A DNA stretch of 40,497 bases from the IMG/VR virus record IMGVR_UViG_3300008117_000631, positions 1 through 40,497 of that record; one strand, 5' to 3'. Source of the DNA: a virus. How positions within the stretch are numbered: position 1 is the first letter of the stretch; each line of letters begins with the position of its first letter. The notes under the pieces are model-generated. The model did not search any database and was not told the DNA's origin. It was given only the letters and a program-made list of their open reading frames with translations. The position numbers and the translations under genes are program-made. Below, one piece after another: positions 1-40,497 of this stretch.

Positions 1-10
1 GAGTGGCCAG

Positions 11-97
11 ATGAAAATGTTTATCAGTTTCTTTTTGGTTGGATTTTTCTTTCTATACGTGTGTATATTGACGATGGTTCATGGTGATAAATACTAG
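11..97 (+). CDS. Small hydrophobic ORF or 3' end of a truncated gene
   Basis: The frame reads 28 codons from the ATG at 11 to a TAG at 95-97 and encodes one very hydrophobic segment (FISFFLVGFFFLYVCIL). The frame is also open to the left edge, so this may be the C-terminus of a gene that starts outside the window. No clear ribosome-binding site is visible. Its end overlaps the late-promoter octamer of the next gene, an arrangement seen elsewhere in the window. Function unknown. Confidence 0.35.
   Translation: MKMFISFFLVGFFFLYVCILTMVHGDKY
86..93 (+). promoter_or_regulatory. T4-like late promoter octamer GATAAATA
   Basis: GATAAATA followed by CTAG resembles the T4 late consensus TATAAATA. The octamer ends 7 nt before the ATG at 101, so the predicted transcript starts at or next to the start codon. 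No Shine-Dalgarno lies between them. Confidence 0.6.
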
Positions 98-100
98 CTT

Positions 101-1660
101 ATGATATTTGCCTATATTATTTTATTCACTGCCCTTTTATTAAGTGCAGTAGCAGCATACTATTCAATAGCAGGACTAACTGCTATCTTTGCCGCGGCTG
201 TAATTCCTGTTATTATTATGGGAGGAACACTTGAATTAGGAAAAGTTGTTGCTACTGTTTGGTTACACAATAACTGGCGTAGGATTAATTGGGCATTCAA
301 AACATATTTAATTCCGGCGATTATGTTTTTAATGCTATTAACTAGCATGGGCATCTTTGGCTTTTTAAGTAAAGCACATAGTGACCAAAGCTTAGTCAGC
401 GGTGATGCAATGAGTAAGGTTGCTATCTTTGATGAGAAGATTGCAACGGAAAAAGAAAACATTGCACAAGCCAAAAAAGCATTAGAACAAATGAATGCGC
501 AGGTTGATCAAGTGCTTGGTCGTAGTGATACTGAGCGTGGCGCCGAACGTGCGGTAAGTATTCGTAAGAATCAAGCAAAAGAACGTGTAGCACTACAAGC
601 AGAGATTACTAAATCACAAAAAATTATTCAAAAGTTGCAAGAAGAACGTGCGCCTATTGCAGCAGAGTTTAGGAAAGTAGAGGCTGAAGTTGGACCTATC
701 AAATATATTGCTGCTCTATTATACGGCGACAATCCCGATCAAAATATTCTTGAGCGGGCTGTACGTTGGGTTATTATACTTATTGTTATTGTTTTTGATC
801 CGTTAGCACTATGCTTAATTCTAGCAGGTAACAAACAATTAGAATGGGTCCGTGAAGATAAAGAAAACAGAAAAAAAGAAAAAGAAGAAGTGATTGCACA
901 ATGGGAACCACAGCCTGTTGTTCCTGAACCAGAGCCTGAAAAATTTAATCCAGATGAAGTAGAAGTAACTCCAGAAGAAGAGGAACAATTTAAACAGCTT
1001 GAACCAAAACAAGAACCTGAAACAGTTGGTGCTGTTGAAGATTTTGGTAATTGTCCTAAATGTGAAACTAAATTAATCAATGCAACTGGCATAGGTCCTT
1101 TCTGTCCTAACAAAGAATGTGACGTGGTAGATGGATGGCAAGAAGAAATGTCAAGTGATGTTGTTGAATTTCAATCTGTGAATCCTGAGCCGTTAATGGT
1201 AATAGACCCTGAACCAAAAAGTCTATTGCCTGAATCGGTTGTTGAAGTTGTTACCGAAGGTGTTACTACTGAAGCATTCAAAAAATCTGCAGGTGATTAC
1301 GTAGAATTTGAAGGCAAATCAATGCACAAAAGTGTATTGAAAGAATTAAGACCGGATATATTTAAAATACGCCCTGATTCAGGTGAAAGTCCCAATGTAG
1401 GATTCGGACCAGAATTTCCGCAATTTGCAGTATTAGGTGATGTATTTGTCAGAGTTGATATGTTACCAAATCGTGTTTATAAATTTGTTAGAGATAAATG
1501 GATAGAATTAAACAAAGAAAATTCAGACACTTATTTACACAATGAAAAGTATATACACTATCTAATAGACAAAATTGGGTCAGGTGAGGTAGATCCTGAA
1601 TTACTGACCGAAACAGAACAAGAAATGGTTGAACAGTTCATTAAAAAGGGCAAAGTTTAA
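101..1660 (+). CDS. Multi-pass membrane protein with coiled coil and zinc-ribbon-like motif
   Basis: A 519-aa protein of unrecognised function. Hydrophobic segments at about residues 3-45 and 68-92 are followed by a charged helical coiled-coil region (about 105-190) and another strong membrane segment near 210-240. A long acidic, proline-rich cytoplasmic region follows. It carries a CPKC...CPNKEC pattern near residues 320-345 that could bind zinc. The last 120 residues look like a folded domain. The ATG has no Shine-Dalgarno and lies 7 nt after a late-promoter octamer, so translation may be leaderless. Likely an envelope-located late protein; the role is not inferable from sequence alone. Confidence 0.85.
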   Translation: MIFAYIILFTALLLSAVAAYYSIAGLTAIFAAAVIPVIIMGGTLELGKVVATVWLHNNWRRINWAFKTYLIPAIMFLMLLTSMGIFGFLSKAHSDQSLVSGDAMSKVAIFDEKIATEKENIAQAKKALEQMNAQVDQVLGRSDTERGAERAVSIRKNQAKERVALQAEITKSQKIIQKLQEERAPIAAEFRKVEAEVGPIKYIAALLYGDNPDQNILERAVRWVIILIVIVFDPLALCLILAGNKQLEWVREDKENRKKEKEEVIAQWEPQPVVPEPEPEKFNPDEVEVTPEEEEQFKQLEPKQEPETVGAVEDFGNCPKCETKLINATGIGPFCPNKECDVVDGWQEEMSSDVVEFQSVNPEPLMVIDPEPKSLLPESVVEVVTEGVTTEAFKKSAGDYVEFEGKSMHKSVLKELRPDIFKIRPDSGESPNVGFGPEFPQFAVLGDVFVRVDMLPNRVYKFVRDKWIELNKENSDTYLHNEKYIHYLIDKIGSGEVDPELLTETEQEMVEQFIKKGKV

Positions 1661-1670
1661 CCAAAATTTC

Positions 1671-1699
1671 TTGTAATTTAATCCAAAGTAGTTTATACT
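1671..1699 (+). promoter_or_regulatory. Sigma70-like promoter upstream of the lipoprotein pair
   Basis: TTGTAA (1671-1676), a 17-nt spacer and TATACT (1694-1699). The -10 lies inside an inverted repeat, GTAG TTTATA CTAC, which could be an operator or a small hairpin. The lipoprotein ATG is at 1734 after an AGAGGG ribosome-binding site. Confidence 0.5.
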
Positions 1700-1733
1700 A
1701 CAATTTCTTCAACAAACTAAAGAGGGTAGTATC

Positions 1734-2396
1734 ATGAAAAAAGTTGCACTAGCAGTGGCTATTGGTGTCATCATGTCTGGTTGTTCTAGTTTTGGATCTA
1801 AGGGTATCACCCCAAGTCCAGATGCAGTTACACCGGTCAAAGAACAAAAACTTAGTACATCATTTACTGATGAAGGAGTTAAAATTTATTACACTGCATC
1901 AGGTAAACTTGAAAAAATTGAAGTTCATGGTCAGGCTCCTGCATGGAAGCGTAATGTAGAGGTCATTGCAGAGGCAGATGCAATGGATAAATTGGTAAAA
2001 TTTATTCATGGTAAAAATGTTTCTTCCGAACGTAGAACTAAAATTATCAGCAAGGCAATTGATAATGCTAGTGACGTAACTAGTAATAAATTCAGAACCG
2101 TTGATGGTACATTTGAAACTGAGTCTAAGCAATTAGAAGATGAATTGCGTAGCACTAAAAACGGAGAAGAAATTCAAAAAGACAACACTGCAAAACGCAA
2201 GGCACAAATTGTAGATGAAACATTAGTAAACACTGTTACTGAAATTCGTTCAGCTGGATTCTTAATTGGTGTTCGCAAAATCAGTGATGCGATCAAAGAT
2301 GACGGTAAAGTTTACACAGCCGTTTATCAATGGAGTGAAACTGACGTAGCAACTGCTACATCTATTCGTGCAACTATGCGTAAGGCACAAAACTAA
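1734..2396 (+). CDS. Predicted lipoprotein, 220 aa
   Basis: The N-terminus MKKVALAVAIGVIMSGCSS is a type II (lipoprotein) signal peptide with a lipobox ending at Cys17, so the mature protein should be anchored in the host envelope. The rest is a soluble charged domain with no recognised motif. An AGAGGG ribosome-binding site precedes the ATG. The stop codon overlaps the start of the second lipoprotein gene by one base (TAATG), indicating co-translation and a possible shared complex. A role in superinfection exclusion or envelope modification is possible but is only inference. Confidence 0.85.
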   Translation: MKKVALAVAIGVIMSGCSSFGSKGITPSPDAVTPVKEQKLSTSFTDEGVKIYYTASGKLEKIEVHGQAPAWKRNVEVIAEADAMDKLVKFIHGKNVSSERRTKIISKAIDNASDVTSNKFRTVDGTFETESKQLEDELRSTKNGEEIQKDNTAKRKAQIVDETLVNTVTEIRSAGFLIGVRKISDAIKDDGKVYTAVYQWSETDVATATSIRATMRKAQN

Positions 2397-3463
2397 TGCG
2401 TACACTATTTACTATACTATTAGTAAGTTTGGTTGCAGCCTGTTCAACGACAGGCTTTTCCAATCGTGAAAATCTACGTGGACCTTTTACTGTAGTAGGA
2501 ATAGGACACTCCGAAGAATTAGCAAGACGTGACGGCTTTAAAAAAGCAGTTGAGTATTCAATGGGTGTAGCTATTCAAACTGAACGTGTTGTTAAAAATG
2601 ACACTGTAGGTAAAAATTATATCCTTACTCATAGTTCAGGTTATGTTGATGATTTTAAAATTAAAAATGTTACTAAAGTAGGTAACATGTACGAAGTACA
2701 AATGGAAGTTTTTGTAAAGCCAACTTACCTTGATGATTATGTAATTAAATCAGCAGACAAGAATTTTTCAGTTGAAGGTGAAAAATTAAAAGAAAGTTTA
2801 ACCTCTTTTAATGAAGAAAGAAAAACTGGTGATGACATGTTAATGTCTGTGTTGAAAGATTATCCAGAAAAATCATTCGACTTAATTGCCCAGCCAGTAA
2901 CCTTTAAGGTTGATGCGGATAGGGTCTTGTATGCTGAAGTAAAGTACAAGTTGAAATGGAGCGATTCATACTTGCGATCATTATCACAAACACTCAAAAT
3001 GGTTAGTGATAGTGACTGTAAATTTATGTGTGACACCCTTGCTTCTTATAGAGTAAGTTATAAAAAGGGCAAGGATGATTGGGTGAATACTAATGACACA
3101 ATCTATTTCAAAGATGCCACTAGACCTCAACTAGTGTACAAATATTTGCGCGGTGCTCATTTTCCTGCAGTGTATAGTAAAAGTCAACAAAAACATGCCA
3201 ATGTAAGATATGTAGTGAAAGTTGATTTTTTAGATTTTAACAAGGATGTTGTAAACACCTCATGCATCTATTCTTCTCATGCACGGAAGCAAGACTATTG
3301 GGGCGGAGAGCAATTCTTCATTGATAATAAAATTTTTACTGATGAGACATTTAAAATTATAATTAAGAGAGGTAATTGGGTATCTGATCATCATAAAAAT
3401 TTAGACAAATATGCTAACATAAATGTTAGTGTAGTGCGCCCAGATATGTGTAAAGATTTGTAA
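2396..3463 (+). CDS. Second predicted lipoprotein with LPP20/FlgT-N-like domain
   Basis: A 355-aa protein starting with a lipoprotein signal (LLVSLVAACS, Cys16). Residues of about 30-115 have the layout of LPP20/FlgT N-terminal domains: a glycine-rich strand (VVGIGHSEELARRDGFKKA), a helix that multiplies A-type contacts, then paired strands ending VQMEVFVKP. The remainder is unrecognised. The ATG overlaps the preceding stop codon. In bacteria such domains occur in outer-membrane lipoproteins. A phage copy may sit in the host outer membrane during infection. The family assignment comes from pattern only, without a profile search. Confidence 0.8.
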   Translation: MRTLFTILLVSLVAACSTTGFSNRENLRGPFTVVGIGHSEELARRDGFKKAVEYSMGVAIQTERVVKNDTVGKNYILTHSSGYVDDFKIKNVTKVGNMYEVQMEVFVKPTYLDDYVIKSADKNFSVEGEKLKESLTSFNEERKTGDDMLMSVLKDYPEKSFDLIAQPVTFKVDADRVLYAEVKYKLKWSDSYLRSLSQTLKMVSDSDCKFMCDTLASYRVSYKKGKDDWVNTNDTIYFKDATRPQLVYKYLRGAHFPAVYSKSQQKHANVRYVVKVDFLDFNKDVVNTSCIYSSHARKQDYWGGEQFFIDNKIFTDETFKIIIKRGNWVSDHHKNLDKYANINVSVVRPDMCKDL

Positions 3464-3500
3464 TTTTCTTCTATAATATCAAACTTGATAAGTAATAGAT

Positions 3501-4697
3501 ATGGAAGAAGAAAATAAACTAAGTCATTGCAGTTTTTGTGGAACAAACAAAGAGTTTGTTAAGAAACTAATAGTAGGTGATGGGATAGCTATATGTAGCG
3601 ATTGCGTAGAATTATGCAATGAGCTAATAGCAGATGATTCCAAAATTGAAAGTTCCGAACCATCACCTAACTATGATCCTGAATCTATAAAAAATTATTT
3701 AGATTCGCATGTCATCGGTCAAGAGCAAGCCAAAATAGTTCTTAGTGTTGCAATAAGTAACCACTATAAACGTATTACTCATCCACCAAAAGATTTGGAA
3801 ATTCAAAAAGGTAATGTGCTTATTGTAGGTCCTACTGGTTCAGGTAAAACATTGCTCGCCAAAACAGTAGCAAAATATCTTAAGGTGCCTTTCATTGTTG
3901 CTGATGCTACAAGCTTGACAGAAGCAGGATATGTAGGTGATGACGTAGAGAGCATGATTAACATGCTATTAAACGCTGCTGGAGGGGATGTGAAACAAGC
4001 AGAGCGTGGAATAATATTTATTGATGAGATAGATAAAATTGCACGTAAGGGAGAAAGCACTAGTATAACCCGTGACGTAAGTGGAGAAGGCGTTCAGCAA
4101 GCACTACTCAAATTAGTTGAAGGTACCGTTTGTAGAGTTTCAGGCCAAGGTGGACGAAAGCATCCGGGTTCTGATATGCTAGAAATTAATACAAAGAACA
4201 TTCTGTTTATTGCTGGTGGTGCATTTGTAGGTCTCAAAGATGTAATCACAAACAGAGTAAATGGGACAAGTATAGGATTTAGTGCTAACATCAAAGACAA
4301 TAAAATTGAGGGAGAATTGTCAGACGTTACTCCGGATGACTTAACCAAATATGGAATGATTCCTGAATTTATAGGTAGATTTACTACTACAGTTAGCATA
4401 GCAGAATTAACCAAGGATCAATTAGTTCAGGTACTTACTGACGTAAAAAATAACTATATTTCACAGTACAAATATCTGTTAGGATTAGATGATGTTGAAT
4501 TGACCTTTGGTAATGATGCACTTGAACAGATAGCCGAAAATACAGTATCACTCAAAACCGGAGCTAGGGGTTTGCACACTGAAATTGAAAGAGTTTTGAT
4601 GCCACATATGTATAATGTAGGTAAATACAAGGAAAACAAAATCAAAACGCTAAATATTAATAGGGACAAAGTTCTCAATCCTAAATCAATTTTATGA
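3501..4697 (+). CDS. clpX: ATP-dependent Clp protease ATP-binding subunit ClpX
   Basis: A full-length ClpX (398 aa), the AAA+ unfoldase that feeds substrates to ClpP. Visible parts are the N-terminal zinc-binding domain (Cys10, Cys13, Cys32, Cys35), Walker A GPTGSGKT (110-117), pore loop GYVG (143-146), Walker B IIFIDE (171-176), the RKH loop (219-221), the IGF tripeptide that docks on ClpP (258-260) and sensor 2 GAR (354-356). All key elements are present, so an active unfoldase able to bind host or phage ClpP is expected. Its stop overlaps the start of the bS21 gene (ATGA). A TATAAT lies at 3472-3477, but its -35 is poor. It could redirect host proteolysis during infection. Confidence 0.97.
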   Translation: MEEENKLSHCSFCGTNKEFVKKLIVGDGIAICSDCVELCNELIADDSKIESSEPSPNYDPESIKNYLDSHVIGQEQAKIVLSVAISNHYKRITHPPKDLEIQKGNVLIVGPTGSGKTLLAKTVAKYLKVPFIVADATSLTEAGYVGDDVESMINMLLNAAGGDVKQAERGIIFIDEIDKIARKGESTSITRDVSGEGVQQALLKLVEGTVCRVSGQGGRKHPGSDMLEINTKNILFIAGGAFVGLKDVITNRVNGTSIGFSANIKDNKIEGELSDVTPDDLTKYGMIPEFIGRFTTTVSIAELTKDQLVQVLTDVKNNYISQYKYLLGLDDVELTFGNDALEQIAENTVSLKTGARGLHTEIERVLMPHMYNVGKYKENKIKTLNINRDKVLNPKSIL

Positions 4698-4909
4698 GTG
4701 GAAAAAAGGTTATCGTACATGACGGCAACGTAGAGAAAGCGTTGCGTAAGTTTAAGAAAAAAGTGCAGGATTCTGGTATCTTGCAGGAAGTTCGCCAACG
4801 TCAAGAATACGTTAAACCCACCATCAAACGCAAAATTGCAAAGAATCTAGCTAAAAGACGTTGGAAGAAGCTTTTAGCGGATCAGCAATTACCCAAAAAA
4901 CTTTTCTGA
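4694..4909 (+). CDS. rpsU: Ribosomal protein bS21
   Basis: A 71-aa basic protein with the bS21 signature: KVIVHDGNVEKALRKFKKKV, then a helix rich in Arg and Lys with KPT and RRWKKLL, the usual length for the family. In bacteria bS21 binds the 30S platform near the anti-Shine-Dalgarno and is a late-joining, exchangeable subunit. Phage copies are known from other phages and are thought to replace the host protein on ribosomes. The gene overlaps clpX by 4 nt (ATGA), implying translational coupling. A weak A/T hairpin follows at about 4922-4940. Confidence 0.95.
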   Translation: MSGKKVIVHDGNVEKALRKFKKKVQDSGILQEVRQRQEYVKPTIKRKIAKNLAKRRWKKLLADQQLPKKLF

Positions 4910-4944
4910 CCTAAATAATTTACTTTTTTTCGCAAAAAGTATAT

Positions 4945-4952
4945 ACTAAATA
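4945..4952 (+). promoter_or_regulatory. Late promoter octamer ACTAAATA upstream of hsp20
   Basis: ACTAAATA followed by CTAA, close to the T4 late consensus. The expected start, about 6 nt further on, falls at the first base of the hairpin that opens the hsp20 leader, giving a leader of roughly 60 nt. Confidence 0.55.
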
Positions 4953-4957
4953 CTAAT

Positions 4958-5011
4958 ACAGATGCCGACATCGGGTCTGTATAAAAAGTCATACTTGCTT
5001 ATTGAAAGGAG
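4958..5011 (+). promoter_or_regulatory. Candidate ROSE-like RNA thermometer in the hsp20 leader
   Basis: Two hairpins can form. The first pairs ACAGAT (4958-4963) with GTCTGT (4975-4980) and CC (4965-4966) with GG (4973-4974). The second pairs CUUGCUU (4994-5000) with AAGGAG (5006-5011), the Shine-Dalgarno itself, across the loop AUUGA. Pairing is C-G, U-A, U-G, then a bulged G, then C-G, U-A, U-A. ROSE elements control bacterial small heat-shock genes through a conserved U(U/C)GCU that pairs imperfectly with the Shine-Dalgarno around a bulged G, and this site has that feature. The gene downstream is a small heat-shock protein, as expected. The fold was deduced by hand, without an energy calculation. 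Confidence 0.6.
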
Positions 5012-5017
5012 ATAAAA

Positions 5018-5464
5018 ATGACTAATTCAACTTTAACCCTACGTTCCTACGATTTTCCATCTATACACAAATTAGGTGTTGGTTTTGACACTATGTTAGA
5101 AGATTTGATTCGTCTTACATCAGCACAGCAAACTAATTACCCTCCGTATAACCTAATCAAAACTGAGGATAATCAATTTAGTATTGAGATTGCAGTCGCT
5201 GGTTTTAAAGAAGGCGAAATTGAAGTTTCAATGGAAAAAAATATGTTAACTGTAAAGGGATCTAAAAAAGACGGTATTCCTGAAAACTTTGAATACTTAC
5301 ATCGTGGCATTAGCCTACGTAACTTTGAGCGTACTTTTCCCTTAGCAGAACATATTGAAGTGCAAGGAGCTCTTGTGCGTGATGGTATGCTTATAATAGA
5401 CCTTGTGCGACAAATTCCCGAAGAATATAAACCCAAGTCTATTGCTATATCATACGTAAAGTGA
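5018..5464 (+). CDS. Small heat-shock protein Hsp20 (IbpA-like)
   Basis: A 148-aa alpha-crystallin-domain chaperone. The N-terminal arm resembles IbpA (LRSYDFPSIHKLGVGFDTML). The core spans about residues 40-135 (IKTEDNQFSIEIAVAGFKEGEIEVSM, split here only by strand turns), with the conserved HRGISLRNFERTFPL segment and the GALVRDGMLIIDL strand. The C-terminus has the I-x-I motif (SIAI) used for oligomer assembly. Such proteins hold unfolding clients for refolding or degradation. A strong AAGGAG lies 6 nt before the ATG, and the leader can mask it (see the thermometer entry). Its neighbours clpX, rpsU and clpS suggest one proteostasis module. Confidence 0.95.
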   Translation: MTNSTLTLRSYDFPSIHKLGVGFDTMLEDLIRLTSAQQTNYPPYNLIKTEDNQFSIEIAVAGFKEGEIEVSMEKNMLTVKGSKKDGIPENFEYLHRGISLRNFERTFPLAEHIEVQGALVRDGMLIIDLVRQIPEEYKPKSIAISYVK

Positions 5465-5467
5465 TAT

Positions 5468-5475
5468 TATAAATA
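5468..5475 (+). promoter_or_regulatory. Perfect T4 late promoter octamer TATAAATA upstream of clpS
   Basis: An exact match to TATAAATA, followed by C. Initiation about 6 nt downstream would place the 5' end inside the GTGTGCGG/CCGCACAC hairpin, so clpS mRNA might begin with a short stable stem. Confidence 0.65.
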
Positions 5476-5478
5476 CAA

Positions 5479-5505
5479 GTGTGCGGAATAACCCGCACAC
5501 TTTTA
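5479..5505 (+). terminator. Rho-independent terminator after hsp20, or 5' hairpin of clpS mRNA
   Basis: Stem GTGTGCGG (5479-5486) with CCGCACAC (5493-5500), a 6-nt loop, then TTTTAA. The stem is strong and G+C-rich in an A+T-rich genome. The U run is short and the clpS late promoter sits just before it, so it may serve both to end hsp20 transcripts and to protect clpS transcripts. Confidence 0.6.
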
Positions 5506-5520
5506 AGTCAAAGGTAAAAG

Positions 5521-5826
5521 ATGGCTAACTCAGATACAAAACTAAAAATAAAACCAAACTTCAAAATTCCTGAACCTCCTATGTTCAAAATCATTTATCT
5601 AAATGATGATCATACAAGCATGGATTTTGTAATTAGTAGTCTTATTGAGCATTTTCATTATAACGCTGACACCGCAGTTAATATTACACAAAATATTCAT
5701 GAGGAAGGATCAGCTACAGTAGCAGTCTTGCCATACGAAATTGCTGAACAGAAGGGAATTGAAGTTACTGTTGAGGCAAGAAGTCAGGGATATCCATTAC
5801 AGATTAAAATTGAGGCCGAAGGTTAA
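5521..5826 (+). CDS. clpS: ClpS, N-degron adaptor protein
   Basis: A 101-aa protein matching ClpS in length and motifs: the NDD motif (28-30) and Met34 of the N-degron pocket, the helix FVISSLIEHF, then His60-EEG and the C-terminal strands. In bacteria ClpS delivers proteins with Phe, Leu, Trp or Tyr N-termini to ClpA-ClpP and blocks other ClpA substrates. No clpA is seen here, only clpX, so the adaptor may act on the host ClpA complex. It overlaps by 4 nt, tail to tail, with the minus-strand gene that follows. Confidence 0.93.
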   Translation: MANSDTKLKIKPNFKIPEPPMFKIIYLNDDHTSMDFVISSLIEHFHYNADTAVNITQNIHEEGSATVAVLPYEIAEQKGIEVTVEARSQGYPLQIKIEAEG

Positions 5827-6512
5827 AGAGTAATTCTTTTAGCCCAATAGTTTTCTTCTTGTCTTTTTGGATTAGATACATAGGTTATTCCATCAATTAA
5901 TGTATCAACCATTTTATTGTAAGTACCAAATACCCAGTACTTAACTTTCTTTTCAGTATCAGATTTTAACGCAATGGACGGGCTTATATCATCTATAAAC
6001 CCGTCCATTTCATGAAAATAAAGTTTTTTATCTGGTACGCTATTACTAACTACGATTATCTGTTTTACATCTACGTGAATCTGAAGTCTTTTTATAGTGT
6101 TGTGAAGGTAAACAAGATCATCCCTACGCATACTTTCAATTGCAAAATTATCTGCTAAGGTATATTCATGATGATTTCCATACCAACCATTTATACCAAC
6201 AATAGCAACACCATTAAAAATTATAATATTATTGTGTAGATATACGGTGTTATTAATACTTTTACAAATTTTATGAAGTTCTGATACTGTTTCAGTGTAA
6301 AGCTCCAAATCACTATTTTCCAATGAACCATCAATGTAAAAAACACCTTGATAGAACATTGACAAATATGTTAGGGTTTTTTGTACTACTCTAAGGTCAT
6401 GCGAAATGTTTCCTGCCACAATACAAAACAGGCTAGTAACTTTATCTTCCCATATAAATTTGTCATCTTCAGACAAATTTAGGTCACTTATAATGTCGAA
6501 ACTAATATCCAT
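5823..6512 (-). CDS. Catalytically degenerate metallophosphoesterase-like protein
   Basis: This 229-aa protein has the order of calcineurin-like phosphoesterase motifs but has lost nearly all the metal ligands. D-x-H is Asp10-Leu-Asn12, the GD motif is AGN (Asn35), GNH is GSL (62-64), the later SH is Ser156-Asn157, and GHxH is GTYN (196-199). The final SNP segment is still recognisable next to CNPRG in the active homologue at 11046-11942. It is therefore probably a pseudoenzyme kept for binding or regulation, or a decaying copy. The reading frame is intact, which argues against simple decay. It is transcribed toward clpS and lies downstream of a hairpin at 6521-6550. Confidence 0.75.
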   Translation of the reverse strand: MDISFDIISDLNLSEDDKFIWEDKVTSLFCIVAGNISHDLRVVQKTLTYLSMFYQGVFYIDGSLENSDLELYTETVSELHKICKSINNTVYLHNNIIIFNGVAIVGINGWYGNHHEYTLADNFAIESMRRDDLVYLHNTIKRLQIHVDVKQIIVVSNSVPDKKLYFHEMDGFIDDISPSIALKSDTEKKVKYWVFGTYNKMVDTLIDGITYVSNPKRQEENYWAKRITL

Positions 6513-6520
6513 AAGTTATA

Positions 6521-6550
6521 AAATTAAAGGGGAGCATTTCCCCTTTAATT
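6521..6550 (-). terminator. Strong rho-independent terminator after the EF-hand gene
   Basis: A 12-bp perfect inverted repeat, AATTAAAGGGGA (6522-6533) and TCCCCTTTAATT (6539-6550), with a 5-nt loop. On the minus strand it is followed by a T-rich stretch. It overlaps the stop codon of the EF-hand gene and separates that gene from the phosphoesterase-like gene. Confidence 0.8.
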
Positions 6551-6887
6551 ATTCTGCTTTTTTCTTCTTTGGTTTTTTTACTTTTTCAGCCACTTCAGCT
6601 ACTACTTTCTTAGCTTTAGTTTTGGTCTTTTTGACTACTTCTTTAACATCCTCAACATCAACTTTTCCATCTTTGTTAACGTCTAACACATTAGAAATTG
6701 TAGGCTGAATTGGTGTACTTTCATGACCGATACCATCTGGTTTTGTTGTCATTTGAGGTTCAACTTTATACGGTGCCTGTGTAGGGGCATCTAACGGGTG
6801 AGATCCATCTGCATTAGTTTGTTCCATCTTTTTATATACATAATATAAGATACCCGCAGCAACAATAATTAAAACAAGAATTTCCAT
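6549..6887 (-). CDS. Membrane-anchored protein with EF-hand/dockerin-like calcium site
   Basis: A 112-aa protein with an N-terminal membrane segment (residues 2-18), a polar linker rich in Pro and Thr, one EF-hand loop (Asp69, Asn71, Asp73, Lys75, Asp77, Asp80, as in dockerin repeats) and a lysine- and alanine-rich tail. A GGAG-type ribosome-binding site precedes the ATG. The single loop suggests calcium binding, perhaps with dimerisation. The very basic tail could bind nucleic acid, lipid headgroups or acidic proteins. Function unknown. Confidence 0.8.
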   Translation of the reverse strand: MEILVLIIVAAGILYYVYKKMEQTNADGSHPLDAPTQAPYKVEPQMTTKPDGIGHESTPIQPTISNVLDVNKDGKVDVEDVKEVVKKTKTKAKKVVAEVAEKVKKPKKKKAE

Positions 6888-6942
6888 ATTTTTTCTCCTT
6901 TGTAAAGTATTTATTGATAAGATGTTAAGGTATAACTTTTAC

Positions 6943-6950
6943 GCTAAATA
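6943..6950 (+). promoter_or_regulatory. Late promoter octamer GCTAAATA
   Basis: GCTAAATA ends 6 nt before the ATG at 6957, with no Shine-Dalgarno between, so the transcript is predicted to be leaderless or nearly so. The same octamer variant precedes the long fibre gene at 31349. Confidence 0.6.
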
Positions 6951-6956
6951 TACTTT

Positions 6957-8504
6957 ATGAGAGACATTTTAAATACTTTAGACATTATTACCGAAAGCAC
7001 AGGGTTGGCCAACAGAAAACCCGGTGACATTTTTAAGAATTCTACAGGCGATCAAATGACATTTGTGGGTCTGGCCTTTACCCCTGAAGAAGGTGGGAAA
7101 TTAGAACCCGATCAGTTACGTGATGCTGTTGCAATGGCAACCAACGAGGCAGGAGATATACAATGGCAAAACGGTGCAGCAAGAGCAGGTGGATTTGCTA
7201 TCGCAAGTTTTGATACTGAAACTGGCCCATTGCATTTTGGGTTCTTCTTACAAGAAGTAAAACCAAATCCAAAAGATAACAAGATAAAAAATGTAATTGG
7301 TGATTACAAATATGCTGGAGCTGCTGCAGCAAAAACTCAAGCAAAAATGACTCCACAAGATTTGTTAACAAACAAAACTAATCTCACAACTAAAGATATA
7401 ATGCTACAGTTAAGCCAAAGTTTAGGTATTGATAGTCCATTATATTATATTGCCCATCAAGTTGCAATGAATGCCCCTTTTCCAATTGAAGTAGAGGTTG
7501 CAGGTGATTTAAGTTTTACAGGATTTAGAGATTATTTTTGTGAAATACTACAACCAATAGCATTGCAAAATGGTAATTACAGAGGTAATGCCAGTGAGGC
7601 GGCACAGACATTTTTTGGAGAACCTAGTTTTGCAAACACTACAATAAGTTTTGATAGTAGCAAGAACGCAGGATTAAGTGACAGTATGCTAGAGTTACCA
7701 GACGGACGATATGTTAAAGTAAGTAGCAAAGGTGAAAAGGGTGCAGAGGCCAGTGTTAAAAATCTATTAGATGAAGTGGATAATGTTCAAAATCCAGAAC
7801 TACTAGAAAAATATAGTGATGTATTAGATTTAATTGATACAATGAGGACGAATGGACAAGCAGGAGCACCATTAGTATTAGGTATAAAATATGGTATAAT
7901 AGATGAACAAGATGCAGAATTTATAAAGGCACTAAAAAAGGTTAAACCGTTGCCACTAGAATCTATAAATCACATGACTGTAAGTGGAATGAATCCTTCT
8001 AACAATGTAATAAATTTGGCAATGGGTAGAAAAACTAAAAAGCCAGAATCAACTGTTTTATACTATCATTTAATAGCAGCAGTAGCACATAAGGTAGCAG
8101 AAAAAATAAACACAGATACTAACTTCAGTCAAGCAGCAAGCGAAATACTTAACAATGGTGCTTTAGTACAAGTATACACTAACGCAAAACAATCAGGTAA
8201 CAAATGGATACTTGAGGCATTTAAGACCGTATACCCAAGTAAAGCAGTTACCGGTGTTTTATTAAGTGCAGGCAAAAATTATAGCAGCACAGAAATAAAA
8301 GGTAATTTTACTTTTAAAATATTACGTAATGGTGCAAAGCCAAATGCGGAACCAACTGAAACAGATCAGGCTACCGATTCAGCAGTAGATACTGATTTAT
8401 CTAAGGACGCGGAAAATATAGTAAATCCAAATACTTCTATTTTAGCCAGAAAAAAACGTGAGCCTGAAAACTTAGATTTAGGCAGAGGAAAACGGAAAAA
8501 ATAA
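6957..8504 (+). CDS. 515-aa putative packaged protein with capsid-targeting-like leader
   Basis: Unrecognised in its core. The N-terminus MRDILNTLDIITE followed by Ser14 fits a T4-type capsid-targeting leader, with predicted cleavage after Glu13 (I-T-E, then S). A conserved-looking strand-loop, GRYVKVSSKGEKGAEAS, near residues 250-270 is reminiscent of the S-x-K core of some restriction-endonuclease folds, but this is weak. The C-terminal 50 residues are acidic and then basic and probably disordered. It sits alone behind a late promoter between the EF-hand gene and the broken clpP. If the leader is real, the protein would be inside the head and enter the cell with the DNA. Confidence 0.85.
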   Translation: MRDILNTLDIITESTGLANRKPGDIFKNSTGDQMTFVGLAFTPEEGGKLEPDQLRDAVAMATNEAGDIQWQNGAARAGGFAIASFDTETGPLHFGFFLQEVKPNPKDNKIKNVIGDYKYAGAAAAKTQAKMTPQDLLTNKTNLTTKDIMLQLSQSLGIDSPLYYIAHQVAMNAPFPIEVEVAGDLSFTGFRDYFCEILQPIALQNGNYRGNASEAAQTFFGEPSFANTTISFDSSKNAGLSDSMLELPDGRYVKVSSKGEKGAEASVKNLLDEVDNVQNPELLEKYSDVLDLIDTMRTNGQAGAPLVLGIKYGIIDEQDAEFIKALKKVKPLPLESINHMTVSGMNPSNNVINLAMGRKTKKPESTVLYYHLIAAVAHKVAEKINTDTNFSQAASEILNNGALVQVYTNAKQSGNKWILEAFKTVYPSKAVTGVLLSAGKNYSSTEIKGNFTFKILRNGAKPNAEPTETDQATDSAVDTDLSKDAENIVNPNTSILARKKREPENLDLGRGKRKK

Positions 8505-8507
8505 TTC

Positions 8508-8536
8508 TTTATAGTTTTTACTTTATATGTTATAAT
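8508..8536 (+). promoter_or_regulatory. Possible sigma70-like promoter for clpP
   Basis: TTTATA (8508-8513), a 17-nt spacer and a perfect TATAAT (8531-8536). The -35 is imperfect. It is followed by a leader with GAGGA ahead of the ATG at 8565. Confidence 0.4.
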
Positions 8537-8564
8537 AACATACATTTAACTATAGAGGAACAAA

Positions 8565-9090
8565 ATGGCTTTAGTACCAATCGTTATTGAACACACAAGT
8601 AAAGGCGAACGTAGTTACGATATCTACAGTCGCCTACTCCGTGACCGTGTAATTTTACTTGAAGGTGAAGTTCATGACCACATGGCTAATCTTGTTGTAG
8701 CACAACTATTGTTTTTAGAAAGTGAAGACGATACCAAAGATATTTCATTGTATATCAATAGTCCTGGCGGTAGTGTAACTGCTGGTATGGCAATCTATGA
8801 TGCAATGCAATTTGTAAGATGTGATATATCTACAATCGTTATGGGACAAGCTTGTAGCATGGGTAGTTTACTTACCGTCAGGTGGCGCACGTGGTCAAGC
8901 AACTGATATGCTCATTCAAGTTAATGAAATACTTGAAATGAAACGAAACTTAACAAACATTTATGTAAAGCATAATAGTGTAGGTAAAACATTTGAAGAA
9001 CTAGCAGAAGATATGGAACGTGACAACTACATGAGCGCGGATCAATCTGTAGCATATGGACTAGCTGACAAAGTGATAACAAAAAGATAA
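8565..9090 (+). pseudogene. clpP: ClpP protease, disrupted by an internal deletion with frameshift
   Basis: The first frame encodes normal ClpP from the start through catalytic Ser98 in [10 protein letters not shown] (to about 8873). The second frame resumes at 8875 with [11 protein letters not shown] and runs to the normal end, including the YGLADKV segment that holds the catalytic Asp. Compared with E. coli ClpP about 20 residues are missing, including the MIHQP segment with the catalytic His, and one base stands where about 60 are expected. The net change is about -59 nt and shifts the frame; frame one stops at about 8906. The protein as read cannot be an active protease. Either this is a real loss-of-function or an assembly gap. 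Confidence 0.9.
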
Positions 9091-9093
9091 TAG

Positions 9094-9122
9094 TTGACAA
9101 TAAATCCATTTGGGCATATAAT
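9094..9122 (+). promoter_or_regulatory. Sigma70 promoter with conserved spacer, copy 1
   Basis: TTGACA (9094-9099) and TATAAT (9117-9122) with a 17-nt spacer that starts ATAAATCCATTTGG. This spacer recurs nearly unchanged in other promoters of the window. TATAAT is followed by 6 nt and then the ATG at 9129, so the mRNA should be leaderless. Confidence 0.85.
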
Positions 9123-9128
9123 ACGAGT

Positions 9129-9359
9129 ATGAAAAAAGAACTTGTATTTTATCTCAAATGGCTTGCAACTGTGATAACAATTGCAGGGGCGATATGCACT
9201 AGTGTTAATCTCTATCCCTTAGGTCCAGCACTACTGAATCTAGGGGCTTTTGTTTGGTTGATTGTCTCAATAATGTGGCGTGAATGGAGTCTTATTGTCA
9301 TAAATGCAACATTGTTGCTAATTTATACAGTTGGACTTGTTATCAAATTGTTAACATAA
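9129..9359 (+). CDS. Small multi-pass membrane protein, 76 aa
   Basis: Two to three hydrophobic segments (about residues 8-27, 31-48 and 55-75), with charged or polar turns (WREW near 50). No ribosome-binding site is visible, and the ATG falls at the expected transcription start of a strong promoter. Function not recognised. It belongs to the run of small early-type genes that fills 9.1-11 kb. Confidence 0.75.
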   Translation: MKKELVFYLKWLATVITIAGAICTSVNLYPLGPALLNLGAFVWLIVSIMWREWSLIVINATLLLIYTVGLVIKLLT

Positions 9360-9365
9360 AAATGG

Positions 9366-9394
9366 TTGACAATAAATCCATTTGGGCATATAAT
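9366..9394 (+). promoter_or_regulatory. Sigma70 promoter with conserved spacer, copy 2
   Basis: Identical over all 29 bases to copy 1 at 9094-9122: TTGACA (9366-9371), the same 17-nt spacer, TATAAT (9389-9394). Here a leader of about 24 nt with AAGGAG precedes the ATG at 9425. Confidence 0.85.
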
Positions 9395-9424
9395 AACGGT
9401 ATAGTCAATAACAAGGAGCAAGAA

Positions 9425-9649
9425 ATGAACGAACTACTTATCAACGACAAACCCTACTACGGTATGTTTACTGACAACGGCAATGCTGTAATTGACGGTG
9501 TTGTGTTTTGTGCTAAGAAAATGAATTGGTCATGGAATCTAGTAAATGATATGCTGACCCAAATCTCTACTGTAGATGGTTTTGGTGAGGCTACTGATAC
9601 TGCGGTTCGTGAATATGTGTACGAAGCAATTTTTTCTGAGGGAGAATAA
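9425..9649 (+). CDS. Small acidic protein, 74 aa, unknown
   Basis: The ATG at 9425 is chosen because AAGGAG lies 10 nt upstream and the promoter ends at 9394; a longer upstream frame exists but crosses the promoter. The protein starts MNELLINDKPYYG and ends in an acidic SEGE tail. No motif recognised. It is followed after one base by the next ATG, so the two are translated together. Confidence 0.7.
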   Translation: MNELLINDKPYYGMFTDNGNAVIDGVVFCAKKMNWSWNLVNDMLTQISTVDGFGEATDTAVREYVYEAIFSEGE

Positions 9650-9650
9650 T

Positions 9651-9887
9651 ATGTCTTTCGCATTCAAATCCAATACTAAATTTCGTATTGTCAGTGGTAA
9701 TGTAAGTTTTTACGCTACTGCAAAACAAATCCGCGAAGGTGTCGGTGGCTTTATTAGTTTCAATCTTGCAGCAATGGAGGCATTGCAAGCTTTTGAAAAC
9801 TATCGCACGGGTGATGGTGTTGAAAGTTGCAGCACAGGTCTTGGTGGTACTTGGAACGGCGTACAAATCCAATTGGATGTATTGTAA
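9651..9887 (+). CDS. Small protein, 78 aa, unknown
   Basis: The ATG at 9651 follows GGGAG. The protein starts MSFAFKSNTKFRIVSGNVSF and looks like a compact alpha/beta domain with a glycine-rich C-terminus (GLGGTWNGVQIQLDVL). No family recognised. Third cistron after promoter copy 2. Confidence 0.65.
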   Translation: MSFAFKSNTKFRIVSGNVSFYATAKQIREGVGGFISFNLAAMEALQAFENYRTGDGVESCSTGLGGTWNGVQIQLDVL

Positions 9888-9897
9888 GGAGATGATG

Positions 9898-10104
9898 ATG
9901 AAAGATTTGGCTAGTGCATTTTTTATGATTGTCGGTATTGTTGTTGTACTTGGATTGCTTTTTAGTTATCCAGTCATGCTACTTTGGAATGGTTGTTTTG
10001 TTCCTGCAGTAGAAGGCGTAAAAGAAATTGGATGGCTACAAGCTTGGGGTCTTATGATTCTTTTCGGCATTTTGTTCAAATCCTCTGTCACCACTAAAAA
10101 ATGA
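9898..10104 (+). CDS. Small two-pass membrane protein, 68 aa
   Basis: Three ATG codons occur in a row (9892, 9895, 9898). The last is preferred because AAGGAG (9886-9891) is then 6 nt away. There are two membrane segments (about residues 7-30 and 47-62). The stop overlaps the next ATG (AATGA). Function unknown. Confidence 0.65.
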   Translation: MKDLASAFFMIVGIVVVLGLLFSYPVMLLWNGCFVPAVEGVKEIGWLQAWGLMILFGILFKSSVTTKK

Positions 10105-10493
10105 TACAAGTTCCTACAAAGGATAGTAAAGTTAAGGTCACTGTACGTTTTGTACAGGGACCTAATATGATTCCCCCTCAGCCCGATCACAGGGTATTTG
10201 AGGGTACTGTCGTTCCTAACTACAAATGGTTAAATGATCGTCAGTTTTGTATTACAGGTGATGAGTTTATGAAAGTCCGTGTTATTAGTATGGACTTAGT
10301 AAATGATATTGAACTACTAAGTGGTACAATGAAAGATGTTGACACGGATGTAAAAGTATTTGAGGTCGCAGGTAGTAAAGGTAACAAATACATTGTCACA
10401 AAAAATAGTAAAGGTTGGGATTGTACTTGCCCTGGCTTTCAATTTCGTAAAGCTTGTAAACATGTTTCAGAGTTGAGCGGTAATGAACAGTAA
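10101..10493 (+). CDS. SWIM zinc-finger protein
   Basis: A 130-aa protein with a C-terminal SWIM motif, Cys108-x-Cys110 ... Cys119-x-His121 (DCTCPGFQFRKACKHV). SWIM fingers bind DNA or proteins. The N-terminal 90 residues form an unassigned beta-rich domain. It overlaps both neighbours, by 4 nt upstream and 11 nt downstream, so it belongs to one polycistron. Confidence 0.8.
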   Translation: MIQVPTKDSKVKVTVRFVQGPNMIPPQPDHRVFEGTVVPNYKWLNDRQFCITGDEFMKVRVISMDLVNDIELLSGTMKDVDTDVKVFEVAGSKGNKYIVTKNSKGWDCTCPGFQFRKACKHVSELSGNEQ

Positions 10494-10722
10494 ACAAAGA
10501 CGCAAAGATAAAAGGCTTTGGAAGTATCGTGTCGAAATGTCTTACAAAGACTATACACATTATGATGAAATGTGGAATTGGTTAGCTGATAGATATGGTA
10601 AGAAAGTAAATAGATGTGGTTGGCGTGATAGGATGGGATGGTATCCAGCACAAGAATATGATGTAGTTTGGGAATTTCTTGATGAAAAGAAAATGGTTGA
10701 GTTTATGCTAAGATGGCTATAA
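10483..10722 (+). CDS. Small aromatic-rich protein, 79 aa, unknown
   Basis: Starts inside the end of the SWIM gene. Very rich in Trp, Tyr, Arg and Lys (MSYKDYTHYDEMWNWLADRY), probably a small folded domain. Not recognised. Its end overlaps the beginning of a late-promoter octamer. Confidence 0.65.
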   Translation: MNSKQRRKDKRLWKYRVEMSYKDYTHYDEMWNWLADRYGKKVNRCGWRDRMGWYPAQEYDVVWEFLDEKKMVEFMLRWL

Positions 10723-10728
10723 TAAATA
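10721..10728 (+). promoter_or_regulatory. Late promoter octamer AATAAATA
   Basis: AATAAATA followed by CAAC, just at the stop codon of the preceding gene. It would drive the membrane protein and metallophosphoesterase genes. Confidence 0.5.
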
Positions 10729-10752
10729 CAACTCTATCTAGTACCAAAATAT

Positions 10753-11049
10753 TTGTCAAAAACTAGACAATCATTTACAATACATAAAGTGAAAAATATA
10801 CTTGAAAACTTACAAAAAATACTACCATTAGTATTGCAGGTATTTACAATGTTAGGGTCAGTCGGAAAAATGCTCAAAGCATTTGGAAGAATGCTTCCTT
10901 GGCTTATACTTGTTGCTGCATTAGGTGGCGCAGGTTATTATGCTGTTTTAAATTACAAAGACCCATACAAATGTGTTGACAATGAAATTTATGAATTAAT
11001 ACAATGGGACAGTAATGTATATAAATTTAAAGGCGGTTACTGCGTATGA
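10753..11049 (+). CDS. Single-pass membrane protein, up to 98 aa
   Basis: The frame opens at a TTG (10753); a GTG at 10789 is an equally possible start, and neither has a good ribosome-binding site. An amphipathic N-terminus is followed by a membrane segment (LPWLILVAALGGAGYYAVL) and a short C-terminal domain with two cysteines (YKCVDNE ... GGYCV). It overlaps the phosphoesterase gene by 4 nt. Function unknown. Confidence 0.6.
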   Translation: MSKTRQSFTIHKVKNILENLQKILPLVLQVFTMLGSVGKMLKAFGRMLPWLILVAALGGAGYYAVLNYKDPYKCVDNEIYELIQWDSNVYKFKGGYCV

Positions 11050-11942
11050 AAATAGCAATCACAAGTGATGTTCACCTTGAGTTCGGTGATTTAGATTTGC
11101 ATAACGAAGAAAATGCAGATGTCCTAATTCTCGGCGGTGATATCTTTGTGGCTGAAGATGTGAAAAATTTTAGCTATGTTGATGAGCAAATAATGGCTGC
11201 TACTCCTAGTATGTTGGCACGTGGCAAGCGTTATTATGAATTTTTGAAAAGATGTAGTGAAAGATTCCCACAGGTAATTCTTATTATGGGTAACCATGAA
11301 CACTATCATGGCGACTATGCACAGACAACCAGTGTGATTAATACTCTGATTGGGGAAATGAGTAACGTACATTTCTTAGAAAAAGAGTGGCGTATCATCA
11401 ACGGTGTATTGTTCTATGGTGGCACATTATGGACTGACATGAATGGTGAAGATCCAGCCACACTACGCCAAATAGCATACATGATGAATGACTACAGAGG
11501 TGTTAAAAACTCTGCAAAGACTGTTCAGCATCGTGTGCCTACATATGATGAAAACAATAAAGAAGGTTGGACTTTTAAAGAAAGACCTGCTAATTTTACA
11601 CCTGAGGATAGTGTAGAAGATCACAAAGCCTTTTTAAAAGGATTGGATGAAGTATTGGCATTGCATCCTAATATGACCACTGTGGTGGTTGGTCATCATG
11701 CACCAAGTAAATCTAGTACACATCCTAGATACAAAGGTGAAGTGATTACTAATGGCGCATATAGTAGCGATTTAAACGATTTTATATTAGATCGTAGACA
11801 GATTAAACTTTGGACTCATGGACATACACATGAGGACTTTGACTATATGATTGGCACTACCCGTATTGTTTGCAATCCTCGCGGTTATGATGGGTATGAA
11901 GCTAAAGCCGATGAGTTTAAATTAAAATACGTTGAGGTGTGA
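11046..11942 (+). CDS. Calcineurin-like metallophosphoesterase, intact
   Basis: A 298-aa enzyme with all motifs of the family: Asp8-x-His10 (SDVH), GGD (Asp32), GNHEH (Asn83, His84), GHHAPS, and THGHTHE near the end, followed by CNPRGY. It should hydrolyse a phosphoester with two bound metals; the substrate is not evident. It is the active relative of the degenerate copy at 5823-6512, and comparing the two shows which ligands were lost there. Confidence 0.9.
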   Translation: MKIAITSDVHLEFGDLDLHNEENADVLILGGDIFVAEDVKNFSYVDEQIMAATPSMLARGKRYYEFLKRCSERFPQVILIMGNHEHYHGDYAQTTSVINTLIGEMSNVHFLEKEWRIINGVLFYGGTLWTDMNGEDPATLRQIAYMMNDYRGVKNSAKTVQHRVPTYDENNKEGWTFKERPANFTPEDSVEDHKAFLKGLDEVLALHPNMTTVVVGHHAPSKSSTHPRYKGEVITNGAYSSDLNDFILDRRQIKLWTHGHTHEDFDYMIGTTRIVCNPRGYDGYEAKADEFKLKYVEV

Positions 11943-12017
11943 CAATTGATTGAATAGTCTACTAAATTACTACACTATAGTTTTTAAATAGTATAGTAAG
12001 GAGGGCAACGAAATCAA

Positions 12018-12239
12018 ATGTCAGACGATAGTGATATAAAAGCGGATTTAAAAAAATTCAAACAAAAACCTAAAATTACAGTACCTGCTGAGTTTTTGGA
12101 TGGTGCAAATAGCTATGACGATAAACTAGCAATGGTTAAAATCTTGACTGAAAAAGAGAAAGGTCGTGTTTTGTTAATTATCAAAAAAATGATTGCAGCA
12201 GGAATGACAGAATCCAAAAAGAAAAAGGGAATAAAATGA
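12018..12239 (+). CDS. Small charged protein, 73 aa, unknown
   Basis: Preceded by AAGGAGGGC. Lysine-rich (ADLKKFKQKPKITV ... ESKKKKGIK), with a central helical part. It overlaps the next gene by 4 nt. No family recognised; could bind nucleic acid. Confidence 0.65.
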   Translation: MSDDSDIKADLKKFKQKPKITVPAEFLDGANSYDDKLAMVKILTEKEKGRVLLIIKKMIAAGMTESKKKKGIK

Positions 12240-12784
12240 CTAAAGTCTATAGAATTACTCCACTTGAAAAAAAGAATGTAGAAGTCCTTTACGAAATTTT
12301 TGAAGAAATGGATGACGGTACAATACGTTCTTGGAAAATTGAAGAACTGTATCGTTGGGGTATAGGCTTTAGAAGTGAAGTTAATCCTGTAGGTGAGTGG
12401 GAACTGAAAAGCAACACTGTACTTTGTGAAACAGATGTCGGGTATGGTGCAGAGTTAGATGATTTAATCAACGTAAGTTTTGATTTTGATGAAAGCTTTT
12501 CTGAAGAAGAAAAAGGAGAATTAACTAATTCATGGTACGACGGTGGTGCGGGTTGGTTGTATGACGGCGAACATAATTGGCAGGTTGATTATGATAGTCT
12601 TGTCGTTTATGGACCTGTGCAAATTGATTTGATTGATGATGTAACTGGTGAAATATTTGAAGAAAATATTCAACCAAAAACTGAAGGTTCTCCTATGAAT
12701 TGGCAAACCATCAGTGATCAGGAAGCTAGTGTTTGGCCTTTCCCGATTCAACAAAACTTTGGTGAAACTGACAAAAATAGTTAA
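12236..12784 (+). CDS. Acidic protein, 182 aa, unknown
   Basis: Very rich in Asp, Glu and Trp, with repeated short strands (YRWGIGFRSE, WYDGGAGWLYDGEHNW). No motif recognised. It is coupled to the lysine-rich protein before it by an ATGA overlap, so the pair may form a basic/acidic partnership (inference). Confidence 0.7.
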   Translation: MTKVYRITPLEKKNVEVLYEIFEEMDDGTIRSWKIEELYRWGIGFRSEVNPVGEWELKSNTVLCETDVGYGAELDDLINVSFDFDESFSEEEKGELTNSWYDGGAGWLYDGEHNWQVDYDSLVVYGPVQIDLIDDVTGEIFEENIQPKTEGSPMNWQTISDQEASVWPFPIQQNFGETDKNS

Positions 12785-12794
12785 CCAAATAGTA

Positions 12795-12822
12795 TTGCAA
12801 CGTATGCAATCTGTGTTATAAT
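12795..12822 (+). promoter_or_regulatory. Sigma70-like promoter for the winged-helix gene
   Basis: TTGCAA (12795-12800), a 16-nt spacer and TATAAT (12817-12822). An AAGGA ribosome-binding site lies near the ATG at 12868. The spacer does not share the conserved ATAAATCC block. Confidence 0.65.
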
Positions 12823-12867
12823 GTTATCACGTTGAGAGATCAGCGACATTTTTAATAAGGAAAACAT

Positions 12868-13122
12868 ATGTTGAAAAGCAAACAAGAACGCCTATTAGAG
12901 GCATTTCAAAAGGGTGAGCAAATGACTGTAGCACAAATGAAACAACGTTTCAGTATCGCTAACCCAACTGCAACTGTAAGTGACCTTCGTTACGAAGGCT
13001 TTGCTATCTATGCAAACAAGCATACTGACAGCAAAGGTCGCACTACAACCAAATATCGTCTAGGCACACCTAGTCGTGAAATCGTTGCAGCAGGCTATCG
13101 TGCATTGGCACTTGGCCTTTAA
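12868..13122 (+). CDS. Winged-helix-turn-helix protein, 84 aa
   Basis: A small basic DNA-binding-type protein: helices KQERLLEAFQKGEQ and VAQMKQRFSI, a recognition-like helix TATVSDLRYEGF and a beta wing (YANKHTDSKGRTTTKYRLG). A single gene with its own promoter and terminator, as expected for a regulator expressed separately. A candidate regulator of the phage's own promoters; the target is unknown. Confidence 0.8.
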   Translation: MLKSKQERLLEAFQKGEQMTVAQMKQRFSIANPTATVSDLRYEGFAIYANKHTDSKGRTTTKYRLGTPSREIVAAGYRALALGL

Positions 13123-13149
13123 TCTAACGATAACAACGTGAGATAGTTT

Positions 13150-13175
13150 AGGCAGCTTAACGCTGCCTTTTCTTT
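13150..13175 (+). terminator. Rho-independent terminator after the winged-helix gene
   Basis: Stem GGCAGC (13151-13156) with GCTGCC (13162-13167), loop TTAAC, followed by TTTTCTTT. Confidence 0.85.
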
Positions 13176-13178
13176 ATT

Positions 13179-13682
13179 ATGAAAAATATTTTACACAAAC
13201 TAATGAATGCATTAGGTAGGTACAGACTGATACCTGACCGTAGAACTGGCGCAGATTATATGCATCGATATTATTTACTATGCAAAAATCGTCGTTGGTT
13301 CCCCTTCAATGTAACATTGCATAAAATTGTACGTAGTGACGATCCTATATTTCATGATCACCCTTGGCCGTATTTGACAATTATTTTAAAAGGTGGTTAT
13401 TGGGAACATGTACCACTATATGACGAGCAAGGTAATATGTTTGGCGAAGTGTCCAAATGGCGTGGTCCTGGTAGTATAATTAAACGCAGTGCAACAGCAA
13501 TGCACTGGCTTGAACTAGATATGGGGAAGCCAGCTACAACACTATTCTTCATGGGAAAGCAGGAGCGTGAATGGGGATTCCTAGTTAGAATAAGGCAAAC
13601 TAAACCAAAATGGGTTCATTATCAAACCTATCTAAAAGATTGGCAAAAGTACCACAACAAATACATTGTGAACAATAAATAA
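13179..13682 (+). CDS. Cupin-fold protein
   Basis: A 167-aa protein with a cupin-type metal site: HDHPW (His59, His61) then Glu76 in the strand LTIILKGGYWE, and a second histidine in SATAMHWLEL. Cupins of this type are dioxygenases, isomerases or binding proteins. Substrate unknown. It begins 4 nt after the preceding terminator without a clear ribosome-binding site. Confidence 0.75.
   Translation: MKNILHKLMNALGRYRLIPDRRTGADYMHRYYLLCKNRRWFPFNVTLHKIVRSDDPIFHDHPWPYLTIILKGGYWEHVPLYDEQGNMFGEVSKWRGPGSIIKRSATAMHWLELDMGKPATTLFFMGKQEREWGFLVRIRQTKPKWVHYQTYLKDWQKYHNKYIVNNK
13674..13681 (+). promoter_or_regulatory. Possible late promoter octamer AATAAATA
   Basis: AATAAATA overlaps the stop codon region of the cupin gene and lies 19 nt before the ATG at 13701. 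It is followed by AAT rather than C, so it is weaker evidence than the other octamers. Confidence 0.35.
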
Positions 13683-13700
13683 ATTTAAAGGAGTATCGTC

Positions 13701-14072
13701 ATGCTTGAGTTTTTTATTTTGATTAGTCTTATGTATTTTGCTTTTAATATGGGAAAAGCTTATCAATTATTTGAGATGCGTAGAACTATTCGCAAAATAG
13801 CAGAAGAAAGTAATGTAAATCTAGATGACTTACTAAATGCTGCAACCGATAAAGAGTTAGAAGAAAGAAATATTGTATTGGTAAAAACCGAAGTTATTGA
13901 CGATACAATTTTGTTGTATAATATCTCTACTAATGAATTTTTAGGACAAGCTAACACAATAGAAGAAGCTGCTAAAGTTTTCAGTGAACGTAAGAAAAAT
14001 GCTACTGGAGCAGTGGTACATAACAATGATGAACTATTTTTTGTAGACGGCAAAATAACTAAAACTTTATGA
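13701..14072 (+). CDS. Single-pass membrane protein, 123 aa
   Basis: N-terminal membrane segment (LEFFILISLMYFAFNMG), then a coiled helix and a small alpha/beta domain. AAAGGAG precedes the ATG. It overlaps the next gene by 4 nt. Function not recognised. Confidence 0.75.
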   Translation: MLEFFILISLMYFAFNMGKAYQLFEMRRTIRKIAEESNVNLDDLLNAATDKELEERNIVLVKTEVIDDTILLYNISTNEFLGQANTIEEAAKVFSERKKNATGAVVHNNDELFFVDGKITKTL

Positions 14073-14602
14073 AAATAAACATAGGAAAATTTCCTAAATA
14101 TTCAAATACAAGAACTGTTGATATTCAAATAGACAAGTATGATACTTGGAATATGTATCATACTTTGGCACTTATTATATACCCCATGTTGTTACAATTA
14201 AAAGAAACCAAACATGGGATCCCCGGAGAATTTGCAGAGGTGGGTGGAGAGGATCATGGTTATCAAGAAAGTTTTGATTTCTATAAAGATACGTATAACG
14301 AAGCATTTGATGAAGGATGCAAGCGTTGGGATGAAGTACTAGACAAGATGATTTGGAGTTTTGAACAACTTATCAATGATGACTATGATTCTATATATCA
14401 TCATGGAGAAGCGAAGTATGAGTTTGTTGATACAGAACCAATGCTAAATCCAGTTACTGGTAAAATGGAAGTAATGCATCAAATGGTAGATACCAATCCT
14501 GATGAACATTGGTATGATCATGTTGGACACACAATGCATGACGACAGAATACAAGAAGGCTTAGAACTTTTCGGAAAATATTTTCGTAATCTTTGGGACT
14601 GA
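14069..14602 (+). CDS. Hypothetical protein, 177 aa
   Basis: Starts with a short beta part (KINIGKFPKYSNTRTVDIQI), then YDTWNMYHTLALIIYPML and helical, acidic sequence rich in His and Trp. It resembles a family often seen in T4-like phages, but I cannot name a function. Coupled to the preceding gene by an ATGA overlap. Confidence 0.75.
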   Translation: MKINIGKFPKYSNTRTVDIQIDKYDTWNMYHTLALIIYPMLLQLKETKHGIPGEFAEVGGEDHGYQESFDFYKDTYNEAFDEGCKRWDEVLDKMIWSFEQLINDDYDSIYHHGEAKYEFVDTEPMLNPVTGKMEVMHQMVDTNPDEHWYDHVGHTMHDDRIQEGLELFGKYFRNLWD

Positions 14603-14612
14603 TAGATACGTT

Positions 14613-15464
14613 ATGCCTACACCTTTAAACTTTAATAGACACATAATGTTCAGTGATACAACTGGGCATAATATAGAATTTGATAAATCATTTGACTTTT
14701 TTAAAAAATGGGATGAATACACCCTAACTGTTGATTCAAATAAAGGCCCACTAACAGTAAAATGGAACAATTTACAGGTATTAGCTGCTAACTGGTTTGT
14801 TCAAACAGGATCATTAACAGGACAGCCTGTATTACAAAACTTTTTTGAATTTTTTCCAATGTGGGTCAAATGGAACTGGTGGAACTTAAGTGAACGAGGA
14901 ATTTATGATCTACCCGACAATCCAACAATAATTGATATTGGTGCCGGAAACAGTGTTCTTGATCTATTGTTATCACAATATAATCCAACTGCGAAGTTTT
15001 ATTTAGTAGATAGGTCTAAATTTATAAACACTGATAATCAACCAAAATATCCCACCACAGATAGTCCTTGTTGGCAGCATTCATGGAGTGTAGTCAGTGA
15101 TGCTATAGATGCCACATCTATTGATCCAAATAGATTTAATTTTTTAGATATTGATGATGCATGGAATGTTGAGGCTGATTTAATTACCTCACATCTAGCA
15201 TGGTGTATGCATTTTCCAAAACAGATTTACTGGGATAGAGTGTTATCTAGTTTAAAAATTGGTGGTAGATTAGTATTAGATATTAACATAGGTTGGGAAG
15301 AGGAATATTTAGATGAAATTAGTGAAGCGTTGAATTGTAGACACACTATCATTACTTCTTTTCCTAACAAACCTATACATAACGGTCATCTGCCAGCCAA
15401 TCAGCCTAATAGGGATAAACTTAACATTGCCGGTTATCGATGTTCTTGGACACGTAAAAAATGA
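14613..15464 (+). CDS. Class I SAM-dependent methyltransferase-like protein
   Basis: A 283-aa protein with the Rossmann SAM-binding motif IIDIGAGNSVLDLLL near residues 105-120, then FYLVDRSKF (acidic residue at the end of strand 2) and a later DADLITSHLAW-like segment. It overlaps the radical SAM gene by 4 nt, so both enzymes probably act on one substrate. That substrate (sugar, lipid, peptide or nucleotide) is not indicated. Confidence 0.75.
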   Translation: MPTPLNFNRHIMFSDTTGHNIEFDKSFDFFKKWDEYTLTVDSNKGPLTVKWNNLQVLAANWFVQTGSLTGQPVLQNFFEFFPMWVKWNWWNLSERGIYDLPDNPTIIDIGAGNSVLDLLLSQYNPTAKFYLVDRSKFINTDNQPKYPTTDSPCWQHSWSVVSDAIDATSIDPNRFNFLDIDDAWNVEADLITSHLAWCMHFPKQIYWDRVLSSLKIGGRLVLDINIGWEEEYLDEISEALNCRHTIITSFPNKPIHNGHLPANQPNRDKLNIAGYRCSWTRKK

Positions 15465-16603
15465 ACGACACTTTGTGTAAATTTGCATGGTCAGGTGCAA
15501 CCAGCACAATTATTAATACTTTTAGACCCTGTTGTCGATTTCCACTTGACGATAATGAACAATACCCTACTACAGAACAGATTATAAATCAAGGTGAAGC
15601 AGCATTTAACAATAGCTTTCTTATTGAACTAAGAAAGGATATGCTACAAGGAATTTCTAGAAATGAATGTAAAAAATGTTACGTAGAGGAACAATCAAAT
15701 ATGAAAAGTATGAGGCAAAAGGCTAATGAACTTTTGTCAGCATCAGCTACAGATATTACATTTGAAAAATTAGAATTTCTTGAAATTAGTTTAGATAACC
15801 TTTGTAATTTAGAATGTAGGATGTGTAGCAGCAGGTTCAGTACAAAGTTACAACTTAGAGATGAATATTTACAAAAAAACGGAATTACCGGTTATTCAAC
15901 TAATACCGTCAATTACAAAACATTAGAATTAATGGACTCTATTGACCTAAGCCATTTACGAATGATAAAAATGTTAGGTGGCGAACCATTAATCAGCCCT
16001 AATCTTTTCAAATTTTTAGATAAAATTGTAAATCCAAAAGATGTAAATTTATTAATAATCACTAATGCGACAAGTATTCCATCAAGTAAGACACTAGACA
16101 AATTAAAGGAGTTCAAATCAGTAAGATTTGACTTTAGTATAGACGGGATTTACGTATATAATGATTACCAAAGAGTTGGCAGTAAGTTTGAAGCTGTTAT
16201 AGCAAATGCGCTAGAGTTGTCGAAAATTTCACCTGAAGAACACAGTATTCATTCAGTATATAGTTCACTGAATTTACTAGGATTAGATGCTAGCACAAAA
16301 TGGTTTAGTGAAAAATTACCATTTAAAACAACTATTGACATTGTGAAAAACAACATACTTTCTCCGTTTATTGCACCTAATTGGTATGTAGATGAAATTT
16401 TAACTAGTATATCAGACACAAATCCTCACAAGAAGTTTGTTCAAAATATGTTTGATCAGTATCACAAATTTGATGAGAATCAATGGCACGAATTTTTGAA
16501 ATTTGTTAAACTAACTGATGAGATGTATCAAACTGATATAAACACTATAAATCCAATCATAGGCAGAGCTTTGGTAAAAAATTTTGCAAATCTTTCAGAT
16601 TAA
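15461..16603 (+). CDS. Radical SAM protein (twitch-type)
   Basis: A 380-aa protein with the CxxxCxxC cluster motif Cys115-Cys119-Cys122 (SLDNLCNLECRMC) and the GGEP motif (MLGGEPLISP, near residue 172). Extra cysteines at 24, 25, 70 and 73 precede the core and could hold a second cluster. Radical SAM enzymes of this layout modify peptides, nucleotides or sugars. The upstream methyltransferase is translationally coupled. The phage also carries an A-type Fe-S carrier (27864-28196) that could help mature the cluster. Substrate unknown. Confidence 0.85.
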   Translation: MNDTLCKFAWSGATSTIINTFRPCCRFPLDDNEQYPTTEQIINQGEAAFNNSFLIELRKDMLQGISRNECKKCYVEEQSNMKSMRQKANELLSASATDITFEKLEFLEISLDNLCNLECRMCSSRFSTKLQLRDEYLQKNGITGYSTNTVNYKTLELMDSIDLSHLRMIKMLGGEPLISPNLFKFLDKIVNPKDVNLLIITNATSIPSSKTLDKLKEFKSVRFDFSIDGIYVYNDYQRVGSKFEAVIANALELSKISPEEHSIHSVYSSLNLLGLDASTKWFSEKLPFKTTIDIVKNNILSPFIAPNWYVDEILTSISDTNPHKKFVQNMFDQYHKFDENQWHEFLKFVKLTDEMYQTDINTINPIIGRALVKNFANLSD

Positions 16604-16614
16604 AGAGATAAGTA

Positions 16615-17064
16615 ATGAAGAAGAAATTTATTAGTCTTTACATGGACTGGGCTAAACGTGTTAGTCAACTAAGCCATGCTAAAAGATTACAAGTAGGATC
16701 AGTTATTGTCAAAGACGATTGCGTTATCAGTTATGGTTATAACGGTATGCCAGCAAGTTGGGATAATGAATGTGAAGATATTATTCAACATTCAGATGAT
16801 ACGATATCATTAAAAACTAAACCGGAGGTACTACATGCTGAAAGTAATGCTATTTCAAAACTTGCAAAATCTACTAATAGTGGGTTGGATAGTACAATGT
16901 TTATTACTCATAGCCCTTGTTTGGAGTGTGCCAAACTTATATATCAAAGCGGCATTAATACTGTATATTATGATACAGATTACAGAAGCAATGACGGCGT
17001 TGAGTTTCTCAAAAAATCAGGAGTAACGGTTGTCCGAACAAACGAAACAACTGCATCAAATTAA
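16615..17064 (+). CDS. Deoxycytidylate (dCMP) deaminase
   Basis: A 149-aa zinc enzyme converting dCMP to dUMP, the supply route for thymidylate in T4-like phages. The catalytic HAE (His74, Glu76) and PCxxC (Cys102, Cys105) are intact, and length and order fit the family (VGSVIVKDD, YNGMPASWDNECED). The gene follows the radical SAM gene after 11 nt. The next gene begins inside its end. Confidence 0.93.
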   Translation: MKKKFISLYMDWAKRVSQLSHAKRLQVGSVIVKDDCVISYGYNGMPASWDNECEDIIQHSDDTISLKTKPEVLHAESNAISKLAKSTNSGLDSTMFITHSPCLECAKLIYQSGINTVYYDTDYRSNDGVEFLKKSGVTVVRTNETTASN

Positions 17065-17239
17065 AATACAATTGTCGTATGGTCAATTAGGTCCATTAAT
17101 GGATTGGTGTAAACGAAATTGCACAGACAAGTGGTTCGTATCTGAATCTATGGACGTAGTAGAACAATTCAATGGAAATTACAAATTCTTTTTTGAATCT
17201 GAAAGAGATTACATAAACTTTATGTTATTCAATAAATGA
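17030..17239 (+). CDS. Small protein, 69 aa, TTG start
   Basis: The start is a TTG at 17030, chosen because CAGGAG lies 7 nt upstream inside the deaminase gene. The protein (MSEQTKQLHQIKIQLSYGQL...) ends in FFFESERDYINFMLFNK. Similar short alpha/beta proteins are common in phages, but the function is unknown. The stop overlaps the next ATG (ATGA). Confidence 0.7.
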   Translation: MSEQTKQLHQIKIQLSYGQLGPLMDWCKRNCTDKWFVSESMDVVEQFNGNYKFFFESERDYINFMLFNK

Positions 17240-17478
17240 AAAAAATTATCTTTATCCGAGAATCTAATAATTTTGATGATATCTTATCGGACGTTGTGCT
17301 TAAAAAGCAATTCAAATTTAAGATTCGTTTTTATAATGGATTGATTATTGAAGTTCCTGAGAAAAGCGAAATACTCAGTTACATTGAATTGAAGTATGGA
17401 GATTCAATTAAGAATAATTTAGTTCCTGATCGAACACCGATTATGAATGTTGATTATTTGCCAAAGAGAAACAATTAG
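17236..17478 (+). CDS. Small protein, 80 aa, unknown
   Basis: A basic alpha/beta protein (KKIIFIRESNNFDDILSDVV...). Overlaps the preceding gene by 4 nt. No motif recognised. The 96 nt that follow, up to the convergent minus-strand gene, hold no gene I can support. Confidence 0.65.
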   Translation: MKKIIFIRESNNFDDILSDVVLKKQFKFKIRFYNGLIIEVPEKSEILSYIELKYGDSIKNNLVPDRTPIMNVDYLPKRNN

Positions 17479-17574
17479 ACTGGTTTACATGATAGTCAGT
17501 TATATAAGCAGGCAAGTAATGCCAAAACAACATCGTTCTCACAAAAGTTTCAACATAGCAATCTACTAACCAAT

Positions 17575-17880
17575 TCATATACTTTCCCCGTCTTTTAGTA
17601 ATACAGTTATATCTGTGCCTACAGCAAGTACACAGGTCATATCACCATAAGTATCTAAAACAGTAAAAGTTTCCGTAGCAGGATTTCCCCACACACTAAT
17701 AGTGCTTTTACTACTTGATAATCTTTTTCCCGCAATTATAGGAACTTCATTGTATTTCTCTTTTAAAGAAGCTATGATTTTTTCCGTCTTATCACACATT
17801 ACTTGAAATTTACGGTATTCTTCTGCTGAAGAATTATAACTATAAAAAATTAATAAAAATAATAAAGTTAGTTTTTTCAC
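17575..17880 (-). CDS. Small secreted protein, 101 aa, GTG start
   Basis: The start is a GTG at 17880 with AAGGTG 6 nt upstream. A signal peptide (KKLTLLFLLIFYSYNSSAEE) precedes a small domain with two cysteines (VMCDKTEK and DMTCVLAV) that could form a disulphide in the periplasm. Unrecognised. Last gene of a minus-strand group of envelope-type proteins. Confidence 0.65.
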   Translation of the reverse strand: MKKLTLLFLLIFYSYNSSAEEYRKFQVMCDKTEKIIASLKEKYNEVPIIAGKRLSSSKSTISVWGNPATETFTVLDTYGDMTCVLAVGTDITVLLKDGESI

Positions 17881-17888
17881 GTTGCACC

Positions 17889-18017
17889 TTAAAATAAATT
17901 GTATAGCACTGAAATTGTAACCAAAAGTAATATAGATGCAACCCTAACTAATGTAAACATTTCGATTAATAGTAGAATTGGGATTTCTTCCTTTATCCTA
18001 CTTAAACACCTTAACAT
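17889..18017 (-). CDS. Very small membrane protein, 42 aa
   Basis: Begins MLRCLSRIKEEIPILLLIEM and has a hydrophobic C-terminal half. AGGAAA lies upstream. The stop codon is 8 nt before the GTG of the following gene. Too short to recognise; supported by its spacing, ribosome-binding site and membrane character. Confidence 0.45.
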   Translation of the reverse strand: MLRCLSRIKEEIPILLLIEMFTLVRVASILLLVTISVLYNLF

Positions 18018-18065
18018 GGTAGTTTCCTAAAGTAAGCCATAGCCTACTATAGTATATATCATATA

Positions 18066-18521
18066 TCACACTGAGTTAAAACATACTTTTTTGTACACCG
18101 AATTTCTAGCGGTATTAGGTGTCGTTAATTCTGCTACGAACTCTCCCAATTCATAGCTTTCGCTATAAACTATTTTATTTTTTTCATCTACATAAACATC
18201 ACTTGTTAGGCTAAAAGCCTTAAGATCACAATCAAGCATACCGTAATTGTAAATTCTTTTTACAGAATATCCAAGTTCTGCGTATTTTATGCCATCTTCT
18301 AAAATGTATTCAACCATAGTATGTACTAAGAACTGCTTAGGTCCTACTTGTTTAATGTCATTTCTTATATAAAAATGATATACATCATTAGTATGAGTTT
18401 TTTCATATTCGGTTATTGGATGAATAACAAAATTATTTTCTATTAATAAATGCTGACCAAAATCAGATGCTAATAAAAGAGGTGACAGACCAAGCATTAA
18501 GATTGCAAGTAGTTTTTTCAT
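18066..18521 (-). CDS. Secreted protein, 151 aa
   Basis: A signal peptide (KKLLAILMLGLSPLLLAS) and a mature domain with two cysteines (MLDCDLK and KKVCFNSV). The late part (RIYNYGMLDCDLKAF ... VYVDEKNKIVYSES) resembles the surface-adhesin E fold, a tentative match. TTAGGAGA precedes the ATG. Probably periplasmic. Confidence 0.7.
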   Translation of the reverse strand: MKKLLAILMLGLSPLLLASDFGQHLLIENNFVIHPITEYEKTHTNDVYHFYIRNDIKQVGPKQFLVHTMVEYILEDGIKYAELGYSVKRIYNYGMLDCDLKAFSLTSDVYVDEKNKIVYSESYELGEFVAELTTPNTARNSVYKKVCFNSV

Positions 18522-18529
18522 AATTTCTC

Positions 18530-18673
18530 CTAAGTTTTAATAATTTTGGAGGGATCCAGTTTGACTTGGTTTTTGTTCGTGTCGATTGGAACGATAGGAA
18601 TAGCTTGCCTTTTGGGAATAGCCTGTTTTTCTTCAGATTTTACATGAATCAGATTTGCGAGAGCCTGCTTCAT
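18530..18673 (-). CDS. Small protein, 47 aa
   Basis: Begins MKQALANLIHVKSEEKQAIP and contains the near repeat KQAIPK/RQAIPI. The ribosome-binding site GGAGG is very strong. The stop lies 8 nt before the next gene. A small hairpin (AAATGG/CCATTT at 18684-18701) lies in the leader just before the Shine-Dalgarno. Unknown function; first gene of the minus-strand secreted-protein group. Confidence 0.55.
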   Translation of the reverse strand: MKQALANLIHVKSEEKQAIPKRQAIPIVPIDTNKNQVKLDPSKIIKT

Positions 18674-18701
18674 TCTGTCCTCCAAATGGGTAAGTCCATT
18701 T

Positions 18702-18723
18702 GATAAATATATGAGTATTTAAT
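18702..18723. promoter_or_regulatory. Divergent late promoter pair
   Basis: The plus strand has GATAAATA (18702-18709) and the minus strand has ATTAAATA (18716-18723), 6 bp apart. They point away from each other toward the plus gene at 18766 and the minus gene ending at 18673. The predicted starts (about 18715 and 18710) would overlap by a few bases. Confidence 0.5.
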
Positions 18724-18765
18724 AGAGTAATATTTACGGATATAGCTACATATTAAGGAGACATC

Positions 18766-18909
18766 ATGGCTAAAGCAAAAACCGCAACATCAGGAAAAGC
18801 ACATACTAGCGTAGTGAAAACTACTAAACAAGGTGGAAAAATTAAGACTAGCACAATGAACAAAAGTGAAAGTAGATCCTTTAAGAAGTACAGGGGTCAG
18901 GGTCGTTAA
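18766..18909 (+). CDS. Small basic protein, 47 aa
   Basis: Begins MAKAKTATSGKAHTSVVKTT and ends SFKKYRGQGR; rich in Lys, Ser and Thr and probably disordered. A strong AAGGAG precedes it. Proteins of this type recur in T4-like phages; function unknown, possibly nucleic-acid binding. Confidence 0.7.
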   Translation: MAKAKTATSGKAHTSVVKTTKQGGKIKTSTMNKSESRSFKKYRGQGR

Positions 18910-19140
18910 GTGAACGATTTTGTTCAGACTAAAGTGAACATTGTGCTATTTGACGATTACATTTGGGATTTGAGTGATAAGGGTATCATTTTAGATAACA
19001 AATTTGAGGTAGAAAAATTAGGTTGGAAACCAGGTGACTATTTTAAACTAGTTCTTACAGAAGAAGGTATGAAACTAGTTAAAGTTGATTGCTTAGAAAA
19101 ATTTATAATAAAGGGAAAAGACCATGAAGCAAATGATTGA
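18910..19140 (+). CDS. AbrB-like small protein, GTG start
   Basis: A 76-aa protein starting at a GTG directly after the preceding stop. The core LGWKPGDYFKLVLTEEGMKLVKVD has the loop-hinge-helix pattern of the SpoVT-AbrB swapped-hairpin fold, as does the protein at 25178-25360. Possibly DNA-binding. It overlaps the DUF4337 gene by 17 nt. Confidence 0.65.
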   Translation: MNDFVQTKVNIVLFDDYIWDLSDKGIILDNKFEVEKLGWKPGDYFKLVLTEEGMKLVKVDCLEKFIIKGKDHEAND

Positions 19141-19681
19141 CAAAGTAACAGGTAAAGTTTTAAGTAGAAGTGAAGCCGAAGCTAAAATTAAGGACAAAGC
19201 AGGCTGGGTAATCACAGTTATTGCGTTATTACTCGCTGTAAATACTTATATGGCCAACAGTTTTAGTAGTAAAGTTTTAAATAACACAATTAAAGCAAAT
19301 GATGTTTGGAGTTTTTATCAAGCAAAAAGTATCAAACAAACATTAGCTGAAATGAGTTATGATCATGCTATAGAAAAAGGCGACAAAGCCAAAGCAGAAA
19401 AAATGAAAGCTAAGATTGAACGCTATGAAAGTGACCCTGAGAAGGGCGAGGGCAAAAAAGAGTTATTTGCTAAGGCTAGAGCATTAGAAGAGGAACGTGA
19501 TATTGCTAAAAAGCATGGTCCTTGGATGACATTTGCAGGCACAAGTTACCAATTAGCGATTGTATTATTGTCTGCTAGTATATTAGCAGTAAGCATGAGT
19601 ATGTTTTATGCTAGTATTGGTGTTAGTGCTATAGGCTTATTATTAATGAGCCAAGGCATTTGGATGTGGTTGCCGTTTTAA
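19124..19681 (+). CDS. DUF4337-family membrane protein
   Basis: A 185-aa protein with a membrane segment near residues 28-48, the DUF4337-type stretch ANDVWSFYQAKSIKQTLAEM, a charged coiled coil, then two C-terminal membrane segments. Function of the family is unknown; it occurs in several phages. Starts inside the end of the AbrB-like gene. Confidence 0.75.
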   Translation: MKQMIDKVTGKVLSRSEAEAKIKDKAGWVITVIALLLAVNTYMANSFSSKVLNNTIKANDVWSFYQAKSIKQTLAEMSYDHAIEKGDKAKAEKMKAKIERYESDPEKGEGKKELFAKARALEEERDIAKKHGPWMTFAGTSYQLAIVLLSASILAVSMSMFYASIGVSAIGLLLMSQGIWMWLPF

Positions 19682-19708
19682 AATAACTCTAAAAATATAA
19701 TAAAAAGA

Positions 19709-19724
19709 TCCTTTATAAAAAGGA
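19709..19724 (+). promoter_or_regulatory. Small hairpin before the ribosome-binding site at 19734
   Basis: TCCTTT (19709-19714) pairs with AAAGGA (19719-19724) across ATAA. It lies just before GAGGTGAG and the ATG at 19734 and may tune translation. Confidence 0.35.
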
Positions 19725-19733
19725 CGAGGTGAG

Positions 19734-20522
19734 ATGGATCCATTAACGCTGTTTGCGTTAGCCAATGGCGCGGTTAAACTTGTAAAAGAGGGCTGTAAGC
19801 TTTACAAGGATATTAAAGGGGCGGCTGGGGAAATTAAGGATGTCCTTAAGGACCTTGACGACCAATTTAACAACAAATTCAAAGACCATCCACCCAGTGT
19901 TGCTGAAAAAAATCAGTATGTCACCGAAAGAAATCGTGTCATTGAGCTTAATAAAAAAGGCGGTGAAACAACCAACATCTATACAGAAATAGGACAGCAG
20001 CTTGGTACTTACTTTGACAACTATTATAAATGTCTAGCAATATTTGAAGAAGAAGAACGCCGTAGTAAGACCGAAGTTTATCATGGAGAAGATAGTTTAG
20101 GTAAACGAGCATTACAGCGTGTGTTACTTAAGAAACAGCTAGAACACATGTCTACAGAATTACGTGAAATTATGGTCTATCAAAGTCCACCTGAATTGGG
20201 TACATTATGGACTGATGTAGAAGAAATGATGAAAAAAGTGGGCAAAGAGCAAAGTGTTGCTATTGCCGCAGAAATGAAACGTAACAGAGCAATAGCAAAG
20301 CAAAAAGCAAGGCGAAATAAAAGAATAAGATATAGAATATTATGTTGGAGTTCTAGTAGTGTCGCTGTTCTTTATATATGTTGGTTAATTTGGGCAATCG
20401 TTCAAATAAGGATAGAACATGAACCTGAACTGGGTAGATGTTTGATCCCAAAAGGTTCTTGGGGTTATGAGCAATACAATAACTTAAAATGGGTAGATTG
20501 CGAGATTGACAGAAGCAAATAA
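19734..20522 (+). CDS. Membrane-anchored coiled-coil protein, 262 aa
   Basis: The N-terminal half is helical (LTLFALANGAVKLVKEGCKL ... IKDVLKDLDDQF). A long charged helix leads into one membrane segment near residues 208-230 and a short outer domain with two cysteines (GRCLIPKGSWGYEQY, WVDCEID). GAGGTGAG precedes the ATG. Similar proteins occur in marine and freshwater T4-like phages, but the role is unknown. Confidence 0.75.
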   Translation: MDPLTLFALANGAVKLVKEGCKLYKDIKGAAGEIKDVLKDLDDQFNNKFKDHPPSVAEKNQYVTERNRVIELNKKGGETTNIYTEIGQQLGTYFDNYYKCLAIFEEEERRSKTEVYHGEDSLGKRALQRVLLKKQLEHMSTELREIMVYQSPPELGTLWTDVEEMMKKVGKEQSVAIAAEMKRNRAIAKQKARRNKRIRYRILCWSSSSVAVLYICWLIWAIVQIRIEHEPELGRCLIPKGSWGYEQYNNLKWVDCEIDRSK

Positions 20523-20534
20523 ATACTATATAAT
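20506..20534 (+). promoter_or_regulatory. Perfect sigma70 promoter overlapping a late octamer
   Basis: TTGACA (20506-20511), a 17-nt spacer and TATAAT (20529-20534). A late-type AATAAATA (20518-20525) lies inside the spacer. TATAAT is followed by ACAAGT and then the ATG at 20541, exactly the geometry seen at 9129, so the transcript should be leaderless. The spacer itself is not the conserved one. Confidence 0.8.
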
Positions 20535-20540
20535 ACAAGT

Positions 20541-20684
20541 ATGTTCTATTTTATTTTTATACTTTTCACCGCTTTTATGATGCTAGCCCTAAACAGTGGT
20601 AGTCTATTTGCAATCTTACTTGTACTAATGGGATTTTTAATAATGCTACCACTTACTGAGGATCTAGACAATGAGAGCCGCTGA
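20541..20684 (+). CDS. Very small membrane protein, 47 aa
   Basis: Two hydrophobic segments (FYFIFILFTAFMMLAL and FAILLVLMGFLIML), then TEDLDNESR. No ribosome-binding site; the ATG is at the predicted +1 of a perfect promoter. Its end overlaps the HAD gene by 14 nt. Confidence 0.6.
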   Translation: MFYFIFILFTAFMMLALNSGSLFAILLVLMGFLIMLPLTEDLDNESR

Positions 20685-21264
20685 ACTAGAATTAGACAAA
20701 ATGCCCCATCTATTTTTAGATATGGATGGAGTACAAGCTGATTTCTTTACCCAATGGGCAAGTTGGTGGAGTTCCAAAATGAACGATCCTAATATACAAT
20801 GGTATAAGGACATCGGGGATAAAGAGCAGCGTGAGATTTCTATTGCAGCTTTACAGGCTGAAGGACCTGAATTTGTTTATAAATTCTTTGCTACACTTCC
20901 AGTATTATCGGGGTGCAGTGAAATACTAAATTGGATAAACAAAAACAAGATACCCTGCACTGTGTTATCTGCTCCCCTCAGATCAACTAAAGAAGATAAG
21001 AAAAAGACCATCACTCAAGCAAGTATTGAGGGCAAAAAGTATTGGCTAAGCAAGCATAATTCAAATATGCCCGCTATCTTTGAAGGCAGAAAAGAAAAAT
21101 ACGCTACGGCTGATGGCAGACCAAACGTTCTTATTGATGACCACAAGAAATACATATCAGGATGGGAAGCGGCAGGTGGTATTGGTGTATTACACCGTTG
21201 GAATAATACGCAAGAAACAATCAAAAAACTAAACGAGATATATGGTCCATACATAGATAAATAG
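20671..21264 (+). CDS. HAD-family phosphatase, 5'-deoxyribonucleotidase-like
   Basis: A 197-aa protein with HAD motif I DMDGVQAD (Asp17, Asp19), motif II in CTVLSAPLRS and motif III/IV in VLIDDHKKYISGW. These are as in small phage and bacterial 5'(3')-deoxyribonucleotidases that dephosphorylate dNMPs. With dCMP deaminase it would shape nucleotide pools. The ATG at 20671 lies inside the preceding gene; a start at Met11 (about 20701) is also possible. Confidence 0.75.
   Translation: MRAAELELDKMPHLFLDMDGVQADFFTQWASWWSSKMNDPNIQWYKDIGDKEQREISIAALQAEGPEFVYKFFATLPVLSGCSEILNWINKNKIPCTVLSAPLRSTKEDKKKTITQASIEGKKYWLSKHNSNMPAIFEGRKEKYATADGRPNVLIDDHKKYISGWEAAGGIGVLHRWNNTQETIKKLNEIYGPYIDK
21256..21263 (+). 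promoter_or_regulatory. Late promoter octamer GATAAATA
   Basis: GATAAATA followed by GTAT, at the stop codon of the HAD gene, 27 nt before the ATG at 21291. It probably drives the run of leader-bearing genes. Confidence 0.55.
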
Positions 21265-21290
21265 TATATTGCCCTTATCAGGAATATACT

Positions 21291-22409
21291 ATGGACCGTG
21301 ACTTTTTCAGAAAATATCTAGACATCTTAAGTGAGTCTAGCCCTCCTCAAGTTTTAGCAGAATCCATCGAATTACACGACAGTTTTGACATTGAACTCAA
21401 TGAAAACTTTGTCATTGAAACCGGTATTATTGGATTTACTAAGGATGGAGTTATTATTGAAGCAGATGAAACATTGTTAGGATTATTAGAAGTAAACGAC
21501 ATTTTGTGCGAGGATGAAACTTACGACCAAGAGGAAGAAGAAGTTGCTGAAGATGAACAAAGTGGAAAACCATATCAACCTATGGATAGATATAAACATC
21601 TAGTAGATAGAGCAAAAGGAGACTGGAAATGGAAGAGGGAAGACGGTTCACCAGCTACTCCAGAAGATTTAGAAACTATAAAAAAAACAAAGCGTGATAT
21701 ACTAAATCAAATGCAAAGTGATGAAGTTAATCCAAACAATACCGACGAAAATGTTTTTACCAAATTTATAAATTTGTTTAAAGAAGATGAGGAAGAGGAA
21801 TATTACAAACCACCAGCTGGTTATAGTGAGCTTGATAACACAATGATGTCCGTAGTAGATACATTGAAGAACACCAGTAGTACTAAAAACAATAAGACAA
21901 ATTACGGAACTGATTGGTCATCTACATCAGTGGCTCGCAATCCTAAAGATCGCAGTGGGTCATATCTACAAACACAATATCAAACCAAAGACGGTAAAGA
22001 CGTGGTAAATAAACAAGATTTTCAACAAAACGTCAGTTCCCCATGGTTAGATTATACTCTAAACAAAGCTAAACAAGATTCAGATACTAAGATGCAGGAG
22101 CCCGACGGACCTGTTAAGTATCAATCTATGCCCCAAGGTCCTATGACTAAATTTAGAGCAAGAACAAATGAAGCAGAATATCAAGGACGCAAAGTTCCAT
22201 TAGGTAAGCCAATGGCAGGTGATGTTGCTAAATCAAAAGTATATGTCAAAAAACCAAATGGTAAAATCGTTAAAGTAAACTTCGGCGACAAGAACATGAA
22301 GATTAAAAAGAGTAATCCAAAACGTAGAAAAAGTTTCCGCGCACGCCATCGCTGCGAGAATCCAGGACCACGTTGGAAAGCAAGATATTGGTCTTGCAGA
22401 GCATGGTAA
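21291..22409 (+). CDS. Putative packaged protein 1 with capsid-targeting-like leader
   Basis: A 372-aa protein. Residues 1-15, MDRDFFRKYLDILSE followed by Ser, match an [I/L]-x-E cleavage site (L-S-E, then S). The middle is acidic and low-complexity (EDEEEEYYKPP) and carries VFTKFINLFK near residue 155. The last 80 residues are basic and cysteine-containing (GRKVPLGKPMAGDV ... RKSFRARHRCENPGP ... WSCRAW), which may bind DNA. CAGGA precedes the ATG. No known enzyme domain. Expected location, if the leader is real, is inside the phage head. Confidence 0.75.
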   Translation: MDRDFFRKYLDILSESSPPQVLAESIELHDSFDIELNENFVIETGIIGFTKDGVIIEADETLLGLLEVNDILCEDETYDQEEEEVAEDEQSGKPYQPMDRYKHLVDRAKGDWKWKREDGSPATPEDLETIKKTKRDILNQMQSDEVNPNNTDENVFTKFINLFKEDEEEEYYKPPAGYSELDNTMMSVVDTLKNTSSTKNNKTNYGTDWSSTSVARNPKDRSGSYLQTQYQTKDGKDVVNKQDFQQNVSSPWLDYTLNKAKQDSDTKMQEPDGPVKYQSMPQGPMTKFRARTNEAEYQGRKVPLGKPMAGDVAKSKVYVKKPNGKIVKVNFGDKNMKIKKSNPKRRKSFRARHRCENPGPRWKARYWSCRAW

Positions 22410-22721
22410 AATAAGGAAAACAAATGTCAGACACAAAATTTTTTAGACAATATTTAGATATATTAAACGAAGGGCCTCCAGCTGGAGTAGGGCCAAGCGC
22501 ACCAGCTGCACCTAAAGCACCACCAGCAAATCAACCTTTAGGAGGATACGATCCTAAATCTGGAAAAGCTCCAACACAACAACAAGCTGATAACCTAATG
22601 GGTCAAATTGACAAAGCAGGTAATCAAATTACTCAAGGTGGAGAAAAAATGGGAGCAGGTAATTATGTTAGTGGTGCAATGGATGCAGCTAGGGGAGCGA
22701 ATGATCTTCTTAACGCAGCAG

Positions 22722-22821
22722 GAGGCTGGCCGAAAGCACGGCTACCGTTCACGCGTCACGATGCAACTCGCGCAGAAGTTGTACGAGGGCGTAGACATTG
22801 GCGGTGAGCGCACCGGTCTGA
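22722..22821 (+). other. topA: G+C-rich fragment of bacterial DNA topoisomerase I gene
   Basis: 62 of these 100 bases are G or C, against an A+T-rich surrounding. Read in one frame it gives EAGRKHGYRSRV and then TMQLAQKLYEGVDIGGERTGL, which is the topoisomerase I segment that normally continues ITYMRTD. The style of VDIGGE resembles alphaproteobacterial enzymes. The fragment begins and ends abruptly. It accounts for the frameshift in the host gene. Confidence 0.75.
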
Positions 22822-23567
22822 CTCCAAATGCCAATGATCCAAAAATGGCACAAATGCAACAGGACGCTCAGAGAAATTTAATTACCTCAAATAGTATGAA
22901 AAACTACATGACCGGAGTTAATAAAACTATGGGAGATTTAAAATCTGGTGACACAACAGCATTCGATAGACTTGGTCAACAAACTATGTATCGTCAAGAT
23001 ACAATGTCACCTTATTTAGATATAAGTAAAAAACAAGCTATGACAGGACAACGTGTTCAAACCCCTGGTGAGTTGATGGGACAAGAAGAACCTTCAGAAC
23101 CAGCTACACCACAACAACCACAACCTACAACTGAAGAAAGAGATGATGACATGGATAATAGACAATTAATGAGAAAGTATATGGACTTCTTAGATGAAGC
23201 TCCTGCTACTGCCATTAATCCAAATGATAAGAATGCTGCAGTTTTTGGTAAACAAATTAATGCTCCCGTATCAAATACTAATACTAACGTTGACACAAGA
23301 GCAACTGCACAAAGAGATAAATTAGCACAACAAATGGCATCAGGTAAAATTAATACCCCAGCACCACAAACAGTTGATCCTAATCAAAAATACGGCGGCG
23401 GGTATGATCCTAGCAAAGTTAAATACGCAGATGGCGGTGCAACCAGCAGTGGATATACAGCGCAATCACAAGCACAAAAAACAGCTCCAGCTGCAAGTGC
23501 AACGCAATCGGCTGCGTTAGATGCATCAAAAGCAAATGCTATTGGAGGTAATAAACAAGCTACAGCT

Positions 23568-23639
23568 CCAACATTTACGGGAATGGCAGGCAACCCACAA
23601 TCAAATCCAACATTTACGGGAATGGCAGGCAACCCACAA
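23568..23639 (+). repeat. 33-bp perfect direct repeat within packaged protein 2
   Basis: The 33-bp unit at 23568-23600 recurs at 23607-23639 (offset 39), encoding PTFTGMAGNPQ twice. A second, longer imperfect repeat in the same gene encodes SLASQYV[AS]ANQPQ[ST]AT at about 23680-23720 and 23768-23812. Confidence 0.85.
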
Positions 23640-23996
23640 CAAAACAAAGGAGCAAGCGCCCAACGTGCCGCTGAACCTAGTTTAGCAAGTCAATACGTAG
23701 CAGCAAATCAACCTCAATCTGCTACTACCGCTAAACCCGCTCCTGCTACTGCTCAAGCGTCTGCACCTAGTTTAGCAAGTCAATATGTTTCAGCGAATCA
23801 GCCACAAACTGCGACCGCAGCAACAAGTCAGCCAACATCAGATGTATTAGCTACACAAGCATTAAACTCACAAGACCAAGGGACTTCAGGACAATCAAAA
23901 GGCATACCAGCAGGATTTGGTCAAGTAGCAGAAGAAGAAGGTGATAATGACGATAAACTTTTAGCAAGAATGATTGATCTAATTAGGAAATAATAA

Positions 23997-25142
23997 ATGA
24001 GGGCACGTGAATTTATACTTGAAGCAGAAAATCAACAGGAACCATCTGCAAGAGAAAGATTTTTGAATAGGGTGATAGGTCCAGAATCTGGCGGTAAATC
24101 CTATATCAAAAATCCATATAGTAGTGCAACTGGATTATTTCAATTTATTAAATCAACTTGGGACAATACAGTAAAAAAAGCTAAACCAGGAGATGCGCAT
24201 TACGGTGTAAGTTTTAAAGATATGCAAACTAATCCAAAAGCTCAAAGGGCAGCTGCAGATCAAATATCACGTGAATATCAAGCTTCTATACAAAGAAACA
24301 AACTTCCAGATACTCCTGGTATGTATTATTTATTACATGGGCATGGACCAAAAGCACTGGAACTCTATAACAGTCCTGATAAGCAATTGAAAGATGTTTA
24401 TTATCCTTACGCTAGAGATAAAAAAGGAGAAATTATATATGATAAAAAAACAGGAAAACCAGTTCCATCTATCGTATATCAACAAAATCCAAATTTTAAA
24501 CCTGAAGAAAAAATTTCTACTTTTATAGCTAAAAGGGCTGCATCAGTTGGTGATAACATGGCTAATATGTATCCTGGCAATGCAAAATTAGCAAGTGTAA
24601 CATCGGATAACAAATCTAAAACTATAAAAACAGATAGGGACGAAACTACACCTCCTCAGGTAGCTACAAAAACAACAGTTGAACCTACTATTATAGATAA
24701 AGCAAAGAAAGCAGTATCAGATATAGCTGGCACTACTGTTGCTACTAAAACTGCAACTGCAACGAATACCACATCACAGGATAAAAAAGTTAAACCTGAA
24801 GTCAAAGTAGATTCACCTGAATATGAAAAAAGGATGTGGGATAAACAAGTTGCTGCAGGAGACAAATTCAGTCGTGAAAGAGAAGCAAGGTTAGAAAAAG
24901 AGCGTATAGCTAGATCAAAAGGATTACCAATAGAACCTCCTATGACAGAACCTGACTTAGATCCAAAGGGTTGGGCAGCGTATGATGACTATATGAATAA
25001 ATTACAAACTGAAAAAGGTGATAAATCTGCCCGTGAACGTGAAGCGAGATTAGAAAAAGAGCGGGCAGCAAAACCAACTGACTCCAGTCAACCATCACAG
25101 GACGATAGCTACTATACCAAATTTATGAATTTGTTCAAATAA
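23997..25142 (+). CDS. Packaged lytic transglycosylase-like protein
   Basis: A 381-aa protein. Leader MRAREFILE then Ala (I-L-E, cut after Glu9). Residues of about 18-125 are a lysozyme-type SLT domain: GPESGGKSY with the catalytic Glu, then SSATGLFQFIKSTW and QRAAADQISREYQ and the MYYLLHGHG helix. A disordered Thr/Lys region follows. Near the end a repeat GDK[FS]xREREARLEKER occurs twice, and the C-terminus YYTKFMNLFK resembles VFTKFINLFK of packaged protein 1. Expected to cut peptidoglycan, either as an injected factor or from the particle. Confidence 0.8.
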   Translation: MRAREFILEAENQQEPSARERFLNRVIGPESGGKSYIKNPYSSATGLFQFIKSTWDNTVKKAKPGDAHYGVSFKDMQTNPKAQRAAADQISREYQASIQRNKLPDTPGMYYLLHGHGPKALELYNSPDKQLKDVYYPYARDKKGEIIYDKKTGKPVPSIVYQQNPNFKPEEKISTFIAKRAASVGDNMANMYPGNAKLASVTSDNKSKTIKTDRDETTPPQVATKTTVEPTIIDKAKKAVSDIAGTTVATKTATATNTTSQDKKVKPEVKVDSPEYEKRMWDKQVAAGDKFSREREARLEKERIARSKGLPIEPPMTEPDLDPKGWAAYDDYMNKLQTEKGDKSAREREARLEKERAAKPTDSSQPSQDDSYYTKFMNLFK

Positions 25143-25177
25143 TTTATTGGTAATTTAGTCACGTACTAAGTATCTAC

Positions 25178-25360
25178 ATGTCAAAGAAAAAGAAGAACAC
25201 AAATCAGTATGAGGTCATTAGCCAACAAGATAGTAATGGTGATGTCCTTATACCTATTCCACCAGTGTTATTAGATTCATTAAAATGGCAACCCGGTGAT
25301 GAAATAAGCTTTGACTTAGATGACAAAGGTAGATTTATTCTGAAAAAGGTATTCAAATGA
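25178..25360 (+). CDS. AbrB/MazE-like small protein, 60 aa
   Basis: The swapped-hairpin core is DVLIPIPPVLLDSLKWQPGD followed by EISFDLDDKGRFILKK. A lysine-rich start could contact DNA. It overlaps the next gene by 4 nt. No toxin partner is visible, so a plain regulator is more likely than an antitoxin. Confidence 0.75.
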   Translation: MSKKKKNTNQYEVISQQDSNGDVLIPIPPVLLDSLKWQPGDEISFDLDDKGRFILKKVFK

Positions 25361-25920
25361 AAAATGAAACGATGGACCACGCATACGCAGCAGTTGATTT
25401 GTCTGATTTTAGTAGACAGGATATTTCTTCACTGACTAGCGATGATTTGCCTACATTGACTCTTGATGACTTAAATTATGATTCAATCAGTTTAGCAAAT
25501 TTAGCACCTCCCACTTATAGTTATGGATCATATAATTATCCAAATGGGGTGACTAGTGTGAGCATTGGAGGTTCTGGTTCTAGCACAGGCATTTACTCAA
25601 GCCCTACAATTACTATAGCACCTAATACATACACAAATACATATACAAACGGAGCTTGGAATACATCCCCGTTAACTGTACATGATGGTACGAAGGGCAT
25701 AACAGTGAAAGGTGATACGGAGATAGACGGTAACCTTAAAGTTAAAGGTGTTGACATAGGTGAAATGTTGTCAAAAATACAAGATCAATTAGCAATTTAT
25801 CAACCTGCCCCTGAACTAGAAGAAAAGTGGGAACAATTGCGTGACTTAGCCCGTCAGTACAAGGAACTTGTTGCTGATATCAGAGAAAAAGAAAAGATTT
25901 GGGATATTCTCCAAAAATAA
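25357..25920 (+). CDS. Phage protein with C-terminal coiled-coil domain, 187 aa
   Basis: The N-terminal half is Ser/Thr/Tyr-rich and probably fibrous (SVSIGGSGSSTGIYSS). Beta-repeat-like GITVKGDTEIDGNLKVKGV follows. The C-terminus (APELEEKWEQLRDLARQY and EIREKEKIWDILQK) matches a domain I recall from many phage proteins of unknown role. Possibly virion-associated. Confidence 0.65.
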   Translation: MKNETMDHAYAAVDLSDFSRQDISSLTSDDLPTLTLDDLNYDSISLANLAPPTYSYGSYNYPNGVTSVSIGGSGSSTGIYSSPTITIAPNTYTNTYTNGAWNTSPLTVHDGTKGITVKGDTEIDGNLKVKGVDIGEMLSKIQDQLAIYQPAPELEEKWEQLRDLARQYKELVADIREKEKIWDILQK

Positions 25921-25921
25921 C

Positions 25922-25950
25922 TTGACAATATAATCATATGGTGCTACAAT
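25922..25950 (+). promoter_or_regulatory. Sigma70-like promoter
   Basis: TTGACA (25922-25927), a 17-nt spacer and TACAAT (25945-25950). It begins directly after the preceding stop codon and precedes the ATG at 25984 by 33 nt. Confidence 0.7.
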
Positions 25951-25983
25951 TAAGTTACTATCAACTCATGTTATTATTTTGAT

Positions 25984-26373
25984 ATGACAATGCACCTCGC
26001 ACACCCAGCACTCACTACACTCGGCAAACGTAAGGGTAAGAAAAAGTGGGCTAGTTCTGAACAAAAACAGAAAGCCGAACAACTAGACCGTGAGTGGCAA
26101 GAACTTCAAGCTAAGTGGAAAACTGATATTAGCGACCGTAAGCGTGAGCGAGGTCTTAAGGCGTCAGTTTACAAACCACCTGTCAATCCACGTGTTGCAG
26201 AAATCAAAAGATTTTCTAGTGTTGACACTGGTCACAAGGGTGCAGTCACAATCAAACAACCAATGCAATATACCGGTGACAAGATTATCGGTATTGGCAC
26301 TATGCACAAGTCCAATGCAGTGCCCATCTTCAATGATGAAGCAGCAAAGGACATTAGTAAAATGAGGAGATAA
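25984..26373 (+). CDS. Basic hypothetical protein, 129 aa
   Basis: Lys/Arg-rich N-terminal helix ([20 protein letters not shown]), then a beta part ([20 protein letters not shown]) and a short C-terminal helix. Common-looking in T4-like phages; function unknown. Confidence 0.7.
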
Positions 26374-26383
26374 TAGCAATAGA

Positions 26384-26599
26384 ATGGCTAAAGAAGAAAC
26401 ATTAAAATTAGATGGTAAAGTAGTAGATGTACTACCAAACGCAATGTTCAGAGTTGACCTAGAAACAGGACAAAATGTGATAGGTTATATATCTGGTAAA
26501 ATGCGTCAACATGATATTAAAATACTGTTAGGTGATACAGTTGAAATAGAATTTAGTCTATACGATATGAGCCGCGGCAGAATTACACGCCGACGCTAA
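26384..26599 (+). CDS. infA: Translation initiation factor IF-1
   Basis: 71 aa, the length of bacterial IF-1. The S1/OB-fold matches along its whole length: [57 protein letters not shown], then [14 protein letters not shown]-1 binds the A site of the 30S subunit during initiation. With bS21 at 4694-4909, this phage carries two factors acting at the initiation step. Its own Shine-Dalgarno is poor: AGGAG is about 15 nt away. It sits 10 nt after the preceding stop and just before the superoxide dismutase gene. Confidence 0.95.
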
Positions 26600-26604
26600 A
26601 TCTC

Positions 26605-26612
26605 AATAAATA
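26605..26612 (+). promoter_or_regulatory. Late promoter octamer AATAAATA
   Basis: AATAAATA followed by CTCTA. It ends 7 nt before the ATG of the superoxide dismutase gene with no ribosome-binding site, again suggesting a leaderless late mRNA. Confidence 0.6.
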
Positions 26613-26619
26613 CTCTACA

Positions 26620-27171
26620 ATGTATAAAATTGTAGAGAATCTCTCCGAATCCCGCAAAAAGAAACTTGAGATATTACCACTCAAGTATTCTCCTACCGAT
26701 TTAAGTCCTGTAATAAGTAAAGCAACAATTGACTATCACTACGAAGAATTAGCCAAAGGCTATGCGAAACGTTATAACAATAACGAAGGTGATAGTGAGT
26801 TTAATTATGCAGGGACTTTCTTACATAACATTTACTTTGCACAATTTCAAAAGCCAAAAGAATCTGGTACACCTAACGGTCCTGTACTTAATCTAATAAA
26901 AAGAAGATTTGGTTGGTGGCGTGATTTTAAAGAAAAGTTTAAAGAAGAGGCAATGAAGATCCAAGGTTCAGGTTGGATCTATCTTACATACAATGGTGAG
27001 ATAAGAACAATAGTAAATCATGAGGTTCGTGAAGATATACTTATACTAGTTGACTGGTGGGAACACGCCTGGGCACTAGACTATCAAGCAGATAAAAAAT
27101 CATATTTAGAAAATACATGGAAAATTATGAACTGGAGCCATATTAATACACGATGGGGTAAGAATTTATAA
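26620..27171 (+). CDS. Fe/Mn superoxide dismutase with capsid-targeting-like leader
   Basis: A 183-aa SOD with all four metal ligands: His40 (DYHYEELAKGY), His69 (FLHNIYF), Asp145 and His149 (VDWWEHAWALDYQ). The SOD body starts at about residue 17 (LEILPLKYSP), matching the normal N-terminus of the family. Ahead of it are MYKIVENLSE then SRKKK, an extra leader fitting the L-x-E cleavage pattern. At the second-sphere Gln position there is His134 (VNHE), and Gly65 precedes His69 by four, so metal preference is uncertain. It lies between infA and a glycosyltransferase-like gene. It would remove superoxide, possibly from within the virion or straight after injection. Confidence 0.88.
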   Translation: MYKIVENLSESRKKKLEILPLKYSPTDLSPVISKATIDYHYEELAKGYAKRYNNNEGDSEFNYAGTFLHNIYFAQFQKPKESGTPNGPVLNLIKRRFGWWRDFKEKFKEEAMKIQGSGWIYLTYNGEIRTIVNHEVREDILILVDWWEHAWALDYQADKKSYLENTWKIMNWSHINTRWGKNL

Positions 27172-27172
27172 T

Positions 27173-27889
27173 ATGGATCAAAAGATTTGTGTAGTAACAG
27201 CTACCAGAGAAAAAACAATTGAAGATTTCAAAACAAATACATTGTTAGGAAAATCTTTAAACATAAAAACTTACTTTGATATTGAATTAATCTGTTTTAC
27301 AGACAATTCAAATGGGTTAAGCAAATGTTATAATGAAGCGATAAGACAATCAGAGAACACAGAGAAAATTTTAGTTTTTGTTCATGATGATGTTGCATTA
27401 CTTGATTATTATTGGCCATTGCGAGTAATTGAAGCACTCAACACCTATGACATTGTAGGGGTAGCTGGAAATACAAGACATGAAAATAATTATCCTAGTT
27501 GGGCACATAGTCGTGTGGAAAACGGTAGAATAGTTTGGGATGATGACAAATATCTTTCAGGATCTATGTTACACGATTCTAATTGGCCTCCTAAAATTGT
27601 AAGTATATATGGAGATTTAAACAAAGAAGTAGTTAATTTAGATGGTGTATTTTTAGCAATGTCAACTAATCTTATATCAAAGAAGAATTTGAGTTTTGAT
27701 GAAAGATTTAAATTTCACTTTTATGATGCTGATTTTTGCAAGTCTGCGGTAAATAAAGAATGTAGTTTAGGTACTTTTCCGTTAGCACTACTTCATGCAG
27801 GAAAAGGTGACATGAATGCTCCTGAATATATAGACGCATACAGAGAATTTTATAGGAAATATAATGATGAATTTAATAATAACCGATAG
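27173..27889 (+). CDS. Glycosyltransferase-like protein, 238 aa
   Basis: Rossmann-like start ([19 protein letters not shown]), then [15 protein letters not shown] with a DD motif typical of GT-A folds, a GNTRH loop and [13 protein letters not shown]. Family 2-type transferase is the best guess; donor and acceptor unknown. Could glycosylate the virion or DNA. It overlaps the Fe-S carrier gene by 26 nt. Confidence 0.6.
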
Positions 27890-28196
27890 TGCTAAAGACA
27901 AGCTTAGTACTGTTATCGCAGAGGAAAACGACCCTTCTTTAAAACTACGCATATTTGTTCAGGGCGGTGGCTGCAGCGGAATGCAATATGGCTTTACTTT
28001 TGATACTGAGACTAATGAAGATGACTGGAATATTGATGCAGGACCAGTGAGTGTTTTAGTAGATATGGTATCTGCCCAGTATCTTGAGGGCGCAGAAATT
28101 GATTACGCAGAAGATATCTACGGATCAAGCTTTAAAATCAAAAACCCAAACGCCCAAACCTCCTGCGGATGCGGTTCCAGCTTCAGCCCTTATTGA
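27864..28196 (+). CDS. A-type Fe-S cluster carrier (IscA/ErpA/HesB-like)
   Basis: A 110-aa protein with the three conserved cysteines of A-type carriers: Cys37 ([11 protein letters not shown]) and Cys101, Cys103 (TSCGCGSSF). These proteins hand [2Fe-2S] or [4Fe-4S] clusters to apo-proteins. Start at 27864 or 27867 (Met-Met). In this phage it could serve the radical SAM protein. It sits directly after the glycosyltransferase-like gene and before the tail fibres. Confidence 0.9.
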
Positions 28197-28202
28197 TAAA
28201 TA
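28195..28202 (+). promoter_or_regulatory. Late promoter octamer GATAAATA of the fibre gene
   Basis: GATAAATA followed by CTAG, overlapping the stop of the Fe-S carrier gene. A short leader with GAGGGG precedes the ATG at 28220. Confidence 0.65.
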
Positions 28203-28219
28203 CTAGATGAGGGGTCAAA

Positions 28220-31200
28220 ATGCCTATACCAGGACAAGAGAATATAAACATTGGTGCGCAAAACGAAGCAGCGAATAGCGATTCGCTCTTTACCGCATTT
28301 AATAAATCACAGAACAATTTTACAACACTTTTTTCACAATCAAGTCAATACACTAATTTCGTAGGTAGTGACGGAATCAGTACGACTTTGAGTAGTAATA
28401 CCAAAACCGTCACAATCAATAACACAGGTGTAACTAGACTGACTGCAGGAACAGGTATCGCTGTAAGTACAAGCAACGGGAACGTCACAATATCAGTTTC
28501 CGGTGCTGCTAATGGGTCACTTGTTGCTGGGGTAACAAACGTTGGTATAACTAGTTCTACATTACGAATTTTAAATAGTCCAATTGTAAGTTCTGGTACT
28601 ATGGCAGTCGATTTGCCAATATTATCAAACTTAACTCCAGGTACCTATACAAATCCACAGCTTCAAGTTGATAGCTTTGGTAGAATTACATCTGTACAAA
28701 ACACGTTTACGTCTGGAACTGTGACTAGTGTCCAACTTCAAAATGGCCCTGGTATTTCAGTAAGCGGCGGCCCGATTGTTTCAAATGGCAGCATTACTGT
28801 AACTAACACAGGTGTTCGTAGACTTAATCCAGGTCCTGGTATTCTTCTCACAGATACTACAGGTGAAATAACTATTTCTGCAAACTTATCGACCTTTACA
28901 GGAACAGTTTCACGTGTCACAGTAACAAGTAATACATTAAGTGTAAGTAATCCTACAATTACATTAGCAGGAAATATAAACATAGAACTACCAACTAACT
29001 TAAGTGTTGTTGGTAATGTCACCGGCGGTGGTAATTTTAATGTAGGACAGGACATTTCAGTAGAAGGAAATATTACTGCAAACGGTAATCTTGCACTAAA
29101 TCATATTAATGCAAATTCTAATATAGTTTCTAATGGAAATATACTTGCTAGCGGAATAATTTCAGCAAGTGGTAACATACTGTCAGGTGGAAACGTCAGC
29201 GTTACAGGTGTCAATAGATTAAGAGTTCCAGGTGGTACAAATGGTCAGATATTACAAACTGATGGGGCTGGAAATTTAAGTTGGGTAACACCAGTAGCCA
29301 ATATCGCTACATTAGGTGCGGTTGGTGCTAGCGGACAATTACTTTTTAATGATGCAGGTGCAGTTGGTGCTAATGCTAATTTAACCTTTAATAAAACAAC
29401 CGGTTTACTAACAGCTACAAGTTTTTCAGGAACATACACTGGTGCTGGAAACAATCTAAGTAATATACAAGGTGCTAATGTAAGCGGAGCAGTAGCTAAT
29501 GCTACTTTTGCTAATACTGCTAACATTGCCAATGTAGCAAATTTTGTATCTAATTCTACGCAACTAAGCATTACAACTTTAGGTAATCTTTCAAGTCTTA
29601 GTGTAATAGGTAACATCAGAGGCAATAGTTCTATTATTGCAAATGGATACATGTATGCTCTTACACCGGACGCTAATACAGCAAATACACAAGTTGCAAC
29701 TACTGCATACGTAAATTCAGTAATAGGAAATATAAACTTATCTTCTAATGTTTATGCACCAATAAATAATCCTATCTTTACAGGAACACCACAAGCACCA
29801 ACTGTTCCTATAAATAGCCCAGGCAGTAATGCATTGGCTACAACAGAATATGTAAAATCTGCTATAAGTGAAAGCGTAAGTAATAATGGGGAAAAAGCTG
29901 GTACGATAAAGCTTTGGACTGGTAGTGGTGTTCCAGACAGTACATGGGCATTTTGTAATGGACAAGCAGTTAATAGACAAAACTATGCTGCATTGTTTGC
30001 GAGAATAGGCACAACATATGGTGTAGGTGATGGTATCAATACATTTAATCTACCAGACTTCCGTGACAAGTTTGCAGTAGGAGCAGGCAATGTTTATAGT
30101 AGAGGAAATACGGGTGGTACTGCGAATGCGGTTGTTGTAAGTCATACACATACAATCACAGATAACGGGCATAGTCACAGTACATGGCAATCAGCTGGAT
30201 CGGCACAATTCTCAAACACTACACAACCTTATACCCTTCTTGGTGCTAATGCTACCGCAGGTCAAATCACCTCCAATGTGACAGGTATCTCAATTAACTC
30301 CACCGGCGAAAGCGGAATAAATCAAAACTTGCCACCATACCTTGCTGCAAATTATATAATCAAATTAACTGATGATACTATAATTGGATACTCACTTACA
30401 CAAGGTACTGGAGTAACATTATCTACAACTAATGGCGTTACAGTAATTTCAGCAGTTAAGGGTGATACTGGTGCGCAAGGACCACAAGGTCCTATTGGTT
30501 TATCCCCTACTAATCGTGGCACACGTGTATATATGGGTTCCAATCAAACCATAAATGCATCAACATATACAAAATTAAATTTAAACACAGTTGCTTTTGA
30601 TATAGACACAGAGTGGAATTCTGCTCAAAATAGATTTCAACCTAGCACTGCCGGATATTACGTAGTAAATGCAGTTGTTGGTTGGTACGCTACTGCAAGT
30701 TTCGGAATGACATTGAGAGCTGAATTACGTAAAAATAATGTTGCAGTAACAATAAGCCAAAATCTAATATATTACAATAGTGATTTTAATCAATCATCCA
30801 CATTAGTAGATGTTATATACATGAATGGTACCACAGATTACTTAGAAGTTTATGTATGGCAAAATCAAGCTATAGCTTTTTCTATACTCGGCACAAGCAG
30901 TCAAACATATTTTACCGCATTTATGTCGGGAGGAGATCCTAATGGACAAATTGGTCCTCAAGGACCAGCAGGACCAGCAACAGGAATAGGATATGGTCAA
31001 ACTTGGCAAAATGTAGTGGCTTCAAGGGCGCTTGCTACAAATTACACTAACACAACTGGTAAACCAATAATGGTAATGGTTCTTTGTCATTCAAGTACAG
31101 CTAATGGCATTGGTGTACAAATTACCGTTGATGGCGTAATTGCTGCTGAAGGGCGAGACGATGCGTCTGGATACGGTCCTAGTTTGAACACGATTGTGCC

Positions 31201-31273
31201 TCCAGGATCGGTATATAGAGCCGATATAAATTTATATAGCGGCGTTTTGGTTAAATGGTCTGAATTAAGATAA
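28220..31273 (+). CDS. Tail fibre with collar, collagen-like and C1q-like domains
   Basis: A 1017-aa modular fibre. The N-terminal 550 residues are beta-structured repeats (AGTGIAVSTSNGNVTISV, SVEGNITANGNLALNHI). At about 556-650 there is a phage tail-collar domain (GTIKLWTGSGVPDSTWAFCNG, TFNLPDFRDKF) with the metal-binding SHTHTITDNGHSHS. A collagen-like GPQGPIG follows near 750, then a C1q/TNF-type jelly roll (about 760-905), a second collagen-like GPQGPAGPA (about 912-920) and a last beta domain. Fibres of this type bind host surface receptors. A late promoter and GAGGGG ribosome-binding site precede it. Confidence 0.9.
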   Translation: MPIPGQENINIGAQNEAANSDSLFTAFNKSQNNFTTLFSQSSQYTNFVGSDGISTTLSSNTKTVTINNTGVTRLTAGTGIAVSTSNGNVTISVSGAANGSLVAGVTNVGITSSTLRILNSPIVSSGTMAVDLPILSNLTPGTYTNPQLQVDSFGRITSVQNTFTSGTVTSVQLQNGPGISVSGGPIVSNGSITVTNTGVRRLNPGPGILLTDTTGEITISANLSTFTGTVSRVTVTSNTLSVSNPTITLAGNINIELPTNLSVVGNVTGGGNFNVGQDISVEGNITANGNLALNHINANSNIVSNGNILASGIISASGNILSGGNVSVTGVNRLRVPGGTNGQILQTDGAGNLSWVTPVANIATLGAVGASGQLLFNDAGAVGANANLTFNKTTGLLTATSFSGTYTGAGNNLSNIQGANVSGAVANATFANTANIANVANFVSNSTQLSITTLGNLSSLSVIGNIRGNSSIIANGYMYALTPDANTANTQVATTAYVNSVIGNINLSSNVYAPINNPIFTGTPQAPTVPINSPGSNALATTEYVKSAISESVSNNGEKAGTIKLWTGSGVPDSTWAFCNGQAVNRQNYAALFARIGTTYGVGDGINTFNLPDFRDKFAVGAGNVYSRGNTGGTANAVVVSHTHTITDNGHSHSTWQSAGSAQFSNTTQPYTLLGANATAGQITSNVTGISINSTGESGINQNLPPYLAANYIIKLTDDTIIGYSLTQGTGVTLSTTNGVTVISAVKGDTGAQGPQGPIGLSPTNRGTRVYMGSNQTINASTYTKLNLNTVAFDIDTEWNSAQNRFQPSTAGYYVVNAVVGWYATASFGMTLRAELRKNNVAVTISQNLIYYNSDFNQSSTLVDVIYMNGTTDYLEVYVWQNQAIAFSILGTSSQTYFTAFMSGGDPNGQIGPQGPAGPATGIGYGQTWQNVVASRALATNYTNTTGKPIMVMVLCHSSTANGIGVQITVDGVIAAEGRDDASGYGPSLNTIVPPGSVYRADINLYSGVLVKWSELR

Positions 31274-31317
31274 CGTAATAAAACAATAAAATACTAGCTT
31301 AATTTTGCTCCATTTCT

Positions 31318-31325
31318 GCTAAATA
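31318..31325 (+). promoter_or_regulatory. Late promoter octamer GCTAAATA of the second fibre
   Basis: GCTAAATA followed by CAGT, with AAGGAG before the ATG at 31349. A second near-match, AATAAAATACTAGC, lies at about 31285. Confidence 0.55.
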
Positions 31326-31348
31326 CAGTATAAAGGAGCAAAAAGAAA

Positions 31349-34300
31349 ATGGCTATACCTACACCAGCACAAACACTAATCGACCCTAATTCAGATCCAG
31401 CTTTAACAGTCTACGGAAGAGCTGTTCCGGAAACATTTCCAGCAGGTAACGTCACTGTTAATATAACTAATGTTGAAGAAGTTACTCAAACAACTGTTAT
31501 AAATCAAACATTAAATAACGCAGCGGGCGGCACCAACTCAAGTGTCCAATTCAATATAAACAATCAGTTGGTAGGCGACTCAGGTCTAACATACGATCCC
31601 AACTCTGATAATTTGACGGTTGCGGGCACTGTAACAGCAGGCTTATTTGCAGGCAGTGGTGCTTCATTAACAAATATTCAGGGTTCTCAAGTTGTAGGTC
31701 CTGTATCCATAGCGACAAATGCATCCGTTGCTGAATTCGTAAGTAATGCAAATCAATCAAATATTACAAGCGTAGGCACATTAACATCGTTAAATGTTTC
31801 TGGAAATGCAGATATTAATGCAGTCAAAACAAATAACATGTTATATGCTAACGGCGAGCCTTGGATCTTTGACTTAGGTACAGGAAATATTCTTTTCGCT
31901 GGTAGCCTACTATACAGCGAGACAAACAATTCAATTATATTAAGCCCAAGTTATTCACAAAATGCTTCCGCAACAATCACAGTTCCTAGTGACAGTGATG
32001 CATTAGGTAATAACTTAACTATCATAAATGAACTTCGCGGAGTTACACTTACTACAGGTGACGGTAGTGTAACATTTGATTATGACTTTAATGATGACGG
32101 TTCATTAACATTACCGGGCGATATTACATCAAGCGCAAACACAATAACAATACAAAGTGCAACTAACGGAAACGCTTATTTGCAATTAAATGAAGATGGT
32201 GCTAATAGTCCAGCAACATTAGGTAATGATTTAGGAGATGTTGAAATTATTTCCGCAGGTGGTGCATGGAATTTTAACAGCACTGGTAATTTAACACTAC
32301 CTGGATCTAATCCAACCATCGTAGGCGGCGGTAATGCAGGTATTGACGGTGGTGGCACACTCAATTTAATACCAGATGGTAATTTGGGTACAGACCAATA
32401 CATTATTGTTGATCCTAGTGGTCCAAATCACATTCATCTACGTGCAGGTGGAACAGGTGACGCTTCTGGTGCTGATCTATATTTAGGTGCAGAAGATACT
32501 TTTGTTCAAGTGTCCGATACTACAGGAATAGTAGCAGTTTCAACTAAAGACGGAGTTGGTAATACATTCTCTTATGTCTTTGCAAATACAGGTGATTTAA
32601 ATCTACCAGGTAGCGTTAGTGCAACAGGAAATATATTAGGTGCACGTTTATCAGTATCAGGTAATGTAGATGGTACTAACTTACGCACAAGTGGTGTAGT
32701 AAGTGCTACAGGTAATATTAGTGGTGGTAATTTAAGCATTACTGGAAATATTAATGCAGCAAATTTAATTGGTGACGGTAGTAATTTAACTAATTTACCA
32801 TCACAGTTAGGTAACTTCCAAATCAGCGCAAGTACATTGACATTGAATGATAATTCACTTGACATGTTTGTTCAAACTGCGAGTGCTAATGCTACAGTGC
32901 CAACAGGACAAAATGTAAGCATAAGTGCAGCAAATGGATTCAATGCTGGTGCAGGTGGTGCAGTATCTATCACAGCAGGTAATTCAGGTCCAAACGGTAC
33001 AGGTGCTGGTGGCACATTAACATTAATTGCAGGCGAAGGGTTTGTTGACAGTCAGGCTGGTAATATTTCAATTTCAGCAGGCACAAGTAACGGTACTGGC
33101 GATGGCGGTAGCATTGCAATAAATGCAGGTGCTAGTGAAGATGGCGATGGCGGCGGAATTAGTATTACAGCACAGAATAGTAACACTGCTGCAGGCGGTG
33201 CAATCACAATCTCTGCTGGAGTGTCCAATACAGGCAGTAATGGTACAATTACATTGACAACAGCCGGAACTGATAGTTGGATATTCACTGAAACAAACAC
33301 ATTAGAGTTGCCTAACTCAAGTGATCCAATAATTCAAGTTGCAAATCAATATCCAATCTTAATTGCTTATGGCTCTGGTAGCCATGGCGGTCCTGAACTT
33401 AATTGGATGGATAATGACGATCCAGCTAATAACTTTAGTAATGTGAACACAGTAAGAAATACCTTATACGTTAACGAAAATGAATTTTATGTAGGCTTTA
33501 ATGAAAACGGAAATGCGACTCCAGCGTTTGCAGGAGCGTTTACCATAGATGCTGCAGATGGTTTAGTGACAGCTCCTGCTGACATGAGTGTAATAGGTAA
33601 TCTAGCCGCTGGCAATATTACTACGATAGGCTCAGGTGGAAACATATCTGGCGCAAATGTAATATCAGCTAACTTATTTCAAGGTGATTTAAGTGCATTA
33701 GGTAATGTTGAAGGTAATATTTTAGTAGCAGCTTACTTATACGGTGATGGTTCAAACATCACTAATGTAACAAGCACAGGTTTTGCAAACGGTAACAGTA
33801 ATATAGGTATCATTAATAATGCTAATATAACATTCTCATCAGCAGGTAACGCTAATGTAATGATTATAGATGGTGCTGGTGCAGAAGTTACAGGTTACTT
33901 TAGTGTTACTGGGGACATAAGTGCAGCAAACTTAGTTGGTCCTCATACAGCAGGTAACAGTAATATTGTTATTACAACTAACGGAAATATTACATTTACA
34001 TCAAACAGCAATGCAACAATGGTAGTTACCGATACTGGTGCAAACGTAGCTGGTTATGCAAATGCAACTTACTTCGTAGGTGATGGTGCTAATATAACTG
34101 GCATCTTAGATAACGGTAATAGTAATATTGTAATCACTGCTAATGCTAACATAACATTTACTAGTACTTCAAATGCGACAATGACAATCACTGATACTGG
34201 TGCAAATGTATCAGGATATGTTGATGCTACATATTTTGTTGGTGATGGCGCTAACATAACTGGTATTACATTGGCAAACTTAGACAATGGTAATAGTAAT

Positions 34301-34798
34301 GTTGTTATTACTGCAAATGCTAACGTAACTATCACAAGTTCAAGTAATGCTACAATGGTAATTACAGACACCGGTGCTAACATCAGTGGTTATGCAAATG
34401 TAACTGGTAACTTATCGGCAGCAAACTTAGTAGGAACATTAGCAAGTGGTAATAGTAATGTAGCTATCACTGCAAATGGAAATATTACGTTAACTGCTAC
34501 AAGCAATTCAACAGTTATTATTACTGACATAGGTGCTAACGTAACTGGTTATGCTAACATTACTGGTAATGCAAATATTGGTAACATTGGTACTGGTGGT
34601 ATAGTATCAGCGACAGGTAATATTACTGGTGCTAAAGTTACTGCAACTGTTGCTCATCAATTACCAGTTTACGCAGATACAACAGCACGTGATGCTGCAA
34701 TAGCTGTTCCAACAACAGGAATGCTAGTTTGGCTTACATCTGGTAGTAATGTTCAAGTATACACCGGATCTGTTTGGGCTAATTTACAACCAACGTAA
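31349..34798 (+). CDS. Long tail fibre with repeated beta units, 1149 aa
   Basis: Starts MAIPTPAQTLIDPNSDPAL and runs in Gly/Asn/Thr/Ser-rich beta sequence, as in trimeric fibres. Five related units occur near the end (for example ATMVITDTGANISGYANV). The C-terminus, LPVYADTTARDAAIAVPTTG then MLVWLTSGSNVQVYTGS, is a common fibre-tip sequence. It is followed after one base by the broken lectin fibre gene. A receptor-binding role is likely. Confidence 0.9.
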   Translation: MAIPTPAQTLIDPNSDPALTVYGRAVPETFPAGNVTVNITNVEEVTQTTVINQTLNNAAGGTNSSVQFNINNQLVGDSGLTYDPNSDNLTVAGTVTAGLFAGSGASLTNIQGSQVVGPVSIATNASVAEFVSNANQSNITSVGTLTSLNVSGNADINAVKTNNMLYANGEPWIFDLGTGNILFAGSLLYSETNNSIILSPSYSQNASATITVPSDSDALGNNLTIINELRGVTLTTGDGSVTFDYDFNDDGSLTLPGDITSSANTITIQSATNGNAYLQLNEDGANSPATLGNDLGDVEIISAGGAWNFNSTGNLTLPGSNPTIVGGGNAGIDGGGTLNLIPDGNLGTDQYIIVDPSGPNHIHLRAGGTGDASGADLYLGAEDTFVQVSDTTGIVAVSTKDGVGNTFSYVFANTGDLNLPGSVSATGNILGARLSVSGNVDGTNLRTSGVVSATGNISGGNLSITGNINAANLIGDGSNLTNLPSQLGNFQISASTLTLNDNSLDMFVQTASANATVPTGQNVSISAANGFNAGAGGAVSITAGNSGPNGTGAGGTLTLIAGEGFVDSQAGNISISAGTSNGTGDGGSIAINAGASEDGDGGGISITAQNSNTAAGGAITISAGVSNTGSNGTITLTTAGTDSWIFTETNTLELPNSSDPIIQVANQYPILIAYGSGSHGGPELNWMDNDDPANNFSNVNTVRNTLYVNENEFYVGFNENGNATPAFAGAFTIDAADGLVTAPADMSVIGNLAAGNITTIGSGGNISGANVISANLFQGDLSALGNVEGNILVAAYLYGDGSNITNVTSTGFANGNSNIGIINNANITFSSAGNANVMIIDGAGAEVTGYFSVTGDISAANLVGPHTAGNSNIVITTNGNITFTSNSNATMVVTDTGANVAGYANATYFVGDGANITGILDNGNSNIVITANANITFTSTSNATMTITDTGANVSGYVDATYFVGDGANITGITLANLDNGNSNVVITANANVTITSSSNATMVITDTGANISGYANVTGNLSAANLVGTLASGNSNVAITANGNITLTATSNSTVIITDIGANVTGYANITGNANIGNIGTGGIVSATGNITGAKVTATVAHQLPVYADTTARDAAIAVPTTGMLVWLTSGSNVQVYTGSVWANLQPT
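33791..34600 (+). repeat. Five imperfect tandem units in the long fibre
   Basis: Units begin with GGTAA[CT]AGTAAT at 33791, 33953, 34115, 34289 and 34448, spaced 162, 162, 174 and 159 nt. Each encodes GNSN[IV]xI...N[AG]N[IV]T...A[NE]V[ST]GY, about 53-58 residues. Similar units could recombine to change fibre length. Confidence 0.85.
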
Positions 34799-34799
34799 T

Positions 34800-35427
34800 A
34801 TGGGAATCTTTGTAGGTGGCGGAATAATATTAGGCGCAGGAGTAACTCTTTCGTCACCTACTCCCCCAGTACCCGGTAGCATTTACAGTAGAAGCTTGGA
34901 TATATCCAACAGGATTAAATTCAACTACTGTTATAATAGGTGATATATCAGGTGGGACGGCTGATTGGCATCTATCAATTCAATCTGGTAATTTAGTTTT
35001 GTATTGGACTGACGGTATAGATAGTTTTACAAGTACCGGTGACACAGAAATTTTAGAAGATGAATGGACACATGTTGCTCTCAGTGTATCCAGTAGTTAC
35101 ATAAGAATGTTTGTTAATGGTGCCACTCAAGATATTACGGGTGAATTATTCTTCACTAATACTGCAAGTACAACAAATCAATTAGTAATTGGCAATCAAT
35201 TATTTGATGCATCAGATGCCTTTTTAGGGTACATGACAAATATTAGAATTAACAATACTACATCACTATACAATGATAGTTTCACACCTCAGATACCCCT
35301 TATTGACGTTGCTGGCACAGAATTGTTATTACTAGCAAATAGTACTGCACCATTTATAGATTCAAGTAGTGCAGGTACTATTGTAACAGATTTAGGTAGC
35401 ACAGCATACAGTACTGAATACCCATAA
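34800..35427 (+). pseudogene. Lectin-like (LamG/concanavalin-fold) fibre protein, frameshifted
   Basis: From the ATG at 34800 the frame gives MGIFVGGGIILGAGVTLSS and then a Pro-rich linker and stops at 34943. In another frame, open from 34846, a LamG-type domain appears: FTVEAWIYPTGLNSTTVIIG, continuing through WHLSIQSGNLVLYW, HVALSVSSSYIRMFVNG and FLGYMTNIRINNT to the stop at 35427. The first strands expected before FTVEAW are absent. So a deletion plus frameshift near 34872-34882 is more likely than a simple 1-nt indel. It immediately follows the long fibre, as a receptor-binding tip would. Confidence 0.75.
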
Positions 35428-35452
35428 AAAAAGCCCCTAAGGGCTTTTTTAT
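35426..35452. terminator. Bidirectional terminator between convergent genes
   Basis: AAAAAAGCCC (35427-35436) pairs with GGGCTTTTTT (35441-35450) across CTAA. It works in both directions, ending the lectin fibre transcript and the minus-strand cluster. Confidence 0.85.
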
Positions 35453-35673
35453 TTTCCTTTTAACTGCTTCAACATATAATCAGCATACTTACTGTCACAC
35501 ATTGAAACTACATCAGAGTGCGGCCATTCTAAATAAAAAGGACAGCCATTTTGCCATCTAAAAGTTTCTTTAAAATGTTTAAAGGCTTCAAGATCCTCAC
35601 GTTTACTTGGATCAAAGTAACGCCTCCGTTGTGAGTATCTATGAAGTATTGTTATACTGTCATACGAATTCAT
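35449..35673 (-). CDS. Small hypothetical protein, 74 aa
   Basis: Starts MNSYDSITILHRYSQRRRYF, with a central HFKETFRWQNGCPFYLEWPH. Alpha/beta, unrecognised. Its start overlaps the end of the upstream gene by 14 nt; it is the last gene of the minus cluster before the terminator. Confidence 0.65.
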   Translation of the reverse strand: MNSYDSITILHRYSQRRRYFDPSKREDLEAFKHFKETFRWQNGCPFYLEWPHSDVVSMCDSKYADYMLKQLKGK

Positions 35674-35821
35674 TAGGTGCGATAAGATTAGCGCAAAGAA
35701 TTTTTACGCCAGCCCAATCATCAGCTTCATCCCTGCCATTGATTTCAAATAGAAAACCATTGTCATACATACGAATGGTCATATCATCATCAACTTTAAT
35801 TAGTTTATCAGAAATTTTCAT
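35660..35821 (-). CDS. Small acidic protein, 53 aa
   Basis: The start MKISDKLIKVDDDMT at 35821 is chosen because AAGGA lies 9 nt upstream. A beta-rich small domain (MYDNGFLFEINGRDEADDW). Unrecognised; overlaps the next gene, so the two are coupled. Confidence 0.6.
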   Translation of the reverse strand: MKISDKLIKVDDDMTIRMYDNGFLFEINGRDEADDWAGVKILCANLIAPNEFV

Positions 35822-35837
35822 AGTTATCCTTAAATGT

Positions 35838-35860
35838 AAAAAGGACACCCGAAGGTGTCC
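35838..35860 (-). terminator. Terminator with UUCG tetraloop
   Basis: On the minus strand, GGACACC TTCG GGTGTCC is followed by TTTTT. It lies just after the gene at 35872-36216 and before the small gene at 35660-35821. Confidence 0.85.
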
Positions 35861-35871
35861 ACCTTATTTGA

Positions 35872-36216
35872 TTAAGCTGCAACTGTAGTTTTACCGCGCT
35901 GCTTGATTGCATCAAGACTAGGCTTAACTACTTTACTTGCCTTAACCTTTACTTCGCTCTTAGGAGCCTTTTCACGATCCGCAAGTGAATCGCTAATCAA
36001 AGCCTGATCTTCTGGGCTTTGATAATCAGCGTGACCCTGTAGAAACTTGAGTGCATCTACCTTAGTCATTGCGCTAGGCAATTCCATCAAATCAATGCGA
36101 GTCGCACCACCTTTAGTGAACTGCTTTACACGGCGAATCAAATCGTCAGTAAAGCGAACCTTACTGTTACCGTTGTGAGTTGTGATACCTGCTACTTTGA
36201 ACAATTGCTCAGACAT
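35872..36216 (-). CDS. Hypothetical protein, 114 aa
   Basis: The core KVRFTDDLIRRVKQFTKGGA then RIDLMELPSAMTKVDALKFL looks like a conserved small phage domain. The C-terminal third is Lys/Ala-rich and probably disordered. It has its own promoter and terminator, so it is expressed as a single gene. Function unknown. Confidence 0.75.
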   Translation of the reverse strand: MSEQLFKVAGITTHNGNSKVRFTDDLIRRVKQFTKGGATRIDLMELPSAMTKVDALKFLQGHADYQSPEDQALISDSLADREKAPKSEVKVKASKVVKPSLDAIKQRGKTTVAA

Positions 36217-36274
36217 ATTTACCTCTTAAGGTTAGTTAATAATAAAATTAAAATGTGTTCTAAACACAAGTATA

Positions 36275-36303
36275 ATGATAACACCGATTCTTTTTAATGT
36301 CAA
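36275..36303 (-). promoter_or_regulatory. Sigma70-like promoter (minus strand)
   Basis: TTGACA (at 36303-36298), a 17-nt spacer and TATCAT (36280-36275). The spacer differs from the conserved class. A GTGTT CTA AACAC palindrome (36255-36267) lies near the transcript start and may be an operator. Confidence 0.6.
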
Positions 36304-36327
36304 CAATCGGTGTTACCAAAATCAGAT

Positions 36328-36735
36328 TTAGTTGCCCAAAATGTAGGGCTGATTCCAACGACCAATGTTAACATCAACATACCAACCTACATTGAAATAG
36401 TCAGTTTGGATATCCGACTTATCCCAATTGCCCTCATTCATTGCAGTGAAAATTTCCTTAAGAAATTTCTTTGCAACACCATCAAAATGGTCCTGATACC
36501 AGTACGGGTTTACATCCAGTGACTGTTCCGCAGCAGAACCATTACGAAAGCCACCGGGCTGAGCAGACACTACACTATTGTAATTACCGATAAAATCAAT
36601 TACACCCGATTTAATGGTCAAGCACAATGTCATGTGATTACGGACACTCAGCGAACCCTTAACATTGTACTTTTTAAGGATTGCCTTAACGACTGGGGCG
36701 ATTTTTGCTTTCTTTTCTTGGGACATGTAAGCCAT
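36328..36735 (-). CDS. Hypothetical phage protein, 135 aa
   Basis: Begins MAYMSQEKKAKIAPVVKAIL, followed by KKYNVKGSLSVRNHMTLCLT and a C-terminal DYFNVGWYVDVNIGRWNQPY. I have seen this layout as a conserved phage family of unknown function. CAGGAG precedes the ATG; promoter at 36768-36796. Confidence 0.75.
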   Translation of the reverse strand: MAYMSQEKKAKIAPVVKAILKKYNVKGSLSVRNHMTLCLTIKSGVIDFIGNYNSVVSAQPGGFRNGSAAEQSLDVNPYWYQDHFDGVAKKFLKEIFTAMNEGNWDKSDIQTDYFNVGWYVDVNIGRWNQPYILGN

Positions 36736-36767
36736 TTGTTGCTCCTGTTTTGTCAGTGTAAAGTGAT

Positions 36768-36796
36768 ATTATATAGCCAAACGGATTTATTGTCAA
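36768..36796 (-). promoter_or_regulatory. Conserved-spacer sigma70 promoter (minus, a)
   Basis: TTGACA (36796-36791), spacer beginning ATAAATCCGTTTGG, TATAAT (36773-36768). The TGA stop of the upstream gene is inside TTGACA. Confidence 0.85.
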
Positions 36797-37026
36797 GTTT
36801 TGGGTGTGTTTCTTGAGGGAAACTTTTTACACCACATGCACTTCTCACTTTTATTTCCGTAGAAATATAAGCCCATGTCGGGAAATTTTTGTTTACACGC
36901 CTTGCATGTAAACACTTTCATTTCCACTTCTGTTTCTTTTTTAGCAACCTTTTTAGGAGTTGCTTTCTTCGCTGGTGTTTTCTTTGCTGGTACTTTCTTC
37001 GCTACTGATTTTTTTGGTAAGGGCAT
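36793..37026 (-). CDS. Lys/Ala-rich protein with C-terminal zinc ribbon, 77 aa
   Basis: Starts MPLPKKSVAKKVPAKKTPAKK, a histone-H1-like K/A/P tract, and ends in a zinc-ribbon-like FTCKACKQKF ... CMWCKKF. The start at Met6 of the longer frame is preferred because the longer frame has no ribosome-binding site. It may bind DNA. Its first 74 nt overlap another gene in a different frame. Confidence 0.65.
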   Translation of the reverse strand: MPLPKKSVAKKVPAKKTPAKKATPKKVAKKETEVEMKVFTCKACKQKFPDMGLYFYGNKSEKCMWCKKFPSRNTPKT

Positions 37027-37144
37027 GTAATCTATCCGCACAGTTTCTTATATCCTCGCTAAGCTTGCCTACACCAATATTGGATTCAACAAACCTAGCA
37101 ATGTTATGCAGTTCTATGACTGCAGTTTCTTTAGTTGTATCCAA
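36953..37144 (-). CDS. Small protein, 63 aa, TTG start
   Basis: The start is a TTG at 37144, with AGAGG 9 nt upstream. Core ELHNIARFVESNIGVGKLSE then DIRNCADRLHALTKK, the pattern of a common small phage family, followed by a Ser/Glu-rich tail. The tail is encoded by the same DNA as the K/A tract of the next gene, in another frame. Both frames look genuine. Confidence 0.6.
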   Translation of the reverse strand: MDTTKETAVIELHNIARFVESNIGVGKLSEDIRNCADRLHALTKKISSEESTSKENTSEESNS

Positions 37145-37295
37145 CTTCGTAATCCTCTGGCTCAAGCATATCTGCCTCAAGTACAGCATCTTGGTAAGTA
37201 TTTGCTTGCAATTGAATCACCTGACCTTCAAAGAATGATGCCATATAACCTGAGGTTGAAGGATCATAATCAATACTGATAAGAAAATTACTCAT
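37131..37295 (-). CDS. Small protein, 54 aa
   Basis: Begins MSNFLISIDYDPSTSGYMAS. A strong AAGGAG lies 8 nt before the ATG. Ends DMLEPEDYEVGYN. Overlaps the gene downstream by 14 nt and touches the stop of the gene upstream. Unrecognised. Confidence 0.6.
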   Translation of the reverse strand: MSNFLISIDYDPSTSGYMASFFEGQVIQLQANTYQDAVLEADMLEPEDYEVGYN

Positions 37296-37480
37296 TACAG
37301 TTTCTCCTTAATAAAATTAATCACTTCGTTTGCTTGCTGAAGGTCACTAGAGTCTACTGCCTGATCAATCATATCCAGTTGGATAGTATGCAATTCATTG
37401 ACCATTTGGTTAATGATCTGTCGTTTACGGCTAGCACTATTAAACGTGACGGTGTAGTTAAAGTTTTTGTAATTATTCAT
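37295..37480 (-). CDS. Small helical protein, 61 aa
   Basis: Begins MNNYKNFNYTVTFNSASRKR and continues as an amphipathic helix (QIINQMVNELHTIQLDMID). Its start overlaps the entericidin-like gene by 8 nt, its stop the next start by 1 nt. Unrecognised. Confidence 0.6.
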   Translation of the reverse strand: MNNYKNFNYTVTFNSASRKRQIINQMVNELHTIQLDMIDQAVDSSDLQQANEVINFIKEKL

Positions 37481-37619
37481 TAGTTTTCTTTTCAGGTTGA
37501 GGGTTGTTTATTTTGTTGCTTGTGTACTCAGCAGCACCTTGGATATCCTTACCAAATCCACCAATTGTATTACAGGCGGTCAAACTAAACATTGCTATAA
37601 ATGCTATTACGATTTTCAT
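37473..37619 (-). CDS. Entericidin-like small lipoprotein, 48 aa
   Basis: The start MKIVIAFIAMFSLTACNT (37619) is chosen for the AAGGAG upstream. The signal ends in a lipobox with Cys16, then NTIGGFGKDIQGAAEYTSNK, matching the EcnA/EcnB pattern CNT-G-GKDIQ. Bacterial entericidins are small envelope lipoproteins linked to cell lysis. A phage copy could weaken or mark the host envelope. Confidence 0.75.
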   Translation of the reverse strand: MKIVIAFIAMFSLTACNTIGGFGKDIQGAAEYTSNKINNPQPEKKTNE

Positions 37620-37620
37620 A

Positions 37621-37869
37621 TTACCACTCCTTATGTTCGCCATACTGTTCGTTGTGTTCGTACCCAGTGTAATACTCCTCAATTTCTTCAACCGTCAGGT
37701 TGGTGATTCTTGAACCATGTCCAGTACCTTCAGGATACCAATGCGGGTCAGGGTCGCGCCGATAATAACTGTCAGCACTACCACGGTCATACAAAGCACC
37801 ATGCCGCTTGCGATCAAACTGCGGCTCGTCTTTAAGAATCTTAATAACTTTTTCTTTAGTAACTTCCAT
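37621..37869 (-). CDS. Conserved-looking phage protein, 82 aa
   Basis: The start MEVTKEKVIKILKDEPQFDR follows TTGGAG. Then KRHGALYDRGSADSYYRRDP and HWYPEGTGHGSR, a pattern I associate with a widespread phage family of unknown role. It ends NEQYGEHKEW. One base separates it from the next gene. Confidence 0.7.
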   Translation of the reverse strand: MEVTKEKVIKILKDEPQFDRKRHGALYDRGSADSYYRRDPDPHWYPEGTGHGSRITNLTVEEIEEYYTGYEHNEQYGEHKEW

Positions 37870-37870
37870 A

Positions 37871-38071
37871 TTAATCTCCAAGATAGATACCACCTAGTTG
37901 ACGGCGCTCAATTTCCCAACTACGGTGTAAACGCTTGACCAACCATTGTGTGAAATCTTTTACTGCACCAAAATCTTTTACGCACACCTTGTGACGCTGG
38001 CGAATTTCTTTTTCATTAGCAGGATCTTCGCCTAATGACTTGAACAAAGCTAGTTGACGTTCTGTTAACAT
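37871..38071 (-). CDS. Small basic protein, 66 aa
   Basis: Begins MLTERQLALFKSLGEDPANE and ends QLGGIYLGD. Helical and Arg/Lys-rich. CGGAG precedes the ATG. Expressed from the promoter at 38103-38131. Unrecognised. Confidence 0.65.
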   Translation of the reverse strand: MLTERQLALFKSLGEDPANEKEIRQRHKVCVKDFGAVKDFTQWLVKRLHRSWEIERRQLGGIYLGD

Positions 38072-38102
38072 GATTACTCCGTATCAATCAATCAATACCG
38101 TT

Positions 38103-38131
38103 ATTATATGCCCAAACGGATTTATTGTCAA
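38103..38131 (-). promoter_or_regulatory. Conserved-spacer sigma70 promoter (minus, b)
   Basis: TTGACA (38131-38126), spacer ATAAATCCGTTTGG plus GCA, TATAAT (38108-38103). It differs by one base from the copies at 9094 and 9366. Confidence 0.88.
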
Positions 38132-38137
38132 CCGTTA

Positions 38138-38341
38138 TCATCTTGACAACATCTTAGCGAGGTAATTTTGTATCTCAGCCATTTCCTCGTGGTCTACGTA
38201 GAAATCAGTCAGCGGATCCCAATACTGACCTTCTTTCGGATCATAGTACAATACACGACCGTTTGCGTAGAAGAAAGGACCCTCAAGACCTTTGCGGGGT
38301 TGAAATCTATTGTCACGCTCAGTTGCTATACGGTAGGACAT
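38138..38341 (-). CDS. Small protein, 67 aa
   Basis: Begins MSYRIATERDNRFQPRKGLE, then GPFFYANGRVLYYDPKEGQY. A beta-rich basic domain with an acidic end. CAGGAG precedes it. Unknown. Confidence 0.65.
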   Translation of the reverse strand: MSYRIATERDNRFQPRKGLEGPFFYANGRVLYYDPKEGQYWDPLTDFYVDHEEMAEIQNYLAKMLSR

Positions 38342-38370
38342 AAAAACTCCTGTTGTTTGACTGTAAAGAC

Positions 38371-38399
38371 ATTATATACCCAAACGGATTTATCGTCAA
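38371..38399 (-). promoter_or_regulatory. Conserved-spacer sigma70 promoter (minus, c)
   Basis: TTGACG (38399-38394), spacer ATAAATCCGTTTGG plus GTA, TATAAT (38376-38371). Confidence 0.85.
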
Positions 38400-38421
38400 C
38401 CGTTGTTACATTGACAACAAA

Positions 38422-38598
38422 TTATTTGTAAGTCTTAACGTCCCAAACAAGAAACAAACCAATACCTAAATAAAGTAAACCACCGGACACATTACCCATT
38501 AGAATATTTGCTAGTCCACTAATAATATTAGCAAATCCAATAGTGTAACCTATTGTAGTACGATTAGTCCACAACCACTCAACAATTTTTGTTTTCAT
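38422..38598 (-). CDS. Two-pass membrane protein, 58 aa
   Basis: Begins MKTKIVEWLWTNRTTIGYTI with membrane segments at about 16-34 and 40-54. AAAAGGAA precedes the ATG. Unrecognised. It fills part of the space between the genes at 38138-38341 and 38611-38901. Confidence 0.55.
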   Translation of the reverse strand: MKTKIVEWLWTNRTTIGYTIGFANIISGLANILMGNVSGGLLYLGIGLFLVWDVKTYK

Positions 38599-38610
38599 AA
38601 TATGTTCCTT

Positions 38611-38901
38611 TTAAGGTGTTTCTTTTCCAGATAAATCTACGCCGCCTTCAAATGCCTTTTCCATTGCTTTATTAAATTTTTCCATTTTAACAGATTCAAT
38701 TCCAAACTGTTTTCTTATTTCCCGAACAGTCAAGTTCGCAGGATATTTAACTTCAAGGTCAATCATCATTTGACAACATTCTTTGACAATTAAATTGCCA
38801 AATTTAAGTATAGCTGCACGGTCGTACTCATCCATCTCATCCCAACAGCCTTGTGCTGTTAGCCCGGCTTCATACATAAGGTCGTCAAATTTATTTGTCA
38901 T
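38611..38901 (-). CDS. Hypothetical phage protein, 96 aa
   Basis: The start MTNKFDDLMYEAGLTAQGCW is preferred to a Met four residues earlier because the homologous layout begins here. The region YDRAAILKFGNLIVKECCQM is a pattern common in phages. Role unknown. The ribosome-binding site is weak. Confidence 0.7.
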   Translation of the reverse strand: MTNKFDDLMYEAGLTAQGCWDEMDEYDRAAILKFGNLIVKECCQMMIDLEVKYPANLTVREIRKQFGIESVKMEKFNKAMEKAFEGGVDLSGKETP

Positions 38902-38964
38902 CGTAGTATCCAAGCAATCAATACTAATGTTATCATGAACCAGAACATGTATTTGCTCCGTATC

Positions 38965-39135
38965 CTATTGTGCTATCAAAAAATAAAGTCCAAACAAAAA
39001 ACATAAAATAGCAGATACGTATAGTTTCCAACCATTAGGACGACCTTCTGCTTTGTTTGTAAGTATAGCACCTGACAACATACCTGCCAAGATAAAGTGA
39101 ACAATAACAAAAAACATAGACAAAAATAGCATCAT
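38965..39135 (-). CDS. Two-pass membrane protein, 56 aa
   Basis: Begins MMLFLSMFFVIVHFILAGML, then a polar loop TNKAEGRPNGWK and a second segment. Its start overlaps the stop of the gene before it (TAATG). Unrecognised. Confidence 0.5.
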   Translation of the reverse strand: MMLFLSMFFVIVHFILAGMLSGAILTNKAEGRPNGWKLYVSAILCFLFGLYFLIAQ

Positions 39136-39266
39136 TAAGATCCAAAAACAAGTAATGCTACTATAAAACCGGCTACAAAAGCAAGCATGAGGTTAACCAT
39201 TTTATCACCTTGCTCAGGAGTTGGTGTAGGGATAGCATCAATAATATTTTCTAAAAATCTTTTCAT
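39135..39266 (-). CDS. Small membrane protein, 43 aa
   Basis: Begins MKRFLENIIDAIPTPTPEQG and ends in a membrane segment. Its ATG overlaps the TGA of the preceding gene (ATGA), a typical coupling. Unrecognised. Confidence 0.5.
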   Translation of the reverse strand: MKRFLENIIDAIPTPTPEQGDKMVNLMLAFVAGFIVALLVFGS

Positions 39267-39460
39267 AGTACAGGTCCCCAATATTGGTATTTCAGCAAAT
39301 CAGCAGAGGTTTCATCATACAACCAGGACAATGCACACCAAACAGAATCTTCAACATTATACCACTCACGATACGCAGTATACCGTTCTTTGAACCATGC
39401 ACTATCACCTCGGGCTTCGGCGTACCTTTCTGCCCTTTTAAGGAATTCTAGCTTGTCCAT
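39263..39460 (-). CDS. Small acidic helical protein, 65 aa
   Basis: Begins MDKLEFLKRAERYAEARGDS; rich in Trp and Tyr (YREWYNVEDSVWCALSWLYD). AAAGGAA precedes it. Unrecognised. Confidence 0.65.
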   Translation of the reverse strand: MDKLEFLKRAERYAEARGDSAWFKERYTAYREWYNVEDSVWCALSWLYDETSADLLKYQYWGPVL

Positions 39461-39471
39461 TTTTATTCCTT

Positions 39472-39612
39472 TTATACCATATGTAGAGGGTTACGGCGAC
39501 GCAAGTATGCAAGTGCCTGCTCTTTGCTATCAAATCTGCCACTGATCGGCGTTTGATGACGACCACGCACAATGTACCATCCGTTCAGTAATTTATTGAA
39601 TACGATTTTCAT
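39472..39612 (-). CDS. Small basic protein, 46 aa
   Basis: Begins MKIVFNKLLNGWYIVRGRHQ, then SGRFDSKEQALAYLRRRN. This strand-strand-helix layout resembles short DUF2188-like domains. GGAGC precedes the ATG. Function unknown. Confidence 0.55.
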   Translation of the reverse strand: MKIVFNKLLNGWYIVRGRHQTPISGRFDSKEQALAYLRRRNPLHMV

Positions 39613-39614
39613 AA

Positions 39615-39887
39615 TTACATGCTCCAATATGATTCGCTGGACGGGCTGCAGTAGTAAGGAGTGTCATAACGCTCCTGAAACTCTTTACCACCAACCAAAT
39701 TTTTGCGGGTGACATAAGTTTCAAAAACTTCAACAATGAAACCCAACTTACGCTTGCCTTCAGCAACCGCTTGAATGTAATCTTTGGTGCTAGGAGCAAA
39801 ATCTTGTTTTGCATACAAGCGCCGACCTTCTTTAGTACGCTTGTCAGACTTGTAAATCTCAAGAGTGTATTCTGTAAGCTTAGACAT
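39615..39887 (-). CDS. Hypothetical protein, 90 aa
   Basis: Begins MSKLTEYTLEIYKSDKRTKE; a basic alpha/beta domain with GFIVEVFETYVTRKN. AAGGAG precedes it; the conserved-spacer promoter is at 39918-39946. Unrecognised. Confidence 0.7.
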   Translation of the reverse strand: MSKLTEYTLEIYKSDKRTKEGRRLYAKQDFAPSTKDYIQAVAEGKRKLGFIVEVFETYVTRKNLVGGKEFQERYDTPYYCSPSSESYWSM

Positions 39888-39917
39888 TTACTTCTCCTTA
39901 TCAGTGACTATAATGAT

Positions 39918-39946
39918 AGTATATCGCCAAACGGATTTATTGTCAA
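39918..39946 (-). promoter_or_regulatory. Conserved-spacer sigma70 promoter (minus, d)
   Basis: TTGACA (39946-39941), spacer ATAAATCCGTTTGG plus CGA, TATACT (39923-39918). The TGA stop of the upstream gene is inside TTGACA. Confidence 0.8.
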
Positions 39947-40098
39947 CTTTCGGGTGAAAATTTTTTGTGTTTTTGTTGTCTTTTGTACAACATTTTGCTT
40001 TTGACAACTTTGTGCTTGAACGGGAGGTCGTTGTCAAAAAGAACACGGTGTGCCCTAGTTTTGACAGGTGTTGCAAAACTAATAACTTCTCTTTTCAT
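39943..40098 (-). CDS. Small basic protein, 51 aa
   Basis: Begins MKREVISFATPVKTRAHRVL and continues FDNDLPFKHKVVKSK, ending YKRQQKHKKFSPES. Very basic, with a phage-family look. No ribosome-binding site is visible. The stop lies inside the next promoter. Too short for a firm call. Confidence 0.5.
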   Translation of the reverse strand: MKREVISFATPVKTRAHRVLFDNDLPFKHKVVKSKMLYKRQQKHKKFSPES

Positions 40099-40135
40099 GA
40101 TAGTAAAATAATAACTAATTATTTATGATTCCATC

Positions 40136-40164
40136 ATTATAATACAGTTTGGATTTATTGTCAA
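40136..40164 (-). promoter_or_regulatory. Sigma70 promoter, divergent member of the conserved class (minus, e)
   Basis: TTGACA (40164-40159), spacer starting ATAAATCC but then AAACTGTAT, TATAAT (40141-40136). Only the first half of the conserved spacer is kept. The upstream gene's TGA is inside TTGACA. Confidence 0.75.
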
Positions 40165-40463
40165 TCCAAAGTAAACTCAAATTCTTTTACATTTTTGATA
40201 ACAAAACTGCGCCAAGCTTTTAAGTCTATGTCATAAACTGCGATATAATCTTTTTCTTTATCCTTTTCTCTTTTATCCTGTACACTTTCAACTAAAGGTA
40301 AAACAGAAGGATCAAGTGTGCAATTCATTACACGTTCAGTACCATCTTTTTTTGTAAAAGTAATTTTTACTGGTCGCTCTTTAAGTAAAATGTGTATCCA
40401 ATGTCTAAACCGTTCCCAGTCATTTTCATTCCAATCTTTTGTAAGATTTTTAGAAACAGTCAT
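40161..40463 (-). CDS. WYL_2/DUF2693-like phage protein, 100 aa
   Basis: After a helical start (DWNENDWERFRHWIHILLKE) comes VKITFTKKDGTERVMNCTLD, then IAVYDIDLKAWRSFVIKNV. This is the pattern of the small SH3-like WYL_2 (DUF2693) family of phages. Function unknown. It overlaps the gene upstream (ATGA) and its stop lies inside the next promoter. Confidence 0.7.
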   Translation of the reverse strand: MTVSKNLTKDWNENDWERFRHWIHILLKERPVKITFTKKDGTERVMNCTLDPSVLPLVESVQDKREKDKEKDYIAVYDIDLKAWRSFVIKNVKEFEFTLD

Positions 40464-40495
40464 TGGTCAACTCCTAGTATTTCACATGCTTCATT
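40460..40495 (-). CDS. C-terminal end of a gene cut by the window edge
   Basis: The frame reads NEACEILGVDQ and then a TGA that overlaps the next ATG. The rest lies outside the window. Inferred from the coupling and the open frame. Confidence 0.4.
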   Translation of the reverse strand, partial: NEACEILGVDQ

Positions 40496-40497
40496 AA

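Follow-up and report, generated by a model that had tools for sequence, protein, structure and literature searches.

A superoxide dismutase of jumbo phages carries a conserved leader predicted to target it to the phage head

Can a tailed phage carry a superoxide dismutase (SOD) in its head and deliver it together with the genome? This question is raised by an open reading frame at 26620..27171 (+ strand) of the window, by which we mean the whole stretch of viral DNA analysed (40,497 nucleotides; IMG/VR record IMGVR_UViG_3300008117_000631). The frame begins with ATG and encodes an Fe/Mn SOD of 183 residues with an N-terminal leader, MYKIVENLSE (residues 1-10; 26620..26649, + strand), with a predicted prohead-protease site separating E10 from S11 (LSE/S, the slash marking the cut). 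The packaging reading began from this one sequence, and comparison with its relatives argues strongly for it.

The body of the protein is readily recognised. It scores 77.9 bits against Pfam Sod_Fe_C (cut-off 20.9) and 28.5 bits against Sod_Fe_N (cut-off 27), and the solved structures it matches are those of Fe, Mn and cambialistic SODs; a PHROG search gave no match. The AlphaFold model (pLDDT 90.8) matches Fe/Mn SODs in Foldseek with a TM of about 0.8-0.87, and its sole disordered part is residues 1-11, the only ones with pLDDT below 50. Alignment with solved SODs places the metal ligands at His40 (26737..26739), His69 (26824..26826), Asp145 (27052..27054) and His149 (27064..27066), all on the + strand and all invariant in 39 phage sequences, in agreement with a preliminary description that had called the four ligands intact. 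The catalytic Tyr34, Y48 in the window SOD, is invariant in the same number of phage sequences.

Fold and metal ligands are thus common to the window SOD and cellular SodA/SodB (3ak1, 1wb8, 1isa), whereas the cellular enzymes lack a leader and keep H30 and Y174 (E. coli numbering), and the phage SODs form a separate clade in the tree. H30 and Y174, residues of the usual active-site funnel and second sphere, are replaced across the whole phage SOD family; in the window SOD the positions hold Leu (L44) and Ala, and a His (H134) occupies the outer-sphere position. With these changes the bound metal, Fe or Mn, is not predictable, and the loss of the two funnel residues makes dismutase activity less than certain. 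The same replacements would fit a packaged protein that is no longer an efficient dismutase and whose fold has been reused for a structural or binding role. We consider this very improbable, since the four ligands and Tyr34 are invariant and codon comparison shows purifying selection among close relatives (between the window SOD and L005, 64 synonymous against 32 non-synonymous codon differences).

We then compared the N-termini of phage and cellular enzymes. A scan of IMG/VR with the window protein gave 61 loci, and a scan with an alignment, using search patterns in the SOD body and outside the leader, gave at least 566 relatives, of which 80 were kept; the 141 phage loci represent 107 distinct SOD proteins. 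For the cellular set we took 26 proteobacterial SODs that begin with ATG; they belong to the class of G013, to which a Polaromonas metagenome-assembled genome (MAG) had led. The distance from the initiator Met to the first ligand His is 40 residues in the window SOD and 37-48 across the phage SODs, against 27 residues in 24 of the 26 cellular SODs. Among the matches listed, every one of the 107 distinct phage SODs has [LI]xE placed so that its Glu precedes the first ligand His by 29-32 residues, and none of the 26 cellular SODs has the motif there. The phage leaders in these matches are 7-18 residues long and variable apart from the terminal [L/I]-x-E, with variability reaching 3.2 bits at P2 and 3.6 bits at P4 for the 107 proteins listed; 84 of the 107 proteins, again among the matches listed, have G, A or S at P1'. 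Because the choice of site dictates the residues at P3 and P1, the informative figure is the 107/107. When the leaders of 19 clusters with less than 70% body identity were shuffled, the motif appeared with a mean probability of 0.12, giving a product of ~1e-19 if the 19 clusters are treated as independent. A chance origin of the leader is ruled out by the 107/107 conservation together with this shuffling, and its being a common N-terminal feature of SODs is ruled out by the cellular set. The preliminary description had seen in MYKIVENLSE an added leader of the capsid-targeting type; that feature proves to be family-wide, to end in the T4 prohead-protease motif and to be absent from cellular SODs. 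It had also named a leader in non-packaged homologues as evidence against packaging, and the 26 cellular SODs carry none. A cut after Glu10 is predicted to leave the mature N-terminus within a few residues of that of a cellular SOD.

The motif by itself says less. Across the proteome of a related 230-kb record (G001), [LI]xE shows no clear excess (29 against 21-24 expected), and bare [LI]xE in the cultured Pseudomonas jumbo phage PA5oct shows no enrichment among proteins marked as detected by mass spectrometry (MS; 14/93 against 37/173). With so weak a proteome-wide signal, the case rests on the conservation of the motif. This conservation bears on another explanation, namely that the infected cell makes and uses the SOD as an ordinary auxiliary metabolic enzyme, that the leader is a conserved extension with some other role, and that detection of the SOD in PA5oct reflects carry-over. 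We regard this as fairly unlikely, in part because a long-diverged leader keeps only the L/I and the E, at the spacing of the cleavage rule, in all 107 of the distinct proteins among the matches listed.

The cleavage rule is that of phage T4, whose protease gp21 cuts after L/I-x-E (PMC9026906). Like the window SOD, the T4 proteins cut by gp21 (IPI, IPII, IPIII and Alt) have a short N-terminal leader with [L/I]-x-E before the cut (PMC9026906, PMC7411985). For IPIII the first 10 residues suffice for head targeting, and residues 8 and 10 serve processing (PMC9026906); the window leader also has 10 residues, with Leu8 and Glu10. Foreign proteins fused to T4 leaders enter the heads and, from there, the cells (PMC9026906, PMC7411985). 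The likeness extends to a PF03420 prohead protease in phages related to the window, and to cargo that would be intended for delivery with the DNA. PF03420 was found in PA5oct, in G001 and in 4/4 further related records of at least 300 kb; the search found none in shorter fragments, nor in two 212-236 kb records, and the window, a 40 kb fragment, is without a prohead protease gene. The systems differ in that the cargo here is a recognisable metabolic/antioxidant enzyme whose packaging is predicted, and in the leader sequences themselves. A further parallel is found in the inner-body and ejection proteins of phiKZ and SPN3US, where jumbo phage head propeptides are also cut after a short Glu-containing motif; however, the SPN3US propeptides (gp75, gp53, gp54) are long, 124-130 residues, and follow an AxE rule, and there is no SOD among these phiKZ/SPN3US proteins.

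Neighbouring genes provide a control within the locus. Directly upstream of the SOD gene lies infA (26384..26596, + strand), encoding translation initiation factor IF-1 (NCBIfam TIGR00008, 102 bits, cut-off 61) with an ordinary IF-1 start and no leader; in 57/128 relatives, among the matches listed, an IF-1 gene lies no more than 300 nt upstream of the SOD. Downstream follow a glycosyltransferase-like gene and a gene for an ErpA-type Fe-S cluster insertion protein (27864..28196, + strand; NCBIfam NF010147, 153.9 bits, cut-off 117), the latter found within 1.5 kb downstream of the SOD in 35 of 41 scored relatives. ErpA, too, is without a leader, its N-terminus being of ordinary length. The leader motif is seen in p25984 in only 1/46 relatives and p25357 has no conserved leader, so that ErpA, p25984, p25357 and IF-1 rule out the leader as a trait of every gene in the cassette. 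Conversely, a transglycosylase-like protein (23997..25142, + strand; PHROG transglycosylase, 5.6e-15) has the leader MRAREFILE/A, kept as MRAKEFI.E/[AG] in most relatives, and from this leader it is probably another packaged protein. Two proteins of unknown function also have such leaders: one at 21291..22409 (+ strand), with MDRDFFRKYLDILSE/S and the same leader type in close homologues, and one at 22424..22807 (+ strand), with MSDTKFFRQYLDILNE/G kept in 3 relatives. The protein at about 23151 has a leader in the style of that of the SOD. Thus the leader is gene-specific, being present on these four proteins and absent from ErpA and p25984. The conserved ErpA gene suggests an iron/oxidative-stress cassette in these phages; as an intracellular cassette it would favour the ordinary-enzyme explanation, against which stands the absence of a leader from the neighbouring genes.

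PA5oct, together with MIJ3 and Paride, offers cultured relatives: all three have a SOD of the window clade (38.6% identity; PA5oct was placed in the tree). The leader of the PA5oct and MIJ3 SODs is MNDSIKKYISIAE/A. The PA5oct protein (EST35_0261, QCG76142.1; sodB, MIJ3_00102, in MIJ3) is annotated as a 'hypothetical protein' with the GenBank note 'ESI-MS/MS'. It resembles the window SOD in a leader ending IAE/A and in a late-promoter-like element and differs in its neighbourhood, clpX-rpsU-hsp20-clpS-SOD as against infA-SOD-erpA. The window itself has clpX, hsp20 and a clpS-like gene at 3501-5826, in the same order as PA5oct and MIJ3, where the SOD follows clpS. Elsewhere in the window, two frames share clpP (8565-9090); in the close relatives G079 and G080 this region has 62 nt more (643 against 581), so that the window has either lost nucleotides in a deletion that breaks the frame or contains an error of assembly.

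We compared the 93 MS-marked with the 173 unmarked coding sequences of PA5oct (MK797984), the meaning of the marks resting on the notes in the GenBank record. Leader-type N-termini, defined as [LIVFM]xE[GAS] with the Glu at 6-25, occur in 13/93 marked against 4/173 unmarked proteins (p=0.0004), an excess that needs G, A or S at P1'. The marked set includes soluble enzymes, among them RNR, ThyA (thymidylate synthase), FolE, ligase and ClpP; MS detection alone is therefore no proof of packaging, and the presence of these enzymes lends weight to carry-over of an ordinary SOD. Another MS-marked protein, FtsH, had been annotated as structural in PA5oct, according to the authors of the MIJ3 study (PMC6892783).

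The upstream region of the gene provides a further line of evidence. Directly 5' of the window SOD ATG is AATAAATACTCTACA, which contains ATAAATA (26606..26612, + strand), 7 nt before the ATG and conserved upstream in relatives. This element resembles the late promoter of T4, TATAAATA. Among the matches listed, ATAAATA lies upstream in 54/100 distinct relatives, where 0.12 would be expected, and nearly always 11-14 nt before the SOD ATG. In the 60 nt upstream of PA5oct coding sequences it occurs in 24/93 MS-marked against 7/173 other genes (p=3e-7); the SOD is among the marked genes that bear it, and RNR, ThyA, FolE and ClpP, which are marked and could be contaminants, are without it. Since ATAAATA precedes the SOD and is enriched before MS-marked genes, the SOD gene is probably read together with the virion genes, and an element common to the SOD and virion genes argues against an ordinary enzyme. 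ATAAATA is a candidate late-promoter element for Arenbergviridae. Separately, in about half of the 100 relatives just 4-7 nt lie between its end and the SOD start codon (26605-26620 in the window). If it is a late promoter, such a gap leaves no room for a Shine-Dalgarno site, and the late mRNAs are possibly leaderless, next to a phage IF-1.

One phage of the clade departs from the pattern. Vibrio phage 2.275.O retains a SOD (L065, 7995-8564) without an N-terminal leader, as might be expected of an ordinary enzyme of the infected cell. This protein has a C-terminal tail of ~25 residues with LDE/S; by analogy with T4 Alt and gp21 the tail is possibly a C-terminal propeptide, and a search for a relative with the same tail found none. 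GTDB genomes contributed only two SOD relatives, neither convincing as a cellular SOD with a leader: one is on a 3.9 kb Polaromonas MAG contig that is cut inside the SOD, and the other on a contig from a Methylophilaceae MAG that bears genes resembling those of phages. The freshwater SOD MW462191 was likewise rejected as a leader-type protein; it is without a leader and groups with cellular SODs in the tree. As a side observation, L087, a contig assigned by binning to Methylophilaceae but bearing phage-like genes (ClpS-like, HNH), has at 5088-10174 a SOD fragment followed by sufB, sufC, sufS, a sufE-like gene and glutaredoxin; this may be a Suf system for Fe-S assembly carried by a phage.

We conclude that the SOD is likely to be packaged in the phage head with cleavage of its leader. 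The SOD would be made late in infection and loaded into the assembling head by its N-terminal propeptide, a cleavable one of the kind that targets T4 proteins to the capsid. The prohead protease would cut after Glu10 (LSE/S), leaving a near-cellular mature SOD trapped in the head with the DNA. At infection the enzyme would enter the host with the genome, like the T4 internal proteins, and would remove superoxide early. We infer loading, cleavage, activity, ejection and benefit alike; ejection, and activity ahead of the first phage gene expression, would follow by analogy with T4. All of the packaging evidence applies equally to a processed SOD that works inside the particle, guarding the packed DNA and the proteins of the head against superoxide, whether in sunlit water or in a lysing host, because this evidence is silent on the site of action. 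We nevertheless hold protection within the particle to be unlikely, given that T4 ejects cargo bearing leaders of this kind into its host (PMC9026906) and that there was no sign of a capsid-bound mode. For delivery in full, in which a widespread jumbo phage group would carry an active Fe/Mn SOD as processed head cargo, inject it and have it act before phage gene expression, we put the chances at about even. The preliminary description had pointed to an oxidative burst as the threat; sunlight or host respiration fits as well as the source of the superoxide.

A SOD in a virus particle has precedents. The chlorovirus PBCV-1 packages a Cu/Zn SOD, a245r (PMC7019647), and SOD is also said to be present in the virions of giant viruses (PMC9405923), so the earlier statement that no virion-packaged SOD had been described was too broad; our literature search found no description of one for a tailed phage. 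As the window SOD is predicted to be, a245r is virion-packaged; it is virus-encoded and the product of a late gene, and superoxide is lower in infected cells (PMC7019647). In contrast to the window SOD, it is an unrelated Cu/Zn enzyme of an algal virus, with no leader or prohead-protease processing described (PMC7019647).

The packaging idea is testable now, since the PA5oct/MIJ3/Paride group is in culture; Paride grows on deep-dormant cells (PMC10761892). If the proposal is true, an added leader that ends in [L/I]-x-E and is absent from cellular homologues would be a sequence rule for finding injected enzymes in uncultured jumbo phages. Oxidative stress would then be a barrier at DNA entry that is disarmed by a pre-made phage enzyme, in parallel to what PBCV-1 may do in algae.

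Follow-up and report, generated by a model that had tools for sequence, protein, structure and literature searches.

Two small genes of an uncultured phage, here called A and B, most plausibly form a same-strand terminal overlap in the +1 frame within an operon, the start of B lying inside A; a probability of about 80% may be assigned to this reading. The window, meaning the whole stretch of DNA that was analysed, is a virus record of 40,497 bases, in which three small genes (a 54-aa gene, A and B) are closely spaced on the minus strand. The region used by both genes spans 74 nt (36953..37026, minus strand), and encodes the C-terminal tail of A along with the Lys/Ala/Pro-rich N-terminal leader of B. 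Read from the sequence, the ATG of B resides at 37026-37024 and the TAA of A at 36955-36953, and the limits set for the overlap in the original prediction are exact.

According to the model proposed, the start codon of B and its signal would lie in the Ala-Asp-Arg-Leu-His codons which close the conserved part of A, and this would allow separate initiation of B during the translation of A. The same bases would then be read as the basic leader of B and the polar tail of A, up to a T-ending B codon which precedes Lys and makes the TAA of A. Selection would act on the core of A, which precedes the overlap, on the zinc-ribbon core of B, which follows it, and on the embedded start signal of B; looser selection would keep the tails open and polar in A, and Lys-rich in B. 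We infer that both proteins are made, and that the tails may tolerate many polar or basic sequences.

Organization of the locus

Gene A (63 aa from a TTG, 36953..37144, minus strand) is defined by its ORF, by the alignment of its family and by a structure model. Gene B (77 aa, 36793..37026, minus strand) consists of a basic leader modelled with low confidence, and a zinc-ribbon-like core of the type CxxC-x18-CxxC. Within the overlap the tail of A reads ...HALTKKISSEESTSKENTSEESNS*, and B starts with MPLPKKSVAKKVPAKKTPAKKATPKKVAKK. The frame of B is +1 relative to that of A, and codon positions 1, 2 and 3 of A correspond to positions 3, 1 and 2 of B. The silent position of B is thus the first position of A. 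A stop is created in A where a T-ending B codon precedes a codon beginning with AA, AG or GA, here in CCT AAA. As anticipated, codon choice leaves both frames open over these bases. The conserved cores of both A and B reside outside the overlap, which codes for variable tails, C-terminal in A and N-terminal in B.

Translation of A likely starts at the TTG at 37144, to judge from related loci, and a Shine-Dalgarno-like AGAGGA (37153..37158, minus strand), whose function is putative, is found 8 nt before it. The ATG at 37189 was discarded as start of A because relatives carry a stop after it. This is the case in 5 of the 7 A-B relatives translated (L019, L020, L021, L022 and L027, L020 and L022 being identical); L017 and L018 are identical to the window around this ATG. 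Choosing TTG or ATG leaves the overlap unaltered. The TTG of A is contained in the end of the 54-aa gene which precedes it (MSNFLISIDYDP...EDYEVGYN; 37131..37295, minus strand, from ORF and translation), forming a second overlap of 14 nt (37131-37144). For the 54-aa gene, 17 related loci have been found.

At the opposite end, the TGA stop of B falls within the TTGACA of a promoter-like TTGACA-17-TATAAT sequence (36768..36796, minus strand), placed to serve the next gene. This 29-bp sequence (TTGACAATAAATCCGTTTGGNTATATAAT) has six matches in the window with at most two mismatches, and none in 100 shuffles. Four copies lie on the minus strand (36768-36796, 38103-38131, 38371-38399 and 39918-39946), two on the plus strand (9094-9122 and 9366-9394). 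The spacer is conserved along with both hexamers, and the copies are possibly a family of phage promoters. The 135-aa protein encoded at 36328-36735 (minus strand) matches phrog_10415, of unknown function, and shares 50-56% identity with proteins of Sinorhizobium phages such as phiM12 and phiN3, as well as with proteins of Variovorax phage V45v66 and Agrobacterium phage Atu_ph07; some of these phage relatives are annotated as DnaJ in their records. Elsewhere on the same virus contig, a ClpX-like protein with a ClpX C4-type zinc finger and an AAA domain is encoded at 3501-4697 (plus strand).

The A and B families

A is a short helical phage protein, and its family includes at least 80 loci among the matches listed in a profile search. 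Members share the motif AVIxLHxIARxIExxIGxGQLSEDIRxCADRL, followed by a variable polar tail. Two helices are predicted in the model of A, the second of which reaches residue 52, inside the overlap; residues 54-62 score below 50 (pLDDT). The tail which follows DRL measures 15-24 residues in most loci of the A-B type, where the conserved motif of A mostly stops at Leu-His, the site of the B start. It measures 10-15 residues in loci in which the order is B-A. When A lies beside a clamp-loader-like gene, another tail of about 20 residues is often present.

The tail of A had been described as acidic and Ser/Glu-rich. This is accurate for the window-type sequence, and does not extend to the family, since the tails of relatives are neutral or mixed polar (as an example, SSKENDQEI and KETYNTKEASCI). 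By charges counted by eye, the window type is alone in having a clearly acidic tail, that of L060 being less so; a conserved charge complementarity of the two tails was accordingly rejected. Judging from the sequences compared, the tail of A is better called a variable polar extension which shares its bases with the Lys-rich leader of B.

The gene next to A encodes an AAA+ clamp-loader-like protein in 14 of 55 A loci, with an overlap of 4 nt in 13 of them and 1 nt in one; in L086 (3165-4076) this clamp-loader-like neighbour features the Pfam domains AAA and Gp44_lid. In 5 of the 55 loci A overlaps by 17 nt with a following gene of the calcineurin-like phosphoesterase type. These neighbours suggest that A resides in a replication or repair neighbourhood.

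Four cysteines mark the core of B. C41, C44, C63 and C66 (36829..36906, minus strand) are invariant columns among 13 aligned sequences, all of which keep the two CxxC pairs expected of a zinc ribbon or zinc finger. A fold search with Foldseek, run with the model of B, returned nothing at E <= 0.001 (best E 1.2), and the best sequence match among solved structures (E 0.016) is unspecific. In the model of B, confidence is low in the leader (block means 54, 44 and 48), and 79-86 in the core. The leader is Lys-rich in nine A-B loci, and outside this set in only one (L049) of 13 B genes. Its similarity to the Histone H1-like HC2 family (Pfam PF07382) was discarded, since it scores 19.2 bits where the family requires 40. 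L008, matched via a Lys-rich tract, was set aside as a relative of B because the tract belongs to a longer protein which lacks the B core.

Searches of PHROGs and of solved-structure sequences with A and B gave no significant or consistent match. Among named phages, nothing matched A or B, nor the 751-bp DNA or the protein at 14613-15464. The A profile, run against genome contigs, retrieved two weak Nonomuraea loci only, which were not used.

Overlaps in relatives and in both gene orders

Overlaps were surveyed in 55 of the at least 80 A loci, several loci in the counts being repeats of one contig, and nine distinct A-B sequences were obtained from 11 contigs. All nine junctions overlap, by 74, 59, 50, 50, 59, 59, 47, 50 and 29 nt, and in 9 of 9 the length is 2 mod 3. 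Conservation of a single frame, the outcome that would have spoken against the original prediction, is not what is found: both genes and their overlap recur in the nine distinct junctions. The impression that both proteins are real is likewise borne out, A and B each being a family which has a conserved core outside the overlap and recurs in relatives.

The two genes are found also in the reverse order. Taking the likeliest ATG of A, 7 of 9 B-A loci overlap by 20-41 nt, again in the +1 frame and with lengths of 2 mod 3 (L024, 29 nt; L026, 29; L031, 20; L032, 26; L033, 32; L043, 26; L069, 41), and in most of these an AAAGG or a similar run is located a few bases upstream of the ATG of A. What is shared in B-A loci is the C-terminal end of B and the N-terminal end of A. 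Gaps of 23 and 238 nt separate the genes in L023 and L025, respectively. A homologues next to other genes usually overlap the following gene by 1-17 nt. In L081, ORFs of 60-65 aa unlike B cover most of A in another frame, and these ORFs were left out of the counts. The occurrence of overlaps in either order suggests that the pair has a general tendency to compress, rather than anything particular to this tract.

Possible constraint on the shared bases

Selection might act on the leader of B alone, A simply running on until a chance stop in the Lys-rich tract. This is possible, if rather unlikely. When the amino acids of B were held fixed, and synonymous codons drawn according to the usage of the window, the frame of A stayed open as far as observed or further in 18% of simulations here, and in 8-43% (P 0.08-0.43) over the nine loci simulated in this way. 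An open A frame alone is weak evidence for selection, and these values fit an unselected tail; the recurrence of the overlap in nine junctions and the silent-site bias described below add to it, with the reservation that the loci have common ancestors. In keeping with a passive tail, the tail of A is unconserved, and in 8 of 9 locus pairs more amino acids of the overlap are identical in the frame of B than in that of A, a comparison which favours B, the frame used for the alignment, and which draws on non-independent pairs. The probable exchange of B alleles by recombination, discussed below, altered the tail of A too, as would be expected if the tail were passive.

Silent sites argue against such a passive tail. 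By the genetic code, a T at the third position of a B codon gives A a stop, Cys, Trp, Tyr, Phe or Leu codon, unless the next codon starts with C. T-ending codons were counted among the fourfold codons (Pro, Ala, Thr, Val, Gly) before the stop-making codon, the expectation requiring an open A frame. Only 6 of 65 end in T in the overlap, versus 17.6 expected (P = 0.0003); the counts are low, and, the nine loci being of common descent, this and the following P values are too small. Depletion persists when each lineage is represented by a single locus (6 of 50 versus 13.8 expected, P = 0.0027), and also when codons under the conserved end of A are excluded (3 of 33 versus 9.7, P = 0.0023). Taken singly, the loci reach P < 0.05 in one case, that of L060 (0.034), and T is not depleted in L068 (3 of 6 versus 2.3 expected).

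T is rarer in the overlap than openness demands, and the depletion stops at the stop of A, past which 28 of 48 fourfold codons in the leader of B end in T. Gene starts and the pooled Lys-rich tracts found elsewhere lack such depletion. In 36 window ORFs, T-ending codons amount to 86 of 218 at codons 2-24 and to 1157 of 2739 at later codons; they make up 48 of 149 in the leaders of B from 13 loci which do not belong to the A-B set, and 72 of 166 in a further 25 Lys-rich tracts, which include B leaders past the A stop and the overlap of L110 itself, and among which two L008 tracts are low (1 of 9 and 1 of 8). The avoidance of T inside the overlap, and not past the stop of A, suggests that both frames are constrained, and that the tail of A may really be used.

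Codon-position substitution patterns, which had been indicated as a check, go only part of the way. In three separate pairs, substitutions at the first, second and third positions of B are 1/1/5, 1/1/1 and 5/5/4. The bias toward third positions exists and is weak; constraint on the tails hence appears to be loose.

Probable recombination within the overlap

Two relatives, L020 and L021, are 99% identical across the upstream gene and the core of A, and 96% identical over the first 27 nt of the overlap. Past this point identity is 45%, 32% and 77% in three successive stretches. Beyond the overlap L020 is close to the window (96%, 91%), and L021 is nearer to L019 and L027 (84-88%, then 70-83%). 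A nearly identical A core joined to divergent B alleles indicates that a recombination breakpoint probably fell within the overlap, the tail of A changing along with the B allele.

A more ambitious reading, speculative and rather unlikely, is that the shared tract is a selected cassette which serves both tails, and at the same time the joint at which zinc-ribbon alleles of B are swapped. Silent tuning would provide B with a basic leader, and A with a polar, stop-free tail poor in Cys, Tyr and Phe codons; the first 27 nt, which are conserved, would act as the joint for exchanging B alleles, A receiving a new tail automatically; and the +1 overlap seen in both gene orders would reflect selection keeping the pair joined end to end.

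The start of gene B

The sequence GCGGATAGA (37031..37039, minus strand) corresponds to the Ala-Asp-Arg codons of A, and supplies also the GGA 8 nt before the ATG of B. It is unchanged in 8 of the 9 A-B loci. The exception is L110, in which B starts at another ATG, and A reads GCT GAT CGG. Of the last 31 codons of A before the ATG of B, four are codon-invariant in 8 aligned A-B loci, and three of the four are GCG GAT AGA. In a sample of window ORFs, GCG accounts for 8-11% of the codons used for Ala. Among other A genes having Ala-Asp at this place, GCGGAT is found in 4 of 40 (the count covers 51 distinct stretches out of at least 80 A loci), including L117, which carries the full GCGGATAGA. 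The ATG of B sits on an NAT codon of A in the 8 aligned loci, either CAT or, in L068, AAT. A pattern search across the B start matched 10 viral contigs, every one an already known A-B locus. RNA folding at the B start was computed for 7 of the nine A-B loci; z ranges from 0.66 to 1.89 in 6 of 7 and is -0.35 in one, 6 of the 7 sequences being less stable than the mean of their own shuffles; the B start thus has little RNA structure. As a start signal GGA resembles a Shine-Dalgarno sequence weakly, and in L110 none is evident.

Such a signal bears on whether B could be made by termination and reinitiation at the stop of A. In many A homologues the overlap with the following gene measures 1, 4, 14 or 17 nt, and the shortest spacings of this kind are described as usual for translational coupling (PMC10666635). 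The B start, however, is located about 70 nt upstream of the stop of A, and not within the few nucleotides which would join stop and start; in one study, as reported in a review (PMC12548453), coupling was already absent at an overlap of 25 nt. Given this distance, and with a conserved start signal of its own in B, coupling looks improbable, and B presumably starts independently.

Even less can be said for programmed +1 frameshifting at the seven-A run of the overlap (ACCAAAAAAATC), from which an A-B fusion would result. The run is present and B is in the +1 frame, but the length of the run varies (five A in both L020 and L021, six A in L019 and seven A in L027, with AAAGAAA in L015); the slippery site is thus not conserved, B retains its own ATG and start signal, and A and B are found also in the opposite order. 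The hypothesis is highly improbable and was rejected. That one of the two ORFs is no gene, an artefact of a low-complexity tract of the Lys-rich sort that often leaves a second frame open, is hardly credible, as A and B have conserved cores outside the overlap, and are otherwise arranged in other phages.

Comparison with known overlaps

Viral overlaps are known to encode disordered segments, and the A-B overlap similarly codes for low-complexity tails modelled with low confidence. In contrast to those cases, no new gene has been born here: A and B are otherwise arranged in relatives, and the tails alone overlap. A survey of viruses gives 14 nt as the median length for +1 overlaps, with an interquartile range of 8-26 (PMC8903798); with 74 nt in the window, and 29-74 nt between relatives, the A-B overlap is long by the figures of that survey. 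Phase-1 starts in bacterial genomes are reported to arise on NAT, NGT or NTT codons (PMC2542354), and the start of B, placed on an NAT codon of A (His CAT, or Asn AAT in L068), conforms to the pattern reported. According to a simulation paper, long phase-1 overlaps are explicable without selection (PMC3887535). The pvuIIC/pvuIIR pair is similar in that a small upstream gene holds the start of the downstream one, which is described as translated independently of the upstream gene (PMC2997769). As described there, the pvuIIC/pvuIIR overlap measures about 20 nt, belongs to a restriction system and has been tested experimentally, whereas A and B share 74 nt and are phage genes known from sequence alone.

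The same-strand +1 terminal overlap is an already known arrangement, fairly ordinary in compact phage genomes, and A-B is long for its kind; at present it is a tidy example, and not a surprising one. It illustrates how a start signal freezes codons of the upstream gene. Should the overlap really work as a joint for swapping B alleles, low-complexity overlaps could aid the exchange of modules between phages. As a small system found in nature, the pair lends itself to testing dual coding: two families overlap in either order, non-overlapping relatives (L023, L025) are available, and a silent-site signature can be measured against B leaders which do not overlap A.
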